A stretch of 64,000 nt of DNA from Rhizosphaericola mali (GCF_004337365.2 NZ_CP044016.1:3949507-4013506); one strand, 5' to 3'. Counted from the stretch's first letter, positions 1-64,000 are shown. A program made the numbers and translations. The notes: generated from the sequence alone by a model not told the origin.

Positions 1-630
1 GAAAATATTTCAGACCTTCTTCATTGGAGATATGCTACAAAAAGAATGACAGGAGCGAAAATTCCTGATGAAAAAATTAGTAGAGTTTTGGATGCTGCTC
101 ATCTTGCGCCTTCTGGTATAGGCTTACAACCGTACGAAATCATTGTAATCTCAGATCCCGAAGTCAAAAAGAAAATACTACCGATAGCGATGAATCAAAC
201 ACAGATAATAGAATCTTCTCACCTCTTAGTGTTTGCAGTTTGGGACGAATATACAAATGAAAGAATCGATAAGGTATTTGACTATCTCATTTTACAACAA
301 AAGAAAAATATGGATGCCTATTCTTCCCAAAGAAATTTTGCTAAATCTTATTTCGGAAAAATGAGTTTGGAAGAAAACTTTCATCATGCGGCGAAACAAG
401 CAAATATAGCACTCGGACTTTCTATAGTTGCCGCCGCTTATGAAAAAATAGATTCGACACCAATGGAAGGGTTTGATCCTGTTGCACTTGATGAGTTTTT
501 GAATCTTTCGGCTAAAGGTTTGAGAAGTTCTATGTTGTTGGCTTTAGGTTATAGAGATCCTATAAATGACTGGAATCTTAAACTAGAAAAAGTGCGAAAA
601 CCAATGGAGGAATTTGTAACATATTTATAA
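1..630 (+). CDS. Nitroreductase family protein (5' end outside window)
   Basis: FMN-dependent nitroreductase/NAD(P)H oxidoreductase of the NfsB type, expected to reduce nitroaromatics or quinones in the cytoplasm. The first ATG lies at 46, but the frame is open back to base 1 and reads ENISDLLHWRYATKRM, which is the usual N-terminal helix and FMN-phosphate-binding R-(Y/S)-x-(T/R)-K segment of the family. The real start is therefore upstream of the window and the gene is truncated only by the window edge. The APSGIGLQPYEIIV segment (family consensus: APSS.NxQPW) and the C-terminal LLALGYRDP (consensus: .ALGY) motif are both present. It is followed 19 bp downstream by a small monooxygenase, with which it may be co-transcribed. 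The substrate cannot be deduced. Confidence 0.88.
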   Translation, partial: ENISDLLHWRYATKRMTGAKIPDEKISRVLDAAHLAPSGIGLQPYEIIVISDPEVKKKILPIAMNQTQIIESSHLLVFAVWDEYTNERIDKVFDYLILQQKKNMDAYSSQRNFAKSYFGKMSLEENFHHAAKQANIALGLSIVAAAYEKIDSTPMEGFDPVALDEFLNLSAKGLRSSMLLALGYRDPINDWNLKLEKVRKPMEEFVTYL

Positions 631-649
631 TGGAATAATTTATCTTACT

Positions 650-1033
650 ATGAATAATTTAGAAAATATTGGGACTTCCAATAATCATGATAAAACAGCA
701 ACTACAGAGATTACTGTAAGTGCTTACTATAAAGTGCATCCAGATGATAGGCAAATTTTTATTGACGCAGTTATCCCGGATATGATTGCTGCCAATCAAA
801 TGGAGGGTTGTATATATTATGCTTTTGCGCAAGATCTTACAGATCCCAATACATTTCATTTACTAGAAGGTTGGAGCGATCAAGAAGCCTACGAAAGACA
901 TGAAAACTCCAATACTTTTTTGACTGCGTTAAATACTGTAGTTAAAAATGTAAGAATCTTAGATCGAGAAGGAGTAAGATATGATATCGCAAAAATGCAT
1001 ATAGATGATCCAAGAGGTAAGGTTTTGAAGTAA
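650..1033 (+). CDS. Antibiotic biosynthesis monooxygenase (ABM/YgiN-type) protein
   Basis: Small dimeric alpha-beta barrel protein of 127 residues. Residues about 20-112 carry the ABM pattern: a first strand (TEITVSAYYKVHPDD), then MEGCIYYAFAQDLTDPNTFHLLEGW and a helix (SDQEAYERHENSNTFLTAL). Members act on quinones or polyketide-like aromatics, or bind haem, without a classical cofactor. The first 20 residues are polar and look like a short disordered extension. It lies 19 bp after the nitroreductase, and a redox pair acting on quinone-like compounds is plausible but inferred. A stem-loop at 1125-1155 follows. Confidence 0.8.
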   Translation: MNNLENIGTSNNHDKTATTEITVSAYYKVHPDDRQIFIDAVIPDMIAANQMEGCIYYAFAQDLTDPNTFHLLEGWSDQEAYERHENSNTFLTALNTVVKNVRILDREGVRYDIAKMHIDDPRGKVLK

Positions 1034-1124
1034 TGTCAGTAAAGCTCAAAATAAAGTATTAATAGTTAATTTGTCATATATTAGAAGGATTAGAATTTAA
1101 TTCTCGATTGTTGGATTTTGTACT

Positions 1125-1155
1125 ATAAAGAGATAACTGAATGTTGTCTCTTTAT
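1125..1155 (+). terminator. Stem-loop downstream of the nitroreductase/monooxygenase pair
   Basis: The arms ATAAAGAGA and TCTCTTTAT pair over 9 bp around a 13-base loop, followed by a T-rich stretch. It could end the transcript of the two upstream genes. It is AT-rich and modest, so the assignment is tentative. Confidence 0.4.
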
Positions 1156-1276
1156 TTGAATTTAGATGTACCTTTTCACTATATATACATTCATATAGTT
1201 CCATCAAATTTTATAAGATTGTAACATTTAATTTTATAAATTTCTTAATTTCATACTATCATATGAAATTATAAAA

Positions 1277-2938
1277 ATGGAACAACATTTTTTCCCCGAC
1301 GCAATTATTATTGGTCACGGACTTGCTGGATTAGTTGCCGCATTTGAAATGACAAAAAAATCTAAAACAGTTTTAATTCTTGATCAAGAAGGAGAAACTA
1401 ATCTTGGAGGACAAGCATTTTGGTCATTAGGAGGATTATTCTTAGTGAATTCTCCAGAACAACGCAGAATGGGAATCAAAGATTCATTTGAATTAGCATG
1501 GCAAGACTGGATTGGAACAGCTGGCTTTGACCGAAAAGAGGATTATTATCCCAGAGAATGGGCAAAAGCCTATGTAAAGTTTGCTACAGAAGAAAAATAT
1601 CAATATGTAAAAGAAGCAGGAGTTCGCTTTTTTCCTATAGTTGGCTGGGCAGAGCGAGGTGATGGTATGGCAAATGGTCATGGAAATTCTGTTCCAAGAT
1701 TTCATGTTAGTTGGGGTACTGGCACTGGGATAGTGAAAGCTTTTGTAGAGAAAGTGAAAGTCGCGCAAAAGAAAGGCTTAGTACAGTTTGGATTTCGTCA
1801 TCGAGTGACTGGATTTATAAAAGAAAATAATAAAGTAATTGGCATCATGGGAGATATCCTAGATGCAGATGAAAAATTACGGGGCGAAAAAACCAATAGA
1901 AAAGTCATTGATCAATTTCAATATTTCGCTAATAATATAGTCATTGCGTCCGGTGGTATAGGCGCTAATCACCAACTCATACAACAGAATTGGCCGGAAA
2001 GACTAGGGGCGCCCCCTCAAACTATGGTGACTGGCGTACCAGATTATGTAGATGGAAATCTTATAAATATTGCTGAAAAAATTGGTGTACATTTTATAAA
2101 TAAAGACAGAATGTGGCACTATACAGAAGGGCTTCAAAATTGGAATCCTATATGGAGTAATCATGGAATAAGGATATTGCCAGGGCCGTCTTCTATTTGG
2201 TTGGATGCAAAAGGAAAGCGATTACCAGCACCTTTCTTACCAGGTTTTGATACATTAGGTACTTTAGAGTATATCATGAAATCGGGTTATGATTATTCAT
2301 GGTTTATTCTGACACAGAAAATTATAAAGAAGGAGTTTGCTCTTTCTGGTTCTGAACAGAATCCAGATATCACGAACAGAGACTATAAATTATTGCTTAA
2401 ACGAGTATTTGGAAAGAAAGCTTCTGAACCTATCGAAAAATTTAAATCTGATGGTAAAGATTTTATAGTATCAGATAATTTAAAAGATTTGGTAGACAAA
2501 ATGAATATTTTATTTGGAGAAAACCTTTTGAACTATGAATATATACACCAACAAATTCTGGCACGAGATAGAGAATTAGATAATCCATTTTCGAAGGATG
2601 CGCAAATTAACTATATTCGTAGCACGCGTAAATATTTGGGGGATAAGTTAGTTCGTACAGCGAAACTTCATAAAATTCTCGATCCTAAAAATGGTCCATT
2701 AATTGCAGTAAAGCTGCATATACTTACTAGAAAAACTTTAGGGGGAATTGAGACGGATCTCAATGGTCGAGTATTTGACACAGAAGGTAATCTTATAGAA
2801 GGACTTTTTGCCGCAGGGGAAGCTTCAGGTTTTGGTGGTGGTGGAATGCATGGTTATAGAGCTCTAGAAGGTACATTTCTGGGTGGTTGTATTTTTTCTG
2901 GTAAAAAAGCTGGAGAATTTATTGCTAATAACTATTAA
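1277..2938 (+). CDS. FAD-binding dehydrogenase (fumarate reductase/KstD-like)
   Basis: Flavoprotein of 553 residues related to fumarate reductase flavoproteins and 3-ketosteroid dehydrogenases, matching the roughly 550-residue FAD-binding dehydrogenase subfamily. The N-terminus holds the Rossmann dinucleotide motif GHGLAG at 13-18 followed by an acidic strand end (LILDQEGE). A second FAD contact is seen at the C-terminus (GLFAAGEASGFGGGGMHG then ALEGTFLGG). The central WAERGDGMANGHGNSVPRFH region is typical of this subfamily. There is no signal peptide or TAT motif, so it should be cytoplasmic. The substrate is unknown. The gene stands alone, with 240-270 bp spacers on either side. Confidence 0.85.
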   Translation: MEQHFFPDAIIIGHGLAGLVAAFEMTKKSKTVLILDQEGETNLGGQAFWSLGGLFLVNSPEQRRMGIKDSFELAWQDWIGTAGFDRKEDYYPREWAKAYVKFATEEKYQYVKEAGVRFFPIVGWAERGDGMANGHGNSVPRFHVSWGTGTGIVKAFVEKVKVAQKKGLVQFGFRHRVTGFIKENNKVIGIMGDILDADEKLRGEKTNRKVIDQFQYFANNIVIASGGIGANHQLIQQNWPERLGAPPQTMVTGVPDYVDGNLINIAEKIGVHFINKDRMWHYTEGLQNWNPIWSNHGIRILPGPSSIWLDAKGKRLPAPFLPGFDTLGTLEYIMKSGYDYSWFILTQKIIKKEFALSGSEQNPDITNRDYKLLLKRVFGKKASEPIEKFKSDGKDFIVSDNLKDLVDKMNILFGENLLNYEYIHQQILARDRELDNPFSKDAQINYIRSTRKYLGDKLVRTAKLHKILDPKNGPLIAVKLHILTRKTLGGIETDLNGRVFDTEGNLIEGLFAAGEASGFGGGGMHGYRALEGTFLGGCIFSGKKAGEFIANNY

Positions 2939-3213
2939 AAAATAATAATTTCTTGTGTCTGTATAACTTTAGCAAAATGCCTGAAGAATCTTTATATTCT
3001 TGAATATACATAGCTCGTATGCAGTCATTAATACTGACGTTTATTTTCTTCCAAAATCATAATATCCTATGTTTATATTATAGTCAATATGTCTAGTGCA
3101 ATCTAAATTCAATCTATATATAAAATAATTATCGATTCCTAGAGTAAGTGCATTTTTTTGCGTAAATTACATGTACGCAGTCATCCAATCCACAATTTTT
3201 TAACATTATAGTT

Positions 3214-3918
3214 ATGGAAATTTTGTACATTATCTCTATAGTATATTTATCTTTTGGAATACTCAGTTTTGGATACATTCTGTTTCGCATTTTCATTACA
3301 GGCCAAAGACAATCAATGTCTATCATGAATATCGTGTGGCCTATCACAGGTTTATATCTCGCTCCCATTGCGGTAATTTTATTCAATAAACGGAGTAATA
3401 CCTCGCATAAAATGTCACTGATGGATATGAAAATACCAATGCATACCACTATGAAAATGTCATCACCCAAAGTTAATCTGAAATCCACTTCTCAAAGTAC
3501 CATGCATTGTGGCAGTGGTTGCACTATAGGTGATGCGATTTCAGAGCCACTAATGTTCATTTTTCCTATAGCAATTGTACAAAATTCCCTTTATAATAAA
3601 TGGATTATTCAGTTCATATTTGCGTTTGTTACCGGTATATTGTTCCAATATATCGCAATTAAACAAATGCAACCCAAACGATCCTTTTCTAAGATCATTG
3701 TAAAAGCTTTAAAAGCCGATACGCTTTCTTTAATATTTTGGCAAATAGGAATGTATGGAGGCATGGCAATCGCTATGAGTATTTTACCTAAAAATAGTAT
3801 GCGACCTACGACATCGATCTATTGGTTTTGTATGCAGTTGGCAATGATCTTGGGCTTTTGTACCGCATTTCCAATAAATTATTTGTTGTTGAAAAAAGGG
3901 ATCAAAGATCCTATGTAA
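3214..3918 (+). CDS. DUF4396 multi-pass membrane protein
   Basis: Membrane protein of 234 residues with about six hydrophobic segments: two near 5-28 and 40-58, a polar loop rich in Met/His/Ser at 65-100, then segments near 110-125, 130-150, 170-190 and 205-225. The loop ends in HCGSGCTIGDAI at about 98-109, the conserved DUF4396 signature with two cysteines and a histidine, which suggests metal or copper handling. The loop also contains several Met-x-Met and Met-His pairs. No function is experimentally established to my knowledge. A methyltransferase gene starts 25 bp downstream, so co-transcription is likely. Confidence 0.8.
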   Translation: MEILYIISIVYLSFGILSFGYILFRIFITGQRQSMSIMNIVWPITGLYLAPIAVILFNKRSNTSHKMSLMDMKIPMHTTMKMSSPKVNLKSTSQSTMHCGSGCTIGDAISEPLMFIFPIAIVQNSLYNKWIIQFIFAFVTGILFQYIAIKQMQPKRSFSKIIVKALKADTLSLIFWQIGMYGGMAIAMSILPKNSMRPTTSIYWFCMQLAMILGFCTAFPINYLLLKKGIKDPM

Positions 3919-3943
3919 ATAATTTGCATTAGCTTGCCTTCTA

Positions 3944-4582
3944 ATGGAAAAATCTACTAATATATTTGAATACAACTATAAATTGGTACATATTAATGTC
4001 TGTATCCCTAATTTGGCTACATTAAAATTGAAATATGAAAATTCACTCCAAGATAATCCGAATATAAACTTCCCTTACTGGGGACAAATATGGGAATCAG
4101 CGGTTGCATTATCGGATTTTATAGTAGATCATCCAGCGTTATTTTATGATAAGAAAATACTAGAGCTCGCAGCAGGATTGGGGTTACCTTCCTTTGTAGT
4201 TTCTAATTTTGCACAAAAAGTGATTTGTAGTGATTATGCGAAAGCTTCTTTAAATTATTCGGAACAAACAAAACTACTAAATGGATTAGAAAATGTTGAT
4301 ATTATGCAGATTGACTGGAATAATATTCCTTCTCATTTGCAACCAGATATAGTGCTAATAAGTGATCTTAACTATGAACCACAATATTTTGAAGAACTAT
4401 ATTTCGTTTTAATTGCGTTGCTAAATAGAGGTATTAAAATATTTTTAGCTACGCCGCAACGTTTATTAGCAAAGCCCTTTATCGAAAAAATACTCGAGTT
4501 TGCTAAACATCAAGAAGAACGACAAGTGCGAATACTTGATAAAAAAATAGAATGGATTACTATTTTTCAATTGGAAATCTGA
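3944..4582 (+). CDS. Class I SAM-dependent methyltransferase (METTL/Nnt1-like)
   Basis: Methyltransferase of 212 residues resembling the lysine methyltransferase family that includes METTL20/21 and Nnt1. Visible features are PYWGQIWESAVALSDFI (the typical W-x-(A/S)-x-x-L entry helix), motif I LELAAGLGLPSFVVS, an acidic residue after the second strand (CSDYAKASL) and LISDLNYEP in place of the usual D-x-x-Y motif. It probably methylates a protein side chain or small molecule. The target is unknown. It lies 25 bp after the DUF4396 gene and ends immediately against the oppositely oriented acyltransferase: the two stop codons abut at 4582/4583. Confidence 0.75.
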   Translation: MEKSTNIFEYNYKLVHINVCIPNLATLKLKYENSLQDNPNINFPYWGQIWESAVALSDFIVDHPALFYDKKILELAAGLGLPSFVVSNFAQKVICSDYAKASLNYSEQTKLLNGLENVDIMQIDWNNIPSHLQPDIVLISDLNYEPQYFEELYFVLIALLNRGIKIFLATPQRLLAKPFIEKILEFAKHQEERQVRILDKKIEWITIFQLEI

Positions 4583-5650
4583 TTATTTTTTAAATTTTGT
4601 AGTCAAATATTTGCGAATAGGACCATCGACATATTGCATAGTGACATACGCTATTGCAAGCATGACGATAATTGTGGTGATGATAACTATTGCGACTGTC
4701 GAATTTTCTGGTTTTACTTTGGTATAATAGTGATTGAATATCCATATAAATGCGTAGTGTGTCATATATAATGGATAGGAAATATTACCTAAAAGTTTTA
4801 TGAATTTGGATGATTTTGTCGCATATTTTGAACCGATTCCCATCATGATAATGATAGGGAAAATAAGAATGACTATAATAGGTTCTAATATATAATTCAT
4901 CTTTGAAAATGGTGATATCATCATTAAAAATAATAGTATGGCAAATATTAAGAATCCAAAATTATTTTTAATAGAGAGTTTGTATCGATAGATAAGCATT
5001 CCCATACTAAATGAAAATCCTAATCTTATACCGCCATCCCAAAATGTATCTTTTCCCCAGCCGCCTGCAATATTTCCAGCACGAGCCGTAGCGTGACAGA
5101 GTGCGATCGCAAAAATCGCCATAAGTACAACTATTATTTTTTTAGATAATTTAAAAAGAATGAGTGCATATAGAATATTAGCAATATATTCCCAAAATAG
5201 AGACCACTCAGGTGCATTTAATCCAAATAAATTAAAAGCTCGGTCTTTCATTATTGGCAATGGAATGACCAATATCGAAGCAATAAATAATAATATAATT
5301 TGTCCCAAATTAAATGTGTGAAATTCATTTGAAAAAGGATCTACTATAAGTGCTATAAGACCTAGTATAGTACCGATTACAACTAATGGATGTAGCCTTA
5401 TTAAACGTGATCTAAAAAAAGTTTTCAATCCCATAGATTGTATCCGATCATCATAGGAATAAGCGACTACAAAACCAGAAAGACAAAAGAAAAAATCAAC
5501 GGCAAGGAAGCCATGTGCGATAAAAATTTTTTCATAGTCCGTAATCATCATTTCCATAAAATGAAAAATAACTACAGAAATGGCTGCAATACCACGTAAT
5601 CCATCTAAAAGTACATAATGTTGCTTCGGTGCTAAAGTATTTTGACTCAT
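4583..5650 (-). CDS. Acyltransferase 3 family membrane protein (OafA/YrhL-like)
   Basis: Integral membrane acyltransferase of 355 residues with about ten transmembrane helices. The N-terminal LLDGLRGIAAISVVIFHF motif carries the family's conserved Arg and His, and FLAVDFFFCLSGFVVAYSY is the second family block. Members transfer acetyl or other acyl groups from the cytoplasm to exported sugars, such as O-antigen or other surface polysaccharides. No glycan genes are adjacent, so the acceptor is unknown. It faces the methyltransferase tail to tail with no spacer. Confidence 0.85.
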   Translation of the reverse strand: MSQNTLAPKQHYVLLDGLRGIAAISVVIFHFMEMMITDYEKIFIAHGFLAVDFFFCLSGFVVAYSYDDRIQSMGLKTFFRSRLIRLHPLVVIGTILGLIALIVDPFSNEFHTFNLGQIILLFIASILVIPLPIMKDRAFNLFGLNAPEWSLFWEYIANILYALILFKLSKKIIVVLMAIFAIALCHATARAGNIAGGWGKDTFWDGGIRLGFSFSMGMLIYRYKLSIKNNFGFLIFAILLFLMMISPFSKMNYILEPIIVILIFPIIIMMGIGSKYATKSSKFIKLLGNISYPLYMTHYAFIWIFNHYYTKVKPENSTVAIVIITTIIVMLAIAYVTMQYVDGPIRKYLTTKFKK

Positions 5651-5700
5651 AGTATGTTGGTTGGTTTTTGTTTTTTCAAAATGACGATCGCTGTTGATTA

Positions 5701-6348
5701 CTACGTATTTTTTTGTGGTAATTTTTTGTAATCTCGGATATCAATAATTGTTTTGCAAAAGCCGTATTCATTAGTATCATTACTACTGACTATAATCGTA
5801 CGACCATTGGCATATTTTTCAATAAGCGACTTATACAAATCGAATCCTGCTTGATCAAAATTGGAACATGGCTCATCTAAAAGCAAAACCGGAACTTCCG
5901 AGAAAATGGCCATTGCCAATTTAATTCTTTGTTTCATACCACTACTATAATAGCGAATTTGCTTTTGCATAGCATTTTGCAATTGTACTTCAGTCAACAT
6001 TTCCTCCAAAGAAAATTGTTTGGATAAGGGTTTGAAAGAACTATGAAATTTAAGAAACTCTAATGCTGTCATTTCTTCAATCACTTCCAGATAGGGCGCC
6101 GCGATGGAAAATTGTTGAAAGATTTTTTCACTGGTTTTTGTCTCTTCTGAAAAACTTCCGTCAGACCATGTACAAGTGCCGTTGGATAATGCTGTCGCGC
6201 CACAGATACATTGCAATAAAGTACTTTTACCACTACCGTTATTTCCTGTTATGGCATACGTTTCTCCAGATAAGAATTTATAACTCAAATTACGGAAAAC
6301 CCATTCCTTATTAAATCTCTTGCTGGCGGAGGCTAATTGTATATTCAC
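5701..6348 (-). CDS. ABC transporter ATP-binding protein
   Basis: ATPase subunit of about 215 residues. Walker A GNNGSGKST, signature SSGMKQR, Walker B VLLLDEP and the downstream SSND switch histidine position (here Asn) are visible. It is short and CcmA-like, with no fused membrane domain and no permease gene beside it, so the partner is elsewhere. A TTG at 6375 would extend the frame by nine residues, but a GTG at 6346-6348 gives VNIQLASASKRF, which aligns with usual N-termini, so I chose it. The replacement of the switch His by Asn (IIVSSNDTNEYG) is unusual and could lower ATP turnover. Confidence 0.82.
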   Translation of the reverse strand: MNIQLASASKRFNKEWVFRNLSYKFLSGETYAITGNNGSGKSTLLQCICGATALSNGTCTWSDGSFSEETKTSEKIFQQFSIAAPYLEVIEEMTALEFLKFHSSFKPLSKQFSLEEMLTEVQLQNAMQKQIRYYSSGMKQRIKLAMAIFSEVPVLLLDEPCSNFDQAGFDLYKSLIEKYANGRTIIVSSNDTNEYGFCKTIIDIRDYKKLPQKNT

Positions 6349-6426
6349 ACGGCAAAATAAAAATAAAACCACCAATTAAAGGAAGTTTTTTCCATTAATT
6401 GATGGCTTTTGACGATTTTAAAACAA

Positions 6427-7422
6427 TTATGCAGGAATCTCTACTTTCGCAAATTGTGTATCGATTTCACTTAATTCATCATCCGAAAGCGCTAATTCCA
6501 TTACAGATGCATTATCTAGTGCTTGTTGCGCATTTCTTGCGCCTGCCAACGCGATTGTTATACCTGGCTGAGATAATGTCCAACGTAAAATCACTTGTGC
6601 AATTGTTACATTTTTTCCCGCCGCAATAGGCTTTATTGCATCTAAAAAGCTATTTACTTTAAGTAAATAATCATCTTGATAATATTTACTTCCTGCTCTC
6701 GTATCTCCTGCATTGAACACATGACCAGGCTGATACTTGCCGGCAAGTATTCCTCTTTGCAATGGACTGTACGCCAATATACCTATTTCATTATCAATAA
6801 CATACGGTACCAAATCCTCTTCAATATCTTTTCGCAAAATACTATAAGGTTCTTGGATAGAGGCCAGTGGGCAGACCTTATCCGCCTTGGCTACTTGTGC
6901 AACATCATAATTACAGACGCCGGCTTCGCGTATTTTTCCTTGTTCTTTTAAGCGTAGAACCGCTTCATACGTTTCCTCAATCGGCGTGGTCGGATCAGCC
7001 CAATGTATTTGGTAAAGATCGATATAATCTGTGCCCAATCTTTTCAAGCTATTTTCACATTCTTCGATGACGCTTTCTTTACCCGCATATTTGTAAATAT
7101 TGATTTTTGTGCCGTCATTTTTTTCACTCGGACCGACCAATTCTCCTTTCGCAAGATCCCAACGCATCCCAAATTTGGTAGCGATCTGAATTTTGTCTCT
7201 GGAAATTCCTTTGATCGCCTCTCCTACCAACAATTCACTTTCACCTTGACCGTATATCGGTGCCGTATCGATCGAGGTAATTCCGTTATCAATTGCAACT
7301 TTTATTGCTTCAATGGCATCATTTCCTTCATTTCCGCCCCACATCCAACCGCCAATTGCCCAAGCACCGAATGTTATTTCTGTTAATTCCAATGCTGTTT
7401 TTCCTAATTTTCTGTATGCCAT
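6427..7422 (-). CDS. Aldo/keto reductase
   Basis: NAD(P)H-dependent oxidoreductase of 331 residues with the TIM-barrel AKR fold. The catalytic tetrad is seen as D52 and Y57 (SIDTAPIYGQGESE), K83 (QIATKFG) and H140 (DLYQIHWADP). The cofactor-binding end reads VILRWTLSQPGITIALAGARNAQQALDN. It resembles the AKR group annotated as general-stress or auxin-induced-like reductases. The physiological substrate is unknown. It is transcribed divergently from the OmpA-family gene that starts at 7554. Confidence 0.9.
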   Translation of the reverse strand: MAYRKLGKTALELTEITFGAWAIGGWMWGGNEGNDAIEAIKVAIDNGITSIDTAPIYGQGESELLVGEAIKGISRDKIQIATKFGMRWDLAKGELVGPSEKNDGTKINIYKYAGKESVIEECENSLKRLGTDYIDLYQIHWADPTTPIEETYEAVLRLKEQGKIREAGVCNYDVAQVAKADKVCPLASIQEPYSILRKDIEEDLVPYVIDNEIGILAYSPLQRGILAGKYQPGHVFNAGDTRAGSKYYQDDYLLKVNSFLDAIKPIAAGKNVTIAQVILRWTLSQPGITIALAGARNAQQALDNASVMELALSDDELSEIDTQFAKVEIPA

Positions 7423-7553
7423 ATTTTTTTTAATTTATACAAATAAACATCCAATTGCATGTCTAAACTTTGTAGTAATTTGCTGTTTAATTGGGAATTT
7501 CCAATACCTTTTACTACAATTTGTTTTCCAACTGGGTAAAATGCTCAACAACC

Positions 7554-9461
7554 ATGCGCAGACTTAGTTTAATATTTATTGCAATATTGTTTTTTTTAAT
7601 AGGACATTCACAAAGTTCGAACCCAAATGCTCAGAAATCTTTTGAAGCAGCACTTCCCTATTTGGATAATGGAGATTATGACAATGGTTTAAATAATTTG
7701 CTGAAAGCGTATCAGGCAGATCCTAATTTTATCGATGCAATCATCACTCTTGCCAATACTTATAAAGAAATAAAATCCTACGATTCGGCAGTTCTATTTT
7801 ATCAAAAAGCCAAATTGATTGACAGCCATCAATCCAATTATTACAATATGCCGTATTCCAATTGTTTGGCGGGTTTGGGTAAATTTTCCGAAGCATTGCA
7901 GGCGGTAGATCAATATTTAAAAATTCCGAATCTCGGTGATAAGGCTTTGAAAAATGCGCAATATTGGCAAAACTGTTATCAATTTGCCATCAATTATGCG
8001 AAAAATCATCCGCATGAATCTTATGTATTCCAGCCGATCAATATGGGAGACAATATCAATTCTCCGCAAGCGGAATATTACCCATCCTTTACGATTGATG
8101 ATAGCACATTAGTTTTTACACGTCGAGGTGAAGGAATACGAGAAGATTTTTTAGAAAGTTTTAGGGATAAAAATGGAAAATATGCACCTGCAACTTTGAT
8201 TAAAGGAATCATCAATGACGAGCCATCCAAAGGGGCATTAAATATTTCCCAAGATGGACAATGGTTGATTTTTGCGGGAAATTTTGGAAATAAAGGTTTC
8301 GGTAATTTTGACTTGTACATTTCGTATAAGACGGAAAATGGATGGTCAGCGCCGCAAAATCTTGGTCCAAATATCAACACTGGATTTTGGGAAAGTTCAC
8401 CTAGTTTGAGTCCCGATAAATCAACACTTTATTTTAGCAGTAACAGAACGGGAGGTTTTGGAGGTAACGATTTGTATGTCAGTTATATGCAACCAAATGG
8501 GAAATGGTCCAAAGCGCAAAATATGGGTAAAGAAATCAACACTTCTGGAGACGAATTAGCGCCTTTTATTCATGCGGACAACACCACTTTATTTTATACT
8601 TCTAGCGGTTTGCCTGGTTATGGTGGTACAGATTTATTCAAAATTACCAAAACGGATTTTGCAAATAATACCTGGAGTCAACCAGAAAATCTAGGTTATC
8701 CGATCAACACGATTGACAATGAAGGTAGTTTGTTCGTCGCTTCGGACGGAGTGACTGCTTATTATGCGAGCGATCGAGCGGACACAAGGGGCGAATTGGA
8801 TTTGTATAAATTTGAATTGCGAAAAGATATTCGTCCGAATAAAACTTCATTCGTTTCTGGTAAAATTACGGATGCACATTCGGATAAAGGATTGGCTGCG
8901 ACGATCGAATTGACCAATAATGCCAATCAGCAATTGATTAGCAAAACGAATTCTGATACAAGTGGCAATTATTTGGTGACTTTACCGGTTGGAAATGATT
9001 ATACCATTACGCTCAATCGTCCTGGTTATTTATTCCAAAGCGAAATTTTTAGTTTGCATGATGTACAGCCATCGTCTGTTTTTCGGAAAAATATTTCCAT
9101 GCAAGCGATTGAAGTCAACGCAGCAATTACTTTGAAAAATATTCAATTTGCGTTTAAGTCGTACGAATTAGAACCTGTAAGTAAAATTGAATTGAACAAA
9201 TTATTACAGTTATTACGAGAAAATCCCACACTTCGAGTTCGGATAAATGGGCATACAGACAATAAAGGTTCGCAAGCGGTTAATCAACCGTTATCCGCCA
9301 AAAGAGCAAAAGCCGTGGTCGATTTTCTTTTAGGGAATGACATTGAAAAGTCGAGATTGGAATGGAAAGGATATGGCGACGCACATCCAATCGCAGACAA
9401 TGCAACAGAAGAAGGGCGTGCGCTCAATCGAAGAACGGAAGTCGAAGTGATTGGACTGTAA
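7554..9461 (+). CDS. PorE-like TPR / beta-propeller / OmpA protein
   Basis: Exported cell-envelope protein of 635 residues. The start at 7554 gives a clean signal peptide (MRRLSLIFIAILFFLIGHSQ), whereas the longer frame from 7491 adds 21 residues with no signal character. After it come TPR-like helices (about 25-145), PD40/WD40-like propeller blades from about 165 (repeating xxPSLSPDxxTLYFSS and GGxDLYxS), a carboxypeptidase regulatory-like beta-sandwich (about 435-510) and a C-terminal OmpA peptidoglycan-binding domain (NGHTDNKGSQAVNQPLSAKRA). This domain order matches the T9SS accessory protein PorE and its many Bacteroidota paralogues. There is no lipobox cysteine, unlike true PorE. Its role as a T9SS component is therefore only possible. 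Confidence 0.88.
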   Translation: MRRLSLIFIAILFFLIGHSQSSNPNAQKSFEAALPYLDNGDYDNGLNNLLKAYQADPNFIDAIITLANTYKEIKSYDSAVLFYQKAKLIDSHQSNYYNMPYSNCLAGLGKFSEALQAVDQYLKIPNLGDKALKNAQYWQNCYQFAINYAKNHPHESYVFQPINMGDNINSPQAEYYPSFTIDDSTLVFTRRGEGIREDFLESFRDKNGKYAPATLIKGIINDEPSKGALNISQDGQWLIFAGNFGNKGFGNFDLYISYKTENGWSAPQNLGPNINTGFWESSPSLSPDKSTLYFSSNRTGGFGGNDLYVSYMQPNGKWSKAQNMGKEINTSGDELAPFIHADNTTLFYTSSGLPGYGGTDLFKITKTDFANNTWSQPENLGYPINTIDNEGSLFVASDGVTAYYASDRADTRGELDLYKFELRKDIRPNKTSFVSGKITDAHSDKGLAATIELTNNANQQLISKTNSDTSGNYLVTLPVGNDYTITLNRPGYLFQSEIFSLHDVQPSSVFRKNISMQAIEVNAAITLKNIQFAFKSYELEPVSKIELNKLLQLLRENPTLRVRINGHTDNKGSQAVNQPLSAKRAKAVVDFLLGNDIEKSRLEWKGYGDAHPIADNATEEGRALNRRTEVEVIGL

Positions 9462-9524
9462 AGCGAAAAGCTTTCTACGGCTTGATGCATAAGCAGAAAA
9501 GAAAGTACAAAAGTTCAATTTGAC

Positions 9525-9580
9525 AAAACTGCTTGATGATTCCAAATTATAAAAATAAAAACATAAATCAAGCTGTTTTT
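9525..9580 (+). terminator. Stem-loop after the PorE-like gene
   Basis: AAAACTGCTTGAT at 9525-9537 pairs with ATCAAGCTGTTTT at 9567-9579 with one mismatch, over a 29-base AT-rich loop and with T residues at the end. It is a plausible terminator for the upstream gene and marks the native chromosome just before the retron insert. Confidence 0.45.
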
Positions 9581-9608
9581 GCTACGTGAATAGAATAAAA
9601 GTTGAGAA

Positions 9609-10508
9609 TTAGAACCAAACCTGCTCTTTCATCAAACCGCTGTTAGGTGCCGGTTTCTTTCGTCCATTCGTTTTCCTAATATTGTTTAAATAGTTCGTAA
9701 AAGGTTTTATCTCTTTTTTTTCTGTTATTTCTGTTCTTGACTTCTCAATTATTTTGTCAGGTGCGTCTATTTTATTTAAAAAAACATTTACACCTGTGAT
9801 TGTCTGCTTTCCTTTATACTGTGTCTTTCTGTAACTAAGTTTAAAATTATTGTCCGTAACTATTTTTAGTATATCTGACAGTAAATGTTGAAAGTCCTGT
9901 TGAGATGAAAAAGTTAAATCATCAACATATCTTGTGTATGTAATATTATTTTTGTTACAAAGATCAATAAGTAAAAAGTCTGTTTCTAGAAAAACTAAAT
10001 TGGCAATATGCGTGCTTGTCGGTGTTCCTTGGGGCAATTCATATTTCCAAGTTGTCAAGTTTGTCAACCAATGTGAGAAATGTGGCGAAAAATTCAGCTT
10101 GCGAAAAGTTTCATAAACTCTTTGTGATGTAATGTTTGGATAAAACTCTTGTAAGTCTGTAGTGAAAACATATTTTTTACCTTGGTGCGGTTTAGCATTA
10201 GTTATATTGCTACAACCTTTAACACCACCGTGAACAGTCTTAGGTAATTGAATAGGAATTAAAATTTTATTTTTTATTCTCGACTGAATTAATTTCAGCT
10301 CCTTTTGAGAAGGTCTAATAGTTCTTTGCTTTTCAGTTCCATCCAAATATTTTTTAGGTAGTCCTGTTTTTTTATCAATTTTCTTCTCTATCCACTCCTT
10401 GTAGTATTTTTCTAAATTATTTGCAATTTTTTCTACTTCGTCTGATTTAAAACATACGATTGCACAGAATTTTTTGAACTCATTTATTTTAAACTGCGAA
10501 GAATTCAT
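9609..10508 (-). CDS. Retron-type reverse transcriptase
   Basis: Reverse transcriptase of 299 residues. Motifs in order: NAKPH at 104-108 (the retron-specific NAxxH box), first catalytic Asp D118 (YVFTTDLQEFYPNI), LPQGTPTSTHIANLV at 158-172, the catalytic YVDD at 194-197 (YTRYVDDLTFSS), and ITGVNV at about 237-242, equivalent to the retron VTG box. There is no maturase or endonuclease domain, which argues against a group II intron, and no template/variable repeats suggesting a diversity-generating element. It should prime from a 2'-OH of the adjacent msr RNA (11149-11360) and make msDNA. Its start overlaps the Xre gene by 20 nt, implying translational coupling. The last 13 residues (APNSGL...) read into an attC-like sequence, so the original C-terminus may have been slightly different. 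Confidence 0.92.
   Translation of the reverse strand: MNSSQFKINEFKKFCAIVCFKSDEVEKIANNLEKYYKEWIEKKIDKKTGLPKKYLDGTEKQRTIRPSQKELKLIQSRIKNKILIPIQLPKTVHGGVKGCSNITNAKPHQGKKYVFTTDLQEFYPNITSQRVYETFRKLNFSPHFSHWLTNLTTWKYELPQGTPTSTHIANLVFLETDFLLIDLCNKNNITYTRYVDDLTFSSQQDFQHLLSDILKIVTDNNFKLSYRKTQYKGKQTITGVNVFLNKIDAPDKIIEKSRTEITEKKEIKPFTNYLNNIRKTNGRKKPAPNSGLMKEQVWF
9642..9650. repeat. attC-like end of the retron insert, 3' side
   Basis: Plus strand GTTAGGTGC; on the minus strand it reads GGCACCTAACAGCGGTTTG at the 3' end of the reverse transcriptase gene. CACCTAAC fits the integron attC R'' core RYYYAAC and is followed by an L''-like segment. It is the exact reverse complement of the 9 bp at 11544-11552 on the other side of the retron. 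The second half of a full attC (L'/R') is not visible here, so the site would be incomplete. No integrase gene is in the window. Confidence 0.45.
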
Positions 10509-10779
10509 TAACCAATGATTTTACAGAAGGGCTTACAATTTGAAATGCTTTTCTTTTATTCGGTTGAACATCGTCTTCTGTCATTGATAGAAAGAAAAGA
10601 ATTGGTAAAGGCACATTTAAATTTTCACTAATTGATTTTAAAGTTGAAAGATTTGGTTCTTTCAAGTTACTTTCAATTTGCGAAAGATATGTTTGTGTGA
10701 TACCACAAGAAAGGGCAAATTCACCTTGGGTTTGTCCTTTTTGCTTTCTGATGTTTTTTATAATATTGCCTAAATCCAT
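10489..10779 (-). CDS. Xre/Cro-C1 helix-turn-helix protein, retron-associated
   Basis: Small DNA-binding protein of 96 residues with a Cro/C1 HTH at about 6-60 (IRKQKGQTQGEFALSCGITQTYLSQIESNLKEPNLSTLKSI). It is followed by a 35-residue tail ending in VKSLVNEFFAV. The gene ends inside the reverse transcriptase start, overlapping by 20 nt. Retrons carrying a single HTH protein as their accessory component are an established class (as I recall, type VI in the Mestre et al. classification), where the HTH protein is the putative effector or repressor. The palindrome at 11088-11105 in the same transcript is a candidate operator. The assignment to the retron rests on overlap and order. Confidence 0.85.
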   Translation of the reverse strand: MDLGNIIKNIRKQKGQTQGEFALSCGITQTYLSQIESNLKEPNLSTLKSISENLNVPLPILFFLSMTEDDVQPNKRKAFQIVSPSVKSLVNEFFAV

Positions 10780-10840
10780 TTTTATGTTGTTGAATAAATT
10801 TAAGGAGTGTTCGGATTTTCAATTCTACATCTTGGTTTCA

Positions 10841-11071
10841 TCAATTTTGGTCTCTAGCGAAAAAATCAATAAGAAGTCCAACTACTTTAGCAATTTCTTG
10901 ACGAATTTGCTCATTGGTCTTACCTTTTTTCCGTTTCAAGAATTGAAGTCTTTCTAATGCTTCATTTAAGACAATTAAGTCTTTTTCCGAAAGAGAACAC
11001 TGGTTCTTTGTGATAGTTGCAACATTTTGTATTGCATTATCAATGATTTGATTTTGTTTTAATCTACTCAT
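10841..11071 (-). CDS. 76-residue helical protein in the retron operon
   Basis: Unrecognised protein lying between the retron RNA and the Xre gene. The frame is open further upstream (to 11191), but the extra 40 codons run through the predicted hairpins and the a2 repeat, so I place the start at the ATG at 11069-11071 (MSRLKQNQIIDN). The sequence is soluble and predicted all-helical, with heptad-like charged runs (LVLNEALERLQFLKRKKGK-type spacing) suggesting a coiled coil or helical bundle. There is no signal peptide and no recognised catalytic motif. A gap of 61 bp separates it from the Xre gene. It could be an extra retron effector or a partner of the HTH protein. This is inferred from position only. 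Confidence 0.6.
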   Translation of the reverse strand: MSRLKQNQIIDNAIQNVATITKNQCSLSEKDLIVLNEALERLQFLKRKKGKTNEQIRQEIAKVVGLLIDFFARDQN

Positions 11072-11087
11072 TTTACTTGTTTTTAAA

Positions 11088-11125
11088 GACAACGACATTG
11101 TTGTCCTGCTTTTTCCAACAATGTC
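11088..11125 (-). promoter_or_regulatory. Two mutually exclusive hairpins upstream of the 76-residue ORF
   Basis: A perfect 10-bp hairpin pairs 11094-11103 with 11116-11125 (GACATTGTTG / CAACAATGTC). A second, GACAAC-6-GTTGTC at 11088-11105, uses part of the same sequence, so only one can form. On the minus strand the second is followed by TTTAAAAA, as in a weak terminator. The dyad at 11088-11105 also has the 6-6-6 form of an Xre operator. It could be an attenuator, a 3' boundary for the retron RNA, or an operator. Confidence 0.5.
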
Positions 11126-11148
11126 TAAGTAAAAACTTGTAGTTAGGA

Positions 11149-11360
11149 GTCTATTTCCTAAGTGCGTAAAACAATGTTCTCGTACACTCACTTAAAATTC
11201 CTGCTTATTAAATTAATATAGCATAATAACAATTTAAACAAAATCATCTTATCTAGACTGGTCAGTTTATGACTGTCATAGGGGATAATTGTGTGCTGTT
11301 AATTTACCCGTTAAGGTTGTCTTTTCAGACAGTCAAAGGAACTCCACTTAGTAAATAGAC
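11149..11360 (-). ncRNA. Predicted retron msr-msd RNA
   Basis: About 212 nt bounded by the retron a1/a2 inverted repeat. On the minus strand a1 is GTCTATTTACTAAGTG (11360-11345) and a2 is CACTTAGGAAATAGAC (11164-11149), which pair 15 of 16. The first G after a1 (position 11344) is the candidate branching guanosine. Within msr there is a clean hairpin with a GAAA loop at 11318-11331 (TGTCT-GAAA-AGACA). A further pairing joins TGACTGTC with GACAGTCA. A strong AT-rich hairpin at 11203-11222 falls in the msd half. The structure lies upstream of the RT in the same orientation, as in known retrons. The exact msDNA ends cannot be fixed by eye. Confidence 0.78.
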
Positions 11361-11392
11361 ATCAAATCACATTTCAAAGAACTAATCTACCG

Positions 11393-11400
11393 CAAAGTTA
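11393..11400 (-). promoter_or_regulatory. Retron promoter -7 element
   Basis: On the minus strand this reads TAACTTTG, a perfect match to the Bacteroidota -7 consensus TAnnTTTG. Transcription would start near 11386, 26 nt before the a1 repeat, so the RNA and the three retron genes would form one transcript. No convincing -33 TTG was found at the ideal distance. Confidence 0.55.
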
Positions 11401-11543
11401 AAACAAGTTTTTGAAAAAAAGAAATAAATATTACTGTAAGTTAATAAAAAGATTTATTATTGTATCTCTAGGTGTTAAATTGTCTGATAAAAATGCCTTG
11501 TATTCTTTGCTATGCCTTAGATGTTGTCGATCCTCCAAAGCTT

Positions 11544-11552
11544 GCACCTAAC
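11544..11552. repeat. attC-like end of the retron insert, folP side
   Basis: Plus strand GCACCTAAC; on the minus strand AAACGTTAGGTGC, with the GTTRRRY core (GTTAGGT) that ends integron attC sites. It is complementary to the 9 bp at 9642-9650. The TAG within it is the folP stop codon (11548-11550), so the retron block begins exactly at the folP 3' end. Confidence 0.45.
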
Positions 11553-12399
11553 GTTTAGCCTTAAGCTTTTCTGCTTTTTTATAATATTCCACCAATTCTA
11601 CGGCTTGTACCGCTTCTTTTACATCATGTACCCGAATAATATTGGCACCATTTTGTAAGGCAATAGTATTCAAAACGGTCGTTCCGTTGAGCGCATCTTC
11701 TGCGCTGACATCAATCGTTTTTTGAATCATTCCTTTTCTGGACAAACCAATTAAAATAGGTTTTTCTAATATGGAGAACTGCTCTATATTCTTCAGAAGC
11801 GTAAAATTTTGCGTGCGTGTTTTGGCAAAACCTAATCCCGGATCCACAATAAAATTATTAATTCCCGCTTCTCTACAGATTTCTATTTTCTTGATAAAAA
11901 AATCCAATACCTCTAATGTAACATTTTCATAATCTGTCAATTTACTCATTGTTTGAGGTGTGCCACGCATGTGCATACAGACATAAGGAACATTTAATTT
12001 ACCGACGGTGGCGATCATCTCTTTATCCAAATCTCCACCACTTATATCATTTATAATAGATGCTCCCGCGTCCACACTTGCTTGAGCTACATTTGCATAA
12101 AAAGTATCTACGGAAATAATGGCATCTGGAATCGCTTTTTTGATAGCCATTACCGCAGGAATTAAACGCTCCGCTTCTTCCGCTGCGGTCAATAAAGTAC
12201 TACCCGGTCGTGTACTTTGTCCGCCTATATCCAAAATCGTTGCCCCATTTTCCAACATATTTTCTGCCATGGCAATCGCCTCACTCAAGTCTGGTTTTCG
12301 GTTCCCCCTAAAAAATGAATCGGGCGTAATATTGATAATTCCCATAACTTGGGGAGTCTCGAGAGATAAAAGCTTTCCTTGACAATTGAGGGTAAACAT
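11548..12399 (-). CDS. folP: Dihydropteroate synthase
   Basis: Catalyses condensation of 6-hydroxymethyl-dihydropterin diphosphate with p-aminobenzoate in folate synthesis; the sulfonamide target. It has 283 residues, the usual length. Conserved blocks: MGIINITPDSFF at 19-30, DIGGQSTRPG at 57-66, IISVDTFYANVA, INDISGG, MHMRGTPQTM, FIVDPGLGFAKT (about 190-200) and GLSRKG (about 220). All pterin- and PABA-binding residues appear present. The final codons CGT-TAG lie inside the attC-like 9-mer where the retron block starts, so the native last residue may have been altered. It is divergent from the DUF1599 gene. A decayed copy of its 5' end is seen near 17.9 kb. Confidence 0.96.
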   Translation of the reverse strand: MFTLNCQGKLLSLETPQVMGIINITPDSFFRGNRKPDLSEAIAMAENMLENGATILDIGGQSTRPGSTLLTAAEEAERLIPAVMAIKKAIPDAIISVDTFYANVAQASVDAGASIINDISGGDLDKEMIATVGKLNVPYVCMHMRGTPQTMSKLTDYENVTLEVLDFFIKKIEICREAGINNFIVDPGLGFAKTRTQNFTLLKNIEQFSILEKPILIGLSRKGMIQKTIDVSAEDALNGTTVLNTIALQNGANIIRVHDVKEAVQAVELVEYYKKAEKLKAKR

Positions 12400-12433
12400 G
12401 TTTTTGCCTATTTTTGAAGCCCAAATATCGAAA

Positions 12434-12982
12434 ATGAATACGTCAATCCAATACGATCAGATAATAAATAGTTGCAAAGAAGTCTTTTTGAAAAAAACAA
12501 TTGACTACGGTACTTCGTGGCGCGTGTTGCGTACGATCTCCGTTGTAGATCAAATATTTATCAAAGCACAAAGAATACGCACCTTGCAATCGGCCACTGA
12601 GCAAATGGTCGCAGATGATATTCCATCCGAATTTTTAGGAATTATCAACTATGGAATCATTGGTTTGATTCAATTAAAGTTGAATAATCCGATTATTGAA
12701 GATCTTTCCAAAGAAAAAGCAGACGAACTATACTCTGAAGAAATCGCAACGGTAAAAAATACCATGCTTGCAAAAAACCATGATTATGGAGAAGCTTGGA
12801 GAGATATGAGTCAAGAAAGCTTCGCAGATCTGATTTTAGTTAAATTGTTAAGAGTTAAGCAAATATTAGCGAATGATGGTAAGACCTTAATAAGCGAAGG
12901 CATCGATGCTAATTATACAGATATTGTAAACTATGCGGTATTTGCATTGATAAAACTAAGTGAAAATGAAAAGAAAAATTAG
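12434..12982 (+). CDS. DUF1599 domain protein
   Basis: Conserved Bacteroidota protein of 182 residues made of two copies of the DUF1599 repeat. First copy: IINSCKEVFLKKTIDYGTSWRVLR...IFIKAQRIRTLQ. Second copy: EIATVKNTMLAKNHDYGEAWRDMS...ILVKLLRVKQIL. Each carries a K-x-x-D-Y-G-x-(S/A)-W-R motif reminiscent of MazG/dUTPase-like all-helical pyrophosphohydrolases, though the function is not established. I chose the ATG at 12434 because the longer frame from 12386 overlaps the folP start and adds no conserved sequence. It overlaps the next gene by 23 nt, and the folP/DUF1599/BT_3928 arrangement is a recurring one in this phylum. Confidence 0.82.
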   Translation: MNTSIQYDQIINSCKEVFLKKTIDYGTSWRVLRTISVVDQIFIKAQRIRTLQSATEQMVADDIPSEFLGIINYGIIGLIQLKLNNPIIEDLSKEKADELYSEEIATVKNTMLAKNHDYGEAWRDMSQESFADLILVKLLRVKQILANDGKTLISEGIDANYTDIVNYAVFALIKLSENEKKN

Positions 12983-14087
12983 TACGCAAAAGAACAAGAA
13001 AGGCATCACCATTATCCGCTGGATCATAGGATTGCTATTTATTTTTTCTGGTTTAATTAAGGCAAATGATCCACTCGGATTGAGCTACAAAATGCAAGAG
13101 TTTTTTGAAGCTTGGGGATGGACAGGATTGAATGATATTACTTTGGCATTGGCGTACCTGATGAATATTTTTGAAGTATTGGCAGGTGTCGCAGTTATTG
13201 TAGGATTCGCTATGCCATTGTTTAGTTGGCTGTTACTTTTATTGATGATTGCATTTGGATTTCTTACCGGTTATGCAACGCTTTCAGGTAAGTTTAAAAG
13301 TTGTGGTTGTTTTGGTGATTGTCTTCCCATTCCACCGATGGCATCTTTCTTAAAAGATGTACTATTGTTGATCCTTATCAGTATTGTATTTATATATAGA
13401 AATAAAATTCGCCCATTATTTAAATGGAAGCCCATTTCTATCGTTTTGCTATTAGCAACAGTTGTCGGCACCGTAATACTGCAACAATTTGTTTTGCATC
13501 ATTTGCCTATAAGAGATTGTCTGCCTTATAAAGTAGGCAATAATTTATTGGTAGAAATGCAATTACCTAAAGATGCGAGACCTGACTCCACTGTAATTAC
13601 ATTCAAATACGCGCATAATGGAAAAACGGTAGAGTTTGATGCAGAGCATTTCCCTGATGATTTTAACGATTCTACTTATGAATATGTAGATCGCTATGAC
13701 AAAGTTGTCAGAAAAGGAACTGGATTAGCTCCGATTAATGATTTTGTTTTGAATACAAAAGATGGCGCAGATACTACGAAAGAAGTATTGAGTAATCCGG
13801 GTAAATATGTGATGGTATTTACCCAAAATTTTGATCATTGGGATAAAGCAGCGTTCAATAGTGTTTTGCAATCTGCCAAAGCAAAGAGCTATCCAGTATT
13901 TGTTGTTTCTCCTAATTACAAACAAGCGTTATCACTTGTTCCTTCGGATGTAATCTTACTTGGTTTGGATGCCGTCGTTGTAAAGACGGCTGCTCGTGTG
14001 AATAGTACCTATTTCTTGATGCAAGGTGCAAATGTTTTGGAAAAGAAAAGCCATGAAGATGTGGCAAGTTTTATCAACGGATTTTAA
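12960..14087 (+). CDS. BT_3928-family membrane protein (DoxX-like plus thioredoxin-like part)
   Basis: Protein of 375 residues. Residues about 18-160 form a DoxX/MauE-like four-helix membrane domain (IIRWIIGLLFIFSGLIKANDPLG, then helices to about 138). The loop SGKFKSCGCFGDCLPIPPMASFLKD holds a Cys triplet typical of MauE-like proteins that work with thiol redox partners. A further helix near 160-175 leads to an extracytoplasmic domain of about 200 residues. It overlaps DUF1599 by 23 nt, indicating coupling. A role in envelope disulfide or redox chemistry is inferred. The last 65 codons are partly duplicated in the pseudogene near 18.2 kb, including 46 identical bases. Confidence 0.82.
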   Translation: MKMKRKISTQKNKKGITIIRWIIGLLFIFSGLIKANDPLGLSYKMQEFFEAWGWTGLNDITLALAYLMNIFEVLAGVAVIVGFAMPLFSWLLLLLMIAFGFLTGYATLSGKFKSCGCFGDCLPIPPMASFLKDVLLLILISIVFIYRNKIRPLFKWKPISIVLLLATVVGTVILQQFVLHHLPIRDCLPYKVGNNLLVEMQLPKDARPDSTVITFKYAHNGKTVEFDAEHFPDDFNDSTYEYVDRYDKVVRKGTGLAPINDFVLNTKDGADTTKEVLSNPGKYVMVFTQNFDHWDKAAFNSVLQSAKAKSYPVFVVSPNYKQALSLVPSDVILLGLDAVVVKTAARVNSTYFLMQGANVLEKKSHEDVASFINGF

Positions 14088-14093
14088 TATTCG

Positions 14094-14143
14094 AATACAT
14101 CTATTTAAACGTTGATAATTATCAATATTTAAATAGATGTATT
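14094..14143 (+). terminator. Long nested palindrome after the BT_3928-family gene
   Basis: AATACATCTATTTAAA at 14094-14109 pairs perfectly with TTTAAATAGATGTATT at 14128-14143. The loop itself contains a second perfect palindrome, TTGATAATTATCAA. Almost the whole 50 bp can fold as a single extended hairpin. It is probably the terminator of the DUF1599/BT_3928 operon, although GC content is low. The remaining sequence to 14395 shows nothing recognisable beyond AT-rich spacer. Confidence 0.55.
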
Positions 14144-14395
14144 ATCAATAAAATTAAAAGTTATAAGTGTAAATTTAACTATAAAAATGATATTTGTTAA
14201 TGCTATTTATAAACACATGTTTTTCTACTGAGAAATATAGTCTTAGTAGTTTATTTATTGTGCCAAAACTTTATCATACTAAATGAAATTGACAATGAAT
14301 ATATAAAGTCTATAGCTAAATGAAAACAGAATCCTAATTAACCTTGAATCAATGGTCACTAATAATTTATTGTACCATACGCTTCACAATAAATT

Positions 14396-14977
14396 ATGTT
14401 AAAATATTTATCCCTTCTAAAAGAAACTCCTATTCTATCGGATATGCCCATAGAAATTATTAAAACTTTTTTAGAAAATTCGAAATTAATAGAATTAAAA
14501 AAGAAGAGAATACTTTATTTGGAAGGTAGTACTGACGATAACATTTCCTTTTTGGCAAAAGGCGCAATAAGAGGGTACTCAATGCACAATAACAAAGAGA
14601 TCGTGGATCTCTTTTACACTGATCAATCTTTTATAGCTAATGTCGATTTTATATTTTTAAATCTTCCAAGTAGATTGACCGTGGAAAGTATTACACCATG
14701 TGTACTTTTTTCATTTCCCAAAAAATTTGTTTTTGATATGCAAAATTGTAATGAAAAAATAAGATATAAAATATACGAAATTTTAGTAACCTATATTCGT
14801 ATACATGATGATAGAGTTAAACTATTAACAACATACCCTATTGCGATTAAAAGCTATTTAAAATTTAAGGAAAGATTTGGGTTCTATGTTGAAAAATTCC
14901 CAAATAAAGATATTGCCTCCTATTTAGGCATAACTCCAGAAGCTCTCACTAGAATAAAAAAATCATTATCAGAATAA
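14396..14977 (+). CDS. Crp/Fnr family transcriptional regulator
   Basis: Regulator of 193 residues: a cyclic-nucleotide-binding-like beta-barrel (about 20-125; RILYLEGSTDDNISFLAKGAIRGYSM) and a C-terminal winged helix (IASYLGITPEALTRIKKSL at about 172-190). The barrel lacks the cAMP-binding phosphate cassette residues, as is common for Bacteroidota members, and there are no cysteines arranged for an iron-sulfur cluster. It could regulate the two surface-protein genes downstream, which is an inference from position. It is a diverged paralogue of the regulator at 37362. Confidence 0.85.
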   Translation: MLKYLSLLKETPILSDMPIEIIKTFLENSKLIELKKKRILYLEGSTDDNISFLAKGAIRGYSMHNNKEIVDLFYTDQSFIANVDFIFLNLPSRLTVESITPCVLFSFPKKFVFDMQNCNEKIRYKIYEILVTYIRIHDDRVKLLTTYPIAIKSYLKFKERFGFYVEKFPNKDIASYLGITPEALTRIKKSLSE

Positions 14978-15418
14978 AATTTAAATATAGTATACTATTG
15001 CAAATCCGACTACAATAATTTACAATAATCAACTATACTATCTCCTTATCAATAAGACGAGAAATTATATATTTATACTTTGACTTGTATTTTTAAATAA
15101 ACATACATCTGATTTATTCACTTCTAACATATAAACTAACCATAATCATTACGAAATAACTTTGGGTTGATTATAATCAATTCGCTTTAATACAATCATC
15201 AATTTATTAAAAAGGCGTAGATAAAAAAACAAGAAATTTATAAACCTTTGCTATTATAGTACAAGCTATATCATTCATTCGAATATATAACTTGTACTAT
15301 AATAGCAATTTTATTTAGTTTTTCAATCTAGCCAGAACTTAGTTTGTTATGCATATTAAAACATAGGTTTATAAACTAATTGACCCAATGTAATTTTTTT
15401 AACTATAATACATTTTCT
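14978..15418. other. AT-rich intergenic region with an 18-bp inverted repeat
   Basis: No coding frame is credible here. The outstanding element is a perfect inverted repeat at 15248-15265 and 15291-15308 (TTGCTATTATAGTACAAG and its complement) over a 25-base loop. It lies about 110 bp upstream of the fibre-like gene, too far from the Crp/Fnr stop to be an obvious terminator of it. It may be a regulatory or recombination structure. Confidence 0.5.
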
Positions 15419-15955
15419 ATGAAAAAAAACGTTCTACTCTTTTTAATTTTATTTATTTCGAAGTACTCTTTTTCTCAAGTTGGTATTGGCACAACAAGTC
15501 CACAAAGTAAATTGCATGTAGTTGGTGACGCCAGAATTACTAATATGGACGTTTATGATCCATTGACAGATAGTGTGGTTACAGTAAATAGTACCACTGG
15601 ATTATTAACCAAAGCCGACCCTAAGAGGTTTTACAACACAATAGATCAGTCTGTAGTATTTAGAGGCACTGCAAGTGATTTTACGAATGATGGCTCAGAA
15701 GATGTAATATGGCTAGCTGGAGAAACGGGTAAAGTGCTTACTCTTATTACTCCAACACCAGCATTGATTAAGAGAGGTCGAATAACCTATATTGTTGCAT
15801 CAGGAGGAGATGTAACTCTTGCAGGTCTGAAACCAACGATAAAAAATGGAACACAAATATCCATCCTTTCATCAGGAGAGCGAATTGCTATAGTCCCAGT
15901 TGACTATGCTGGCGGATATGGATGGTATGTAATTAATGCTTCCCAAGCATTATAA
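15419..15955 (+). CDS. Exported fibre-tail-like repeat protein
   Basis: Protein of 178 residues. The ATG at 15419 gives a typical signal peptide (MKKNVLLFLILFISKYSFS) cleaved before QVGIGTTSPQSKLHVVGD; the ATG-less extension to 15380 is rejected. VGIGTTSP.SKLHV is the N-terminal motif shared by many Bacteroidota surface proteins and phage-tail-fibre-like proteins. The rest (about 55-178) is beta-rich, with no catalytic motif. There is no T9SS sorting domain. It precedes a T9SS cargo gene by 42 bp, and the two may build a common surface structure. Confidence 0.7.
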   Translation: MKKNVLLFLILFISKYSFSQVGIGTTSPQSKLHVVGDARITNMDVYDPLTDSVVTVNSTTGLLTKADPKRFYNTIDQSVVFRGTASDFTNDGSEDVIWLAGETGKVLTLITPTPALIKRGRITYIVASGGDVTLAGLKPTIKNGTQISILSSGERIAIVPVDYAGGYGWYVINASQAL

Positions 15956-15997
15956 TATTTGCGCGTATAATTTGTATTATATTTTTAACATTCAACT

Positions 15998-17545
15998 ATG
16001 AAATCAATAATATTTATAATTACACTTTTATTTTTTTATTATCCTTCAGAAGCGCAAAATGTAATCAATAGCGATTTTTATATTAACAGTGGAACTACTG
16101 TTTCTTGCATTGCGACAAACACCTATATAGGTCCGGATGCTAACTTAGTAGTAAATGGAACATTATCTATGTGGACTAATGAATTATGGATTAGTCCTGA
16201 ATTATCTTGTATCATAAGCGGAACTGGCGATCTAAACATAATGAATCCCAATGAATTTGGATTAAGTGAAACGACTACTCTTCTTGATGGCAACAATAAA
16301 AGTAACTATTTATCTATAGCCAAGCTAAGTATTCAAAATCCAAATGGAATTACACTATCAGATATTAGTGCCCCTATTTCAACATGGAATACCACATATA
16401 ATAATAGCACTCTAAATTTGAATAAAATTCTCTCTTTGGATGTAGATGGTGGCAATATTTATTTGGGGACTAGTGCTATTGGAGATTTGAAATTTAGTTC
16501 TTCTGGAACCATACAGGGCTACAGTTCGACGAGAAAAATTGTTACGAATAATAAGATTTTAAGTCATATAGTGAAGGATCAATCCTCATCAGGTACATTT
16601 ACCTATCCAATTGGTATCGCAAATGGAGACTATAATCCCGCAATTATCAATGGAGAAGGAACGTACAATGTAAGTTTAATTGATTATACACAAGATATAG
16701 GGTTGCCTGTTATCAATGTGCCAGACGAAGGAATAAATCGAACTTGGCATATTTTCGGAAATGAAAGTGCATCTTCTATTCAATTGACACATAATTCTAC
16801 TTATAATGGAAGTCGATATGTAGAAAACAAATCTTTTATAGTACAGTATGCAAATGGCATGACTGGCTATTGGACCTATCCTGGATTAGTTGATTATGTT
16901 TCTTCTGGAGTTAATATAAGTACTCATTGGGGAGTTCTTATGGCATCAACTAGCACAATGAACTCTAGTTTTTATAGTAAGTCTAGTGATGCGACAAGCC
17001 CCTTACCAGTTAGACTTCTCAATTTTAGTGGGACATTGAATACAAATAATATATCATTGAACTGGAGTACAGCTTCTGAGATCAATAACAAAGGGTTTTA
17101 TGTAGAGCGCAGTTCGAACGGTACTGATTTTCATTATCTTTCTTTTATAAATACTAAGGCGGTAAATGGAAATAGTGATAAGTTTATTAATTATGAGTAT
17201 ACGGATAACTATATTTTGGGGAATACTCTATATTATAGATTGAAACAAGTAGATTTTGATGGAAATATAGACTATAGTAACATTATTAGTTTATTAAACC
17301 CAAATCATCCTTCTTCTGTAAGAGTTTTTCCGAATCCCGCGTCTTCAACGATTAATGTATATAATACACATCCCGGATATAAAATACAGATCATTGATAT
17401 GGCTGGTAAAATTTTAAAAATTGAAAATTCTAATGAATATAGTCAAAAGATAGATGTTTCAAAACTTGCCTCTGGTATATATTATCTTAGAATTTTAGAT
17501 GAATCAGGAAAATCGTATTCAACAAATAAGTTTATTAAAAAATAA
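15998..17545 (+). CDS. T9SS type A sorting domain surface protein
   Basis: Secreted protein of 515 residues. The N-terminus has a signal peptide (MKSIIFIITLLFFYYPSEAQ). The middle (about 25-320) is a beta-rich, Asn/Ser/Thr/Gly-rich region with no recognised enzyme motif. Residues about 340-425 form a fibronectin-like domain (LPVRLLNFSGTL...LNWSTASEINNKGFYVERS...YYRLKQVDFDG). The last 75 residues are the type A sorting domain (VRVFPNPASSTINVYN ... IQIIDMAGKIL ... LASGIYYLRIL ... FIKK). It should cross the outer membrane through the type IX system and be anchored or released. The exact function is unknown. Confidence 0.88.
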   Translation: MKSIIFIITLLFFYYPSEAQNVINSDFYINSGTTVSCIATNTYIGPDANLVVNGTLSMWTNELWISPELSCIISGTGDLNIMNPNEFGLSETTTLLDGNNKSNYLSIAKLSIQNPNGITLSDISAPISTWNTTYNNSTLNLNKILSLDVDGGNIYLGTSAIGDLKFSSSGTIQGYSSTRKIVTNNKILSHIVKDQSSSGTFTYPIGIANGDYNPAIINGEGTYNVSLIDYTQDIGLPVINVPDEGINRTWHIFGNESASSIQLTHNSTYNGSRYVENKSFIVQYANGMTGYWTYPGLVDYVSSGVNISTHWGVLMASTSTMNSSFYSKSSDATSPLPVRLLNFSGTLNTNNISLNWSTASEINNKGFYVERSSNGTDFHYLSFINTKAVNGNSDKFINYEYTDNYILGNTLYYRLKQVDFDGNIDYSNIISLLNPNHPSSVRVFPNPASSTINVYNTHPGYKIQIIDMAGKILKIENSNEYSQKIDVSKLASGIYYLRILDESGKSYSTNKFIKK

Positions 17546-17548
17546 ATA

Positions 17549-17594
17549 TTTGCTTTGTATATCTATCTATATGATAAATAGAATACAAAGCAAA
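17549..17594 (+). terminator. Terminator of the T9SS cargo gene
   Basis: TTTGCTTTGTAT at 17549-17560 pairs perfectly with ATACAAAGCAAA at 17583-17594, directly after the stop codon at 17545. The 22-base loop is AT-rich. The sequence from 17595 to about 17890 shows no gene or further structure. Confidence 0.6.
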
Positions 17595-17890
17595 ATTTGA
17601 GGAAACTATAGTTCTGGTCAAATGATACACAAATTGCCCATTCTTGTATATATATTCTTTTTATTTCTTTATCCCATACTCGTCAATATTTCATAGGTGA
17701 TAGTTTTGATTTGAATGTTCCTATACTAGCAGATTTTTCCGAAAATTTATACTTGATCGTCTTCTTGTACATTTTCAATATCTGTAATATCTATCATCGC
17801 CATATAAATTATTTTCAATGATAGCCACTAGTTATTTGTTGATAATTATTACACTTGGAATGCTAATTATCATAATGTGACCTATATGTA

Positions 17891-18320
17891 TGGATAAAAG
17901 CTTCCCGTTTCCATTGAGGTTAAACCTGTTTTTACCTATTTTTGAAGCCGAAATACAACTATTAATTAAATAATTGATAGTTGTAAATACGTTTTTTTGA
18001 AAAAAACAATGATTATGATATGTATTGTCATATGCTGAGGAAGGTTTCTGTTATGAATCAGATTTTTATAACAGTACAATGAATATGCACCTTTTAATCT
18101 ACCAAAGCGAATGGCATACCTGTAATTGTCATTTTTCCCAATTTCACAAATTACATATCACTTGTTCCATCTGATATAATTTTACTTGGCTTAGATGCAT
18201 TGGTAGTAAAGACGGCTGCTCGTGTGAATAGTACCTATTTCTTGATGCAAGCGCTGTTATTTTGGATAAAAAAAGCCATGAAGACGCACAAGCATTTATC
18301 AAAAATTTGAATAAAAAGTA
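17891..18320 (+). pseudogene. Decayed, deleted copy of the folP/DUF1599/BT_3928 segment
   Basis: The sequence from 17891 to about 18115 aligns with 12365 to about 12610: the reversed folP 5' end, the intergenic region and the first 60 codons of DUF1599. Shared words include TGAGG-TAAAC, TTTTTACCTATTTTTGAAGCC (one base different) and TTTTTTTGAAAAAAACAAT. From about 18115 it aligns instead with the last 65 codons of the BT_3928 gene (13899-14087). It contains 46 identical bases (18206-18251 versus 13980-14025). The roughly 1.3 kb in between is deleted. The folP start ATG is changed, and frameshifts and stops break both other frames. Confidence 0.82.
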
Positions 18321-18323
18321 AGT

Positions 18324-20618
18324 TTACAATTTAGTTTCTATAATTTTCTCATAATGAATTGGAGTACCATCAGCCTTGATACCTTCAATAACAACTAGTA
18401 ATTTTTTAGCTAAAGCATTGTTATCGAAATGAATATCCATTATATTGTTGTCTTTGCTAAGAGTAATCCCAGGTTGCCAAAAAAGTGTCTTACGTCTATC
18501 TGAGACACTTTTTTCTTTGGCTACAGAAGATTGACCAAATGGAATATATGAGTTATAACCCAAAATCAATTGACCCCATTTATGCTTAAACCGTTCCTTT
18601 AAATTAGAGTCTGTATATTTTGCAGTGTAGATTAGAATTGTCTGAGGTTTGATACCTATTATCCTTATAAATCCTATTGTAGGTAATGATGTCATCATTC
18701 TAGCGGTCTCATAACTAATTTCCATTTCATCATAAAATATATGAGCATGTATATCAACATCTATCATCTTGCCTTTCAAAAAATCAACAATATTGTTATA
18801 CATATATCGCATAGGGTCTTTATCTACATCTATATCTTTAACTCTTAATCCAACATTATCAAATCGCCTTTTCATGGATTCCGTCATATAAATATCTTTC
18901 ACTGAATCTGCACGAGAACGCCATTGTCTTGTACTCACCGAAACATTTGGCAACATTTGGTGCCTTATATTTAAGGAATCTTTTTCCTCCTTATATAAAT
19001 TAAGTTGTGCACGCAACTTTATTGTGTTCAAACTTCTTTGATATTTATTCGGTATATTATTATTTTTCCCAAAAATTTCTATTTTATTTTCAATATATGG
19101 GGATCGTTCAAATCCATGTGTTATAAGAAGTGTATCAATATTAAAAGTTAAGTCATCCTGCCCACCAGCTAATCCAATGTAACAACTATCAAAAATGATA
19201 AAGCCACTGTCTTTAAAGTGCCCTAGATCATCAAGTGAAAGTTTTAAACTATTATATTCTCCTTCATTTCTGATTATCAGGCGAACCTCATTTGGTAGTT
19301 TTCGCTTGCTAAATACTTGTCCAGAAAGATGAAAATAAGAGGAATCAAATGTATTTACTTTGCGTCTAAACGAAAGGGGTGTACAAAGCATAATATTATC
19401 TATTGCATTAAGTGTGGATGGTTTATTAGTTTGAAGCAAACTATCTTCAATATTCCTTCCCAATAATAACCATCCCATAAAATTTCTATTTTTAGTTACA
19501 AATGCCATATCTCTGATCGAGATTGATATAATTGCTGGCATTGAATCACGATATATTATTTGCAAGTTTTTTGCTTGCGCATTTGGGATAGAATTATTCA
19601 CAATGTCTATTGGCGCAGGGTTGGTAATATTTGTATTTCCCGTAATGTAAACAGACCGAAATGCTAAAATCTCTCCTGATTCATCTGTTAGGCAAAGCTT
19701 CATTTCTCCACTTGGAAGATCAGAAAGATTAATTTTTATTCTTAAACTATCTTTTTTTTCCATATTAAATGAGGACTGAAACGCAGTATCCTTCCTCATG
19801 ATACCTTTCAAAAATAAATGCTTAATCAAAAGGTCTTTTGTTTTATGCAGCATTATTGTAATTGAGTCGACATAAACATCTGTCTTCATTGCAATACCAC
19901 TTTCCTTCACTGGATTGAGTTCTACATTTATGGAACTATCCATTGGTAGAGATAAATGATAGGATTTATTTTTTTGAGGTAGAAAAACAAAACTCCCATA
20001 ATTATCTGTTTTTGTTGAAATCTTTTTCAAGGTATCATTTGATCCTTCTATTAAATAGATTTCGGTTGGGTGTACGCCTTCTATGTAATAACCTACCCGA
20101 TTTTCCACACCTGCAATAAGATTTCCTCCTTCTGGAAATAGATCAAATTTGAATTGTGGTACAATTTGATAACCTAATATTGGGATATCTTCACGGAAGG
20201 AATGGCTGCTATCATTTTGAAGTATTTCATTTGTATATGCGACAATATGAAAACCATGTCCCTCATAATAATTAGGAACAACCCACTGTCCGGCCACAAC
20301 GCTGTTAACAATTGGGTAGATTTGATGTGCTAATAGTTTATCTTTTTCGTCGAACCAATCAACATAAAAATTTTTTGTGCTAATTGTGGGTAATCCATTT
20401 GTTAATGTAAATCCTTGAAAATGAACCGTGTCTCCAGTTGAATACATACTATTGTCAAATTGCATATAGATATTATCTTCCGAAGTATTGTAAGTGGTAT
20501 TAATATCAGAAATTACATTTTGACATTTACTACATAAGGGTAATATTTCAATTACCCCAATAAATATAATTAGGATTTTATACAGCTTTATATTGAATAA
20601 AATAGCAATTCTAATCAT
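18324..20618 (-). CDS. Large exported protein with MG2-like domain and vestigial plug-like region
   Basis: Protein of 764 residues, hypothetical. The N-terminus is hydrophobic (ILIIFIGVIEILPLCSKCQ) and looks like a signal or anchor. At about 45-130 there is the macroglobulin-MG2-like pattern IYMQFDNSMYSTGDTVHFQGFTL, common in Bacteroidota envelope proteins that begin 'vY.hfDk..Y..GDtiwFka'. Beta-sandwich repeats follow to about 480. Residues about 590-670 (PMRYMYNNIVDFLKGKMIDVDIH ... MTSLPTIGFIRII) resemble a degenerate TonB-receptor plug as found at the C-terminus of such proteins. No beta-barrel follows. It lies just beyond the folP-segment pseudogene. The function is unknown; an outer-membrane biogenesis or nutrient-binding role is possible. 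Confidence 0.6.
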   Translation of the reverse strand: MIRIAILFNIKLYKILIIFIGVIEILPLCSKCQNVISDINTTYNTSEDNIYMQFDNSMYSTGDTVHFQGFTLTNGLPTISTKNFYVDWFDEKDKLLAHQIYPIVNSVVAGQWVVPNYYEGHGFHIVAYTNEILQNDSSHSFREDIPILGYQIVPQFKFDLFPEGGNLIAGVENRVGYYIEGVHPTEIYLIEGSNDTLKKISTKTDNYGSFVFLPQKNKSYHLSLPMDSSINVELNPVKESGIAMKTDVYVDSITIMLHKTKDLLIKHLFLKGIMRKDTAFQSSFNMEKKDSLRIKINLSDLPSGEMKLCLTDESGEILAFRSVYITGNTNITNPAPIDIVNNSIPNAQAKNLQIIYRDSMPAIISISIRDMAFVTKNRNFMGWLLLGRNIEDSLLQTNKPSTLNAIDNIMLCTPLSFRRKVNTFDSSYFHLSGQVFSKRKLPNEVRLIIRNEGEYNSLKLSLDDLGHFKDSGFIIFDSCYIGLAGGQDDLTFNIDTLLITHGFERSPYIENKIEIFGKNNNIPNKYQRSLNTIKLRAQLNLYKEEKDSLNIRHQMLPNVSVSTRQWRSRADSVKDIYMTESMKRRFDNVGLRVKDIDVDKDPMRYMYNNIVDFLKGKMIDVDIHAHIFYDEMEISYETARMMTSLPTIGFIRIIGIKPQTILIYTAKYTDSNLKERFKHKWGQLILGYNSYIPFGQSSVAKEKSVSDRRKTLFWQPGITLSKDNNIMDIHFDNNALAKKLLVVIEGIKADGTPIHYEKIIETKL

Positions 20619-20813
20619 ACATTAGAAATATAAAACGTATGTTTTGTAGTTGTTGTAAATGTGATAATTCTAATGCCTATTATCATTTCAAATTAATCAA
20701 TTTCTTATGATTGATTTGGAAATTACATAATTTAAAAATTAAAATGCTTGAATTATTTAGGAAAATAGCACTACAAATACAATCTGCTAATATTGAACAA
20801 ACTATATATAAAT

Positions 20814-20851
20814 AAAAAACAATAGCAATTTAATAATTGCTATTGTTTTTT
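20814..20851 (-). terminator. Terminator downstream of glycyl-tRNA synthetase
   Basis: AATAGCAATT at 20821-20830 pairs with AATTGCTATT at 20835-20844 around a TAAT loop. It is flanked by A-run and T-run extensions that lengthen the stem, so it can work in either direction. It lies 35 bp past the glyQS stop. Confidence 0.65.
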
Positions 20852-20885
20852 TTAGATGTTTAATCCAACTTATAAAAATTTACTA

Positions 20886-22331
20886 TTATATAATTTCTGC
20901 CAAGATGATTTTTTTGATATCGGCAATAGCGATACGTTCCTGAGTCATAGAATCTCTGTGACGTATCGTAACCATATTATCCTCTTTTGTTTGATGATCG
21001 ATTGTAATACAGAAAGGCGTACCAATCGCATCTTGACGGCGATAACGTTTACCAATCGCATCTTTTTCTTCGTAATAACAGCGGAAAGATCTTTTACAAT
21101 CATCCAATATTCCTTTCGCAATTTCAGGCAAACCATCTTTTTTGGTTAATGGAAAAATGGCCAATTTGATGGGAGAGATTTTTGGAGAAATATGCAATAC
21201 AACTCTTGAATCTGTACTTCCGTCTTCTTTGTTGATCGTTTGTTCTTCGTATGCGTTGGATAAAATTGCCAAAAACATGCGATCCAAACCAATAGAAGTT
21301 TCGATTACATAAGGAATATAACTTTGATTAATTTCTGGATCGAAATACATCATTTTTTTTCCGCTAAATTCCTGATGACGCTTAAGGTCAAAGTCCGTAC
21401 GAGAGTGAATACCCTCTAATTCTTTGAAACCAAAGGAAAACTCATATTCAATATCTACCGCAGCATTCGCATAATGCGCCAATTTGATATGCGGAAGAAA
21501 ATGTTCTTTTTCAGCTGGAATACCCAAACTTTGATGCCAAGCCAATCTTTCTGTTTTCCATTTTTCAAACCATTCCAATTCTGTTCCAGGACGTACGAAA
21601 AATTGCATTTCCATTTGTTCGAACTCTCTCATTCTGAAAATGAATTGACGTGCAACGATTTCATTTCTGAAAGCTTTACCCGTCTGAGCGATACCAAATG
21701 GAATTTTCATACGTGCACTTTTTTGCACGTTCAAAAAATTTACAAAAATACCTTGAGCCGTTTCTGGTCTTAAATACAATGTGTTAGTGGCATCAGCAAC
21801 AGAACCGATTTCCGTTTTGAACATCAAATTGAACTGACGAATGTCTGTCCAATTTGTCGTACCGCTCACTTCACATTTGATATTATTGGTAACGATTAAG
21901 TCTTTTAAAGAAGCGAAATCCTCTTTTGCAAGCAATTGATTCATCTCTTCAACTAATTTGTCAGCTCTCTCTTTTTCTCCTTTTTCCGTCAATTTATCTG
22001 CAAACCCTTCTATTAGATGATCAACACGATAGCGCTTGTTACTGTCTTTATTGTCTATCATTGGATCACTGAAACTATCCACGTGACCACTCGCCTTCCA
22101 AGTCGTTGGATGCATAAATATGGCAGCATCCAAGCCGACAATATTGTCATGCATTTGCGTCATGGATTTCCACCAATAATCACGAATGTTCTTTTTTAAT
22201 TCAGAACCATAAGGACCATAATCATAAACAGCACTTAAACCATCATAAATTTCGCTACTTGGAAATACAAAACCATATTCCTTCGCATGAGATATTATCG
22301 TCTGAAATGTATTTTCTTGTTTTTTGCTCAT
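20886..22331 (-). CDS. glyQS: Glycine--tRNA ligase (single-chain, dimeric type)
   Basis: Class II aminoacyl-tRNA synthetase of 481 residues that charges tRNA-Gly; it is the alpha2 type, not the alpha2beta2 GlyQ/GlyS type. Motif 2 (RNEIVARQFIFRMREFEQMEMQFF) and motif 3 (ETSIGLDRMFLAIL) are clear, and the C-terminal anticodon domain begins near ISPIKLAIFPL. The length matches bacterial family members. A TAnnTTTG promoter element (22340-22347) sits directly upstream, giving an almost leaderless transcript. Confidence 0.96.
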   Translation of the reverse strand: MSKKQENTFQTIISHAKEYGFVFPSSEIYDGLSAVYDYGPYGSELKKNIRDYWWKSMTQMHDNIVGLDAAIFMHPTTWKASGHVDSFSDPMIDNKDSNKRYRVDHLIEGFADKLTEKGEKERADKLVEEMNQLLAKEDFASLKDLIVTNNIKCEVSGTTNWTDIRQFNLMFKTEIGSVADATNTLYLRPETAQGIFVNFLNVQKSARMKIPFGIAQTGKAFRNEIVARQFIFRMREFEQMEMQFFVRPGTELEWFEKWKTERLAWHQSLGIPAEKEHFLPHIKLAHYANAAVDIEYEFSFGFKELEGIHSRTDFDLKRHQEFSGKKMMYFDPEINQSYIPYVIETSIGLDRMFLAILSNAYEEQTINKEDGSTDSRVVLHISPKISPIKLAIFPLTKKDGLPEIAKGILDDCKRSFRCYYEEKDAIGKRYRRQDAIGTPFCITIDHQTKEDNMVTIRHRDSMTQERIAIADIKKIILAEII

Positions 22332-22339
22332 AGTGCGTA

Positions 22340-22347
22340 CAAAGATA
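22340..22347 (-). promoter_or_regulatory. glyQS promoter -7 element
   Basis: On the minus strand this reads TATCTTTG, matching TAnnTTTG. Transcription should start within a few bases of the ATG at 22331, so the mRNA would be nearly leaderless. Confidence 0.55.
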
Positions 22348-22405
22348 AACCACTAATAGAAAGAATATTAGTGGTTTAAAAAATTATTTCTGTTATTGTA
22401 TGCAA

Positions 22406-23632
22406 TTAATTCTGATGACTAGTATGGGCTTCAGATGCTGAATGCATTGGAGAACCATTTTCATTGAGGGTCAATGCATTATTTTTTTCGTACGTGGTCG
22501 TTTCCGCTTTGTCTTTTAATTTTAAAAAATACATATTTCTCTTCCTCAATGCAACTAATAATAAACCAACTGCCATAAATAATTGGAATAAAATGATCAA
22601 TGTTGCATTCATATCCATCATAGAAAAGACTACAGTTACAAAAACAAAAAACAAACTTGTTAATACTAAGGTAATGCAAATTTGATTTGCGTTCATTCCG
22701 CTATCTCCTAATATATGATGAATATGTCTCCTATCTGGCTTGAACGGAGAGGTTTTATGTATAATTCTAGTTGTAAAAACTCTAAATGTATCAAATACAG
22801 GAACCATAACCATTGCTAAAGCTAAAGCCAAATGCTCTTTTCCTGCATAATAAGATAAAGGAGTGCCATTTCGATGCAAATTTGTCTCTTCCACAATAGC
22901 AACAGACAAGATACAAATTAAGAAACCTAAAATCAAGGATCCTGTATCTCCCATAAAAATACGAGCTGGATTTTTATTGTATTTCAAAAATCCAAGGATC
23001 GCACCAGAAATTGTGAAAGATGCTAATGCATAACCTTGATCACCCATATAACCAAAATACACACCTAATAATAGTGTATCTGTCAAACAAAGGCTTCCAC
23101 ATAAACCATCTACTCCATCAATTAAATTGTAGGCATTAGTTACGAATGTTATTCCAATTGTTGTTAAAATAATACTCAACCAATTAGGTAAATCATGTAT
23201 ACCTAAAAATCCATGCAAATTACCAATTCTAATACCAGCAAAATAGACAACTAAAAATGAAGCAATAAATTGAGCAGCAAATTTACTTTTAGGAGAAATT
23301 GCCACCACATCATCTTTTAAACCCGTAACAAACAATAAAAATGATCCAGCAACAACGAAATTCCAATGTGGAAAAAAATTATCTAAATCAAATACAGATG
23401 TGACAAATATAATCGCAGAATACATTGCCAAGCCACCGAAACTCGGTGTAACTTTTTTATGTTTTTTTCTAAAATCAGGTTTATCAACCAATCGCTTTTT
23501 CAAGGCAACTAATAAAATCCCAGGAATTGCATAAACAACAATCATAAATGCACACAACATTGCCAGTAGGTAAACAAAAGAGTCACCTAATGGAACATTA
23601 AAAATATTTGTAAATAATAGATGGGTGTTCAT
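22406..23632 (-). CDS. WecA/TagO-like undecaprenyl-phosphate sugar-1-phosphate transferase
   Basis: Membrane enzyme of the MraY/WecA (glycosyltransferase 4) family of about 408 residues with roughly ten transmembrane helices. It transfers GlcNAc-1-phosphate or a related sugar phosphate to undecaprenyl phosphate, starting O-antigen or other glycans. Key motifs: KVTPSFGGLAMY, NAYNLIDGVDGLCG (Asp-rich, Mg-binding), FMGDTGSLILGF and DRRHIHHILGD, the HIHH motif typical of WecA/TagO rather than MraY. I chose the ATG at 23632; the frame extends 47 residues upstream with no conserved sequence. The C-terminal tail (about 375-408) is polar and His/Ser-rich. Confidence 0.88.
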   Translation of the reverse strand: MNTHLLFTNIFNVPLGDSFVYLLAMLCAFMIVVYAIPGILLVALKKRLVDKPDFRKKHKKVTPSFGGLAMYSAIIFVTSVFDLDNFFPHWNFVVAGSFLLFVTGLKDDVVAISPKSKFAAQFIASFLVVYFAGIRIGNLHGFLGIHDLPNWLSIILTTIGITFVTNAYNLIDGVDGLCGSLCLTDTLLLGVYFGYMGDQGYALASFTISGAILGFLKYNKNPARIFMGDTGSLILGFLICILSVAIVEETNLHRNGTPLSYYAGKEHLALALAMVMVPVFDTFRVFTTRIIHKTSPFKPDRRHIHHILGDSGMNANQICITLVLTSLFFVFVTVVFSMMDMNATLIILFQLFMAVGLLLVALRKRNMYFLKLKDKAETTTYEKNNALTLNENGSPMHSASEAHTSHQN

Positions 23633-23778
23633 ATTTTTTAAAGGGCAAAATAACAGATGATTATAATAATTAACATTCTTATTCGGGTCCTTTAATTTAT
23701 AACTGCAAATGCTAAATATTATTGTTAAATATTTTAAAATAGGTAAAAAATAACATGAAAATCTTTTATTCATTGATT

Positions 23779-23809
23779 TTGGTATCCTTTTTTGTTTAAA
23801 GTACTTTTG
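23779..23809 (+). promoter_or_regulatory. metG promoter
   Basis: A -33 TTG at 23779-23781 and a -7 TACTTTTG at 23802-23809 are separated by 20 bp, matching the Bacteroidota promoter. The predicted start near 23816 leaves a leader of about 27 nt before the ATG at 23843. Confidence 0.6.
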
Positions 23810-23842
23810 CCTATTCCTTTAATTTTCGATATTTGATTATAT

Positions 23843-25972
23843 ATGAGTAACTCAGTAAAGCGGTTTTTGATAACTGCGGCTCTACCTTATGCCAATGGAT
23901 TAAAACATATTGGACATTTGGCAGGCGCTTATCTTCCCGCAGACATTTATGTACGTTATTTGCGTGCACAAAAAAAAGAAGTGGTTTTTGTATGCGGAAG
24001 TGATGAGCATGGAACGGCTATTCCTATTCAGGCAAAAAAGGAAGGCACAACCCCAAGAGCTATTATAGATAAATATCACCCTATTATCAAGCAGAATTTT
24101 GAAGATTTAGGTATTTCATTTGATATCTATTCTCGTACGTCTGATCCAATCCATCACGAAACAGCACAAGCTTTTTTCAAACAATTGAATGATCATGGCG
24201 ATTTGGAAATTTTAGAAAGCGAGCAATATTTCGATGAAGAAGCAAATACATTTCTTGCTGACAGGTATATAAAAGGAACATGCCCAAATTGCGGCTTCCC
24301 AGAAGCCTATGGTGATCAATGTGAAAAATGTGGTACTTCTTTAAGTCCAGAACAATTGATCAAACCATTTAGCACAATTAGCGGTAAAACTCCGATCAAG
24401 AAAGCAACAAAACATTGGTACCTTCCACTTAACAAACATGAAGACTGGTTAAGAGAATGGATTTTGGAAAAACATAAGAATGATTGGAAGCCAAGCGTTG
24501 TTGGTCAATGTAAAAGTTGGCTAGATGGAGGTTTGCAACCACGTGCCGTTACACGCGATTTAGATTGGGGTGTAAAAGTGCCTGTTGAAGGTGCCGAGGG
24601 AAAAGTTTTATACGTATGGTTTGATGCACCGATCGGATATATAAGTGCGACAAAACAATGGGCATTAGATAATAATAAAGATTGGAAGCCTTATTGGGAA
24701 GATAAAAATACCAAATTAGTTCACTTTATCGGGAAGGATAATATTGTATTTCACTGTTTGATATTTCCAACCATGCTTAAGTTGCATGGTAATATTCTAC
24801 CCGAAAATGTTCCTGCAAATGAATTTGTCAATTTAGAAGGGGAAAAAATGAGTACCAGCCGCAACTGGAAACTCGAAATGCAAGATTATATCGATGATTT
24901 TATCAAAAAAGAAAATGGTGGCAGCCAGATGGCGGACGTTTTGAGATATTATCTTTGTTCCATTTTGCCAGAATCCAAAGACAGCGAATTTACATGGAAA
25001 GGTTTTCAAGATGCCAACAATAGTGAATTGGTGAGCATTTTTGGAAATTTTGTCAATCGCACATTTGTATTGATGCACAAATTGTGTGGGGGAAAAGTAC
25101 CTCCATTAAATGCGCGAGAATTGGATGAGATTGATGAAACTTTGATTTCAGATATTGAAAATGCGAAGTTGAAGGTAGAAAATGCCATCGAGCAATATAA
25201 ATTCCGTGAGGCACTGTTTGAAGTCATTGATTTGGCGCGCAAAGGCAACAAATACATGCAGGACAAACAACCTTGGATTGTTGCCAAAGAATTAGAAGTA
25301 AATCCTGAAAAGCAAAAATTGATTGACAATTGCTTACATCTTTGTCTGCAATTGACTGCAAATTTGGCTATTTTGATACATCCGTTTTTACCATTCACTG
25401 CAGAAAAATTGTGTCACATGATGAAAGTGGTACCTAAAATGCTCGAATGGAAAAATGCCGGCAGAATCAAATTGTTAAGCGTTGGTTACGCATTGCGTGC
25501 GCCAGAATTGTTATTTAGAAAAATTGAAAAAGAAGAAATTGATTTTCAATTAGATAAATTACACAAAGGAAAAATAAGGCCAACTACGTTTGCTCAAGAA
25601 AGTCCACTTCCAGCATCTAAACCAAAAGTAGAATCTGAAGTAAAATCAACCATTCAATTTGAAGATTTTGCAAAAATTGATTTGAAAGTTGGAACAATTT
25701 TGACCGCTGAAAAGGTAGAAAAAGCAGACAAGCTTTTGAAACTTTCTGTGGATATGGGCACGGAAACGCGTACCATTGTTTCGGGTATTGCGATGCATTT
25801 CCAACCGCAAGATATCATTAATAAACAAGTTGTTGTCGTTGCCAATCTTGCACCACGTAAGATGCGTGGAATTGAAAGCAACGGAATGATTTTAATGGCG
25901 GAAGATGTTGATGGCAAATTGCAATTTGTTAGTCCAAATGTTGTTATTAATAATGGAGCTGAAGTAAGATAA
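23843..25972 (+). CDS. metG: Methionine--tRNA ligase with C-terminal tRNA-binding domain
   Basis: Charges initiator and elongator tRNA-Met. It has 709 residues. The HIGH motif is at about 22-25 (LKHIGHLAG), followed by GSDEHGTAI. There is a zinc knuckle near 147-165 (CPNCGFPEAYGDQCEKCG) and the KMSKS loop as KMSTS (GEKMSTSRNW) near 335. An anticodon-binding helical domain follows. From about 600 there is the EMAPII/Trbp111-like tRNA-binding domain (FEDFAKIDLKVGTILTAEKVEKADKLLKLSVD), which dimerises the enzyme. It is followed after 16 bp by a DUF4440 gene. Confidence 0.97.
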   Translation: MSNSVKRFLITAALPYANGLKHIGHLAGAYLPADIYVRYLRAQKKEVVFVCGSDEHGTAIPIQAKKEGTTPRAIIDKYHPIIKQNFEDLGISFDIYSRTSDPIHHETAQAFFKQLNDHGDLEILESEQYFDEEANTFLADRYIKGTCPNCGFPEAYGDQCEKCGTSLSPEQLIKPFSTISGKTPIKKATKHWYLPLNKHEDWLREWILEKHKNDWKPSVVGQCKSWLDGGLQPRAVTRDLDWGVKVPVEGAEGKVLYVWFDAPIGYISATKQWALDNNKDWKPYWEDKNTKLVHFIGKDNIVFHCLIFPTMLKLHGNILPENVPANEFVNLEGEKMSTSRNWKLEMQDYIDDFIKKENGGSQMADVLRYYLCSILPESKDSEFTWKGFQDANNSELVSIFGNFVNRTFVLMHKLCGGKVPPLNARELDEIDETLISDIENAKLKVENAIEQYKFREALFEVIDLARKGNKYMQDKQPWIVAKELEVNPEKQKLIDNCLHLCLQLTANLAILIHPFLPFTAEKLCHMMKVVPKMLEWKNAGRIKLLSVGYALRAPELLFRKIEKEEIDFQLDKLHKGKIRPTTFAQESPLPASKPKVESEVKSTIQFEDFAKIDLKVGTILTAEKVEKADKLLKLSVDMGTETRTIVSGIAMHFQPQDIINKQVVVVANLAPRKMRGIESNGMILMAEDVDGKLQFVSPNVVINNGAEVR

Positions 25973-25988
25973 TTTAATCCCAATATTC

Positions 25989-26423
25989 ATGAAAAGAATT
26001 TCATTTTTACTGATTTATCTAAGTTTTTTGCAAATTTCATTTGCGCAAAAGCATAATGCTACGGCGGAAAAAGAAATTTTAAATACGTTGCATCGACAGC
26101 AAGATTTTTGGAATAAGGGAGATTTAGTTCATTTCATGGAAGGATATTGGAATAATGATAGTTTGGTTTTTATTGGTGGTTCAGGTCCCAATTATGGATA
26201 TGAAGGAGCCCTGAAATCTTATCAAAAAACGTATCCGGACAAATCAAAAATGGGAATTTTACAATTTAGTAATATTCAATTGAAGCCTCTTGATAAAACA
26301 CATTATTTGGTTATTGGGAAATGGGAATTAGAAAGAGCAACAGATCATCCAAGCGGTTACTATTCACTCATTTTCCAATGGATAGATCATAAATGGCTGA
26401 TCATTTTGGATCATTCTAGTTAA
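25989..26423 (+). CDS. Exported DUF4440/SnoaL-like protein
   Basis: Protein of 144 residues with a signal peptide (MKRISFLLIYLSFLQISFAQ). It has a cone-shaped NTF2-like fold suggested by LHRQQDFWNKGDLVHFMEGYW, LVFIGGSGPNYGYEGALKSYQKTYPDK and HYLVIGKWELER...YYSLIFQWIDHKWLIILDHSS, the DUF4440 pattern. Such proteins bind small ligands or act as isomerase-like enzymes in the periplasm; the actual role is unknown. It begins 16 bp after metG and probably shares its transcript. Confidence 0.78.
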   Translation: MKRISFLLIYLSFLQISFAQKHNATAEKEILNTLHRQQDFWNKGDLVHFMEGYWNNDSLVFIGGSGPNYGYEGALKSYQKTYPDKSKMGILQFSNIQLKPLDKTHYLVIGKWELERATDHPSGYYSLIFQWIDHKWLIILDHSS

Positions 26424-26551
26424 TGACTCAACAGAATAGATAGAGAAAACGTTAATAATATAATTTTAAGATTTTTTCTCGTAATTTCACGCCCGAATTT
26501 GGGTTATTGCATTGAACAATAGCAGTAATTGCTTTAAAACAATAATAATTT

Positions 26552-28198
26552 ATGGCAGAAGTACTTTTAATGCCGCGTTTAAGCGACACGATGACAGAAG
26601 GCGTAATTGCTTCCTGGCAAAAAAAAGTAGGAGATACAGTTAAGAAAGGTGATGTACTCGCAGATATCGAAACCGATAAAGCGACTATGGAACTAGAAAG
26701 CTATCATGATGGTACTTTGTTATATATAGGTGTAGAAGAAGGTGGTAAATTAGCCGTTAATGATTTGATGGCGATTATTGGTAAAAGTGGAGAAGATATA
26801 ACAGCAATTGTAAAAGAACATACAGGCAATGGTGCAGCAACTACTGAAGCCCCTAAAACAGAAGCTCCAGCAGAAAATAAACCAACTGAATCATCTGCTC
26901 CAGCTGTAGATATTTCCACGATGGAAGAGGTTGTATTAATGCCTCGTTTGAGTGATACGATGACAGAAGGTGTTATCGCTGCTTGGGATAAGGAAGTAGG
27001 AGATGAAGTAAAAAAAGGAGATATCCTTGCTGAAATAGAAACCGATAAAGCAACCATGGAACTAGAAAGTTACAAAGATGGCTTTCTTTTATATCAAGGT
27101 GCTAAACCTGGAGACAAAATTGCAGTTAATGAGTTATTAGCAATTATTGGTAAGAAAGGACAAGACATTTCAGCTATCCTTGCAGCAGCTAAATCTGGCG
27201 GAGCGCCTACAAGTGCTCCTGTAAAAGAGGAAACGCCTGCAGCGCCAGTTAAAGAAGAAAAAGTAGTTGCATCTTCAAGTGCTCCGGCACCTGTCGTTGT
27301 GAATGAAGGACGCATATTCGCCTCTCCTTTAGCTAAAAAAATTGCGGAAGATAAAGGTATTGATTTAAAATATGTACAAGGTTCTGGAGATAATGGTCGT
27401 ATTGTAAAATCCGACATTGAAAATTTCCAACCGCAAACAGCTGCGACAACTGCCTCTCCTCAGGAAGTGAAAAAATCAGAGGCAACAGCTCCCGTATTTG
27501 TACCTGCAGGACAAGAATCTTATGATGAGATTCCTGTTACACAAATGAGAAAAGTAATTGCAAAACGTTTAGCGGAAAGCAAATTTACAAGTCCTCATTT
27601 CTACGTAACTATGGCGATTGATATGGATGCATGTGTAGCCGCAAGACCTAAATTAAATGGAAAAGATGCGAAAGTTAAAATTAGCTTCAACGATTTAGTT
27701 GTTAAAGCTGTAGCTGTTGCATTACGTGAACATCCAGAAGTAAATGGTGCTTGGTTAGGCGACAAAATTCGTTTGAATCATCATGTAAATATTGGTGTTG
27801 CTGTAGCCGTACCAGAAGGGTTGGTTGTACCGGTTATCAAATATGCGGATAGCATGTCTCTTACTCAGATTTCTTCTGCGGTTAAAACTTATGCAGTTAA
27901 AGCTAAGGATAAAAAATTGACTCCTGCAGAAATGGAAGGTAGCACATTCACTATCAGTAACCTAGGAATGTATGGTGTAGATCAATTTACAGGTATCATT
28001 AATCCGCCAAACGCTTGTATTCTTGCTGTTGGTGGTATTTCTCAAGAACCCGTGGTAAAAGACGGTCAGATCGTGGTTGGTAATGTAATGAAAGTAACAT
28101 TGAGCAGTGACCACAGAATTGTAGATGGTGCAAAAGCCGCAGAATTCTTACAAACTTTGAAAGGTTTATTAGAAGAGCCTTTGAGATTATTATTATAA
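26552..28198 (+). CDS. pdhC: Pyruvate dehydrogenase E2, dihydrolipoyl acetyltransferase
   Basis: Core subunit of the pyruvate dehydrogenase complex; moves the acetyl group from lipoate to CoA. It has 548 residues. Two lipoyl domains (about 1-78 and 125-203) each carry the lipoylated Lys in ETDKATMELES. They are joined by Ala/Pro/Glu-rich swinging linkers. A peripheral subunit-binding domain lies at about 253-290 (ASPLAKKIAEDKGIDLKYVQGSG). The catalytic domain (about 325-548) has the active-site SSDHRIVDGA near 520 and the E2 motif MTRKVIAKRLAES-like TQMRKVIAKRLAES. The E1 and E3 genes are not in the window. It is followed by a strong palindromic terminator. Confidence 0.95.
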   Translation: MAEVLLMPRLSDTMTEGVIASWQKKVGDTVKKGDVLADIETDKATMELESYHDGTLLYIGVEEGGKLAVNDLMAIIGKSGEDITAIVKEHTGNGAATTEAPKTEAPAENKPTESSAPAVDISTMEEVVLMPRLSDTMTEGVIAAWDKEVGDEVKKGDILAEIETDKATMELESYKDGFLLYQGAKPGDKIAVNELLAIIGKKGQDISAILAAAKSGGAPTSAPVKEETPAAPVKEEKVVASSSAPAPVVVNEGRIFASPLAKKIAEDKGIDLKYVQGSGDNGRIVKSDIENFQPQTAATTASPQEVKKSEATAPVFVPAGQESYDEIPVTQMRKVIAKRLAESKFTSPHFYVTMAIDMDACVAARPKLNGKDAKVKISFNDLVVKAVAVALREHPEVNGAWLGDKIRLNHHVNIGVAVAVPEGLVVPVIKYADSMSLTQISSAVKTYAVKAKDKKLTPAEMEGSTFTISNLGMYGVDQFTGIINPPNACILAVGGISQEPVVKDGQIVVGNVMKVTLSSDHRIVDGAKAAEFLQTLKGLLEEPLRLLL

Positions 28199-28213
28199 TA
28201 ACAACTTATCAGT

Positions 28214-28265
28214 TATAAAAAAAGGAAAGGACGTCAATGCATTGACGTCCTTTCCTTTTTTTATA
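28214..28265. terminator. Perfect 52-bp palindromic terminator
   Basis: The arms are perfectly complementary over 26 bp, centred at 28239/28240 (GGACGTCAATG|CATTGACGTCC core) with A-runs and T-runs at the ends. It can terminate in both directions. It sits 16 bp after the E2 stop. Confidence 0.9.
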
Positions 28266-28317
28266 TAATTTTTGTCGCAAATTTCCGTTTAGTTAAGAAA
28301 CTATTTAAAACGCAGAA

Positions 28318-28755
28318 ATGAAATTAATTCAACGCCAACCTAAAAGATTTAACCTTATAACTATTTGTTCTATTTTATTGGTAGTCACTTATTTTTTGCC
28401 TTGGATAATCGTAGATTTTTTAAAAATTCATTTTACTGGGCTTTCTATTAGTACATCTTATAAAAACTTTGATTTTTTAAAAAAGAATACTTATTTGAAT
28501 ATTTCTTATTTATTATGGGGTATTCCTCTTTTGTCTCTTTTACATATTGGAGCTGATATCTTCGGATTTAAAGGTTGGTTTTTGAGACTTGATTTTTTAG
28601 CTGGCATCGCGGCCGTTGTTATAACTTATATTATTTTAAGGTATATTGACAAAGAAGGTCCGACGGCATTAGTATATGGTTATTATTGCAGTGCAATAAT
28701 TTCATTTATTGGGGGTTTATTAGGTTTGCTTAAATATTTGAAAGAAAAGAAATAA
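28318..28755 (+). CDS. Hypothetical four-helix membrane protein
   Basis: Small integral membrane protein of 145 residues with about four hydrophobic segments near 15-33, 60-78, 90-108 and 118-138. The N-terminus is basic (MKLIQRQPKRFN), suggesting an inside orientation. I recognise no family and there are no conserved catalytic residues. It is the only gene between two bidirectional terminators (28214-28265 and 28767-28815), so it should be transcribed alone. Confidence 0.65.
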   Translation: MKLIQRQPKRFNLITICSILLVVTYFLPWIIVDFLKIHFTGLSISTSYKNFDFLKKNTYLNISYLLWGIPLLSLLHIGADIFGFKGWFLRLDFLAGIAAVVITYIILRYIDKEGPTALVYGYYCSAIISFIGGLLGLLKYLKEKK

Positions 28756-28766
28756 AATTTCTTATA

Positions 28767-28815
28767 AAATTAAAATAAGGTAACTAGCTATTGTCGTTAC
28801 CTCATTTTAATTTTT
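28767..28815. terminator. Bidirectional terminator between the membrane protein gene and lnt
   Basis: AAATTAAAATAAGGTAAC at 28767-28784 pairs with GTTACCTCATTTTAATTT from 28796 with one mismatch and an 11-base loop. A-run and T-run ends serve both convergent genes. Confidence 0.75.
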
Positions 28816-28819
28816 CTAT

Positions 28820-30394
28820 TTATTTATAATTTTTGATAACTTTTATATTCCAAATCGAAATGGAAATGAAAAGTAAGAAACTGAAGATTACTAGATAATT
28901 AGACATAATTAGGGATGAGGGTAAAAAAGAATTAGGTGATATATCAACCATTATAGTCTTTGGCCCATCATTGTTTTCCATTACTTCTATTTCCCCTGTT
29001 GATTTGATAATACCACAGTAACCGTTATTGTTATTTACAACAACATCTTTTCTTGTCTCTACAGCTCGCATTCTATCATAATAAAAATGTTGACGCGACA
29101 AATAGGTCTGGGCAAACCAGCCATCATTCCCTGGATTTATGAGAAAATTAGCGCCTTCTTTAACAGAAGACCAAGATGGATCAGTTATTACAGATTCATT
29201 GCAGAGCATCATGCCAGCTTTTCCTACAGGCGTATTTAAAGGCTTATCGCTTACACCCTCTTTATATTGGATATTTCCATAGTAAAAAAAAGGCATTGTA
29301 ATTCCCAAAAATGGTTTTTCTGCAAGACTAAGCGCCACTCTTTTGTCATATCTTCCTAGTACTTTTTTTCCAGGAGCTATACTATATATGGAATTAAGGA
29401 GTACGTTTTTTGCATAAACCGTATTGACGCCAATGAGATTGGTCATACCTGAAGGGCTAGATAAACTATCTACAAAATTGATAAAATTATCGTCAGGATC
29501 ATAGGTCCAGGGAATAGCCGTTTCTGTCCAAATGCCTAATCGTGCTTGATTTTTTATTGCCACCTGTGTCAACGCAAATAATTGTTTAGCCACAAGATCT
29601 CCATTTGTGGAATTCCAACTTTCATCAGGTAATAAATTTTCACAAATAATAGCTGCTTTAAAACTGGAATCTTTTTTAGGATTATTGACAAGATTTTGTT
29701 GATAATTATTCAAAATTAATGCGCCCCACGCTAAATAAATCAGAATACATACAAAAGTGATCACTAACAATTTCCACTTTTTTACTTTTATAAATTCTGC
29801 TACTAAATAATTCAACATGGCCCCAAAAAATGTAATTATATATGGTCCAAATATAGACGCGGGTTGAATTGCATAAAGATTTGTTGATGCCGGGATATAA
29901 TTCAAATAAAGACAGGTCGCAAAACTACGACCAATATGTTCCATACTCCAATCTAACAAGACCCCGAAACAACCTCCAGCAATAGCAGCCCATATCCAAT
30001 AACTTTTGTAATGACGATTTTTAGGAAGTAAGTAGTAATAAACTAAACCTACAAGGCTCGTGTATAAACTAAAAAATATGGCGAACGCAATAATTAACCC
30101 TATACCAAATAAATAACCAGTTTTAGAATAATTGGCGACGCTGTTAATCAACCAATTAAAATTAATTACGGATGCTGTCACTCCAAAAATAACTGCTCTT
30201 GTCAAAATTTGCCTTTTCGTAGCATCAAGGCATAGATAAAAGATTGGAACTAAAATCAACCAATTAAAAGGTGTAGAAATCATTTGAATGCCAAATGTGA
30301 TTGGTATTGCGGCTAAGGCAGCGAGCCAATTCATTTTTCTGTTATGTTTTTTTGCAAATGCAACTTGGTCTATTTTGGGTAATTTTTTTTTCAA
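28820..30394 (-). CDS. lnt: Apolipoprotein N-acyltransferase
   Basis: Inner-membrane enzyme that adds the third acyl chain to lipoproteins. It has 524 residues: about six N-terminal transmembrane helices (to about 225), a nitrilase-like domain (about 240-490) and a final helix. The catalytic triad is visible as E291 (GIWTETAIPW), K351 (LGRYDKRVALSL) and C398 (GMMLCNESV). The usual RYDKxHLVPFGE is changed to RYDKRVALSLAEKPF, a shift seen in Bacteroidota Lnt. The window encodes lipoproteins that could be substrates, for example at 44644 and 57786. Confidence 0.9.
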   Translation of the reverse strand: MKKKLPKIDQVAFAKKHNRKMNWLAALAAIPITFGIQMISTPFNWLILVPIFYLCLDATKRQILTRAVIFGVTASVINFNWLINSVANYSKTGYLFGIGLIIAFAIFFSLYTSLVGLVYYYLLPKNRHYKSYWIWAAIAGGCFGVLLDWSMEHIGRSFATCLYLNYIPASTNLYAIQPASIFGPYIITFFGAMLNYLVAEFIKVKKWKLLVITFVCILIYLAWGALILNNYQQNLVNNPKKDSSFKAAIICENLLPDESWNSTNGDLVAKQLFALTQVAIKNQARLGIWTETAIPWTYDPDDNFINFVDSLSSPSGMTNLIGVNTVYAKNVLLNSIYSIAPGKKVLGRYDKRVALSLAEKPFLGITMPFFYYGNIQYKEGVSDKPLNTPVGKAGMMLCNESVITDPSWSSVKEGANFLINPGNDGWFAQTYLSRQHFYYDRMRAVETRKDVVVNNNNGYCGIIKSTGEIEVMENNDGPKTIMVDISPNSFLPSSLIMSNYLVIFSFLLFISISIWNIKVIKNYK

Positions 30395-30460
30395 TGTAAT
30401 CTTTCAATTGGTTAAAAATGTAATAGGATAATTGATAATTCTTATAACAAACTATAAACG

Positions 30461-30491
30461 CAAACACTCTCAATAAATTTGAGAGTGTTTG
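30461..30491 (-). terminator. Terminator of the T9SS cargo gene at 30515
   Basis: CAAACACTCTCAA-x-TTTGAGAGTGTTTG hairpin with a stem of about 13 bp and a 4-5-base loop, 24 bp after the stop codon. T-rich sequence follows on the minus strand. It separates the cargo gene from lnt. Confidence 0.75.
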
Positions 30492-30514
30492 AAAAATAAT
30501 ATGAATAGTAACTA

Positions 30515-31942
30515 TTATTTCTTTACGAATTTCTTAAATACCGGAACTCCAGCATTATTACTTGTTTTAATAACATAAATACCGGAACGAAGATTACTTG
30601 CATCAATAGGCATTAGTGATGCAGATACTTTACCAGATTTAACCAATTGTCCAGACATACTATAGATTGAATAATCAGCACCTACTAATGCATTATTTAA
30701 ATTTACACTAGTAATAACAGGGTTAGGAGCAACCATAACATCTGAACTAGTAGTACCTAAAAATAAACTTTGAATCGTACTATAATTCGAGGTGCCATCT
30801 AGATCCACTTGGTTCAATCTGTAATACACCGCACCTGTACCTGGCGTTGCATCAGTATAACTATAATTTAATATATTATTACTTGTACCGCCTGATGCAA
30901 AAGACCCTACAAATCCTAGGCTATTAAAGGTCTTACCGTCGTTACTTCTTTGAATATAAAAACCCTTGTTGTTTATCTCGGATGCAGTTTCCCAATTTAA
31001 TTGCACACTATTTCCTTCTTTCTTAGCAATAAATGAAGTCAACTTTATTGGTAATACAGATGCAGGAGTTAGAAACTGACCTTGTAAATACGGAGTTGCT
31101 GTTCCTGACAAATTATACCCTCCAGTTCCTGATGATGAATAGGTTCCACCTGTACCTGTAAATGGAACACTTAAATTAATTCTCACATCATAAAGTGTAT
31201 TTGCTTCCACACCTTTCAAAAATACAATACTTGCTTCCACTTCTGTTCCCAAATTCAGATACGTTTGAGAATTCATTGAAGTAGATGTTGTATATGATGA
31301 ATTAGTAACAAAACTCCCTTGGCTTATAACATTCACGTCTCCTATAGTATAACCCAAATCACCAACATTTGTGGATGAACTTTCTGTACTAAAAAATTTA
31401 CCCCCTAAGTAATAATATGGATTAGCTGGCCGTGTCCCTACCGCATTTGTTACTCCATACTTTGGCAAGACAATCATATTAGCAGTTTCGCTATTTCCAA
31501 TAATCGTTCTGTTGCTAATATAAGCAGAAGGAGCAACCCTCATTACTGCAGTATCGCTACTTGTGGTTGGAACTAATCGCCAATTTGTAGCAGTTGACTT
31601 TTTGTAATAAGTCGTAAACTGAATTGGGTTATTTAAGACGAAGGAATTTATGTATGCAGGTGTCAAACCTGATCCATATGTAACGGTCACTGCCATATTT
31701 ACGCCAATTCTTATTCTATACACCTTATCTTGAATTACATCAGGAATCAACGCTTGATTTAAACTAGTCAACCAAGAACCATCCCTAGCCCCTAAGGTAT
31801 TAACATCACTACTCCATCTATATGCTTGACCAGTAGTGGTTACAATCGGAGCATTAGGACTAGCGGAGAGAATATTAGTCAGAAATAAAAAAATCGCACT
31901 AGAACATACCAGCAATCTTAAAATGTGTAAATATTTTTTCAT
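30515..31942 (-). CDS. T9SS type A sorting domain surface protein
   Basis: Secreted protein of 475 residues. The signal peptide is the first 28 residues (ILRLLVCSSAIFLFLTNILSAS). Residues about 30-290 are beta-rich and rich in Thr/Ser/Gly, with a regular pattern (YRIRIGVNMAVTV... EASIVFLKGVEANTLYDVRINLSVPF) but no recognised enzyme motif. Residues about 300-395 hold the fibronectin-like domain LPIKLTSFIAKK...LNWETASEINNKGFYIQRS...YYRLNQVDLDG, nearly the same as in the cargo at 15998. The last 70 residues are the sorting domain (VMVAPNPVITSVNLNN ... YSIYSMSGQLV ... LRSGIYVIKTS ... FKKFVKK). Its role is unknown. A 294-bp spacer upstream shows no gene. Confidence 0.88.
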   Translation of the reverse strand: MKKYLHILRLLVCSSAIFLFLTNILSASPNAPIVTTTGQAYRWSSDVNTLGARDGSWLTSLNQALIPDVIQDKVYRIRIGVNMAVTVTYGSGLTPAYINSFVLNNPIQFTTYYKKSTATNWRLVPTTSSDTAVMRVAPSAYISNRTIIGNSETANMIVLPKYGVTNAVGTRPANPYYYLGGKFFSTESSSTNVGDLGYTIGDVNVISQGSFVTNSSYTTSTSMNSQTYLNLGTEVEASIVFLKGVEANTLYDVRINLSVPFTGTGGTYSSSGTGGYNLSGTATPYLQGQFLTPASVLPIKLTSFIAKKEGNSVQLNWETASEINNKGFYIQRSNDGKTFNSLGFVGSFASGGTSNNILNYSYTDATPGTGAVYYRLNQVDLDGTSNYSTIQSLFLGTTSSDVMVAPNPVITSVNLNNALVGADYSIYSMSGQLVKSGKVSASLMPIDASNLRSGIYVIKTSNNAGVPVFKKFVKK

Positions 31943-32236
31943 AGAAATAGATTAAAATTTATACTAATCAATTAGTTAGGTGTTGATTAGTGCTTATTCA
32001 GGTTAAAAATTTGTATAAAGTTAAATTAAAACGCAATTAGAGCAAAACAATTGTTTCTTTTATTCATGACAATTGTTAATTTTTTCAAAAAAATAACAAA
32101 GAATATATTTTTCATAAACGTCTCTCATATTTAATAATATTCTTGGGTATTATATCGTTACTATTATCCTTTCCAGTTTATTTTATTTCAGTTAATTTCG
32201 GATTGGATTTCTCCCTTACCGTAAAGTTTCTAACAA

Positions 32237-32770
32237 ATGAATCTAGATAGACAAATTACAACCACAGATATCTTATCCTATTTCCCCATACAACCACCAT
32301 TTAGATTTATCAATACTATTGATGAAGTGAATGCCCAGCAGATTATTGGATCATATACATTTTCAGAAGATGAATACTTTTTTAAAGGACATTTTCCTAA
32401 TAATCCAATTGTCCCAGGATCTATATTGCAAGAGTCTGCTGCCCAGATAGGGCTTGTTGCTTTTGGTATGTATTTGTTAGGTAATCGTATTGATTCTTTA
32501 TTTGACATAGACAATACACAACTGCCCAATGAATTAGCTATTGTCCCAGGAATTGTTATAGAGAATTATGTTATACGTTTTTATTTAACCTCTTCCGAAC
32601 TAAAATTTAAGAAAATTGTACAGCCTAGTGATACTATTCATGTACATGCAGAAAAGATATTTTTTCGTTTGAATAAATTAAAGTGCGGTATCGAAATTAA
32701 AAATGAAGCTGATCAAATAATTTGTAAAGGTATAATGTCCGGAATGGTACATGTTTCGATTTTAAAGTAA
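32237..32770 (+). CDS. FabZ-like 3-hydroxyacyl-ACP dehydratase
   Basis: Hot-dog fold dehydratase of 177 residues acting on acyl carrier protein-bound 3-hydroxyacyl chains. The catalytic His is H52 in KGHFPNNPIVPG and the acidic partner is E66 in LQESAAQIG. The N-terminus DILSYFPIQPPFRFINTIDEV matches FabZ (LPHRyPfLlvDrv). It starts a three-gene run with two ketosynthase genes, with 9 bp to the next gene. The chromosome would be expected to have another housekeeping FabZ. This one is probably specific to the secondary pathway encoded here. Confidence 0.85.
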   Translation: MNLDRQITTTDILSYFPIQPPFRFINTIDEVNAQQIIGSYTFSEDEYFFKGHFPNNPIVPGSILQESAAQIGLVAFGMYLLGNRIDSLFDIDNTQLPNELAIVPGIVIENYVIRFYLTSSELKFKKIVQPSDTIHVHAEKIFFRLNKLKCGIEIKNEADQIICKGIMSGMVHVSILK

Positions 32771-32779
32771 GAATGACAT

Positions 32780-34090
32780 ATGCAAGATAGACGAGTCGTT
32801 ATAACAGGGATTGGAGTTGTGGCACCAAACGGAGTCAATAAATCTTTATTTTTAGATGCATTAAAAAAGGGCAAAACAAATTTTAAGAAAATATCAAACG
32901 CTTCCAAGTTAGGATTAGGATGTGAATATGCAGCAATACCAGAACTTTCACAAGAGGCAATAGATAATTTTTGCAAAAAATATAGATTAGTAAAAATACG
33001 AAGTAGCGCAGTAATTTATGGATGTATGGCAGGAATGGAAGCTTGGTTGGACGCGGGATTAGAAGTATCTGAAAAAAGTACCGGAGAGCCGCTTTGGAAC
33101 GCTGGCTGTATTTTTAATTCTAGCTGTGGAGGAGTAGAAGCATTTGCATACAATTATAAATTGGCAAAAGCTGGTGATTTCAAAAAAATGGGAGGCCGAG
33201 TAGCGCAGCAAGCGATGAATAGTGGCATTAGCGCATATATGGGAGGTATATTAGGATTGGGAAATCAAGTCACAACGTATGCATCAGAATCTAATTCTGG
33301 TACTGAATCTATTATCAACGCTTACAATCGTATCAAATGGGGTTTAGGCGAGATTATGCTTGCAGGTAGTACAGAAAGCAGCAGTGAGTATGTTTTTGGA
33401 CTATATGATACTACACAACGTGAGGATAACTCGCATACAACGATTGAGACAAAAAATCTTACTTCCGAGGAAATCGCCATGCATTGTTTTGAAGAAAATG
33501 CACCTGGAGGAATTTATGGGGCAGGAGCTGGAGCATTGGTTTTAGAAAGCTTAGAATCTGCAATCAATAGAGGTGCAAAAATATATGCAGAAATATTAGG
33601 AACAAATCTTAATTCTGGTGGCCAAAGAAACGATAAGGGATTACTTGGCTTAGATGAACATAGCTTGGAATACTGTATTAAAAATACTATTAAAAAGGCA
33701 AAAATAAATCCTGCTATAATCGATTTAGTTGCAGGATCCTATCCATCAGATGACTATTGCCAAAAGATTGAGTTTGCTGCAACCCGAAAAGCATTACAAC
33801 TAACCAATAAATCATTACCTTATTTTAATACAACCAAGTCTTTGATTGGAGCATGCTTAGCAGCTTCTGGAGCAATCGAAGCAGTTGCTGCGATTTTGGA
33901 GTTGAATAATAATTTTATTCATGGTACTCCGAGGATTGGAGATATAAGTTTGGATATTTTGACTCATCTATCAGCATCTAAAATTCCTTCCAAAATGATA
34001 AGAAAAAAGGATTTATCAACAATCTTACATGTAAATTATGGGGTCGGTGACGTATATTCAAGTTATATTTTGAAAAAATGGAAAGCCTAA
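32780..34090 (+). CDS. Ketosynthase homologue lacking the catalytic triad (chain-length-factor-like)
   Basis: Thiolase-fold protein of 436 residues, clearly a FabF-type ketosynthase by RVVITGIGVVAPNG, GAGAGALVLES and LNSGGQRNDKG. All three active-site positions are lost compared with the next gene: Cys becomes S171 (ASESNSGTES versus SSACSTGTEG), the first His becomes S320 (AGSYPSDD versus SGHLTSTIGD) and the second His becomes A358 (SLIGACLAASG versus SMIGHSLSASG). This is the pattern of a chain-length factor (KS-beta) that forms a heterodimer with an active ketosynthase in type II polyketide and aryl-polyene pathways. It lies 10 bp before the active enzyme (34101), as KS-alpha/CLF pairs usually do. 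Confidence 0.85.
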   Translation: MQDRRVVITGIGVVAPNGVNKSLFLDALKKGKTNFKKISNASKLGLGCEYAAIPELSQEAIDNFCKKYRLVKIRSSAVIYGCMAGMEAWLDAGLEVSEKSTGEPLWNAGCIFNSSCGGVEAFAYNYKLAKAGDFKKMGGRVAQQAMNSGISAYMGGILGLGNQVTTYASESNSGTESIINAYNRIKWGLGEIMLAGSTESSSEYVFGLYDTTQREDNSHTTIETKNLTSEEIAMHCFEENAPGGIYGAGAGALVLESLESAINRGAKIYAEILGTNLNSGGQRNDKGLLGLDEHSLEYCIKNTIKKAKINPAIIDLVAGSYPSDDYCQKIEFAATRKALQLTNKSLPYFNTTKSLIGACLAASGAIEAVAAILELNNNFIHGTPRIGDISLDILTHLSASKIPSKMIRKKDLSTILHVNYGVGDVYSSYILKKWKA

Positions 34091-34100
34091 TCTATTGGAA

Positions 34101-35387
34101 ATGAAACAACGAGTTGTTATAACAGGTATGGGTGTCGTCAGTCCAAATGGTATTGGATTGAAAGCATTTGCGAAATCACTAAAAATCGGTAAATCGGGCA
34201 TTAAGAAAATTAAGGAAATGCGAGACTTGAATTTACGATGCCAAGTCGCAGGGGTTCCTCCCATTTCTCAAAAAAAAATACAAGCTTTTTTATCTAAATA
34301 TAATCTAAGAGACATAATAAGTACTGGTGTTATTTATGGTTGCATGTCTGCCGTTGAAGCTTGGCTAGATGCTGGATTAGAAATTAGTGATAAGGCCTTA
34401 GACAGATCAACAGGATGTATATTCGGAACAGGCAGTAACGGTGCCGAAGCAACTCAATTAGCCATTGATCTATATGATGCGGGAAAAGGTGTCAAAAAAA
34501 CGCCCAAAAATATTTTCATGCAATCAATTGCAAGTTGTGTGAGTATTTATATAAATGGAATATTCGGTTTAGGAAATCATGTAACCACTAATTCCTCCGC
34601 ATGCTCAACGGGAACGGAAGGCATTTTGGAGGGCTACTATAGAATCGTGCACGGTGAAGCAGAAAGAATGATTATCGGCAGTTCTGAAAGTGCAGGAACA
34701 TTTGTATGGACTCCATTTGACGCTATGTTTGCAACAGCCCAAGATCATAATCACCATCCCAAAGAAGCATCCTGTCCTTTAAATCAAAATGCAAGTGGTT
34801 TTGTGCCTGGTGCAGGCGGAGGAGCATTAATTTTAGAAAGTTTAGCATCAGCCCAAAAACGGGGCGCAAAAATTTATGCAGAAATTTTAGGGGGACACAT
34901 TAATTCAGGTGGACAGAGAAGAGACGGTTCAATGACTATTGGTAACTCTGAAGGCATGATAAGGTGTATTGAAAATGCTGTGAAAAATTGTAAAATAAAA
35001 GTGAAAGATTTAGATTTAATTTCTGGTCATCTAACTTCCACCATAGGAGATATAGTAGAAATGCAATGTTGGGATTATGTATTCAAAAGGCATAAAATAT
35101 CTTTTGAAAAAAGACCCTATATTAATGCCACAAAATCAATGATTGGTCACTCTTTGAGCGCATCTGGATCGATAGAATCTATTGCAGCAATACTCCAAAT
35201 GAATCAAAATTTTGTTCATCCTAGCATTAATGCTTATCCATTACATGAAAATATTGAAGGAATATTTCCTCATGAAAAAATTCCAAAAACAGTAATCGAA
35301 AACATTAATTTAAATACAATCGCAAAAATAAGCTTTGGGTTTGGGGATGTCAATGCCTGTGTAATTTTTCAAAAATATAAAAGCTAA
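34101..35387 (+). CDS. Beta-ketoacyl-ACP synthase (active partner)
   Basis: FabF-type condensing enzyme of 428 residues. The catalytic Cys168 is in NSSACSTGTEG. H310 (ISGHLTSTIGD) and H350 (SMIGHSLSASG) complete the Cys-His-His triad, and GFVPGAGGGALILES is conserved. The ATG at 34101 is preferred over a TTG at 34095. Sequence blocks are shared with the preceding degenerate homologue, so the pair arose by duplication and would form a KS/CLF heterodimer. The likely role is iterative elongation on the carrier protein encoded at 35430, with dehydration by the FabZ-like protein and enoyl reduction by FabI at 36136. The end product is unknown. Confidence 0.88.
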   Translation: MKQRVVITGMGVVSPNGIGLKAFAKSLKIGKSGIKKIKEMRDLNLRCQVAGVPPISQKKIQAFLSKYNLRDIISTGVIYGCMSAVEAWLDAGLEISDKALDRSTGCIFGTGSNGAEATQLAIDLYDAGKGVKKTPKNIFMQSIASCVSIYINGIFGLGNHVTTNSSACSTGTEGILEGYYRIVHGEAERMIIGSSESAGTFVWTPFDAMFATAQDHNHHPKEASCPLNQNASGFVPGAGGGALILESLASAQKRGAKIYAEILGGHINSGGQRRDGSMTIGNSEGMIRCIENAVKNCKIKVKDLDLISGHLTSTIGDIVEMQCWDYVFKRHKISFEKRPYINATKSMIGHSLSASGSIESIAAILQMNQNFVHPSINAYPLHENIEGIFPHEKIPKTVIENINLNTIAKISFGFGDVNACVIFQKYKS

Positions 35388-35418
35388 AAAATCCATAGTT
35401 TTTTACTATGGATTTTTG
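35386..35418. terminator. Bidirectional terminator between ketosynthase and carrier-protein genes
   Basis: AAAAATCCATAGT and ACTATGGATTTTT pair over 13 bp across a short T loop, directly between the two convergent genes. A- and T-runs at the ends suit both directions. Confidence 0.8.
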
Positions 35419-35429
35419 CAAACACCCTC

Positions 35430-36125
35430 TTACTTAACTTTCTTTTTAGGAGAAGCATTTATTGAGATTGTTGTTTTCGCTACTTTGGGTGATTTTTTTT
35501 CACTTTTGCTAATCTTCTGGCTTTTTATGGAAACAGTCTCAGTTTTAACAGCTACAACTGTCGCATTTTTTTTTGTTTTTGGAGATTTTTTAGCGGTTGA
35601 GATCTTTGTTGTTACATTTTTATTGGCAATTTTAGATTGTATCAATAAGTACATTTCGTCAAAATTGACAATTTTCTTAACTTCCTCATCTTCGATTTTA
35701 ATGCCAAATTTTTCTTCAGTATCTACAATAATCTCTACAAAATCGACAGAATCGATATTCAATCTTTCAATAAAATTGCTTTCCATCTTTGCATCAATCT
35801 CTCCCAATTTCTCTTGATTACCACTATATTTTACATTGATTTCATCCAGAATTTCTGGATGTTCTGTATACTTAGCAATAATTTGCTTCAACTCATTTAA
35901 CAAAATTTCATCGTATATAATTGTAGCCTCCCCTTCTTTACGTTGAAGACCTTTACTCTTTGCTACTAATACCTTTGTGAAATCTGAAGTTTTGTTATCT
36001 ATTTTTTTGAGTGTAGATTTTTTATCATTCTTTTCTTTTTGGTTCATAGGAATTGTGTTAGTGGTTTCTTTCTTGTCCAAATCAATAGACGTTTTCTCTA
36101 ATTTTTCATTTTTTTTTAACGCCAT
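35430..36125 (-). CDS. Acyl carrier protein with long lysine-rich tails
   Basis: Carrier protein of 231 residues, three times the usual size. The ACP core is about 75-168, with the phosphopantetheine Ser126 in LNIDSVDFVEIIVDTEEKFGIKIEDEEVKKI. The region before the Ser is longer than in FabD-type ACPs (about 35 extra residues). Residues 1-65 and 169-231 are highly charged, low-complexity Lys/Ser/Thr sequence, for example AKKSPKTKKNATVVAVK and SEKKSPKVAKTT, similar to histone-H1-like repeats. These tails could bind nucleic acid, membranes or an acidic partner. It sits 10 bp downstream of fabI in the same transcript. The function of the tails is unknown and unusual for an ACP. Confidence 0.8.
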   Translation of the reverse strand: MALKKNEKLEKTSIDLDKKETTNTIPMNQKEKNDKKSTLKKIDNKTSDFTKVLVAKSKGLQRKEGEATIIYDEILLNELKQIIAKYTEHPEILDEINVKYSGNQEKLGEIDAKMESNFIERLNIDSVDFVEIIVDTEEKFGIKIEDEEVKKIVNFDEMYLLIQSKIANKNVTTKISTAKKSPKTKKNATVVAVKTETVSIKSQKISKSEKKSPKVAKTTISINASPKKKVK

Positions 36126-36135
36126 ATTTTAATAC

Positions 36136-36948
36136 TTATTCATTAAATGTACTAATCACTTTATCTGTCAGCCCAGTAGAACTAAAGCCTCCATCATGAT
36201 AGATGTTTTGCATAGTGATATAACGAGTATAATCACTAAACATTGTGACACAAAATGATGCTAGGTCTTTGCTTGATGCATTTCCTAAGGGGCTCATCTG
36301 ATCTGAATAGTTCCAAAAATCATCAAATCCAGCTATTGCACCTCCCGCCGTTGTCTTAACAGGCGACTGGGATATTGTATTGATTCTCACTTTATTTTTC
36401 GCTGCATAATGTAAACCAAAGCTTCTAGAAATACCTTCCAATAAGGATTTCGCATCTGCCATTTCTGAATATTGTGGAAAGATCCTTTTAGAGGCAATAT
36501 AGGTCAATGCGACAACACTACCCCAATCTGCAATCGCATTTTTTTGAAAACAAACTTGCAACAATTTATGGAAGCTAACAGCTGAAACGTCTAATGTTTT
36601 AAGCATATACTCATAATTCAGTTCCGTATAATCATGCTTTTTACGGATATTATTACTCATCGCCACACTATGCAAAACAAAATCAAATGGTCCTTTGAAA
36701 TATTTCACCGCTTTATCAACAAGTAACTCCAAATCTTCGATTTTAGTAACATCAGCTCCAATAACTGGAACTTTAATTTCTTTAGCCAATGATTTTACCT
36801 CTCCAAATCTTACTGCTAATGGTGCATTTGAAATAATTATTTTTGCACCTTCTTGCTTACATTTTTTTGCAACTTCCCAAGCTATTGAATTTTCATTCAA
36901 GACTCCAAGAATAATACCTTTTTTACCTTTTAGTATTTTTGAACTCAT
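36136..36948 (-). CDS. fabI: Enoyl-[acyl-carrier-protein] reductase
   Basis: NADH-dependent reductase of the short-chain dehydrogenase fold that completes each elongation cycle. It has 270 residues. The FabI catalytic pair is Y-x6-K in PQYSEMADAKSLLE, following WGSVVALTYIASKRIFPQYS. NADH-binding GVLNENSIAWEVAKKC and SQSPVKTTAGGAIAGF are typical of Bacteroidota FabI. It is co-transcribed with the tailed ACP and faces the dehydratase/ketosynthase genes. An enoyl reductase here suggests that the cluster makes at least partly saturated chains, not a full aryl polyene. It could be the housekeeping enzyme or a pathway-specific copy; this window cannot tell. Confidence 0.9.
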   Translation of the reverse strand: MSSKILKGKKGIILGVLNENSIAWEVAKKCKQEGAKIIISNAPLAVRFGEVKSLAKEIKVPVIGADVTKIEDLELLVDKAVKYFKGPFDFVLHSVAMSNNIRKKHDYTELNYEYMLKTLDVSAVSFHKLLQVCFQKNAIADWGSVVALTYIASKRIFPQYSEMADAKSLLEGISRSFGLHYAAKNKVRINTISQSPVKTTAGGAIAGFDDFWNYSDQMSPLGNASSKDLASFCVTMFSDYTRYITMQNIYHDGGFSSTGLTDKVISTFNE

Positions 36949-37361
36949 ATGCTAAATAATAGGTGCATTAATTTATAATTCTTTAGGTTAATCAAATATC
37001 TATAAAAGATAACTTATTCTATAACAAAGATAACTATTCAAATTATCTCTATAATTGAAATTTTTATTCCTAATTAAGCATCACATTTTCCCTGTAATAC
37101 AGTTTACCTATTATGAATAAAACGTGATTCGTAATTTTATTATCACCAAATAAGTTACAATATTTATAGACTTGTACATATTATTAGCTGAAGAGAATTT
37201 GAAAAAAATTGATTAAAATCATCTTCAACAAAAAAAAATATATTATTCCTATCAAATTTGTATCTTTTTGACTGAATTATATTTTCTAGAATGGTATTTG
37301 TAATTACGAAATTGCGAATAGTTGACTACAGCTATTCCTAAATTTTAACCCTAAAAAATTT
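36949..37361. other. Divergent intergenic region between fabI and the Crp/Fnr gene
   Basis: No gene is visible in these 413 bp. The minus-strand TATCTTTG at 37025-37032 is the best promoter candidate for fabI. The rest is AT-rich with no stable hairpin. It probably carries the control region for the cluster and the regulator. Confidence 0.45.
37025..37032 (-). promoter_or_regulatory. fabI-ACP promoter -7 element
   Basis: On the minus strand this reads TATCTTTG, matching TAnnTTTG. The predicted start is near 37018, with a leader of about 70 nt before the ATG at 36948. No clear -33 TTG was identified. Confidence 0.4.
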
Positions 37362-37970
37362 ATGAAAAAATACATTCCTTACCTTAAAAGTTTGCCACAA
37401 TTTGAAAAATTTACGGATCAAGACTTACTTCGTATTTTGGAAAAGGCGCAATTATTAGAAGTTAAAAAAAATAAAGTAATCTACAAGCAAGGCGAACATG
37501 ACAATTACTTATATATTATATTAAAAGGCTTATTAAAATCTTGCTTTGATTTAGATAAACGAAATTTTACAGAATATTTCTTTGTCCCAGGTGATTTTGT
37601 TGCAGATATTAACACCTTATTTAGTAAAGGCGCAAGTCGACATACACTTATGTCAGTTATTCCTTCCTCAATTATAAAAATTCCGAAAGAACATCTTTTT
37701 GAATATATGTGTGAAGTGCCTAATTTTCAATTTGCAGCGTATAATGTATTTAGTAATTATATCAATGCTTATGAATTTAGAGCACGTCTCATCATTAGTT
37801 ACACATCTTCTATAAAAAGATTCTTAATTTTTATGGAAAAGTACAAAGAATATATTGATCAAATTTCCAATAAAGACGTAGCATCCTATCTTGGAATTAC
37901 ACCAGAAACATTGTCAAGATTAAAAAAGCAATATCTTACAACATCTTATAAAACGGTAAAACTTAAATAA
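37362..37970 (+). CDS. Crp/Fnr family transcriptional regulator
   Basis: Regulator of 202 residues with a cyclic-nucleotide-binding-like domain (about 20-125; KVIYKQGEHDNYLYIILKGLLKSCF) and a C-terminal winged helix with recognition sequence VASYLGITPETLSRLKK at about 173-190. The barrel lacks an obvious cAMP phosphate-binding arginine and there are no Fe-S cysteines. It begins 414 bp from fabI, transcribed away from it, and is the closest regulator to the ketosynthase cluster, so control of that cluster is plausible. It shares the same HTH core with the paralogue at 14396. Confidence 0.85.
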   Translation: MKKYIPYLKSLPQFEKFTDQDLLRILEKAQLLEVKKNKVIYKQGEHDNYLYIILKGLLKSCFDLDKRNFTEYFFVPGDFVADINTLFSKGASRHTLMSVIPSSIIKIPKEHLFEYMCEVPNFQFAAYNVFSNYINAYEFRARLIISYTSSIKRFLIFMEKYKEYIDQISNKDVASYLGITPETLSRLKKQYLTTSYKTVKLK

Positions 37971-38006
37971 AAAAAACGTGGTTGAAAAATCCAACCACGT
38001 TTTTTA
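37971..38006. terminator. Bidirectional terminator between the Crp/Fnr gene and purF
   Basis: AAAAAACGTGGTTG at 37971-37984 pairs perfectly with CAACCACGTTTTTT, with a 7-base loop. It begins at the base after the regulator stop codon and also serves the convergent purF gene. Confidence 0.85.
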
Positions 38007-38044
38007 TAATTGATTAGGTATTGTAGTAAATTACTTTTTCAATT

Positions 38045-39892
38045 TTAATATCCTCTAGAATTTACACCTTCCACATAGTTTATAAATGCTTTATTAACTA
38101 CGCGATTACCTCCTGGAGTTGGATAATTTCCTGTAAAATACCAATCACCTGTGTTTGTCGGGCAACTTGCATGCAAATCTTCAATTGTCTGGTAGATTAC
38201 TTCAACCGGAGTATCTACATCTTCTGGAGTAATTAATTCTGCAATTTTTTTGGAGATTTCTTCTGGGGTAAATGGAGCATAAATACCACGTACCAAATTG
38301 GTAGATTTTAATTGATCTGTAGCCTCCAATTCCTTACATTGAGCATATATATCATCAACAATATGAGAAGTACCACGGTCTTTATGCAAATCAATCGCCG
38401 CTTTGAACGCAATAAAGTCTCCCATTCTACTCATATCAATACCGTAACAATCTGGATATCTGATCTGAGGAGCAGAAGAAACAACAATAATTTTTTTCGG
38501 TCTCAATCGAGACAACATTCTGACGATACTTTCTTTTAAGGTTGTACCTCTTACGATAGAATCATCAATTACGACCAATGTATCTTCATAATCGCGAATG
38601 GTACCATAAGTAATATCATAAACGTGTTGCACCATTTCATTTCTACCAGAATCGGCGGTTATGAATGTGCGCATCTTCACGTCCTTGATCGCAATTTTCT
38701 CTTGACGAATTTTGCGATTGACCATTTCTTTAAGTTTGTCAGGATCAACATCTTTACCCCAACTTAAAATTCTTTGGTATTTGATTTCATTCAAATAATC
38801 TTCCATTCCTTTTACCAAACCAAAATACGCAACTTCGGCAGTATTTGGAATATAGGAGAATATTGTATTTTTCAAATCATTATCGATTCTTTCCAATACA
38901 GTTTTACTCAAATGATAACCCAAATCAATTCTTTCGCGATAGATTTTTTCATCGCTACCACGACTGAAATAGATTCTTTCGAAACTACAAGCACGTCTTG
39001 GTGCATCTGGTAAAATATGTTCGATGGAATACTCACCTTTTTCGTCTACGATTAAAGCATGTCCCGGCATCAATTCTTGGATTTCCCCCGGTCCAATGTT
39101 AAAAGTTGTACGTATTGAAGAACGCTCACTTGCCGCAATGATAATTTCATCATCTATATAATAGTAAGCTGGGCGAATACCATGTGCGTCTCTCATCACA
39201 AAACTGCTACCATTACCCACCAAACCGCCAATCGTATATCCTCCATCAAATAATGGTGTTGCTTGTTTCAACACATTGACAATATTGGCACAATTGGGAC
39301 ATTTATCTTCTTCGATAACAAGGAAATGGTGAATGACTTCCATCATTGCAGCCAAATCGCTTTGTTTTTGGAAAGTACCTGGATCCATTTTTATTTCTGC
39401 AAATAATTCATCCGTATTTACTAGGTTGAAATTACCCGCTAAAGCCAAGTTTTTGCCAGGAACCAAATCTCTTTTAATAAAGGGATGGCAAAATTCTACA
39501 TTATTTTTTCCTTGTGTACCGTAACGAAGATGTCCCAATAGTAACTCGCCCATCATATTCAAATGTCCTTTCAATAATCCAGGATGCATTTGAATATCTG
39601 GTTGATAACGTTCCAATTCCTCTAATTCCAATCCGATTTTTTGGAATATTTCGGCGATGGGTTGCGCGGCATTGCTACGCATACGATATAAGAAAGGGTA
39701 GCCCGGTTCTGTATTCAGTTTTACCGTTGCTACCCCTGCTCCGTCTTGTCCACGATTATGTTGTTTTTCCATGAGTACGTACAGCTTATTTAAAGCGTAC
39801 ATTGGCGTACCATATTTTTGCAAATAATAGGAAAATGGTTTTCTTAAACGAATGAATGCTAATCCACATTCATGTTTTATTGCTTCGCTCAT
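38045..39892 (-). CDS. purF: Amidophosphoribosyltransferase
   Basis: First committed enzyme of purine synthesis: PRPP plus glutamine gives phosphoribosylamine. It has 615 residues, the long form usual in Bacteroidota, not the roughly 500-residue E. coli form. The N-terminal glutaminase nucleophile is Cys9 (KHECGLAFIRL), which needs removal of a short propeptide. QHNRGQDGAGVAT and LGHLRYGTQG are class II amidotransferase motifs. The PRPP-binding loop is VVIDDSIVRGTTLKES near 430. A TAACTTTG promoter element lies at 39915-39922. Confidence 0.93.
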   Translation of the reverse strand: MSEAIKHECGLAFIRLRKPFSYYLQKYGTPMYALNKLYVLMEKQHNRGQDGAGVATVKLNTEPGYPFLYRMRSNAAQPIAEIFQKIGLELEELERYQPDIQMHPGLLKGHLNMMGELLLGHLRYGTQGKNNVEFCHPFIKRDLVPGKNLALAGNFNLVNTDELFAEIKMDPGTFQKQSDLAAMMEVIHHFLVIEEDKCPNCANIVNVLKQATPLFDGGYTIGGLVGNGSSFVMRDAHGIRPAYYYIDDEIIIAASERSSIRTTFNIGPGEIQELMPGHALIVDEKGEYSIEHILPDAPRRACSFERIYFSRGSDEKIYRERIDLGYHLSKTVLERIDNDLKNTIFSYIPNTAEVAYFGLVKGMEDYLNEIKYQRILSWGKDVDPDKLKEMVNRKIRQEKIAIKDVKMRTFITADSGRNEMVQHVYDITYGTIRDYEDTLVVIDDSIVRGTTLKESIVRMLSRLRPKKIIVVSSAPQIRYPDCYGIDMSRMGDFIAFKAAIDLHKDRGTSHIVDDIYAQCKELEATDQLKSTNLVRGIYAPFTPEEISKKIAELITPEDVDTPVEVIYQTIEDLHASCPTNTGDWYFTGNYPTPGGNRVVNKAFINYVEGVNSRGY

Positions 39893-39914
39893 ATCTAAAT
39901 TTAGAAAGAAAGCG

Positions 39915-39922
39915 CAAAGTTA
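39915..39922 (-). promoter_or_regulatory. purF promoter -7 element
   Basis: On the minus strand this reads TAACTTTG, matching TAnnTTTG. The predicted start is near 39908, giving a leader of about 16 nt before the ATG at 39892. Confidence 0.55.
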
Positions 39923-40049
39923 CTTGCTTATTTTAAAAAATAAAGGGGTTAGGCAAATTTTCCTTAATTCATCATTCGATCTTATTCCTACTAACCCCAA
40001 TAATTGTATTCTTTGGATAAAAATCCGCAGATATATTTATCTTATTAAC

Positions 40050-40574
40050 CTATGCTTGTTTGATAAATTGAACGTCAAATTCCAATTTAACTTCATCACT
40101 TACAACGACACTACCAGTCTCTGTAACCGCGCTCCAAGTCAAACCAAAATCTTTTCTGCTCAATTTTCCTTTAATTTCAAACCCTACTTTTGATTGACCA
40201 TAAGGGTCAATTACAGAACCGTTATATTCTGCTTTTAATTTTACTGGTTTTGTTACACCATGTAAAGTCAAATCACCTGATACAATCAACACATCATCAT
40301 CTTTTTCCACAGAACTTGATACAAATTTCAAATTTGGATATTGTGCCGCGTCAAAGAAATCTGCGCTTTTCAAATGTTCATCTCTTTGTTCGTTATTGGT
40401 AGAAATGCTACTAATATCTGCATCAAAACTCACTTTCAAATCAGAAAAATCGTCTGCATCTGCAGTCAACGAACCATCAAATGTTTTGAAATTACCTGTT
40501 ACGGTAGAGATCATCAAATGCTTTACTTTAAAAGTAATGTCTGAGTGTGCCGCGTCAATTTTGTATGTTGCCAT
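40050..40574 (-). CDS. YceI family protein
   Basis: Lipocalin-like beta-barrel of 174 residues that binds isoprenoid-type lipids or quinones in known members. The sequence shows the repeating YceI pattern: YKIDAAHSDITFKVKHLMISTVTGNFKTFDG, DADDFSDLKVSFDADISSISTNNEQRDEHLKSADFFDAAQYPNLKFVSS and the tail strand SDEVKLEFDVQFIK. The ATG at 40574 is preferred to 40610, because translation from MATYKID matches the family and the longer frame adds 12 unrelated residues. There is no signal peptide, so this member is probably cytoplasmic. A TAACTTTG element lies just upstream. Confidence 0.9.
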   Translation of the reverse strand: MATYKIDAAHSDITFKVKHLMISTVTGNFKTFDGSLTADADDFSDLKVSFDADISSISTNNEQRDEHLKSADFFDAAQYPNLKFVSSSVEKDDDVLIVSGDLTLHGVTKPVKLKAEYNGSVIDPYGQSKVGFEIKGKLSRKDFGLTWSAVTETGSVVVSDEVKLEFDVQFIKQA

Positions 40575-40607
40575 GATATTTGTTTTAACAATATTTGTAA
40601 TGATGAA

Positions 40608-40615
40608 CAAAGTTA
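40608..40615 (-). promoter_or_regulatory. YceI gene promoter -7 element
   Basis: On the minus strand this reads TAACTTTG, matching TAnnTTTG. The predicted start is near 40601, about 27 nt before the ATG. It also overlaps the rejected upstream start, supporting the shorter frame. Confidence 0.55.
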
Positions 40616-40670
40616 TACATGTTTTCTAAAAAACAAAAATTATTTTTTCAATTTAAGATTTGATTCTGAT

Positions 40671-40712
40671 CGAGAAAAGAATAACAATAAATAGGAGAAA
40701 TTGTTTTTCTCG
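40671..40712 (-). terminator. Stem-loop downstream of zapA
   Basis: CGAGAAAA at 40671-40678 pairs with TTTTCTCG at 40705-40712 over a 26-base loop. It lies 38 bp past the zapA stop. The stem is moderate. Confidence 0.4.
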
Positions 40713-40749
40713 TTATTGAATTAGCAGCAGCGATTTAAATAGAGAGCGT

Positions 40750-41061
40750 TTAATCTTCAGATTCCTTATCATCCAACAATTTGTTGAGCATATTTTCCCA
40801 ACTAGAAAGCTTTTGATTCGTTTCTTGTTCTTTTATTTTGAAAGTTCCCGTTTGGTTTTGTTCTGTTGCAAACCACAACAATGCCATAGCAATATAATCT
40901 TGCATGTCTTTGCCTGCGAAATGTGTTTTAAATTCAATGATTTTTTCATTGACAAAACTCATCGTTTTTCGCACCAATTCTTCATCGACACGATCGATTT
41001 TTACACGATAGGTACGATCTCCGACAACAATATTTACAGGAATTTTTTGATCCAATTTCAA
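40750..41061 (-). CDS. zapA: Cell division protein ZapA
   Basis: Small cytoplasmic protein of 103 residues that cross-links FtsZ filaments at the division ring. The N-terminal globular part is IPVNIVVGDRTYRVKIDRVDEELVRKTMSFVNEKIIEFK, and DMQDYIAMALLWFATEQNQ leads into the C-terminal coiled coil (about 70-100) used for dimerisation. The length and order of blocks match bacterial ZapA. It lies 6 bp downstream of a conserved hypothetical gene and probably shares its transcript. Confidence 0.85.
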   Translation of the reverse strand: MKLDQKIPVNIVVGDRTYRVKIDRVDEELVRKTMSFVNEKIIEFKTHFAGKDMQDYIAMALLWFATEQNQTGTFKIKEQETNQKLSSWENMLNKLLDDKESED

Positions 41062-41067
41062 TATATT

Positions 41068-41412
41068 TTAAAAATCATTTTGTTCAAAATAGAATAACAC
41101 ATGATCTTTTAGAAAGTTTTCCTGCTCGCCCAATCCCATTTTGGGCAATTCCTTAATTTGGTTGAAATGTGGCCAATTGTCTTGATCATGATGATCTAAA
41201 ACATAATATCCGCTCGGCGTCAATATCGTACACACTGCCACGTGCATTAAATCCTCTTTCTGCTCTTTGGTTACTTTCTCTGCAAAAAAGCCCGTTTCTT
41301 GGATACCAATTAGAAAAAGTATCGCATCTAAATCAGGTTTTTTTCCAAATCGTTCTACCAATTTCGCTTCAAGTGTCCACCAACGTTCTTGGATATCGTC
41401 ATTTATTAACAT
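41068..41412 (-). CDS. Conserved hypothetical protein upstream of zapA
   Basis: Soluble protein of 114 residues with no signal peptide or membrane segment. I do not recognise a named family. It is rich in aromatic and acidic residues (MLINDDIQERWWTLEAKLVERFGKKPDLDAILFLIGIQE; LDHHDQDNWPHFNQIKELP) and looks compact and folded. Its start 6 bp before zapA suggests a shared role in division or envelope physiology. This is an inference from position. Confidence 0.65.
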   Translation of the reverse strand: MLINDDIQERWWTLEAKLVERFGKKPDLDAILFLIGIQETGFFAEKVTKEQKEDLMHVAVCTILTPSGYYVLDHHDQDNWPHFNQIKELPKMGLGEQENFLKDHVLFYFEQNDF

Positions 41413-41482
41413 AATTCTACAAAGATATATCTCTATTTTGCCACTTTCGTTTTTAAAATGTAAAATTTCCTAACTCGAAGTT

Positions 41483-41490
41483 TATCTTTG
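41483..41490 (+). promoter_or_regulatory. serS promoter -7 element
   Basis: TATCTTTG matches TAnnTTTG. Transcription would start near 41497, leaving a 9-nt leader before the ATG at 41506. The upstream TTG at 41488 lies inside the promoter, which rules it out as the start. Confidence 0.55.
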
Positions 41491-41505
41491 CCAAAATCTT
41501 TTGGA

Positions 41506-42777
41506 ATGTTACAAGTAAATGTACTGCGCCAAAATCCTGAATGGGTAAAAGAAAGACTCGCAGTAAAGAATTTTAATCAAGGCGAATTGGTAGATGAAAT
41601 CATCGCTTTGGATGACCAACGTAAAAACTTACAAGCGCAATTTGACAATGCGCAATCAAAAATAAATAGCGCGTCCAAATCCATCGGTCAAATGATGGCA
41701 CAAGGGAAAAAAGAAGATGCGGAAGCTTTGAAAAAAGAAGTTTCTGAGTTAAAACCTCAATTAGATCCGATCAAAGCTTCGATGGCACAGGTAGAAGAGG
41801 ATTTGCATAATAAATTGGTTTTATTGCCTAACCTTCCCAATGAAAAAGTCCAACCTGGAAAGTCTGAAGCAGACAACGAAGTTGTAAAAATAACAGATAA
41901 TATCCCTGTATTGCCAGAAGGCGCATTGCCACATTGGGATTTATTGACCAAATATGATTTGATAGATTTTGAATTAGGTGCGAAAATCACCGGTAGTGGA
42001 TTTCCAGTTTATAAAGGCAAAGGAGCAAAATTGCAACGTGCATTAAGTGCTTATTTCTTGGATTTCAATACAGATGCAGGTTATTTTGAATTCATTCCGC
42101 CATATATGGTCAATGAAACTTCTGCATATAGCACAGGTCAATTGCCCGATAAAGAAGGACAAATGTATCACGCGACGGCAGATAACTTTTATTTGATACC
42201 AACGGCAGAAGTTCCCGTTACCAATATTTATAGAGATACTATCTTAAAAGAAAGTGATTTCCCTGTAAAAATGACGGCGTATTCTCATTGTTTTAGAAGA
42301 GAAGCGGGCAGTTTCGGCAAAGAAGTACGCGGTTTAAATCGTGTACACGAATTTGAAAAAGTCGAAATTATTCAAATCGTTCATCCAGATAAAAGCTATG
42401 ATGTTTTGGATGAAATGGTTGCACACGTTGAAAAATTGATTCAATCCTTAGGATTACCTTATAGAATTTTACGTCTTTGTGGTGGAGATCTTGGATTTAC
42501 AAGTGCTATTACGTACGATTTTGAAGTATATAGCGAAGCGCAAGGTCGTTGGTTAGAAGTGAGTAGTGTAAGTAATTTCGAAACATTTCAAGCAAATAGA
42601 TTGAAATGTCGTTTTAAAAACGAAGACGGAAAAATACAATTAGTACATACTTTAAATGGTAGTTCCTTAGCATTACCTAGAATTTTAGCAGCAATTTTGG
42701 AAAATTATCAAACAGAAGATAGTATCAAAATTCCAGAAGTACTACAACCTTATTTCGGAGCGAAAGAAATTAAATAG
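41506..42777 (+). CDS. serS: Serine--tRNA ligase
   Basis: Class II synthetase of 423 residues that charges tRNA-Ser. The N-terminal long coiled-coil arm (about 25-100; QRKNLQAQFDNAQSKINSASKSIGQ) grips the tRNA variable arm. The catalytic domain has LIPTAEVPVTN, FRREAGSFGKEVRGLNRVHEFEKVE (motif 2) and NGSSLALPRILAAILENYQ (motif 3). I chose the ATG at 41506 on promoter evidence. It is followed by a strong palindromic terminator. Confidence 0.96.
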   Translation: MLQVNVLRQNPEWVKERLAVKNFNQGELVDEIIALDDQRKNLQAQFDNAQSKINSASKSIGQMMAQGKKEDAEALKKEVSELKPQLDPIKASMAQVEEDLHNKLVLLPNLPNEKVQPGKSEADNEVVKITDNIPVLPEGALPHWDLLTKYDLIDFELGAKITGSGFPVYKGKGAKLQRALSAYFLDFNTDAGYFEFIPPYMVNETSAYSTGQLPDKEGQMYHATADNFYLIPTAEVPVTNIYRDTILKESDFPVKMTAYSHCFRREAGSFGKEVRGLNRVHEFEKVEIIQIVHPDKSYDVLDEMVAHVEKLIQSLGLPYRILRLCGGDLGFTSAITYDFEVYSEAQGRWLEVSSVSNFETFQANRLKCRFKNEDGKIQLVHTLNGSSLALPRILAAILENYQTEDSIKIPEVLQPYFGAKEIK

Positions 42778-42792
42778 AACGCTTTTATATTA

Positions 42793-42832
42793 AAACAATA
42801 AAGCCGATCCAATTGGATCGGCTTTATTGTTT
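42793..42832. terminator. Perfect 40-bp palindromic terminator shared by serS and hipT
   Basis: A perfect 20-bp stem (AAACAATAAAGCCGATCCAA and its complement) with no loop at its centre (42812/42813), 15 bp after serS. The hipT-like stop codon (42824-42826) and its last codons lie within the right arm, so the same element terminates both converging transcripts. Confidence 0.88.
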
Positions 42833-43840
42833 ACTATTCTTTAATGACAAACTCAATCGCTTCAATTTTTCTTTATATAGTCCTATATATATCTCTTTTA
42901 GCGATTCTGATAAAAAACTTAGTTGCGTTAAAAAAATGACTTCTTCTACATGCGACAAAAAATTATCCATAATTTTTTTAACTCTTAAAGGCAATAACCC
43001 AATCTTAATACCGAAATCATAAAAATCATCATAAGCATGAAATCCAAAATAAGCAAAACTTGGATGATCGAAATCTCCATCATACAATCTATCCTCCAAC
43101 GCAAAATCTCCATCCTCTATATGTAATCTTGTACAAATTAGATCGTATGCTGGAGCAAGCTGGTATAGCCCATTCTGTTCATAATCCACAACAGAGTAGT
43201 TTTTAAGATGCGCATCCCCGTTACTAAATAAATAGTTAAATACAACTAACTTAAATAAATTTTCCTTGGCAATCAATGCCGCAGGTAAAAATTTGTCAAT
43301 CGTCTCTGCCATTTGCAAATAGCTTCCGTCGTATTTAAAATTTTTATTACCATCATCACTAGTTTTTAACATCAAACTCGCAAAGTCTTCCTTTAAACAA
43401 CGCACACCATCAGCAACAACATCAAATCGCTTCGTAATATATGCGGGAGCTTCGTCCGGGAAAAAGATTAAAGCATTTTGTGCAGTCTCTATCTTATATA
43501 TTTGAGATGCAATCTGCATAGTTAAATGTTCATTTGCTGGAACAAACTCTACATTATCCAGCTCGGTTGGCATAGGCTTCAATATATATTGCCCATTCTC
43601 TTGCGTAACAGTTAAAATATTCTTTTCTAATCGGAGAGAATATTTTTCTTGAACTCCCGATATCGAAATTCGAGCTCTATCCTTTATTGATAATTTCCTT
43701 TGTTCTCCATTACTTTCATTTTGAGCAAAAGGTAATATATGCGAGACTTTACGACCATTGAACAAATGGCGCAATGCTGTTGTGCTATAAGTATCGTGTC
43801 CAGGACGTAATGTCGCAGGACATACTGAAATAATTTCCAT
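42824..43840 (-). CDS. hipT: HipT-like Ser/Thr kinase toxin (HipA C-terminal type)
   Basis: HipA-family kinase of 338 residues that lacks the N-subdomain 1, which is encoded separately at 43851. It starts with CPATLRPGHDTYSTTALRHLF. The Gly-rich loop is RISISGVQEK, with serines S59 and S61 forming the SxS autophosphorylation motif reported for E. coli HipT. The catalytic D209 and N214 are in SNGDAHLKNYSV. The metal-binding D233 is in LAPAYDLICT. All kinase residues are present, so an active toxin is expected. In HipT the known target is tryptophanyl-tRNA synthetase; the target here is unknown. It lies 10 bp after the HipS-like gene. Confidence 0.88.
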   Translation of the reverse strand: MEIISVCPATLRPGHDTYSTTALRHLFNGRKVSHILPFAQNESNGEQRKLSIKDRARISISGVQEKYSLRLEKNILTVTQENGQYILKPMPTELDNVEFVPANEHLTMQIASQIYKIETAQNALIFFPDEAPAYITKRFDVVADGVRCLKEDFASLMLKTSDDGNKNFKYDGSYLQMAETIDKFLPAALIAKENLFKLVVFNYLFSNGDAHLKNYSVVDYEQNGLYQLAPAYDLICTRLHIEDGDFALEDRLYDGDFDHPSFAYFGFHAYDDFYDFGIKIGLLPLRVKKIMDNFLSHVEEVIFLTQLSFLSESLKEIYIGLYKEKLKRLSLSLKNSKQ

Positions 43841-43850
43841 AACGTGTAAT

Positions 43851-44174
43851 TTAAACTTCTTCTACCCTAATTGCACCAATCGATTCTGTAGATGCTGTTT
43901 TAATCAGAAAAGTGAAATGATCATTCTCATCGATTTTTAGAATTCGACTCTGTGCAAGTTTATTTCTCCCTTCACTTAACATATTGAAAAAAAACGGAAA
44001 TAGTACAGGAGAAAAATAAACCCTTGTATTCTTTGGTAAGGTTAAACTAATAGCGGAATAATTTTCACTAGTAAAATAAACATCGTCATACTCAAACTTA
44101 AAACTTCCATCATCCAATTGAGTTATGAGTCCTACATATATTTGATTATTAAAAACTTTTCCCTGTCTCATCAC
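43851..44174 (-). CDS. HipS-like protein (HipA N-subdomain 1, split off)
   Basis: Protein of 107 residues equal to the N-terminal subdomain of HipA: GKVFNNQIYVGLITQLDDGSFKFEYDD, ISLTLPKNTRVYFSPVLFPFFFNMLSEGRNKL and STESIGAIRVEEV. In the HipBST system the separate HipS protein neutralises HipT. The start at 44174 overlaps the HipB-like gene by 26 nt, so the two are translationally coupled. The next ATG is one codon in. The 10-bp gap to the kinase implies balanced expression of the pair. Confidence 0.85.
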   Translation of the reverse strand: MMRQGKVFNNQIYVGLITQLDDGSFKFEYDDVYFTSENYSAISLTLPKNTRVYFSPVLFPFFFNMLSEGRNKLAQSRILKIDENDHFTFLIKTASTESIGAIRVEEV

Positions 44175-44385
44175 TCATTCTTTTTCCTTGCAATGATAAT
44201 TCCAAACCAAGTATGCCGGCTACAAGTATCCAATTGGAAATTGAAACACCTGATTTGCCTTTTTCAATCGCTTGAATGGTTTTATTACTTAATCCAGTCA
44301 ATTCAGCCATATCCTTTTGCGTATATTTCAATTGCTCCCTACGCTTAACAATACGACTACCTAAATAAATTAAATTAGATGTCAT
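44149..44385 (-). CDS. hipB: HipB-like antitoxin, Xre-family DNA-binding protein
   Basis: Xre HTH protein of 78 residues: IVKRREQLKYTQKDMAELTGLSNKTIQAIEKGKSGVSISNWILVAGILGLELSL is a typical HipB helix-turn-helix. It is the first gene of the operon and should repress it by binding upstream operators. Direct repeats of ATTATTCTA at 44397-44405 and 44409-44417 are the best candidates. In HipBST-type systems HipB is the DNA-binding autoregulator while HipS is the main antitoxin. Confidence 0.85.
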   Translation of the reverse strand: MTSNLIYLGSRIVKRREQLKYTQKDMAELTGLSNKTIQAIEKGKSGVSISNWILVAGILGLELSLQGKRMSDETGKSF

Positions 44386-44396
44386 AGTATTTTTTT

Positions 44397-44417
44397 ATTA
44401 TTCTACACATTATTCTA
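44397..44417 (-). promoter_or_regulatory. Candidate HipB operator (direct repeats)
   Basis: The nonamer ATTATTCTA occurs at 44397-44405 and 44409-44417, a 12-bp period close to one DNA turn, starting 12 bp upstream of the hipB start codon. Such spaced repeats fit binding of two HipB dimers. Confidence 0.4.
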
Positions 44418-44456
44418 TTCATAATTTATCCACATAATAAAATCGACAATAAACTG

Positions 44457-44464
44457 CAAAACTA
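44457..44464 (-). promoter_or_regulatory. hip operon promoter -7 element
   Basis: On the minus strand this reads TAGTTTTG, matching TAnnTTTG. The predicted start near 44450 leaves a leader of about 65 nt that includes the direct-repeat operator. Confidence 0.45.
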
Positions 44465-44643
44465 CATATAAATAATTAAAAAAAAGAAATATAATGCCTT
44501 TTTTAAGTAATTTAAGTATGCATTAAAGTATAATTTATCTAAAAGAGAACTATAATACCTTTTTAATGTGTATAAAATCTATAATCAGCATAAATCTTTC
44601 TAAAAGGGTAACATAAGAGGCTTTTGTTATTATAAATATAGAA

Positions 44644-45009
44644 TTAATTATGTTCCAAATTATAATGTACATTATCTAAAAAATCATAGTTAAAAGGGCC
44701 TTGCGGTCCCTTAGGCCTTGGCTCCCACTTTACTAACTTATCATTAAAAAAGTATAACCAATAGGGATTGATGGCAGTTTCTAAACTGACACCATTGTTC
44801 AAGTCAGAATACTGTACCACTTCTAAATTACCATCACTATATGATTTCGCTGCGATAGTATTATCAGGATTTTTTCGAAGTGCTGTTTGAACCTCTGCTT
44901 TATTCATTCCAAGATGGAGATTGGAAGTATTAACTGCACGCATGCTTGCACAAGAGATAAGTATAGTTGAAATACAGAAACAAGCAACAATAAATTTTAT
45001 CATTTTCAT
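44644..45009 (-). CDS. Small outer-membrane-type lipoprotein
   Basis: Protein of about 121 residues. The start at 45009 gives a signal peptide ending in the lipobox ILISCA. The first 20 residues of the longer frame (to 45069) are hydrophobic and unrelated. The mature part has HLGMNKAEVQTALRKNP, an SmpA/BamE-like helix-turn, and a C-terminal WLYFFNDKLVKWEPRP. This resembles the SmpA/OmlA fold that supports outer-membrane assembly or acts as a small-molecule scaffold, but only loosely. No partner gene is adjacent. Confidence 0.6.
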   Translation of the reverse strand: MKMIKFIVACFCISTILISCASMRAVNTSNLHLGMNKAEVQTALRKNPDNTIAAKSYSDGNLEVVQYSDLNNGVSLETAINPYWLYFFNDKLVKWEPRPKGPQGPFNYDFLDNVHYNLEHN

Positions 45010-45103
45010 AGTATATGGTTTTTGTTTAATAGAATCTAAAACCATGCAATATAAGGGTATCAATGGCATATCTCGGTAGAAAATGAAAATATGTCGGCGA
45101 ATA

Positions 45104-45151
45104 ATTCTAATAAAAAAAGCAAGCCAACTAGCTTGCTCTTTCTATTAGAAT
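45104..45151 (-). terminator. Two-level terminator downstream of aqpZ
   Basis: The inner hairpin AGCAAGC-CAACTA-GCTTGCT at 45118-45137 is enclosed by a second pairing, ATTCTAATA with TATTAGAAT at 45104-45112 and 45143-45151. It ends the aqpZ transcript on the minus strand. Confidence 0.75.
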
Positions 45152-45162
45152 TTTAAATGCAA

Positions 45163-45873
45163 TTATGCATTTTGATCTTTTTGTAAAAGGAGTTTATAAA
45201 TAGCACCGCCAACTGCACCTCCTAAAATAGGCGCTAACCAAAACAACCAAAGTTGGGATAAGGCTGTACCGCCAACAAATAATGCTTGAGAAGTAGATCG
45301 AGCAGGATTTACAGATGTATTTGTAATGGGAATAGAGATTAAATGTATTAATGTCAAACATAAACCAATCGCAATCCCTGCAAATTTTCCATTTGCCCAT
45401 TTATCCGTCGCCCCCATAATTACAATTAGGAAAAATGCAGTCAAAAGGAACTCTGCCAAGAACGCAGCACCAACGCTGAAACTACGATTATTATAACCTG
45501 GTAAGTCATAAAAATTTGTAGCAAATGCACCCGCCCCTTCTTTAGAAAAAGCGCCTGCTCCATTTAAAATAATATACAAACATCCTGCAGCAGCAATTGC
45601 GCCGACCAATTGTGCAATTATATAAGGAATTAAATCTTTTGCAGGAAAACGCCCTCCGATCATCAAACCAACAGATACCGCGGGATTAAAATGTCCACCA
45701 GAAATATGCCCAACAGCATATACCATCGTTAATACAGTTAAACCAAAAGCGAGTGCAACGCCTAATAAACCAATCCCTGTATTGGGTACGCCTGCGGCAA
45801 ATAAGGCACTACCACAACCACCAAATACTAACCAGAAAGTTCCGAAAAATTCAGCAAACAATTTTTTAAGCAT
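45163..45873 (-). CDS. aqpZ: Aquaporin Z
   Basis: Water channel of the MIP family in the inner membrane. It has 236 residues with six transmembrane helices. Both pore NPA motifs are present: [11 protein letters not shown] and [13 protein letters not shown]. The selectivity filter residues are of the water-specific type as judged from the E. coli AqpZ pattern (R after the second NPA: NPAR). It is a single gene followed by its own terminator. An 8-bp hairpin at 45877-45899 in the leader could influence translation. Confidence 0.92.
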
Positions 45874-45876
45874 GAA

Positions 45877-45899
45877 GATGTTTTTTAAGTTAAAACATC
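45877..45899 (-). promoter_or_regulatory. Leader hairpin before aqpZ
   Basis: GATGTTTT at 45877-45884 pairs with AAAACATC at 45892-45899, three bases before the start codon at 45873. It would occlude the ribosome site if folded, so it may be translational control. No evidence beyond the dyad. Confidence 0.3.
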
Positions 45900-45970
45900 A
45901 GAACGAGGATTTTTTCTTTTTATTTAAAAGCAGAGGATAAAATGGCAGAAATATTACAGAAGATTGATAT

Positions 45971-47281
45971 TTACATGTTTTCTAGTAAATTAATCACTCC
46001 TTCTCGTTCCAAAATCAAATAACCAATACGATCATTGCTCACGCCGTTTTTCAATTGGTAGCTAAATTCTAATTGACCATTGAGAGATTTGGTTTCAAAA
46101 TATTTGAATTGAATATTGGAGAATTGTTTGATTTCTTCTTCAATTTCATATAAATGTGTAGAAAGTAAAAATATTGACTTTCGCTTTTTGTGAAATCCAT
46201 TAATTACCGCAACGCTGCAACGCATCGCATCTCGAACATTCGTACCCTTAAATAATTCATCTATTAAGACAAGCCATTTTTTCTCATCATTGACTTTTTC
46301 AGCGGTGTCTTTTATTCGTTTTACTTCGTTGAAAAAATAGCTTTCTCCTTGCAAAATATTGTCCGTTATCTGAATATTACTAAACAATCCATCAAAATAA
46401 CTCAATCTAAAAGACTCCGCAGGAACGCCAATACCCAAATGTGCGAAATACACATTCAAACCAACCGCTTTGATAAATGTGCTTTTCCCCGCCATATTTG
46501 CGCCAGTTAGAAAAAGAAAATTTTCATTTTCAGAAAGCGTTACATCATAAGGAATGGGCTTTTTTAGCAAAGGATGAAATAGTTGTTTTCCTTCGATATA
46601 CGGATTCTCCGATTCTATTAATTCAGGGAAATGAAAATTGTATTTTTTCGTCGCAATAGCCAAACTACGCCAAGCGTCTAATTTACCATAGGTTTCCAAT
46701 AATTGGGAGACTTCTTGTTTGTGTATTTGCATTTCGTGTCCCAAATTCAAAGCTTCATTCGGTTTCAATTTGTGATCCATTTCTATATACAGCAAAAAGT
46801 TATCTCGCTTTAAGATTCTTTCTAAATTGTCCAATAAGATCGCCAACTTTTTTGTCCGAACCACTTCCTTGGAAAAAGATTGCCAAATGGTAAACAATTT
46901 TTTCAAAAATTTTTGAAAATGCTTTGCTGTGAATACAACCGCATTGTAACTATTGGGATTAAATACTTTGTAAATTATGGCATTGAAAGCCGACGCTGGG
47001 TATGGAATCAACGCTTTTCTGGTGGTGTAAAAAGTTTCCACCAATTGAATTGTTCCATTTTTTATATCCAAATTCCATTTGGCCTCGACTTCTCCTATTG
47101 ACTGGATGATTGATTGTTGCTCTTTTATTTGCGCAATATTTTCCAATGGTTTGCTTAAAAACGTACGCAGATAGTTATTCCCAATTGAAGATTCTGTAAA
47201 ATCCAACAAATTCAAAACCGATTGCGCAGTTTCCTTATTTGTAATACCCAAATCATGTAAAGTGGTGGCATCTATCTGCAT
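45971..47281 (-). CDS. MutS-related DNA-binding ATPase
   Basis: Protein of 436 residues containing only the lever/clamp and ATPase parts of MutS, without the mismatch-recognition domain. The ATPase starts near 245 with LTGANMAGKSTFIKAVG (Walker A), then ESYFFNEVKRIKD, Walker B WLVLIDELFKGTN and the Q-loop LLSTHLYEIEEEI. The N-terminal LLDFTESSIGNNYLRTFLSKPLENIAQIKEQQ is the MutS domain III start. Family members of this size act in recombination or other DNA processing, not classical mismatch repair. It lies 15 bp after dihydroorotase and may share its transcript. Confidence 0.82.
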   Translation of the reverse strand: MQIDATTLHDLGITNKETAQSVLNLLDFTESSIGNNYLRTFLSKPLENIAQIKEQQSIIQSIGEVEAKWNLDIKNGTIQLVETFYTTRKALIPYPASAFNAIIYKVFNPNSYNAVVFTAKHFQKFLKKLFTIWQSFSKEVVRTKKLAILLDNLERILKRDNFLLYIEMDHKLKPNEALNLGHEMQIHKQEVSQLLETYGKLDAWRSLAIATKKYNFHFPELIESENPYIEGKQLFHPLLKKPIPYDVTLSENENFLFLTGANMAGKSTFIKAVGLNVYFAHLGIGVPAESFRLSYFDGLFSNIQITDNILQGESYFFNEVKRIKDTAEKVNDEKKWLVLIDELFKGTNVRDAMRCSVAVINGFHKKRKSIFLLSTHLYEIEEEIKQFSNIQFKYFETKSLNGQLEFSYQLKNGVSNDRIGYLILEREGVINLLENM

Positions 47282-47296
47282 ACGCTGTCCATTGTT

Positions 47297-48682
47297 TTAA
47301 TCTCTATCAAAAGCCAATCGCTCTCCTTTTATAGATTCATCAAAAGAGCCATTTCCATAAACCAAATGGCCACTGACAAAAGTATATTTGATTTCCGCAG
47401 GGAAGGTGCGTCCTTCCAATGGGCTCCATTGACATTTGTATAATAGATTGTCTTTTGTTACGGAAGTTTCTTTATTCAAATTTACCAAAACGATATCGGC
47501 AAAATATCCTTCTCTGATATAACCACGATCTTTCAATTGATAACAGCGCGCAACGTCGTGGCTCATCTTGCGTACCACTTCTTCTAATGATATTTTTCCA
47601 TCTTTTACATGTTGCAACATCAATAACAAAGTATGTTGTATCAAAGGCAGACCAGCAGCCGTATTGTCATAAGTTGCATCGTCTGACATAGCCAAATTAC
47701 CATCAGACATACGAATCAACCCCTTTTCGGATAAAGTATGTGGCGCGTGATCTGTAGCGATGACATCAATTCTATCGTCTAATAATGCCGTCCAAAGTGC
47801 GTCGCGATCGGTTGCCGTTTTCACGGCAGGATTGCATTTTATTTGATAGCCCAATGTATGATAGTCTGCATCTGAAAAAGTCAAATGATGCACGCAAACC
47901 TCTGACGTTATTTTTTTCTGTTCCAATGGAATGCTATTGGTAAATTCGGATAATTCCAATGCATCTGTAATATGTAAAATGTGTAAACGCGTACCATGTT
48001 TCTGTGCCAATCCTATTGCTTTGGAAGAAGATGCATAACAATTTTCCGCATTTCGGATAATTGGATGATCTTCTGGGCGCAATTTTCCACCGCGCTCCGC
48101 AAATACTTTTTCGTAATTGGCTTTGATGATGGATTGTTCTTCGCAATGCGTTGCAATCAAATTTTCGCAACCAGCAAATACTTTTTCCAAAGTGGCTGGA
48201 TCGTCAACGAGCATATTTCCCGTAGAAGAACCCATGAAAATTTTTACGCCAGCAATATCATTTTTATAAGAATTGGCTTTCAAAATATCTTCCAAATTAT
48301 CATTGGACGTACCCAAATAAAAGGAATAGTTTGCGAGCGCATTTTCCTTTCCGATAGTGAATTTATCTTCCAACAATGTCTGCGTCAGTGCCGGCGGTTT
48401 CGTGTTAGGCATTTCCATAAAACTAGTAACACCGCCCGCTACAGCCGCTTTCGCTTCTGTATAAATAGTCGCTTTTTGCGTCAAACCAGGTTCTCTAAAA
48501 TGGACTTGATCATCAATAACGCCAGGTAACAAAGTCAATCCTTCTGCATTGATTTCTTTTACTTCGTACGGAAGATTTATTTGTGGTGCGATCTTTTCAA
48601 TACGTTTATTTTTGATCCACACGTCGGCTTGTTGTCTTGAGCCTTCATTGACAATCTGTGCATTTCTGATGATATATTCCAT
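47297..48682 (-). CDS. pyrC: Dihydroorotase (Bacteroidota type)
   Basis: Cyclises carbamoyl aspartate to dihydroorotate in pyrimidine synthesis. It has 461 residues from the ATG at 48682, which gives MEYIIRNAQIVNEG; the first ATG at 48703 adds seven residues. LLPGVIDDQVHFREPGLTQKATI is the metal-site block. The usual first His of D-x-H-x-H is Gln here (DDQVH), a change shared by Bacteroidota dihydroorotases as I recall. VIATDHAPHT is conserved in the other metal site. It is the first gene of a pair with the MutS-like ATPase. Confidence 0.9.
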   Translation of the reverse strand: MEYIIRNAQIVNEGSRQQADVWIKNKRIEKIAPQINLPYEVKEINAEGLTLLPGVIDDQVHFREPGLTQKATIYTEAKAAVAGGVTSFMEMPNTKPPALTQTLLEDKFTIGKENALANYSFYLGTSNDNLEDILKANSYKNDIAGVKIFMGSSTGNMLVDDPATLEKVFAGCENLIATHCEEQSIIKANYEKVFAERGGKLRPEDHPIIRNAENCYASSSKAIGLAQKHGTRLHILHITDALELSEFTNSIPLEQKKITSEVCVHHLTFSDADYHTLGYQIKCNPAVKTATDRDALWTALLDDRIDVIATDHAPHTLSEKGLIRMSDGNLAMSDDATYDNTAAGLPLIQHTLLLMLQHVKDGKISLEEVVRKMSHDVARCYQLKDRGYIREGYFADIVLVNLNKETSVTKDNLLYKCQWSPLEGRTFPAEIKYTFVSGHLVYGNGSFDESIKGERLAFDRD

Positions 48683-48866
48683 TGTTTCAACTATTTGGTG
48701 CAAGGTAACTTATATAGAGAAAAGGAAAAAGAAGAAGGTGAGATGTGAAAGATGAAAGGTAGAAGGACGGAAATAATCTCAAAAAATCGCCGTATCCATA
48801 ATATTACTTTTCCCTTAAACCTTTCACCTCACGCCTTAAAGTCATAATTCCATCTTATTTTCGCAC

Positions 48867-49562
48867 ATGGCTTACAAAAATATTTTTTTCGACCTCGATC
48901 ACACACTTTGGGATTTTGAGGCAAATGCAAAAGACGCAATTGCAGAAGTATTTGCAACGACCAATCTTTCACAACGCGGCATTGAAAATTTTGATGATTT
49001 TTTTGAGCGTTACAGTTTTCATAATACCAGACTTTGGGATTTATATACGAAAGGGCGCATCAAACAAGATGTATTGAAATGGAAAAGAATGTATCTCGCA
49101 ATGCTCGATTTCAAAATTGCGGACGAACCATTGGCGCATCAAATGGATGGTGCATTTCTCCAGATCTTACCTACCAAAAGCAAAGTATTTCCCCATACAT
49201 TCGAAGTTTTGGACTATTTGAAAGAAAAAAATTATCCTTTGCACTTGATTACCAATGGATTTGATGCTATTCAAGCTGGCAAATTGAAAAGTAGCAATAT
49301 GGCGCATTATTTTGACAAAGTCATTACTTCGGAAACGAGCAATAGCTTGAAGCCGCAACCAGAGATTTTTCAATATGCTTTGGATATTACTCATGGAAAT
49401 GCAGAAACGTCTGTTATGATCGGCGATAATCAAGATGCGGATATTGCGGGAGCCAATAATATGCAGATCGATTCTATCTGGGTAAATCATATTAATGCTC
49501 AACAAATCGTTCCTTCTACGCACACAATTCTTAATCTAGTTCAATTAAAAGAGATTTTATAA
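48867..49562 (+). CDS. YjjG-family noncanonical pyrimidine nucleotidase
   Basis: HAD-superfamily phosphatase of 231 residues that hydrolyses damaged or noncanonical pyrimidine nucleoside monophosphates. The HAD motif 1 is FFDLDHTLWDF, motif 2 is LITNGFDAIQAGKLK, and motif 4 is MIGDNQDADIAGANN. The cap region of about 85 residues matches YjjG. Its neighbour on the other strand is pyrimidine biosynthesis (dihydroorotase), a coincidental but sensible context. Confidence 0.88.
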   Translation: MAYKNIFFDLDHTLWDFEANAKDAIAEVFATTNLSQRGIENFDDFFERYSFHNTRLWDLYTKGRIKQDVLKWKRMYLAMLDFKIADEPLAHQMDGAFLQILPTKSKVFPHTFEVLDYLKEKNYPLHLITNGFDAIQAGKLKSSNMAHYFDKVITSETSNSLKPQPEIFQYALDITHGNAETSVMIGDNQDADIAGANNMQIDSIWVNHINAQQIVPSTHTILNLVQLKEIL

Positions 49563-49590
49563 GCGCTAAATTGCATGAAAATTAAGAATT

Positions 49591-50619
49591 ATGGAATTAG
49601 GAGTTGGAATGTTTGGAGATCTTGCTTTTGATGCCCAGGGCAAGCCACAAAGCGCCGAACAAAAGCTTGGCGAAATATTAGAAGAAATAAAATTAGCCGA
49701 CGAAGTCGGTTTGGATATGTTTGGATTAGGAGAACATCATCGTGAAGATTATGTCATCTCTGCACCAGATATCATATTAGCGGCGGCTGCAAGCATTACC
49801 AAAAATATCAAATTGGGAAGTGCTGTTACCGTTTTGAGTTCGTCAGAACCCGTCAATGTTTATCAAAATTATTCTACCATAGATTTGATTTCACATGGTC
49901 GCGCAGAGATCTGTGTGGGTCGTGGTAGTTTCATAGAATCCTTTCCTTTATTCGGATATCCATTGAGTGCTTATGACCAACTTTTCGAAGAAAAATTGGA
50001 TCTTTTACTCAAGATAAATAGCAGTGAAGATGTTTCTTGGTCAGGTAAAACAAGACCTCCTATGACGCATCAAAATGTATTACCACGTGCCAAAAATGAA
50101 GGTAAACTTCCTATATGGATTGCCGTAGGAGGAACTCCAGAGTCTGTTTTACGCGCTGCTAAATTAGGACTTCCATTGATGATCGCTATTATTGGAGGTT
50201 CTCCAAAACAGTTTCAATCGCTCGTTCAATATTATAAAGAGCAATATATATTGCATGGTCATGACAAAAGCAAAATGCAAATCGGTATACATTCTCATTC
50301 ATTTGTAAGTGATGATTCAAGCATAATCAGCGGATACTATAAAAATTACGCTGCGCAAATGGATCGAATTGGTAGTTCACGTGGTTGGCCACATTTTACA
50401 GAAAGACAATATGAAGCTGGTCGCACCAAAGATGGCGCGTTATTTATCGGAGATGCCAATCAAGTAATTGACAAGATTTTGTATATGCACGAGTTATTTG
50501 GGATTACAAGATTCAGCGCGCACATGGATGTCGGCGCGCCAGATCACAAGCAAATGATGGATGCAATTGAGCTCTTTGGGACGAAAGTCGCTCCGGCAGT
50601 AAGAAAAGCATTACAATAA
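49591..50619 (+). CDS. LLM-class flavin-dependent monooxygenase (luciferase-like)
   Basis: TIM-barrel flavin monooxygenase of 342 residues. MELGVGMFGDLAFD starts the barrel; LGEHHREDYVISAPDIILAAAASITKNIKLGSAVTVLSSSEPVNVYQNYSTIDLISHGRAEICVGRGSF contains the family signatures. The C-terminus is GAPDHKQMMDAIELFGTKVAPAVRKAL. Members oxidise aldehydes, alkanes or natural products using FMNH2 supplied by a reductase. The substrate is unknown. It lies 28 bp after the nucleotidase gene. Confidence 0.87.
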   Translation: MELGVGMFGDLAFDAQGKPQSAEQKLGEILEEIKLADEVGLDMFGLGEHHREDYVISAPDIILAAAASITKNIKLGSAVTVLSSSEPVNVYQNYSTIDLISHGRAEICVGRGSFIESFPLFGYPLSAYDQLFEEKLDLLLKINSSEDVSWSGKTRPPMTHQNVLPRAKNEGKLPIWIAVGGTPESVLRAAKLGLPLMIAIIGGSPKQFQSLVQYYKEQYILHGHDKSKMQIGIHSHSFVSDDSSIISGYYKNYAAQMDRIGSSRGWPHFTERQYEAGRTKDGALFIGDANQVIDKILYMHELFGITRFSAHMDVGAPDHKQMMDAIELFGTKVAPAVRKALQ

Positions 50620-50623
50620 TTAC

Positions 50624-50648
50624 AACGCCCTTCGGGGCGTTTTTTTTA
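50624..50648 (+). terminator. UUCG-loop terminator after the luciferase-like gene
   Basis: AACGCCC-TTCG-GGGCGTT followed by a run of T. A GC-rich 7-bp stem with the very stable UUCG tetraloop, four bases after the stop codon at 50619. A classic intrinsic terminator. Confidence 0.9.
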
Positions 50649-50744
50649 TTTATATAGGATTATATTAAAATTTCTAATAATTCATTGTTTGGCAACAATT
50701 TTGAAGAAATGAAACATATACTTTAGATAAATAAAAAATTCGAC

Positions 50745-51947
50745 ATGCCAGATTTTGATCATCAATCCTTTTTCAAAGCCATATATGACTTACCCGAGGA
50801 ACAATTAATAACGTATTTAGAAGAAAATAAATCTGCCATTCCTGCGGATAAAAAAGAGCAATTGATCTCTACAATTATGCAAAATAAGAAGTGGGAGACA
50901 TTTGACTATTGTGTTAAAGAAGATTTGATACACACGGACTTATTCGAATATGATAGTTTGAATAATGGAGAATTGAATTCCATTTTAATGGGAACGAAAT
51001 ATTTATCCGAAAATGATTTGAATAATTTTCTGCCACATTTCTCCGCATATTTAGATGAAGTAGACGATATCAATGAAGAAATTGAAAGCAAAAATTTATT
51101 ATCGTTTGCGATACAAGAGGGTTTGCCTGTCGCTATATTTCAAGCACTAATAGACGCTGGTATTCAGACAAATTATTTGACAAAAGCAGAAGAAAACTAT
51201 TTGCATTCCATATGTCGTCAAAGACAAAATTCAAATATCGACTATAATAAAAATGCAATACAACTATTTATAGATAGTGGTGTAGATATCAACAAAATAG
51301 ATATCGAAGGCAAAACTCCATTGAGAAATGCATTGGAAAACTATAATTTATCTAAACCAGAAATCATTCAACTATTATTGGAAAATGGAGCGGATGTTAA
51401 TCAAGAAGATAAAAAAGGAATTACACCCATATTCGTAGCTGCAGTTTATCAGCAAAAATTGGATTTGGTTAAATCTCTATTGGAATATGGCACGCCAGAT
51501 TTTGACAAGAAAAATTTGGAAGGCGAAAATTTAGTAAATGCTTTTTTAAGATCCATTAGCAATAGCCCCAATTCTATAGAAATTTTGGATGCATTTATTC
51601 AAAATGGCGCTAACCTTACTGCGACGTCTGCCTATTATCAAAAAGAAAAATCTGGTATTGATTGGATCGCTGAGAAATCATCAGAAATATTGAAGCATTT
51701 ATTGGATAATGGTTCCATTGATGTAAATAATACGGACAACGATGGACAGACTATACTATTTAAAGTTTGTCAAGTTGAACCTAACTATGACGAGGCTGTT
51801 GCAAAAGATTTGTACAGAAAAGTAAAATATTTATTGAAAGCAGGCGCGGAGCCAAGTATTGAAGATCGATTTGATAAAAAAGCGGTAGACTATGCTATGA
51901 GCGACAACTTGAAAGCAAAAATTGTAGAAACCCTTTTAGAAAAATAA
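50745..51947 (+). CDS. Ankyrin-repeat protein
   Basis: Cytoplasmic protein of 400 residues. Ankyrin repeats are visible from about 115 to 395, for example TPLRNALENYNLSKPEIIQLLLENGADVNQEDKKGITPIFVAAVYQQKLDLVKSLLEYGTPDFD and the last YLLKAGAEPSIEDRFDKKAVDYAM. The first 110 residues are acidic and helical with no repeat. There is no signal peptide. It probably scaffolds a partner protein. It starts 8 bp before the second ankyrin gene, so the two form one operon. Confidence 0.82.
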   Translation: MPDFDHQSFFKAIYDLPEEQLITYLEENKSAIPADKKEQLISTIMQNKKWETFDYCVKEDLIHTDLFEYDSLNNGELNSILMGTKYLSENDLNNFLPHFSAYLDEVDDINEEIESKNLLSFAIQEGLPVAIFQALIDAGIQTNYLTKAEENYLHSICRQRQNSNIDYNKNAIQLFIDSGVDINKIDIEGKTPLRNALENYNLSKPEIIQLLLENGADVNQEDKKGITPIFVAAVYQQKLDLVKSLLEYGTPDFDKKNLEGENLVNAFLRSISNSPNSIEILDAFIQNGANLTATSAYYQKEKSGIDWIAEKSSEILKHLLDNGSIDVNNTDNDGQTILFKVCQVEPNYDEAVAKDLYRKVKYLLKAGAEPSIEDRFDKKAVDYAMSDNLKAKIVETLLEK

Positions 51948-51954
51948 TAAGAAC

Positions 51955-53286
51955 ATGTCACAATCATTTATAGTTGCCTGTGAAGGCGGCAAAAGAAAAA
52001 TAGCAGAAATACTACTTGAAAATAAACAAGTAGATGTAAAATATACGGATGAAAAAGGAAGAACCGCTTTGCATTATGCGGCATATCAAGGTTATAATGA
52101 AATTGTAAAATCCTTAATCGACAATGGCGCTGAGATCAATTATGAAGATCATAATGGAGAAACGCCTTTGTTTTTTGCTATTATTAATAAACAAAAGCAA
52201 ACTGCATTGTTGCTTATAGACCAAGGTGCTAATGTACATATCAACGATTTTCAAGGAAACACCTTATTGCATGTAGTTGCTCAAACAGGGCAACAAGATC
52301 TTGCTGATAAATTGATCCAAGCAGGATTGGACGTTAATGCACTCAATCAAGCTTCTGTTTCGACCTTGTTAATTGCAGTTCAATATAAATTTCTTCCAGT
52401 AGTAAAGATTTTGTTGTTGAATGGCGCAGATAGTAACTATACAGATAAAAATGGAAATACGCCTCTGAATCTAGCGATTGAGAACAATTCTATTCCTATA
52501 GTGAATCTGTTATTAGACAATGGTGCAACAGTCAACTTATTAAACGATTTGAATGAAGGACCATTACTATTAGCAGCAAAATCAGGTAATAGAATTATTT
52601 GTGAAAAGTTAATTGAACAAGGAGCAGATATTTTTACAGAATCGAAAGAAGGTATTTCGCCTGTTTGGTACGCAGTTGGAGCCAATTTGAAAGAATTAGT
52701 TGCCTTATTTTTAGATAAAGGTTTGTCTCCCGACTATGCACGTAGTGTAGATGCATGGGACGGAAAAGATGGAAATTATTTACAAAAATTAATTGCCAAT
52801 ACAGGTACGAGAACTTTCATTCTGGGTTTTGAACCTCATTATGCAGGAGAGACTTTATTGGAAACAGCATCTAAATTTGGCTATCTTTCTTTAGTTAAAT
52901 TATTACTTGATAAGGGTGCTGATATCAACAAACAAGATGCATCTGGTAATACTGCACTTCATTATGCAGCCGCTTATGGCAAAAAAGATATTGTACGATT
53001 TTTATTGACCAATGGAGCGAAAACAGATGAAGCAAATGTATTGGAACAAAAAGCGATTGACTATTCCAATATGAAAGGCTATAATGAAATTACAGCCTTA
53101 TTAATAGAGTTTGGTGCAAAGACAAATGCCATCGATGATGGTACTAAAGCAGCTCCTGTACAACCAACTATAAAAAATATGGAGGATAAAAAGAAAGCTC
53201 TATTTGACATAAAGGAGTTGTTGGATGCAGGTATTCTAACACAAGAAGAATTTGACAGCCAAAAGCAAAAAATTTTAGCTAGTTAA
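51955..53286 (+). CDS. Ankyrin-repeat protein with C-terminal SHOCT-like domain
   Basis: Protein of 443 residues built from about ten ankyrin repeats (GRTALHYAAYQGYNEIVKSLIDNGAEINYEDHNGETPLFFAII through GNTALHYAAAYGKKDIVRFLLTNGAKTDE). After a short linker the last 30 residues, KKALFDIKELLDAGILTQEEFDSQKQKILA, match the short SHOCT helical hairpin often found at the ends of bacterial proteins. Residues about 262-310 (DAWDGKDGNYLQKLIANTGTRTFILGFEPHYAGE) interrupt the repeats. It follows the first ankyrin gene by 8 bp and ends at a terminator. Confidence 0.82.
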   Translation: MSQSFIVACEGGKRKIAEILLENKQVDVKYTDEKGRTALHYAAYQGYNEIVKSLIDNGAEINYEDHNGETPLFFAIINKQKQTALLLIDQGANVHINDFQGNTLLHVVAQTGQQDLADKLIQAGLDVNALNQASVSTLLIAVQYKFLPVVKILLLNGADSNYTDKNGNTPLNLAIENNSIPIVNLLLDNGATVNLLNDLNEGPLLLAAKSGNRIICEKLIEQGADIFTESKEGISPVWYAVGANLKELVALFLDKGLSPDYARSVDAWDGKDGNYLQKLIANTGTRTFILGFEPHYAGETLLETASKFGYLSLVKLLLDKGADINKQDASGNTALHYAAAYGKKDIVRFLLTNGAKTDEANVLEQKAIDYSNMKGYNEITALLIEFGAKTNAIDDGTKAAPVQPTIKNMEDKKKALFDIKELLDAGILTQEEFDSQKQKILAS

Positions 53287-53309
53287 TTCTTGAAAGTAAC
53301 TATAATTTT

Positions 53310-53337
53310 TAAAGCCTCGTTGAATAACGAGGCTTTA
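53310..53337. terminator. Terminator between the ankyrin operon and the esterase gene
   Basis: AAAGCCTCGTT-GAAT-AACGAGGCTTT with an 11-bp stem, flanked by T-rich and A-rich ends. It serves the convergent genes on both sides. Confidence 0.88.
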
Positions 53338-53340
53338 ATT

Positions 53341-54177
53341 TTACATACGAGGTTTTCTCTCTACTTTTATATCAAACAAAAATCTGAGTCCGTCATATAA
53401 AGCGGGTAAATAGACAGATCCATGATTTTCATTGGGATAATAAGCATATTTCAAAGCAATTTCAGGTTGTAATTGACCGACTAGTTTTTCAATGCTATTT
53501 CTAGTCGAGTCTTCTTTACTAGCAAAAGCGAAAAATACACGCGTATTTTTCTCATAGTGATTCGCTTGCAATTTTTTGGTTGCGGCATTCAAAAGTTTTC
53601 CATTATCCCACCACATACTTGGTTCCATAATCAAATAGTCAGAAAATGAATTGGGATGTTCCAAAAAGAAATAAGTTGCAGTTAAGCCTCCGAAGGAATG
53701 TCCAATCAATAGTTTCCTATCAGAAACTGCATATTTATGTGAAATTTCAGGAATTAATTCGCTGGTAATAAATTGGTAAAATTGCTCCGCCTTTCCACTA
53801 TTTTCCATAGTTCCATGACCTTTGGAACTAACCGCGGCACTTGGCGTTAAGTCTCTAGTACGATCTGTATTTTCAATAGCAACTATAATACTTTTATTGG
53901 ATGCAAATCTTTTATTTCTATCTAAAAAGTTTTGCACTGCAGTAACAATTGGAAAATACATCTCTCCATCTAAAACATAAATCACTGGATATTTCTGTGA
54001 TTTATCAAACCCATTGGGAAGTTTTACAGAAAATTTTCTTTGCTCTTTTAATATGGAAGATTTAATCGAATCTTTATATTCCAATTCTATAGTTGGAAGT
54101 GTATTTTGTGCATGTAATTGTCTATTATTAAAACTTAATTGACATAAGACTAAAGCACACAAAATAATTTTTTTCAT
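53341..54177 (-). CDS. Exported alpha/beta hydrolase, IroE-like esterase
   Basis: Protein of 278 residues with a signal peptide from the ATG at 54177 (MKKIILCALVLCQLSFNNRQLHAQ). The hydrolase nucleophile elbow is LLIGHSFGGLTATYFF. YPVIYVLDGEMYFPIVTAVQNFLDRN and IIVAIENTDRTRDLTP are typical of the COG2819 group that includes the periplasmic enterobactin esterase IroE. It is downstream of an AraC regulator and transcribed away from the TonB receptor gene at 55348, so hydrolysis of an imported siderophore is a good guess. The gene has its own -7 promoter element. Confidence 0.8.
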   Translation of the reverse strand: MKKIILCALVLCQLSFNNRQLHAQNTLPTIELEYKDSIKSSILKEQRKFSVKLPNGFDKSQKYPVIYVLDGEMYFPIVTAVQNFLDRNKRFASNKSIIVAIENTDRTRDLTPSAAVSSKGHGTMENSGKAEQFYQFITSELIPEISHKYAVSDRKLLIGHSFGGLTATYFFLEHPNSFSDYLIMEPSMWWDNGKLLNAATKKLQANHYEKNTRVFFAFASKEDSTRNSIEKLVGQLQPEIALKYAYYPNENHGSVYLPALYDGLRFLFDIKVERKPRM

Positions 54178-54181
54178 GGTG

Positions 54182-54189
54182 CAAAAGTA
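54182..54189 (-). promoter_or_regulatory. Esterase promoter -7 element
   Basis: On the minus strand this reads TACTTTTG, matching TAnnTTTG, five bases before the chosen ATG at 54177. The mRNA would be nearly leaderless. A -33 TTG at 16 bp spacing (54206-54208) is a weak match. Confidence 0.5.
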
Positions 54190-54252
54190 CCTGTTGAAAC
54201 TCAAGCAATTGTCATTATTTAAAAATTTTCCCGATTTCGAAAACTATAATAT

Positions 54253-55245
54253 TCATTTCTTATCCAAATACTGTTTCGGAGTTACATGGTAATAACTTTT
54301 GAACATGACTATAAAATGCGATACACTTTTATAACCTAATTCAAATGCAATATCTGCAATTTGCATTTTTTTCTCTTGAAGAAAGATCTCTGCCTTTTGC
54401 ATACGTAATTGTATGATGTAGGCATGTATCGTCGTATCAAAGAGCATTTTAAATCCTTGTTTGAGCTTAAGCTCATTGAGAGATACAATTTTAGAAAGCG
54501 ATTTTATAGTTGGTGGCTCCATAAAATTGATGGTAAGATAAGCACGCGATTGTAATAGTTTACGCTGATCATCCGCAGAAATTTTTATATGTTGTTGTAT
54601 GGCAGTTGTATACTTATCCGAAAATACAATAGCCAATTCTTTAAATTTTATTTTTAGATATTCTATGGCATATTTCGGACTAATATTTAGTTGCGAAATA
54701 GACTTTATCAAATTGAATAGTTCATCATCTACCGCCACGGATTGCTCCACTTGTGGAGCTGTAATATTTTTCCTTACGAATTGAGAAAAACTATCTTTAT
54801 ACGTCCATTCTTCATTTTCTATTAGTTGTATATAAAATTGACGATCTATAAAAATAGAACAATATTTCACTTTTCTATTTGCATGCATTTTGATTTGCAT
54901 TTTAGGGCTTTTTAGAAAATTTCGATACAGTGAACCAACACTTATTTTATCATATTGTCCATCCATTTTGTTATACATATTGGAATGTCCCTCAGATAAA
55001 AATCCTAAGAAAACGATATCTCCACCAATTTCAAAAATATCGGTAACAGAATCATATAAATTCATTTCTGTGGTAATAACACTAAAATATTTGGTACTTT
55101 TTGTACGTATATGAGCAGTTAGATAACCAGAAATGTTAATATCGTATTCATTGATAATCAATTTATTATTAAAATCATTAAGAGATATTGTCTCCACATC
55201 GATAATAACCTCATCCGCTTCCTTAATTGTTGATTTAATTCTCAT
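54253..55245 (-). CDS. AraC-family transcriptional regulator
   Basis: Regulator of 330 residues. The last 100 residues hold the double HTH: PTIKSLSKIVSLNELKLKQGFKMLFDTTIHAYIIQLRMQKAEIFLQEKKMQIADIAFELGYKSVSHFIVMFKSYYHVTPKQYL. The N-terminal 200 residues are a ligand- or signal-sensing part without recognised family. In Bacteroidota such genes next to TonB receptors often control iron or sugar uptake, as with PchR-like regulators of siderophore receptors. Its gene is divergent from the TonB receptor (103-bp shared region), so it is the likely regulator of the locus. Confidence 0.88.
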   Translation of the reverse strand: MRIKSTIKEADEVIIDVETISLNDFNNKLIINEYDINISGYLTAHIRTKSTKYFSVITTEMNLYDSVTDIFEIGGDIVFLGFLSEGHSNMYNKMDGQYDKISVGSLYRNFLKSPKMQIKMHANRKVKYCSIFIDRQFYIQLIENEEWTYKDSFSQFVRKNITAPQVEQSVAVDDELFNLIKSISQLNISPKYAIEYLKIKFKELAIVFSDKYTTAIQQHIKISADDQRKLLQSRAYLTINFMEPPTIKSLSKIVSLNELKLKQGFKMLFDTTIHAYIIQLRMQKAEIFLQEKKMQIADIAFELGYKSVSHFIVMFKSYYHVTPKQYLDKK

Positions 55246-55347
55246 AAAATACCAATTCCATTATTTTTAATTCCTTTTCCGTTATTAACGCCCAGAATCC
55301 TAAAATAGTTTTGCGCCATTCCAAAATATCTTTAAACCTTTCTCAAC

Positions 55348-57753
55348 GTGAAATTTAAAGGAATTGCTTTTTTAACTATTATAGTTTTGCTTTTAAACAA
55401 CCAAATAACAAAAGCACAAAATATTTCAGATACAATCAAAGGATATGTGTATGACGATCAAGGAAATCCTATCGAAGATGCATCAGTTATAGTCGAAGGA
55501 ATAAATCTGTCCACTACAACCCAATCAAATGGCTATTACTTAATTCTTTTGCCGGAAGAAAAAAACTATAAAGTTCATTTTTCTAAAGTTAAATATCTTT
55601 CTATCTATAAGCGATTGCACAAAAAACAACACGCAATACTTGAAAACATAATTCTCAAAAGGGATAAAAAAATAGCTGATTTAGAAGATGTGTCCGTAGC
55701 AGCGAATACCGCAATAACAACATTGAGACAATCAGCCTACAACGTGGTCGCTATAGATGCTAAACCATACTATAATACAACTATGGACCTAGCTCAATTA
55801 CTTGACAGAGCGTCTGGTGTCAAGGTACGAAGTAGTGGAGGAGTGGGATCAGATTATAATGTTTCTCTAAATGGTTTTTCTGGAAGACATGTAAAAGTTT
55901 TCATAGATGGGATGCCCATGGAAGGTATGGGATCTGCATTTCAATTAAATAATATACCAGTAAATATTGCCGAAAGAATCGAAGTATACAAAGGAGTTGT
56001 ACCTATTGAATTCGGATCGGATGCGATAGGAGGAGTAATTAATATTGTAACTAAAAAAGGTAAAAGAACGCATTTAGATGTGTCTGCTTCTTATAGATCC
56101 TTTAATACCTATAAGTCTAACATTGATTACGGCATTACCACTAAAAAAGGATTCACTTTCAATATCAATGCATTTCAAAACTATTCGGACAATAACTATA
56201 AAGTTTGGATGGAAGAAATTAAAAATGTGAATACCAATGTATATATGCAAGATCCACAATGGGTTAAACGGTTTCACGACAATTATCATAATGAAACGGT
56301 AGTTACTAACTTCGGATTTGTAAACAAAAAGTGGGCGGATAGGCTTTTAGTTGGTGTGACATTGGGTCAGGAGAAAGCAGATATACAACATGCCTATATA
56401 ATGAAAATTGTATACGGGCAACGTTTTAGAAAGGGCAACACAATAATGCCTAATCTAATATATCAAAAAAATAACCTATTTACACGTGGATTAAATCTGA
56501 AATTAGCAGCAAACTACAGTAAAAATCATAATCAAAATATTGACACCTCTGCTAGAAGTTATAACTGGCTTGGAGAATGGGCTAGAAAAGCTACACAAGG
56601 CGAAGGCGGAACAAGTACTTTAGCTAAATTCAATAATCATAATTTATCCTCCACTGGAAATCTTACTTATCATTTAGGAACACAACACACATTTTCAATA
56701 AATGATGTATATAATTCTTTCAATAGAAAAAATGATGATGCCGCTTCTGTCATTACAGATGGCTCCCAATCAGCGCAATATTTAGAAAGAAAAAATTCGA
56801 AAAATATTTTAGGCGCATCATACAAATGGGACTATAATAAACGCTGGAATACGTCCGTATTCGCAAAAAATTATAGTATGTCTGTAACCAGTCCTGTTAA
56901 CGTAGCAACTAATGTAAATGAGTACAATTATGCAAATCAATCGAAATCCCAAAGTGTAATGGGATATGGCATTGCCACTACTTATTTTATAAAAGAATAC
57001 TTACAGTTGAAAGCTTCCTATGAAAAAGCTGCGCGCCTACCAACAGATAACGAATTGTTTGGTGACCAAGTTTTACAAACAGAAAATACATCCCTAAGAC
57101 CGGAGAGAAGTCATAATATAAATCTTGGAATTACTTACAATAAAGAAATTGTAAAAAATCATTCCATCTATGCAGATTTGGGATTAATGTATCGCCATGT
57201 ATACGACTATATACGCCAAATAGTAGAACAAAGATATGGCACGCAAAGTTCCATCAACTGGGGCAAAGTGCAGAATATGGGAATCAATGCAGAAGTCCGA
57301 TATTTTTACAAGGATATCTTAGCCATTGGAGGTACGGTTACCTATCAAAATCTTAGAAATAAAGACAGAGAAACGTCTGCAAATAATACGTCTCCTAATG
57401 CTATTTATAATGATAGATTGCCCAATGTTCCTTATTTCTTTGGTAACACTGACGTATCTGTTTTCTTAAAAGATATTTGGCATAAAGGGAATACGATGAG
57501 TATTATGTATAGTACACAATATGTACACGCCTTTTATTTACAATGGCCTAGCTTAGGCGAAGCCTCTACTAAATTCACTATTCCAGAACAATTTTCTCAT
57601 GATATCTTATTGAGTTATGCCATGAAAGGAGGAAAATATAATGTAGGGTTAGAAGGGCGCAATCTTACGAATAGAAAACTATATGACAATTGGAGTTTGC
57701 AAAAGCCAGGACGCAATTTTAGTATAAAGCTTAGATATTATTTAATGAGATAA
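55348..57753 (+). CDS. TonB-dependent outer-membrane receptor (XusA-like)
   Basis: Receptor of 801 residues starting at a GTG, with a signal peptide (first 23 residues, cut after TKAQ). Residues about 30-110 are a carboxypeptidase-regulatory-like extension (IKGYVYDDQGNPIEDASVIVEGINLSTTTQSNGYYLI). The plug domain follows at about 125-240 (YNTTMDLAQLLDRASGVKVRSSGGVGSDYNVSLNGFSGRHVKVFIDGMPM...GSDAIGGVINIVTKKGK). A 22-strand barrel follows, ending in NFSIKLRYYLMR with the terminal aromatic pattern. It is followed 32 bp later by a DUF4374 lipoprotein, the arrangement of the Bacteroides XusA/XusB xenosiderophore system. Confidence 0.9.
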   Translation: MKFKGIAFLTIIVLLLNNQITKAQNISDTIKGYVYDDQGNPIEDASVIVEGINLSTTTQSNGYYLILLPEEKNYKVHFSKVKYLSIYKRLHKKQHAILENIILKRDKKIADLEDVSVAANTAITTLRQSAYNVVAIDAKPYYNTTMDLAQLLDRASGVKVRSSGGVGSDYNVSLNGFSGRHVKVFIDGMPMEGMGSAFQLNNIPVNIAERIEVYKGVVPIEFGSDAIGGVINIVTKKGKRTHLDVSASYRSFNTYKSNIDYGITTKKGFTFNINAFQNYSDNNYKVWMEEIKNVNTNVYMQDPQWVKRFHDNYHNETVVTNFGFVNKKWADRLLVGVTLGQEKADIQHAYIMKIVYGQRFRKGNTIMPNLIYQKNNLFTRGLNLKLAANYSKNHNQNIDTSARSYNWLGEWARKATQGEGGTSTLAKFNNHNLSSTGNLTYHLGTQHTFSINDVYNSFNRKNDDAASVITDGSQSAQYLERKNSKNILGASYKWDYNKRWNTSVFAKNYSMSVTSPVNVATNVNEYNYANQSKSQSVMGYGIATTYFIKEYLQLKASYEKAARLPTDNELFGDQVLQTENTSLRPERSHNINLGITYNKEIVKNHSIYADLGLMYRHVYDYIRQIVEQRYGTQSSINWGKVQNMGINAEVRYFYKDILAIGGTVTYQNLRNKDRETSANNTSPNAIYNDRLPNVPYFFGNTDVSVFLKDIWHKGNTMSIMYSTQYVHAFYLQWPSLGEASTKFTIPEQFSHDILLSYAMKGGKYNVGLEGRNLTNRKLYDNWSLQKPGRNFSIKLRYYLMR

Positions 57754-57785
57754 ATAAACATTGATAACCACAACAAAAAATAAAA

Positions 57786-59081
57786 ATGAAAACAAAGAAA
57801 ATTCTAAACAGCGCAGTTGCTATCGCAATTGCCGCAGGAACATTAACTGCATGTTCCAAAAGTGATAGTAGTATTGGTTCCTCAAATCCAATCATCCCAT
57901 CTGACGCAACTGGTGGCTATTTCATATCTGCGACCTCTGCAAATGGTAGCTATCTACTAGCGACTCCAACATTGGACAATGGTTCATTAACTATTGTTGG
58001 GGATGGAGTTGAGTTATTTAGCGCTTACACGTGGGTATTTCATAGTTCAGATAGAGCATTTGGGCTTTTATATCAACAAGGAGATCCAGGATTAGGCGTT
58101 AGTTATAAACTGAATACCAATGGAAAGTTAGAGAAATCTGGTGGAGATGTAGAGATTGTAGATCGTTTTACTAGTTACGGACCTTTTGGAAATTATGTTG
58201 TTTCTTCTGTTGGTGGATATATTGATTCGCTTACACATCCAGGCCAAAAAGATACAGTAGCAGTATTTAACTTCTATGATGTTGGAAACGGTAATGCTAA
58301 TACTAGGAAAACTATTGCGACTTCCAATTTTGTAGGAAATACGCAACAAGCCACATTTTCTGGAATAGTGGACATGGGAGATGGAACATTCTTGACGAGT
58401 GCAGTACTTTCAGGTAGCAAAGCTGCTGGATCTGGTGGCGGTTCTTCCTCCGGCACAATTAATTTTCCAGATAGCTGTTGGGTAATTCGATTTGATGCAA
58501 ATCTTAATGTAAAAAATATTTATAGAGATGGACGTATCAGTTATAGTTCTGGCCGCTATCGCTCTCAATACTACTCTCAGATGGCAGACGATGACAATGG
58601 TAATACCTATGTATTCTCAGGAGCATACGAAAGTACAACAACTAAAAAAGCAGGCGTTATCCGTATCAACAAAGGGGCTACAACATTTGACCAAAGCTTT
58701 TATATGGACATACAATCTGCGGCGAGCAATCATAAATTCAAAAGAGTGTGGCATATTTCTGATGGTTATTTCTTGTTGGAATTTTACAATCAAGCGGGAA
58801 ATATTACCAATACTTTGCAAGGATCTACAGCTTATGGTATTGTAAATACTTCAGATCAAAGTTTCAAATGGTTAGATGCTGCTAGCGGTATGCCCGATTC
58901 CACAACTATAACTGGAACGGGATTACCAACTTCGTTGAATAGCAAAATTTACCTTCCAGTAACTGTGGAAAATATGAAACCTGCGGTTTATATTATTGAT
59001 CCTGCAAAAAATACTGCAACAAGAGGCTTGGAAGTAGATGCTGTTGGTATTGGAGCTGTTGGATATTTGAAAAAAGATTAA
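57786..59081 (+). CDS. DUF4374 surface lipoprotein (XusB-like)
   Basis: Lipoprotein of 431 residues. The lipobox LTAC places the lipidated cysteine at C23, followed by a Ser/Gly-rich linker. The remainder is a beta-propeller-like DUF4374 domain (GGYFISATSANGSYLLATPTLDNGSLTIVGDGVELFSAYTWVFHSSDRAFGLLYQQGDPGLG...). The Bacteroides homologue XusB binds ferric enterobactin and passes it to the TonB receptor XusA, which fits the position directly after the receptor here. A downstream terminator at 59103-59144 separates it from the ankyrin gene. The ligand in this organism is unknown. Confidence 0.85.
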   Translation: MKTKKILNSAVAIAIAAGTLTACSKSDSSIGSSNPIIPSDATGGYFISATSANGSYLLATPTLDNGSLTIVGDGVELFSAYTWVFHSSDRAFGLLYQQGDPGLGVSYKLNTNGKLEKSGGDVEIVDRFTSYGPFGNYVVSSVGGYIDSLTHPGQKDTVAVFNFYDVGNGNANTRKTIATSNFVGNTQQATFSGIVDMGDGTFLTSAVLSGSKAAGSGGGSSSGTINFPDSCWVIRFDANLNVKNIYRDGRISYSSGRYRSQYYSQMADDDNGNTYVFSGAYESTTTKKAGVIRINKGATTFDQSFYMDIQSAASNHKFKRVWHISDGYFLLEFYNQAGNITNTLQGSTAYGIVNTSDQSFKWLDAASGMPDSTTITGTGLPTSLNSKIYLPVTVENMKPAVYIIDPAKNTATRGLEVDAVGIGAVGYLKKD

Positions 59082-59102
59082 TAAACAAATTATCTCACAT
59101 AT

Positions 59103-59144
59103 ATAAAAGACACGATCTCATATATTAGATTTCGTGTCTTTTAT
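59103..59144 (+). terminator. Terminator after the DUF4374 gene
   Basis: ATAAAAGACACGA and TCGTGTCTTTTAT pair over 13 bp with a 16-base loop and T-rich tail. It splits the receptor/lipoprotein pair from the rest of the locus, which must therefore have a separate promoter. Confidence 0.8.
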
Positions 59145-59245
59145 TTGTTAAATCATGACTTCAACATTAAAAATTTCCGCAATTCGAAACAACCCAACTC
59201 ATTTTTAGAATTAATTTTATTCAAATTTTTTTACCACATTTTTAT

Positions 59246-60751
59246 ATGAAAAAAATACTTCTGTCTGCGTTACTCCTTGCAGCATTGCATAGCCAAGCGC
59301 AAAATAAAAATACCTTGCTTGACCAAGATTTTTGGAAAGCAACACCTTCCATTTCAACTGTTAAAGATGCTATTTCCAAAGGAGCAAGTCCAAGTGAAAT
59401 GAATCCAATGGCGTTTGATGCGGTCGTATTAGCCATCATGAATGATGCGCCAATCGAAACTATTAAATATTTAACCGAACAAAAAGGCAATTCCGTAGAA
59501 AAATTAACGCACGATGGTAGAACTTATCTATTTTGGGCAGCCATGAAAGGAAATGTCCCAGCAATGCAATACTTTATCCAAAAAGGAGCGAATGTAAATA
59601 CAGAAGATAGTCATGCGATGACAGCCTTATCTTTTGCGGCGGCTGGTGGTGTTAAAAATACTGACGTATATGAAACCCTTATAAAAGCAGGAGCAGACAT
59701 CAAAAAGAAATACCAAAAAGGAGCTTCTTTACTTTTGGTTTCTGTGGGCAACGATAGTCCCGATTTGACATTAAGTAATTATCTAGTATCCAAAGGTTTT
59801 TCCTTAAAAGATAAAGATGCAGACGGTAATACTGCATTTGACTATGCGGCTCGTGTGGGCAATATTGATTTATTGAAAAAATTAAAAGAAAAAGGAGTTT
59901 TTCCTACTGCAAATGCAATGATATTTGCTAGTCAAGGTACACGTAGAAGTGCCAGTACTTTGGACGTATATCAATATATTACCAGCGTAGGTATTCCAGC
60001 AAGCGCGGTAAACAAAAGTGGAGAAAATGCCTTGGATGCGCTCGTACGTAAACCTAAACAAGAAGAAATTATCTCTTGGTTTATTCAAAATGGAGCGAAT
60101 CCCAATCAGGTAGATAACTCCGGCAATACGCCTTTTTATTATGCAAGTAGTAGTCGCGATACCTCCGTATTGGCAATGCTTTTACCCAAATTAAAAAATA
60201 TCAATCTTGCCAATAAAGAAGGAGAGACGCCACTTATGAATGCGGTGCAAAATGGAAATACGCAAGTGGTCAATTATTTACTCGAACATGGAGCCAATCC
60301 AGAAGCCAAAGATGCAAAGGGAAATAATTTGGCTTATTATCTTATCCAATCCTATAGAGGAAAAAATGCAGGTCGCGGTATGGGACGTGGCGGAGATAAT
60401 GGCAAGGATTTCAAAGAAAAATTAGCGCTATTGCAGTCTAAAGGCGTTCAATTAAATGCTTTACAAAACGGCAGCAATACATTGTATCATCTTGCCATTG
60501 CCAAAAATGAAGTCGATTTACTTAAAGAAATTTCCAATTTGAATATTGATCTGAATGCTAAAAATAGTGACGGTTTGACCGCATTGCAGAGAGCCGCGAT
60601 GATCTCTAAAAATGACCAAGTTTTGAAATATTTAATTGAAGCAGGCGCTCAAAAAGATGTCAAAACGGATATGGATGAGACGGCTTACGATTTGGCAAAG
60701 GAAAATGAATATTTAACTAAAAATAATATTTCTATAGATTTTCTAAAATAA
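59246..60751 (+). CDS. Exported ankyrin-repeat protein
   Basis: Protein of 501 residues with a signal peptide (MKKILLSALLLAALHSQAQ), so the repeats are periplasmic or surface-exposed, unlike the two at 50.7 kb. About twelve ankyrin units run from about 30 to 490, for example GRTYLFWAAMKGNVPAMQYFIQKGANVNTEDSHAMTALSFAAAGG and GETPLMNAVQNGNTQVVNYLLEHGANPEAKDAKGNN. A Gly/Arg-rich insert lies near 370-390 (RGKNAGRGMGRGGDNGKD). It sits between the DUF4374 and DUF2271 genes and precedes the latter by 4 bp, so it belongs to the iron locus. Confidence 0.82.
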   Translation: MKKILLSALLLAALHSQAQNKNTLLDQDFWKATPSISTVKDAISKGASPSEMNPMAFDAVVLAIMNDAPIETIKYLTEQKGNSVEKLTHDGRTYLFWAAMKGNVPAMQYFIQKGANVNTEDSHAMTALSFAAAGGVKNTDVYETLIKAGADIKKKYQKGASLLLVSVGNDSPDLTLSNYLVSKGFSLKDKDADGNTAFDYAARVGNIDLLKKLKEKGVFPTANAMIFASQGTRRSASTLDVYQYITSVGIPASAVNKSGENALDALVRKPKQEEIISWFIQNGANPNQVDNSGNTPFYYASSSRDTSVLAMLLPKLKNINLANKEGETPLMNAVQNGNTQVVNYLLEHGANPEAKDAKGNNLAYYLIQSYRGKNAGRGMGRGGDNGKDFKEKLALLQSKGVQLNALQNGSNTLYHLAIAKNEVDLLKEISNLNIDLNAKNSDGLTALQRAAMISKNDQVLKYLIEAGAQKDVKTDMDETAYDLAKENEYLTKNNISIDFLK

Positions 60752-60755
60752 GAAT

Positions 60756-61241
60756 ATGAAACTTAAAAATTATCTTTTCGGTGGTTTGATGATGCTTGGA
60801 TTACCATTTGTCTCTCATGCACAATCTTCCAAATATAAATGTATGATCCAAATGTCCAGCTATCTTGGAGATGGTGCATACATTGCAGTTTCCCTTGTTA
60901 ATAGCAAAGGAGATTACGAAAAAACACTTTATATTATCGGTGACGATGACAAGTGGTACAAGAGTCTAAAAGATTGGTATAAATTTTACAAAAAAAGTAA
61001 TGCCAATTTGAGTGCTGTTACTGGTGCTTCTATTTCTGGTGGAGATCGTACTGTAAAAGTTATTGAAATAGAGGATAGTAAAATAAATACGGGTTACAAA
61101 TTGAGATTTGAATCCGCGGTAGAGGATCATAAGTATAATGAAAAAGATGCAGAGATTCCTCTTACTACTGCAGCATTAGCTGGTAAGGCAGACGGTACGG
61201 GTTATATCAAATATGTACGTTTAAGTAAAATCGCTAAATAG
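60756..61241 (+). CDS. Exported DUF2271 protein
   Basis: Protein of 161 residues with a signal peptide (MKLKNYLFGGLMMLGLPFVSHAQ). The mature part is beta-rich: YKCMIQMSSYLGDGAYIAVSLVNSKGDYEKTLYIIGDDDKWYKSLKDWYKFYKKSNANLSAVTGASISGGDRTVKVIEI, the DUF2271 pattern. Such proteins are often beside PepSY-type flavin reductases and iron uptake genes and may shuttle electrons or bind a ligand in the periplasm. It is 4 bp after the ankyrin gene and 13 bp before the PepSY-flavodoxin gene. Confidence 0.8.
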   Translation: MKLKNYLFGGLMMLGLPFVSHAQSSKYKCMIQMSSYLGDGAYIAVSLVNSKGDYEKTLYIIGDDDKWYKSLKDWYKFYKKSNANLSAVTGASISGGDRTVKVIEIEDSKINTGYKLRFESAVEDHKYNEKDAEIPLTTAALAGKADGTGYIKYVRLSKIAK

Positions 61242-61254
61242 GATTTAGAATACA

Positions 61255-63441
61255 ATGAAATTATCTTTCTGGAGATACAGCCACCTTGTGTTGGCTGTAT
61301 TTTGTTTTTTATTTTTGTCAGTAGCTTCTGTTACGGGTATTATATTGGGGATTGATGCAGCGAAAAGTCCTCAACCGCCATATAATGTTAAGGAAGTAAA
61401 GCAAGTTACGCTAGACAAACTCATCCCGCAATTACAATCGGAATATACGGAAGTGACAAGTTTGGAAGTGAAAGATCATCATTTTGTGGTATTGAAAGCG
61501 TTAGATCTCGATGGGAAAGAAGTTGCCGGCTTTATCCAACCCAATACCGGAAAGATTTTAGGGAAATATCAAGAAAAATCACCTTTTATTCAAAGTGTAA
61601 CATCGCTACATAGATCCTTATTCCTACACGAAACGGGTAGGTTGATTGTCGGACTTACCTCATTAATATTGGTTTTCGTAACAATTTCTGGTATTGCTTT
61701 GGTCATAAAGCAGCAGAATGGTGTGCGTAGATTTTTTGCTTCTTTTTCCAAAGAATCCTTCTCTCAATACTATCATGTAAACTTGGGAAGATGGAGTTTG
61801 GTATTCATTCTGATTATTGCGATTACTGGTTCAGTTTTGTCAATGGAAAAATTAGGAATTTTAAACGATAAAAAAGTCGAACTTCGCGTTCCAAAAAATG
61901 GACGAGAATCCGAGCAAATCGATCCATCTAAATTTAAAATATTTCAAACTATTCATTTAAATGATGTACAAAGTATCGATTTCCCTTTTGCAGACGATCC
62001 AGATGAATATTACAAAATCAAACTCCAAGACAAGGAAATTCTAGTCAATCAATTTGACGGAAAAATCGAAGACACAAAAAATTATCCATTAATGCATTTA
62101 TTTCTCACAACAAGTTTAGTTCTACATACCGGTCAAGCCAGCGCGAGTTGGGCAATTTTCTTAACAATAGCAACTTTCGGAATTCTATTTTTCATTTATT
62201 CTGGATTTGCCATCACATTTAAACGTCAGAAAAACAAATTAAAAAATAAAATCAAACCTGACACCGCGGAGGTATTGTTATATGTCGGTTCGGAAAACGG
62301 AACAACAATCCATTTTGCCAATAAAATTGCGGAGCAATTAAATCAGCATGGAATTCCAACCTATCAAACCGATCTAAATAACTTTGAAGTTTTTCCAAGC
62401 ACCAGTAAAATTATCATTTTTACGTCCACTTACGGTCTAGGTGATGCACCTGGAAATGCAGATAGATTTTTGGGTAAATTGGATGAAATTACTGCGATGA
62501 ATCTTATTGATTACTCAATTGTCGGCTTTGGTTCTACGCAATATCCAGATTTCTGTGGATTTGCTAGTCGTGTAGCGGAGGCAGTAAAAGATGTTAATTG
62601 GTTACAAGCGCAATTACCATTATATAAAGTAGACGAAAAATCAACTACCGATTTTATCAAATGGGTAAAAGCGTGGTCCGATGTCAATCAATGTGCCTTA
62701 ATCGATACGGCCACCTATTATTCATTAGAGGATAAGATTCAAAAAGAAAGCTTCACTGTAACAGAAAAAACAGCTTTGGAAGGAGAGGAGTCTTCTTTCT
62801 TGGTAAAATTGAAACCGAATAGTAAAATGAAATTTACTTCAGGTGATCTATTTGCCATTTATCCAAAAAATGATCATATCGAACGATTATATTCTATCGG
62901 AAAAGTGGGAGAGGAGATACAACTGATTGTCAAATTGCATGCTTCTGGTTTAGGTTCTGGATTTTTGTATAATTTGAAAAATGGCCAACAAATAAATGCC
63001 GCCGTTCAATCCAACCACGGTTTTCATATACATGATAATCAACCAACAACCATCATGATCTCTAATGGTACAGGGATCGCACCATTCTTAGGAATGTTGG
63101 AAGAAAACACGCAACAATTTGACGTTCATTTATATGCAGGATTTCAAAGAGAACACGCTTTGCAAAAAAATATCACGTCCAAACTTGAACAATTTAAATC
63201 GGTAAACAAAGTTTCCAATTTCAAAATTGCTTATTCTCGTGAAACGGAAGATAAGCAATATGTTTCCCATTTGTTACAAGAAGATATGTCGATCGTAAAA
63301 GATATTTTGGATAATGGAGGTCAAATAATGATTTGTGGATCTTTACAAATGCACAAAGATATTTTGGAAATATTGGAAAAAAATTGTGCAAATTATCACA
63401 TTTACCAATCTAATAACCAGATCAAATCAGATTGTTATTAG
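61255..63441 (+). CDS. PepSY/flavodoxin/NAD(P)H-reductase fusion (siderophore or sulfite-reductase-like)
   Basis: Membrane redox protein of 728 residues. Part 1 (about 1-330) is a PepSY transmembrane domain with four helices near 10-32, 125-148, 178-200 and 290-318. Part 2 (about 340-475) is a flavodoxin domain (VLLYVGSENGTTIHFANKIAEQL; STYGLGDAPGNADRF; GFGSTQYPDFCGFA). Part 3 (about 500-728) is an FAD/NADPH reductase (ERLYSIG; ISNGTGIAPFLGMLEE; MICGSLQMHKDILEIL). It should pass electrons from NAD(P)H through FAD and FMN across the inner membrane. In the Xus system the PepSY partner XusC reduces siderophore iron. Its stop overlaps the convergent GNAT gene by 4 bp. Confidence 0.88.
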   Translation: MKLSFWRYSHLVLAVFCFLFLSVASVTGIILGIDAAKSPQPPYNVKEVKQVTLDKLIPQLQSEYTEVTSLEVKDHHFVVLKALDLDGKEVAGFIQPNTGKILGKYQEKSPFIQSVTSLHRSLFLHETGRLIVGLTSLILVFVTISGIALVIKQQNGVRRFFASFSKESFSQYYHVNLGRWSLVFILIIAITGSVLSMEKLGILNDKKVELRVPKNGRESEQIDPSKFKIFQTIHLNDVQSIDFPFADDPDEYYKIKLQDKEILVNQFDGKIEDTKNYPLMHLFLTTSLVLHTGQASASWAIFLTIATFGILFFIYSGFAITFKRQKNKLKNKIKPDTAEVLLYVGSENGTTIHFANKIAEQLNQHGIPTYQTDLNNFEVFPSTSKIIIFTSTYGLGDAPGNADRFLGKLDEITAMNLIDYSIVGFGSTQYPDFCGFASRVAEAVKDVNWLQAQLPLYKVDEKSTTDFIKWVKAWSDVNQCALIDTATYYSLEDKIQKESFTVTEKTALEGEESSFLVKLKPNSKMKFTSGDLFAIYPKNDHIERLYSIGKVGEEIQLIVKLHASGLGSGFLYNLKNGQQINAAVQSNHGFHIHDNQPTTIMISNGTGIAPFLGMLEENTQQFDVHLYAGFQREHALQKNITSKLEQFKSVNKVSNFKIAYSRETEDKQYVSHLLQEDMSIVKDILDNGGQIMICGSLQMHKDILEILEKNCANYHIYQSNNQIKSDCY

Positions 63442-63938
63442 ACCTTACATCCCAATATTATCAAGCTTCTTTTAATCCCATCAAGCTCCGCAACTTCTGG
63501 TAGATTTCCATAGATTTCAAATCCTTGTTTTTGAAATAGTGTCATACTTGGAACATTATGTTGAAAAATGAAAGCCAAAATAGTTTCAATACCATATTGC
63601 GGAGCTTGCAATTTCATATCATTTAAGATCCTCTTACCTAAACCTTTACCTCTAAAAGCAGGATCTATGTAAATGCTAATTTCCGCCGTTTTATTATAGG
63701 CAGATCTGCCATAAAAGGATTGAAAACTTACCCAAGCAATGACGTTTTGATCCTCATTTTCTATAACCAAAAGTGGGCGTGTGTTTGGATTGTGAGCTTC
63801 AAACCAAACCAAGCGATCTTCTACAGTAACTTCTACTTCATCGGCGGTCACCATACGTCCCGCGACGATCGTATTATAAATATCTACAATCCGTTGAAGA
63901 TCGGATTTCTGTGCATCTCTATAGCTCAACTTTTCCAT
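63438..63938 (-). CDS. GNAT family N-acetyltransferase (phosphinothricin-type)
   Basis: Acetyltransferase of 166 residues. LSYRDAQKSDLQRIVDIYNTIV is the N-terminal strand-helix; the acetyl-CoA loop is FRGKGLGKRILNDMK; HNVPSMTLFQKQGFEIYGNLPEVAELDG resembles pat/phosphinothricin acetyltransferase and YncA-like enzymes that acetylate small amines or methionine sulfone. The substrate is unknown. It converges on the PepSY gene, with the two stop codons overlapping by 4 bp, and has a -7 promoter element at 63945-63952. Confidence 0.85.
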   Translation of the reverse strand: MEKLSYRDAQKSDLQRIVDIYNTIVAGRMVTADEVEVTVEDRLVWFEAHNPNTRPLLVIENEDQNVIAWVSFQSFYGRSAYNKTAEISIYIDPAFRGKGLGKRILNDMKLQAPQYGIETILAFIFQHNVPSMTLFQKQGFEIYGNLPEVAELDGIKRSLIILGCKV

Positions 63939-63944
63939 AGAACA

Positions 63945-63952
63945 AAAGTAGG
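63945..63952 (-). promoter_or_regulatory. GNAT gene promoter -7 element
   Basis: On the minus strand this reads TACTTTTG, matching TAnnTTTG, six bases before the ATG at 63938. The transcript would be leaderless or nearly so. The last 48 bp of the window show nothing else. Confidence 0.45.
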
Positions 63953-64000
63953 ATTTTGTAACTCGATATTTATACAGATTTTTAAGAAACAGATTTACGA

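Follow-up and report, generated by a model that had tools for sequence, protein, structure and literature searches.

The locus analysed here raises the question of why Rhizosphaericola mali keeps a ketosynthase (KS) that has lost its Cys, His and His residues beside an intact one, and what the two proteins may make together. In the window, i.e. the whole stretch of 64,000 nucleotides that was analysed, the pair had been described from the sequence alone as part of a five-gene type II synthase cluster showing the KS-beta/KS-alpha arrangement of polyketide and aryl-polyene pathways.

Organisation of the locus

All five ORFs were found where the sequence-only reading had placed them and were assigned by Pfam and NCBIfam as it had claimed. 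The features of the locus, including two further genes, are the following:

28820-30394, minus strand: Lnt-type membrane N-acyltransferase homologue with Glu, Lys and Cys residues (TIGR00546, 154 bits, cut-off 132.9; LNT_N and CN_hydrolase domains)
30515-31942, minus strand: secreted protein with a signal peptide and a T9SS type A sorting domain (TIGR04183, E=8e-11; PF18962)
32237-32770, plus strand: FabZ-like 3-hydroxyacyl-ACP dehydratase (FabA domain, E=1e-10, Pfam; FabZ, E=2e-16, NCBIfam)
32780-34090, plus strand: KSβ, ketosynthase homologue without Cys/His/His (ketoacyl synthase in Pfam and NCBIfam; alignment; β clade)
34095-35387, plus strand: KSα, ketosynthase with an intact triad (TTG start, ATG at 34101; alignment; α clade)
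35387-35417, minus strand: predicted palindromic hairpin resembling a terminator, located where the KSα and ACP genes converge (consensus scan)
35430-36125, minus strand: ACP with Lys-rich N-terminal and C-terminal extensions, pI 9.4 (PP-binding, E=2.5e-4)
36136-36948, minus strand: FabI-type enoyl-ACP reductase with Y-x6-K (Pfam, NCBIfam)

The window cluster contains KS, dehydratase, enoyl reductase and ACP with their catalytic residues, i.e. the set of an accessory type II FAS. The FabZ His/Glu spacing is kept in the dehydratase, and the catalytic His and Glu are present in all five clusters with a KS pair; the catalytic residues of FabI are intact, and the ACP, whose NIDSVDFVEIIVD core and tails were compared with those of other ACPs, retains the Ser of the DSV motif. 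No ligase, ammonia-lyase, ketoreductase or thioesterase was recognised among the window ORFs between 24 and 46 kb. The T9SS and Lnt genes lie beyond the dehydratase and are transcribed away from the FAS genes; a second predicted terminator-like hairpin, also from the consensus scan, separates them. The hydrophobic N-terminus of the T9SS protein was read from the sequence. AlphaFold gave a mean pLDDT of 29 for KSβ (three-row alignment) and 35 for the T9SS protein alone.

Three other parts of the window were recorded. A retron-type reverse transcriptase (9609-10508, minus strand) had RT_VI as its best PADLOC match (E=3e-76); the neighbouring stretch of about 1 kb lacks any long ORF and could house an msr-msd RNA; there was no Rfam match. 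A split HipA-like locus (42824-44385, minus strand) encodes an HTH protein, the HipA N-terminal domain alone (107 aa) and the HipA C-terminal domain (338 aa) in separate genes, and resembles the tripartite HipBST toxin-antitoxin arrangement. Three ankyrin-repeat-like proteins are encoded at 50745-53286 and 59246-60751, in the neighbourhood of genes for a TonB-type receptor and a PepSY/flavodoxin reductase-like protein.

Distribution and origin of the ketosynthase pair

This kind of KS was found in 30 of 396 genomes of the family, only five of which carry the adjacent pair: the window genome and G001 (same genus), G212 and G332 (a second genus) and G250 (a third). What recurs elsewhere is more than the five genes originally listed, since the four other pairs also have the Lnt and T9SS-type genes beside them and two have FabG in addition. 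Among 395 genomes of the class, 32 encode this kind of KS and the window genome alone has the adjacent pair. A scan of genome contigs added one single-KS relative, from a Flavobacteriaceae-labelled MAG, and no relative of KSα was found on the viral contigs scanned.

In a tree of 55 KSs, the α clade (100/98) and the β clade (96/82) are sisters joined at 100/100 and are nested within a Bacteroidota single-KS family; the pair therefore arose by local duplication. Flexirubin-type KSs, including very divergent triad-less partners from related genomes, branch elsewhere. Descent of KSβ from a chain-length-factor (CLF) lineage was rejected in this tree, from which actinobacterial CLF sequences are absent, as β is sister to α and lies outside the flexirubin-type KSs and their triad-less partners. 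The claim of a KS-beta/KS-alpha arrangement consequently stands insofar as a dead/active pair exists in an accessory type II synthase, but not as to its CLF ancestry. The β copies have evolved about twice as fast as the α copies (end branches 1.36 and 1.16 vs 0.66 and 0.57), and the full-length β frames of four genomes share 40-46% identity. The cluster proteins as a whole are only 38-66% identical between genera, and the gene order varies, the active copy being first in G250 and the β copy in the other four.

KSα and KSβ have their closest relatives in the Bacteroidota single-KS clusters, which likewise encode a FabZ-like dehydratase and an ACP. These clusters differ in having one KS, an acidic ACP of 84-85 residues, a PPTase and no Lnt or T9SS gene nearby. 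Those examined have the order SDR-DH-KS-ACP-PPTase, several with type III PKS, FAD oxidoreductase and methyltransferase genes, and the domain content of one such locus was confirmed by domain search. In five loci (L027, L028, L060, L061 and L062), a type III PKS-like gene and an FAD oxidoreductase gene, mostly together with a methyltransferase gene, are joined to the SDR-DH-KS-ACP-PPTase set. In two genomes a single-KS cluster lies near what looks like a flexirubin-type one (L063 with L213, L064 with L214), the latter containing an ammonia-lyase-like gene and triad-less KS homologues.

Loss of the catalytic residues in KSβ

The replacements Ser171, Ser320 and Ala358 had been placed correctly: in an alignment of 20 KS proteins these residues of KSβ align with Cys, His and His of KSα. 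The KSα triad is Cys170, His312 and His352 when counted from the TTG start and, as first reported, Cys168, His310 and His350 from the ATG at 34101. A phmmer comparison with solved KASs aligned the loop of the first His differently and still saw neither Cys nor His at the triad places of KSβ. Since no His occurs anywhere in residues 300-360 of KSβ, its first His is lost regardless of the alignment. The nearest solved structures for both KSs are of the FabF/FabB type.

The β triad is intact (C-H-H) in the two genomes of one genus, G212 and G332, and dead in the other three (S-S-A in the window, G-S-H in G001 and H-S-T in G250). One subunit without the Cys beside one with an intact triad, as in a KS-CLF pair, is accordingly found in the window, G250 and G001, and not in G212 and G332. 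The three dead copies group in one clade (96/89), in all of them the first His has become Ser, and the residue before the lost nucleophile is acidic (Glu, Glu and Asp), whereas it is Ala or Ser in the active KSs. The simplest history would be one catalytic loss in the ancestor of the dead copies, followed by drift. Glutamine is the usual replacement of Cys in CLFs; the Cys position of the dead β copies is occupied by Ser, Gly or His, never by Gln. This also differs from the signature of KSQ-type decarboxylases (Cys to Gln with both His kept), the first His being gone in all three. Four of the five genomes have an open β reading frame; the fifth, G332, has a single frameshift that is possibly a sequencing error because it lies within a G-run of a one-contig assembly.

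ACP, reductases and PlsC-like acyltransferases

Each of the five cluster ACPs carries a Lys-rich N-terminal extension (74-165 residues, 20-28% Lys), and their pI is 9.3-9.5 in four and 6.8 in G250. The three ACPs of single-KS clusters that were compared have 84-85 residues and a pI of 4.2-4.4. A tethering function of the tails, to the membrane or to a partner, would be a guess.

The cluster FabIs separate from housekeeping FabIs with modest support (73). A search of the window genome found no second FabI, and no FabK match exceeded the cut-off, so the cluster FabI may also serve the housekeeping pathway there. The absence of a ketoreductase noted in the sequence-only reading holds for the window and also for the surroundings of the G001 and G250 genes, but the clusters of G212 and G332 end in FabG. 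A gene for a PlsC-like acyltransferase occurs in two pair clusters (G212 and G250); in G250 the distance from the pair to this gene, FabI and ACP is about 8 kb.

The neighbouring Lnt homologue and surface protein

The conserved unit is larger than five genes: the five named at first all belong to it, but so do the Lnt homologue and the T9SS-sorted protein. An Lnt gene and a gene for a T9SS-tailed or [WY]RWR protein adjoin the KS pair in all five genomes, and this arrangement was found beside the KS in none of ten single-KS loci examined. The linkage does not represent five independent events, because the five genomes belong to only three genera. G212 and G332 have every cluster gene on the same strand, with FabI, ACP and FabG at the end, and the orientation of the Lnt and T9SS genes relative to the FAS genes differs between the window and G001.

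The catalytic residues of E. coli Lnt are E267, K335 and C387, and the phospholipid enters the enzyme sn-1 chain first according to the structure paper (PMC5500888). Like this apolipoprotein N-acyltransferase, the window homologue has a membrane domain (LNT_N) and a nitrilase domain with Glu, Lys and Cys; these residues are kept in all cluster Lnts, which form one clade (100/100). Unlike the canonical enzymes, the cluster Lnts group with other Lnts apart from two guaB-linked ones and stand beside T9SS-type proteins without a lipobox. A further full-length Lnt is encoded elsewhere in G212, G332 and G250, so the cluster Lnt is an extra copy in these three genomes. In the window genome and in G001 (81% complete), it is the only copy over the cut-off, and the sole full Lnt of the window genome could also have a housekeeping role.

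The window protein has the two marks of T9SS type A cargo, a signal peptide and a C-terminal sorting domain. Its score against the [WY]RWR family profile, named after a motif found soon after the signal peptide, was 0.014, and that of the G001 protein 9e-7. As the two proteins are homologous over their length (E=2e-46), the window protein appears to be a divergent member of the [WY]RWR family, placed there only via G001. The proteins of G212 and G332 match the profile weakly (2e-3 and 2e-5). G250 has two proteins, one matching at 1e-28 without a recognisable sorting tail and the other with a tail. At 25 further loci of this Lnt group (L176-L200), the Lnt gene is directly beside a [WY]RWR secreted protein in 19, beside another T9SS-tailed protein in two and beside neither in four; the recurrent pair of the 19 loci has no FAS genes within the short stretches covered.

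A classical Lnt substrate is not evident, because the T9SS proteins have no lipobox. The Q-rule of Bacteroidetes (PMC5837995) was checked for the [WY]RWR proteins; a first heuristic gave no Q at +1 in 22 and a looser one an allowed Q site in 5 of 24, and the controls were poor. A breach of the rule that would leave a free N-terminal amine is only a lead. A search of the open-licence literature turned up no previous description of this KS pair or of an association of Lnt with T9SS proteins.

Possible function of the cluster

Our tentative explanation, which may fall just short of an even chance, is that the cluster encodes an accessory type II FAS that works with the Lnt-type acyltransferase and the T9SS-sorted surface protein, and that the dead KSβ is paired with KSα. 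KSα would perform the condensation, and KSβ, a duplicate of KSα whose catalytic residues were lost in this lineage, would most likely be its heterodimer partner and set chain length, substrate choice or stability. The ketoreductase, encoded by the cluster in the sister genus and probably acting in trans in the window genome, would complete the cycle together with the FabZ-like dehydratase and FabI. Because the dehydratase and FabI are intact and FabG is present in two sister clusters, the likeliest outcome is a full reductive cycle and a saturated product; the acyl chain would be carried by the basic-tailed ACP. The PlsC-like enzyme of the sister clusters could move this chain to phospholipid, from which the Lnt homologue might pass it to an amine beyond the inner membrane; the N-terminus of the linked surface protein is a possible acceptor. 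The gene content, the duplication, the catalytic loss and the linkage are observed; we infer the heterodimer, the product, and the transfer by Lnt and its substrate from gene content and linkage. Several points count against the proposal. PlsC enzymes load the sn-2 position, whereas phospholipid enters Lnt with the sn-1 chain first, and the window's Lnt and T9SS genes diverge from the FAS genes, with the predicted hairpin separating Lnt from T9SS. The lack of a lipobox in the T9SS proteins and the possible housekeeping use of the genome's only FabI and only full Lnt also speak against it.

The product had been predicted not to be a standard aryl polyene, with which the presence of FabI and the lack of ligase, ammonia-lyase, thioesterase and ketoreductase genes nearby agree. 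The suggestion of a specialised fatty chain for the envelope was borne out in that FabI fits a saturated or partly reduced chain and the Lnt and PlsC-like neighbours fit an envelope destination; for a signalling molecule, the other possibility raised, no evidence was found.

It is possible, though rather unlikely, that the FAS makes a special chain for ordinary envelope lipids and that it settled beside an older Lnt-surface protein pair, which would then be a neighbour by descent only. The abundance of that pair without FAS genes (19 of 25 loci), its differing orientation in the window and G001, and the PlsC-like genes of two clusters are in line with this. However, the neighbourhood is kept in all five genomes and three genera despite the low identity between genera, and the genes of G212 and G332 all share one strand.

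Two further explanations concern KSβ itself, and both are improbable. It might have acquired a new catalytic role in the old pocket, e.g. hydrolysis or decarboxylation, as the acidic residue before the lost nucleophile in all three dead copies could suggest; yet the nucleophile position varies among Ser, Gly and His, so no nucleophile is conserved, and the window and G250 copies have lost both His residues on which KSQ-type malonyl decarboxylation depends. With as little likelihood, KSβ is a decaying pseudogene and KSα a homodimer. Its twofold faster evolution, the triad residues that still drift and the one frameshifted copy would agree with decay, but open full-length frames in four genomes at 40-46% identity and the shared change of the first His to Ser point to long retention after the loss.

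It is very improbable that the two KSs are a genuine KS/CLF pair from an aryl-polyene or type II polyketide pathway, since the resemblance in a dead/active KS pair with dehydratase and ACP is outweighed by the separate position in the KS tree, the missing ligase, ammonia-lyase, thioesterase and ketoreductase genes and the presence of FabI. Descent from the flexirubin-type lineage is refuted by the tree, but KSβ may nevertheless work like a CLF. ApeC serves as chain length factor to ApeO, with which it forms a heterocomplex (PMC8253772), and several KSs are encoded in flexirubin clusters (PMC3992019). Like these, the window cluster is a type II system with dehydratase and ACP in which an active KS is accompanied by a triad-less homologue. 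Polyenes built from an aromatic starter are the products of aryl-polyene and flexirubin clusters, which contain ketoreductase and ligase genes (PMC8253772; PMC3992019), whereas the window cluster has FabI, no ketoreductase and no ligase, and its KSs occupy separate branches. The chemistry of KS, FabZ, FabI and ACP is that of E. coli FabF/FabB and the housekeeping type II FAS, from which the cluster differs by the duplicated KS with a dead copy, the separate FabI group and the basic-tailed ACP.

Returning to the accessory FAS acting with Lnt, a bolder and doubtful extension is that this Lnt subfamily N-acylates T9SS-secreted [WY]RWR surface proteins rather than lipoproteins, and that in five genomes a dedicated FAS with a duplicated, partly dead KS supplies the chain. 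If true, this would be an undescribed way of lipidating secreted proteins.

The dead/active KS pair of R. mali arose by local duplication and not from the flexirubin-type chain-length-factor lineage, and the step from active duplicate to pseudoenzyme is directly testable because sister genomes keep the β triad. With a separate FAS encoded next to a secreted surface protein and a membrane acyltransferase, the locus suggests production of a special fatty chain destined for the envelope. Should the linkage be functional, it would point to an undescribed use of an Lnt-type enzyme on T9SS surface proteins, fed by a private FAS.
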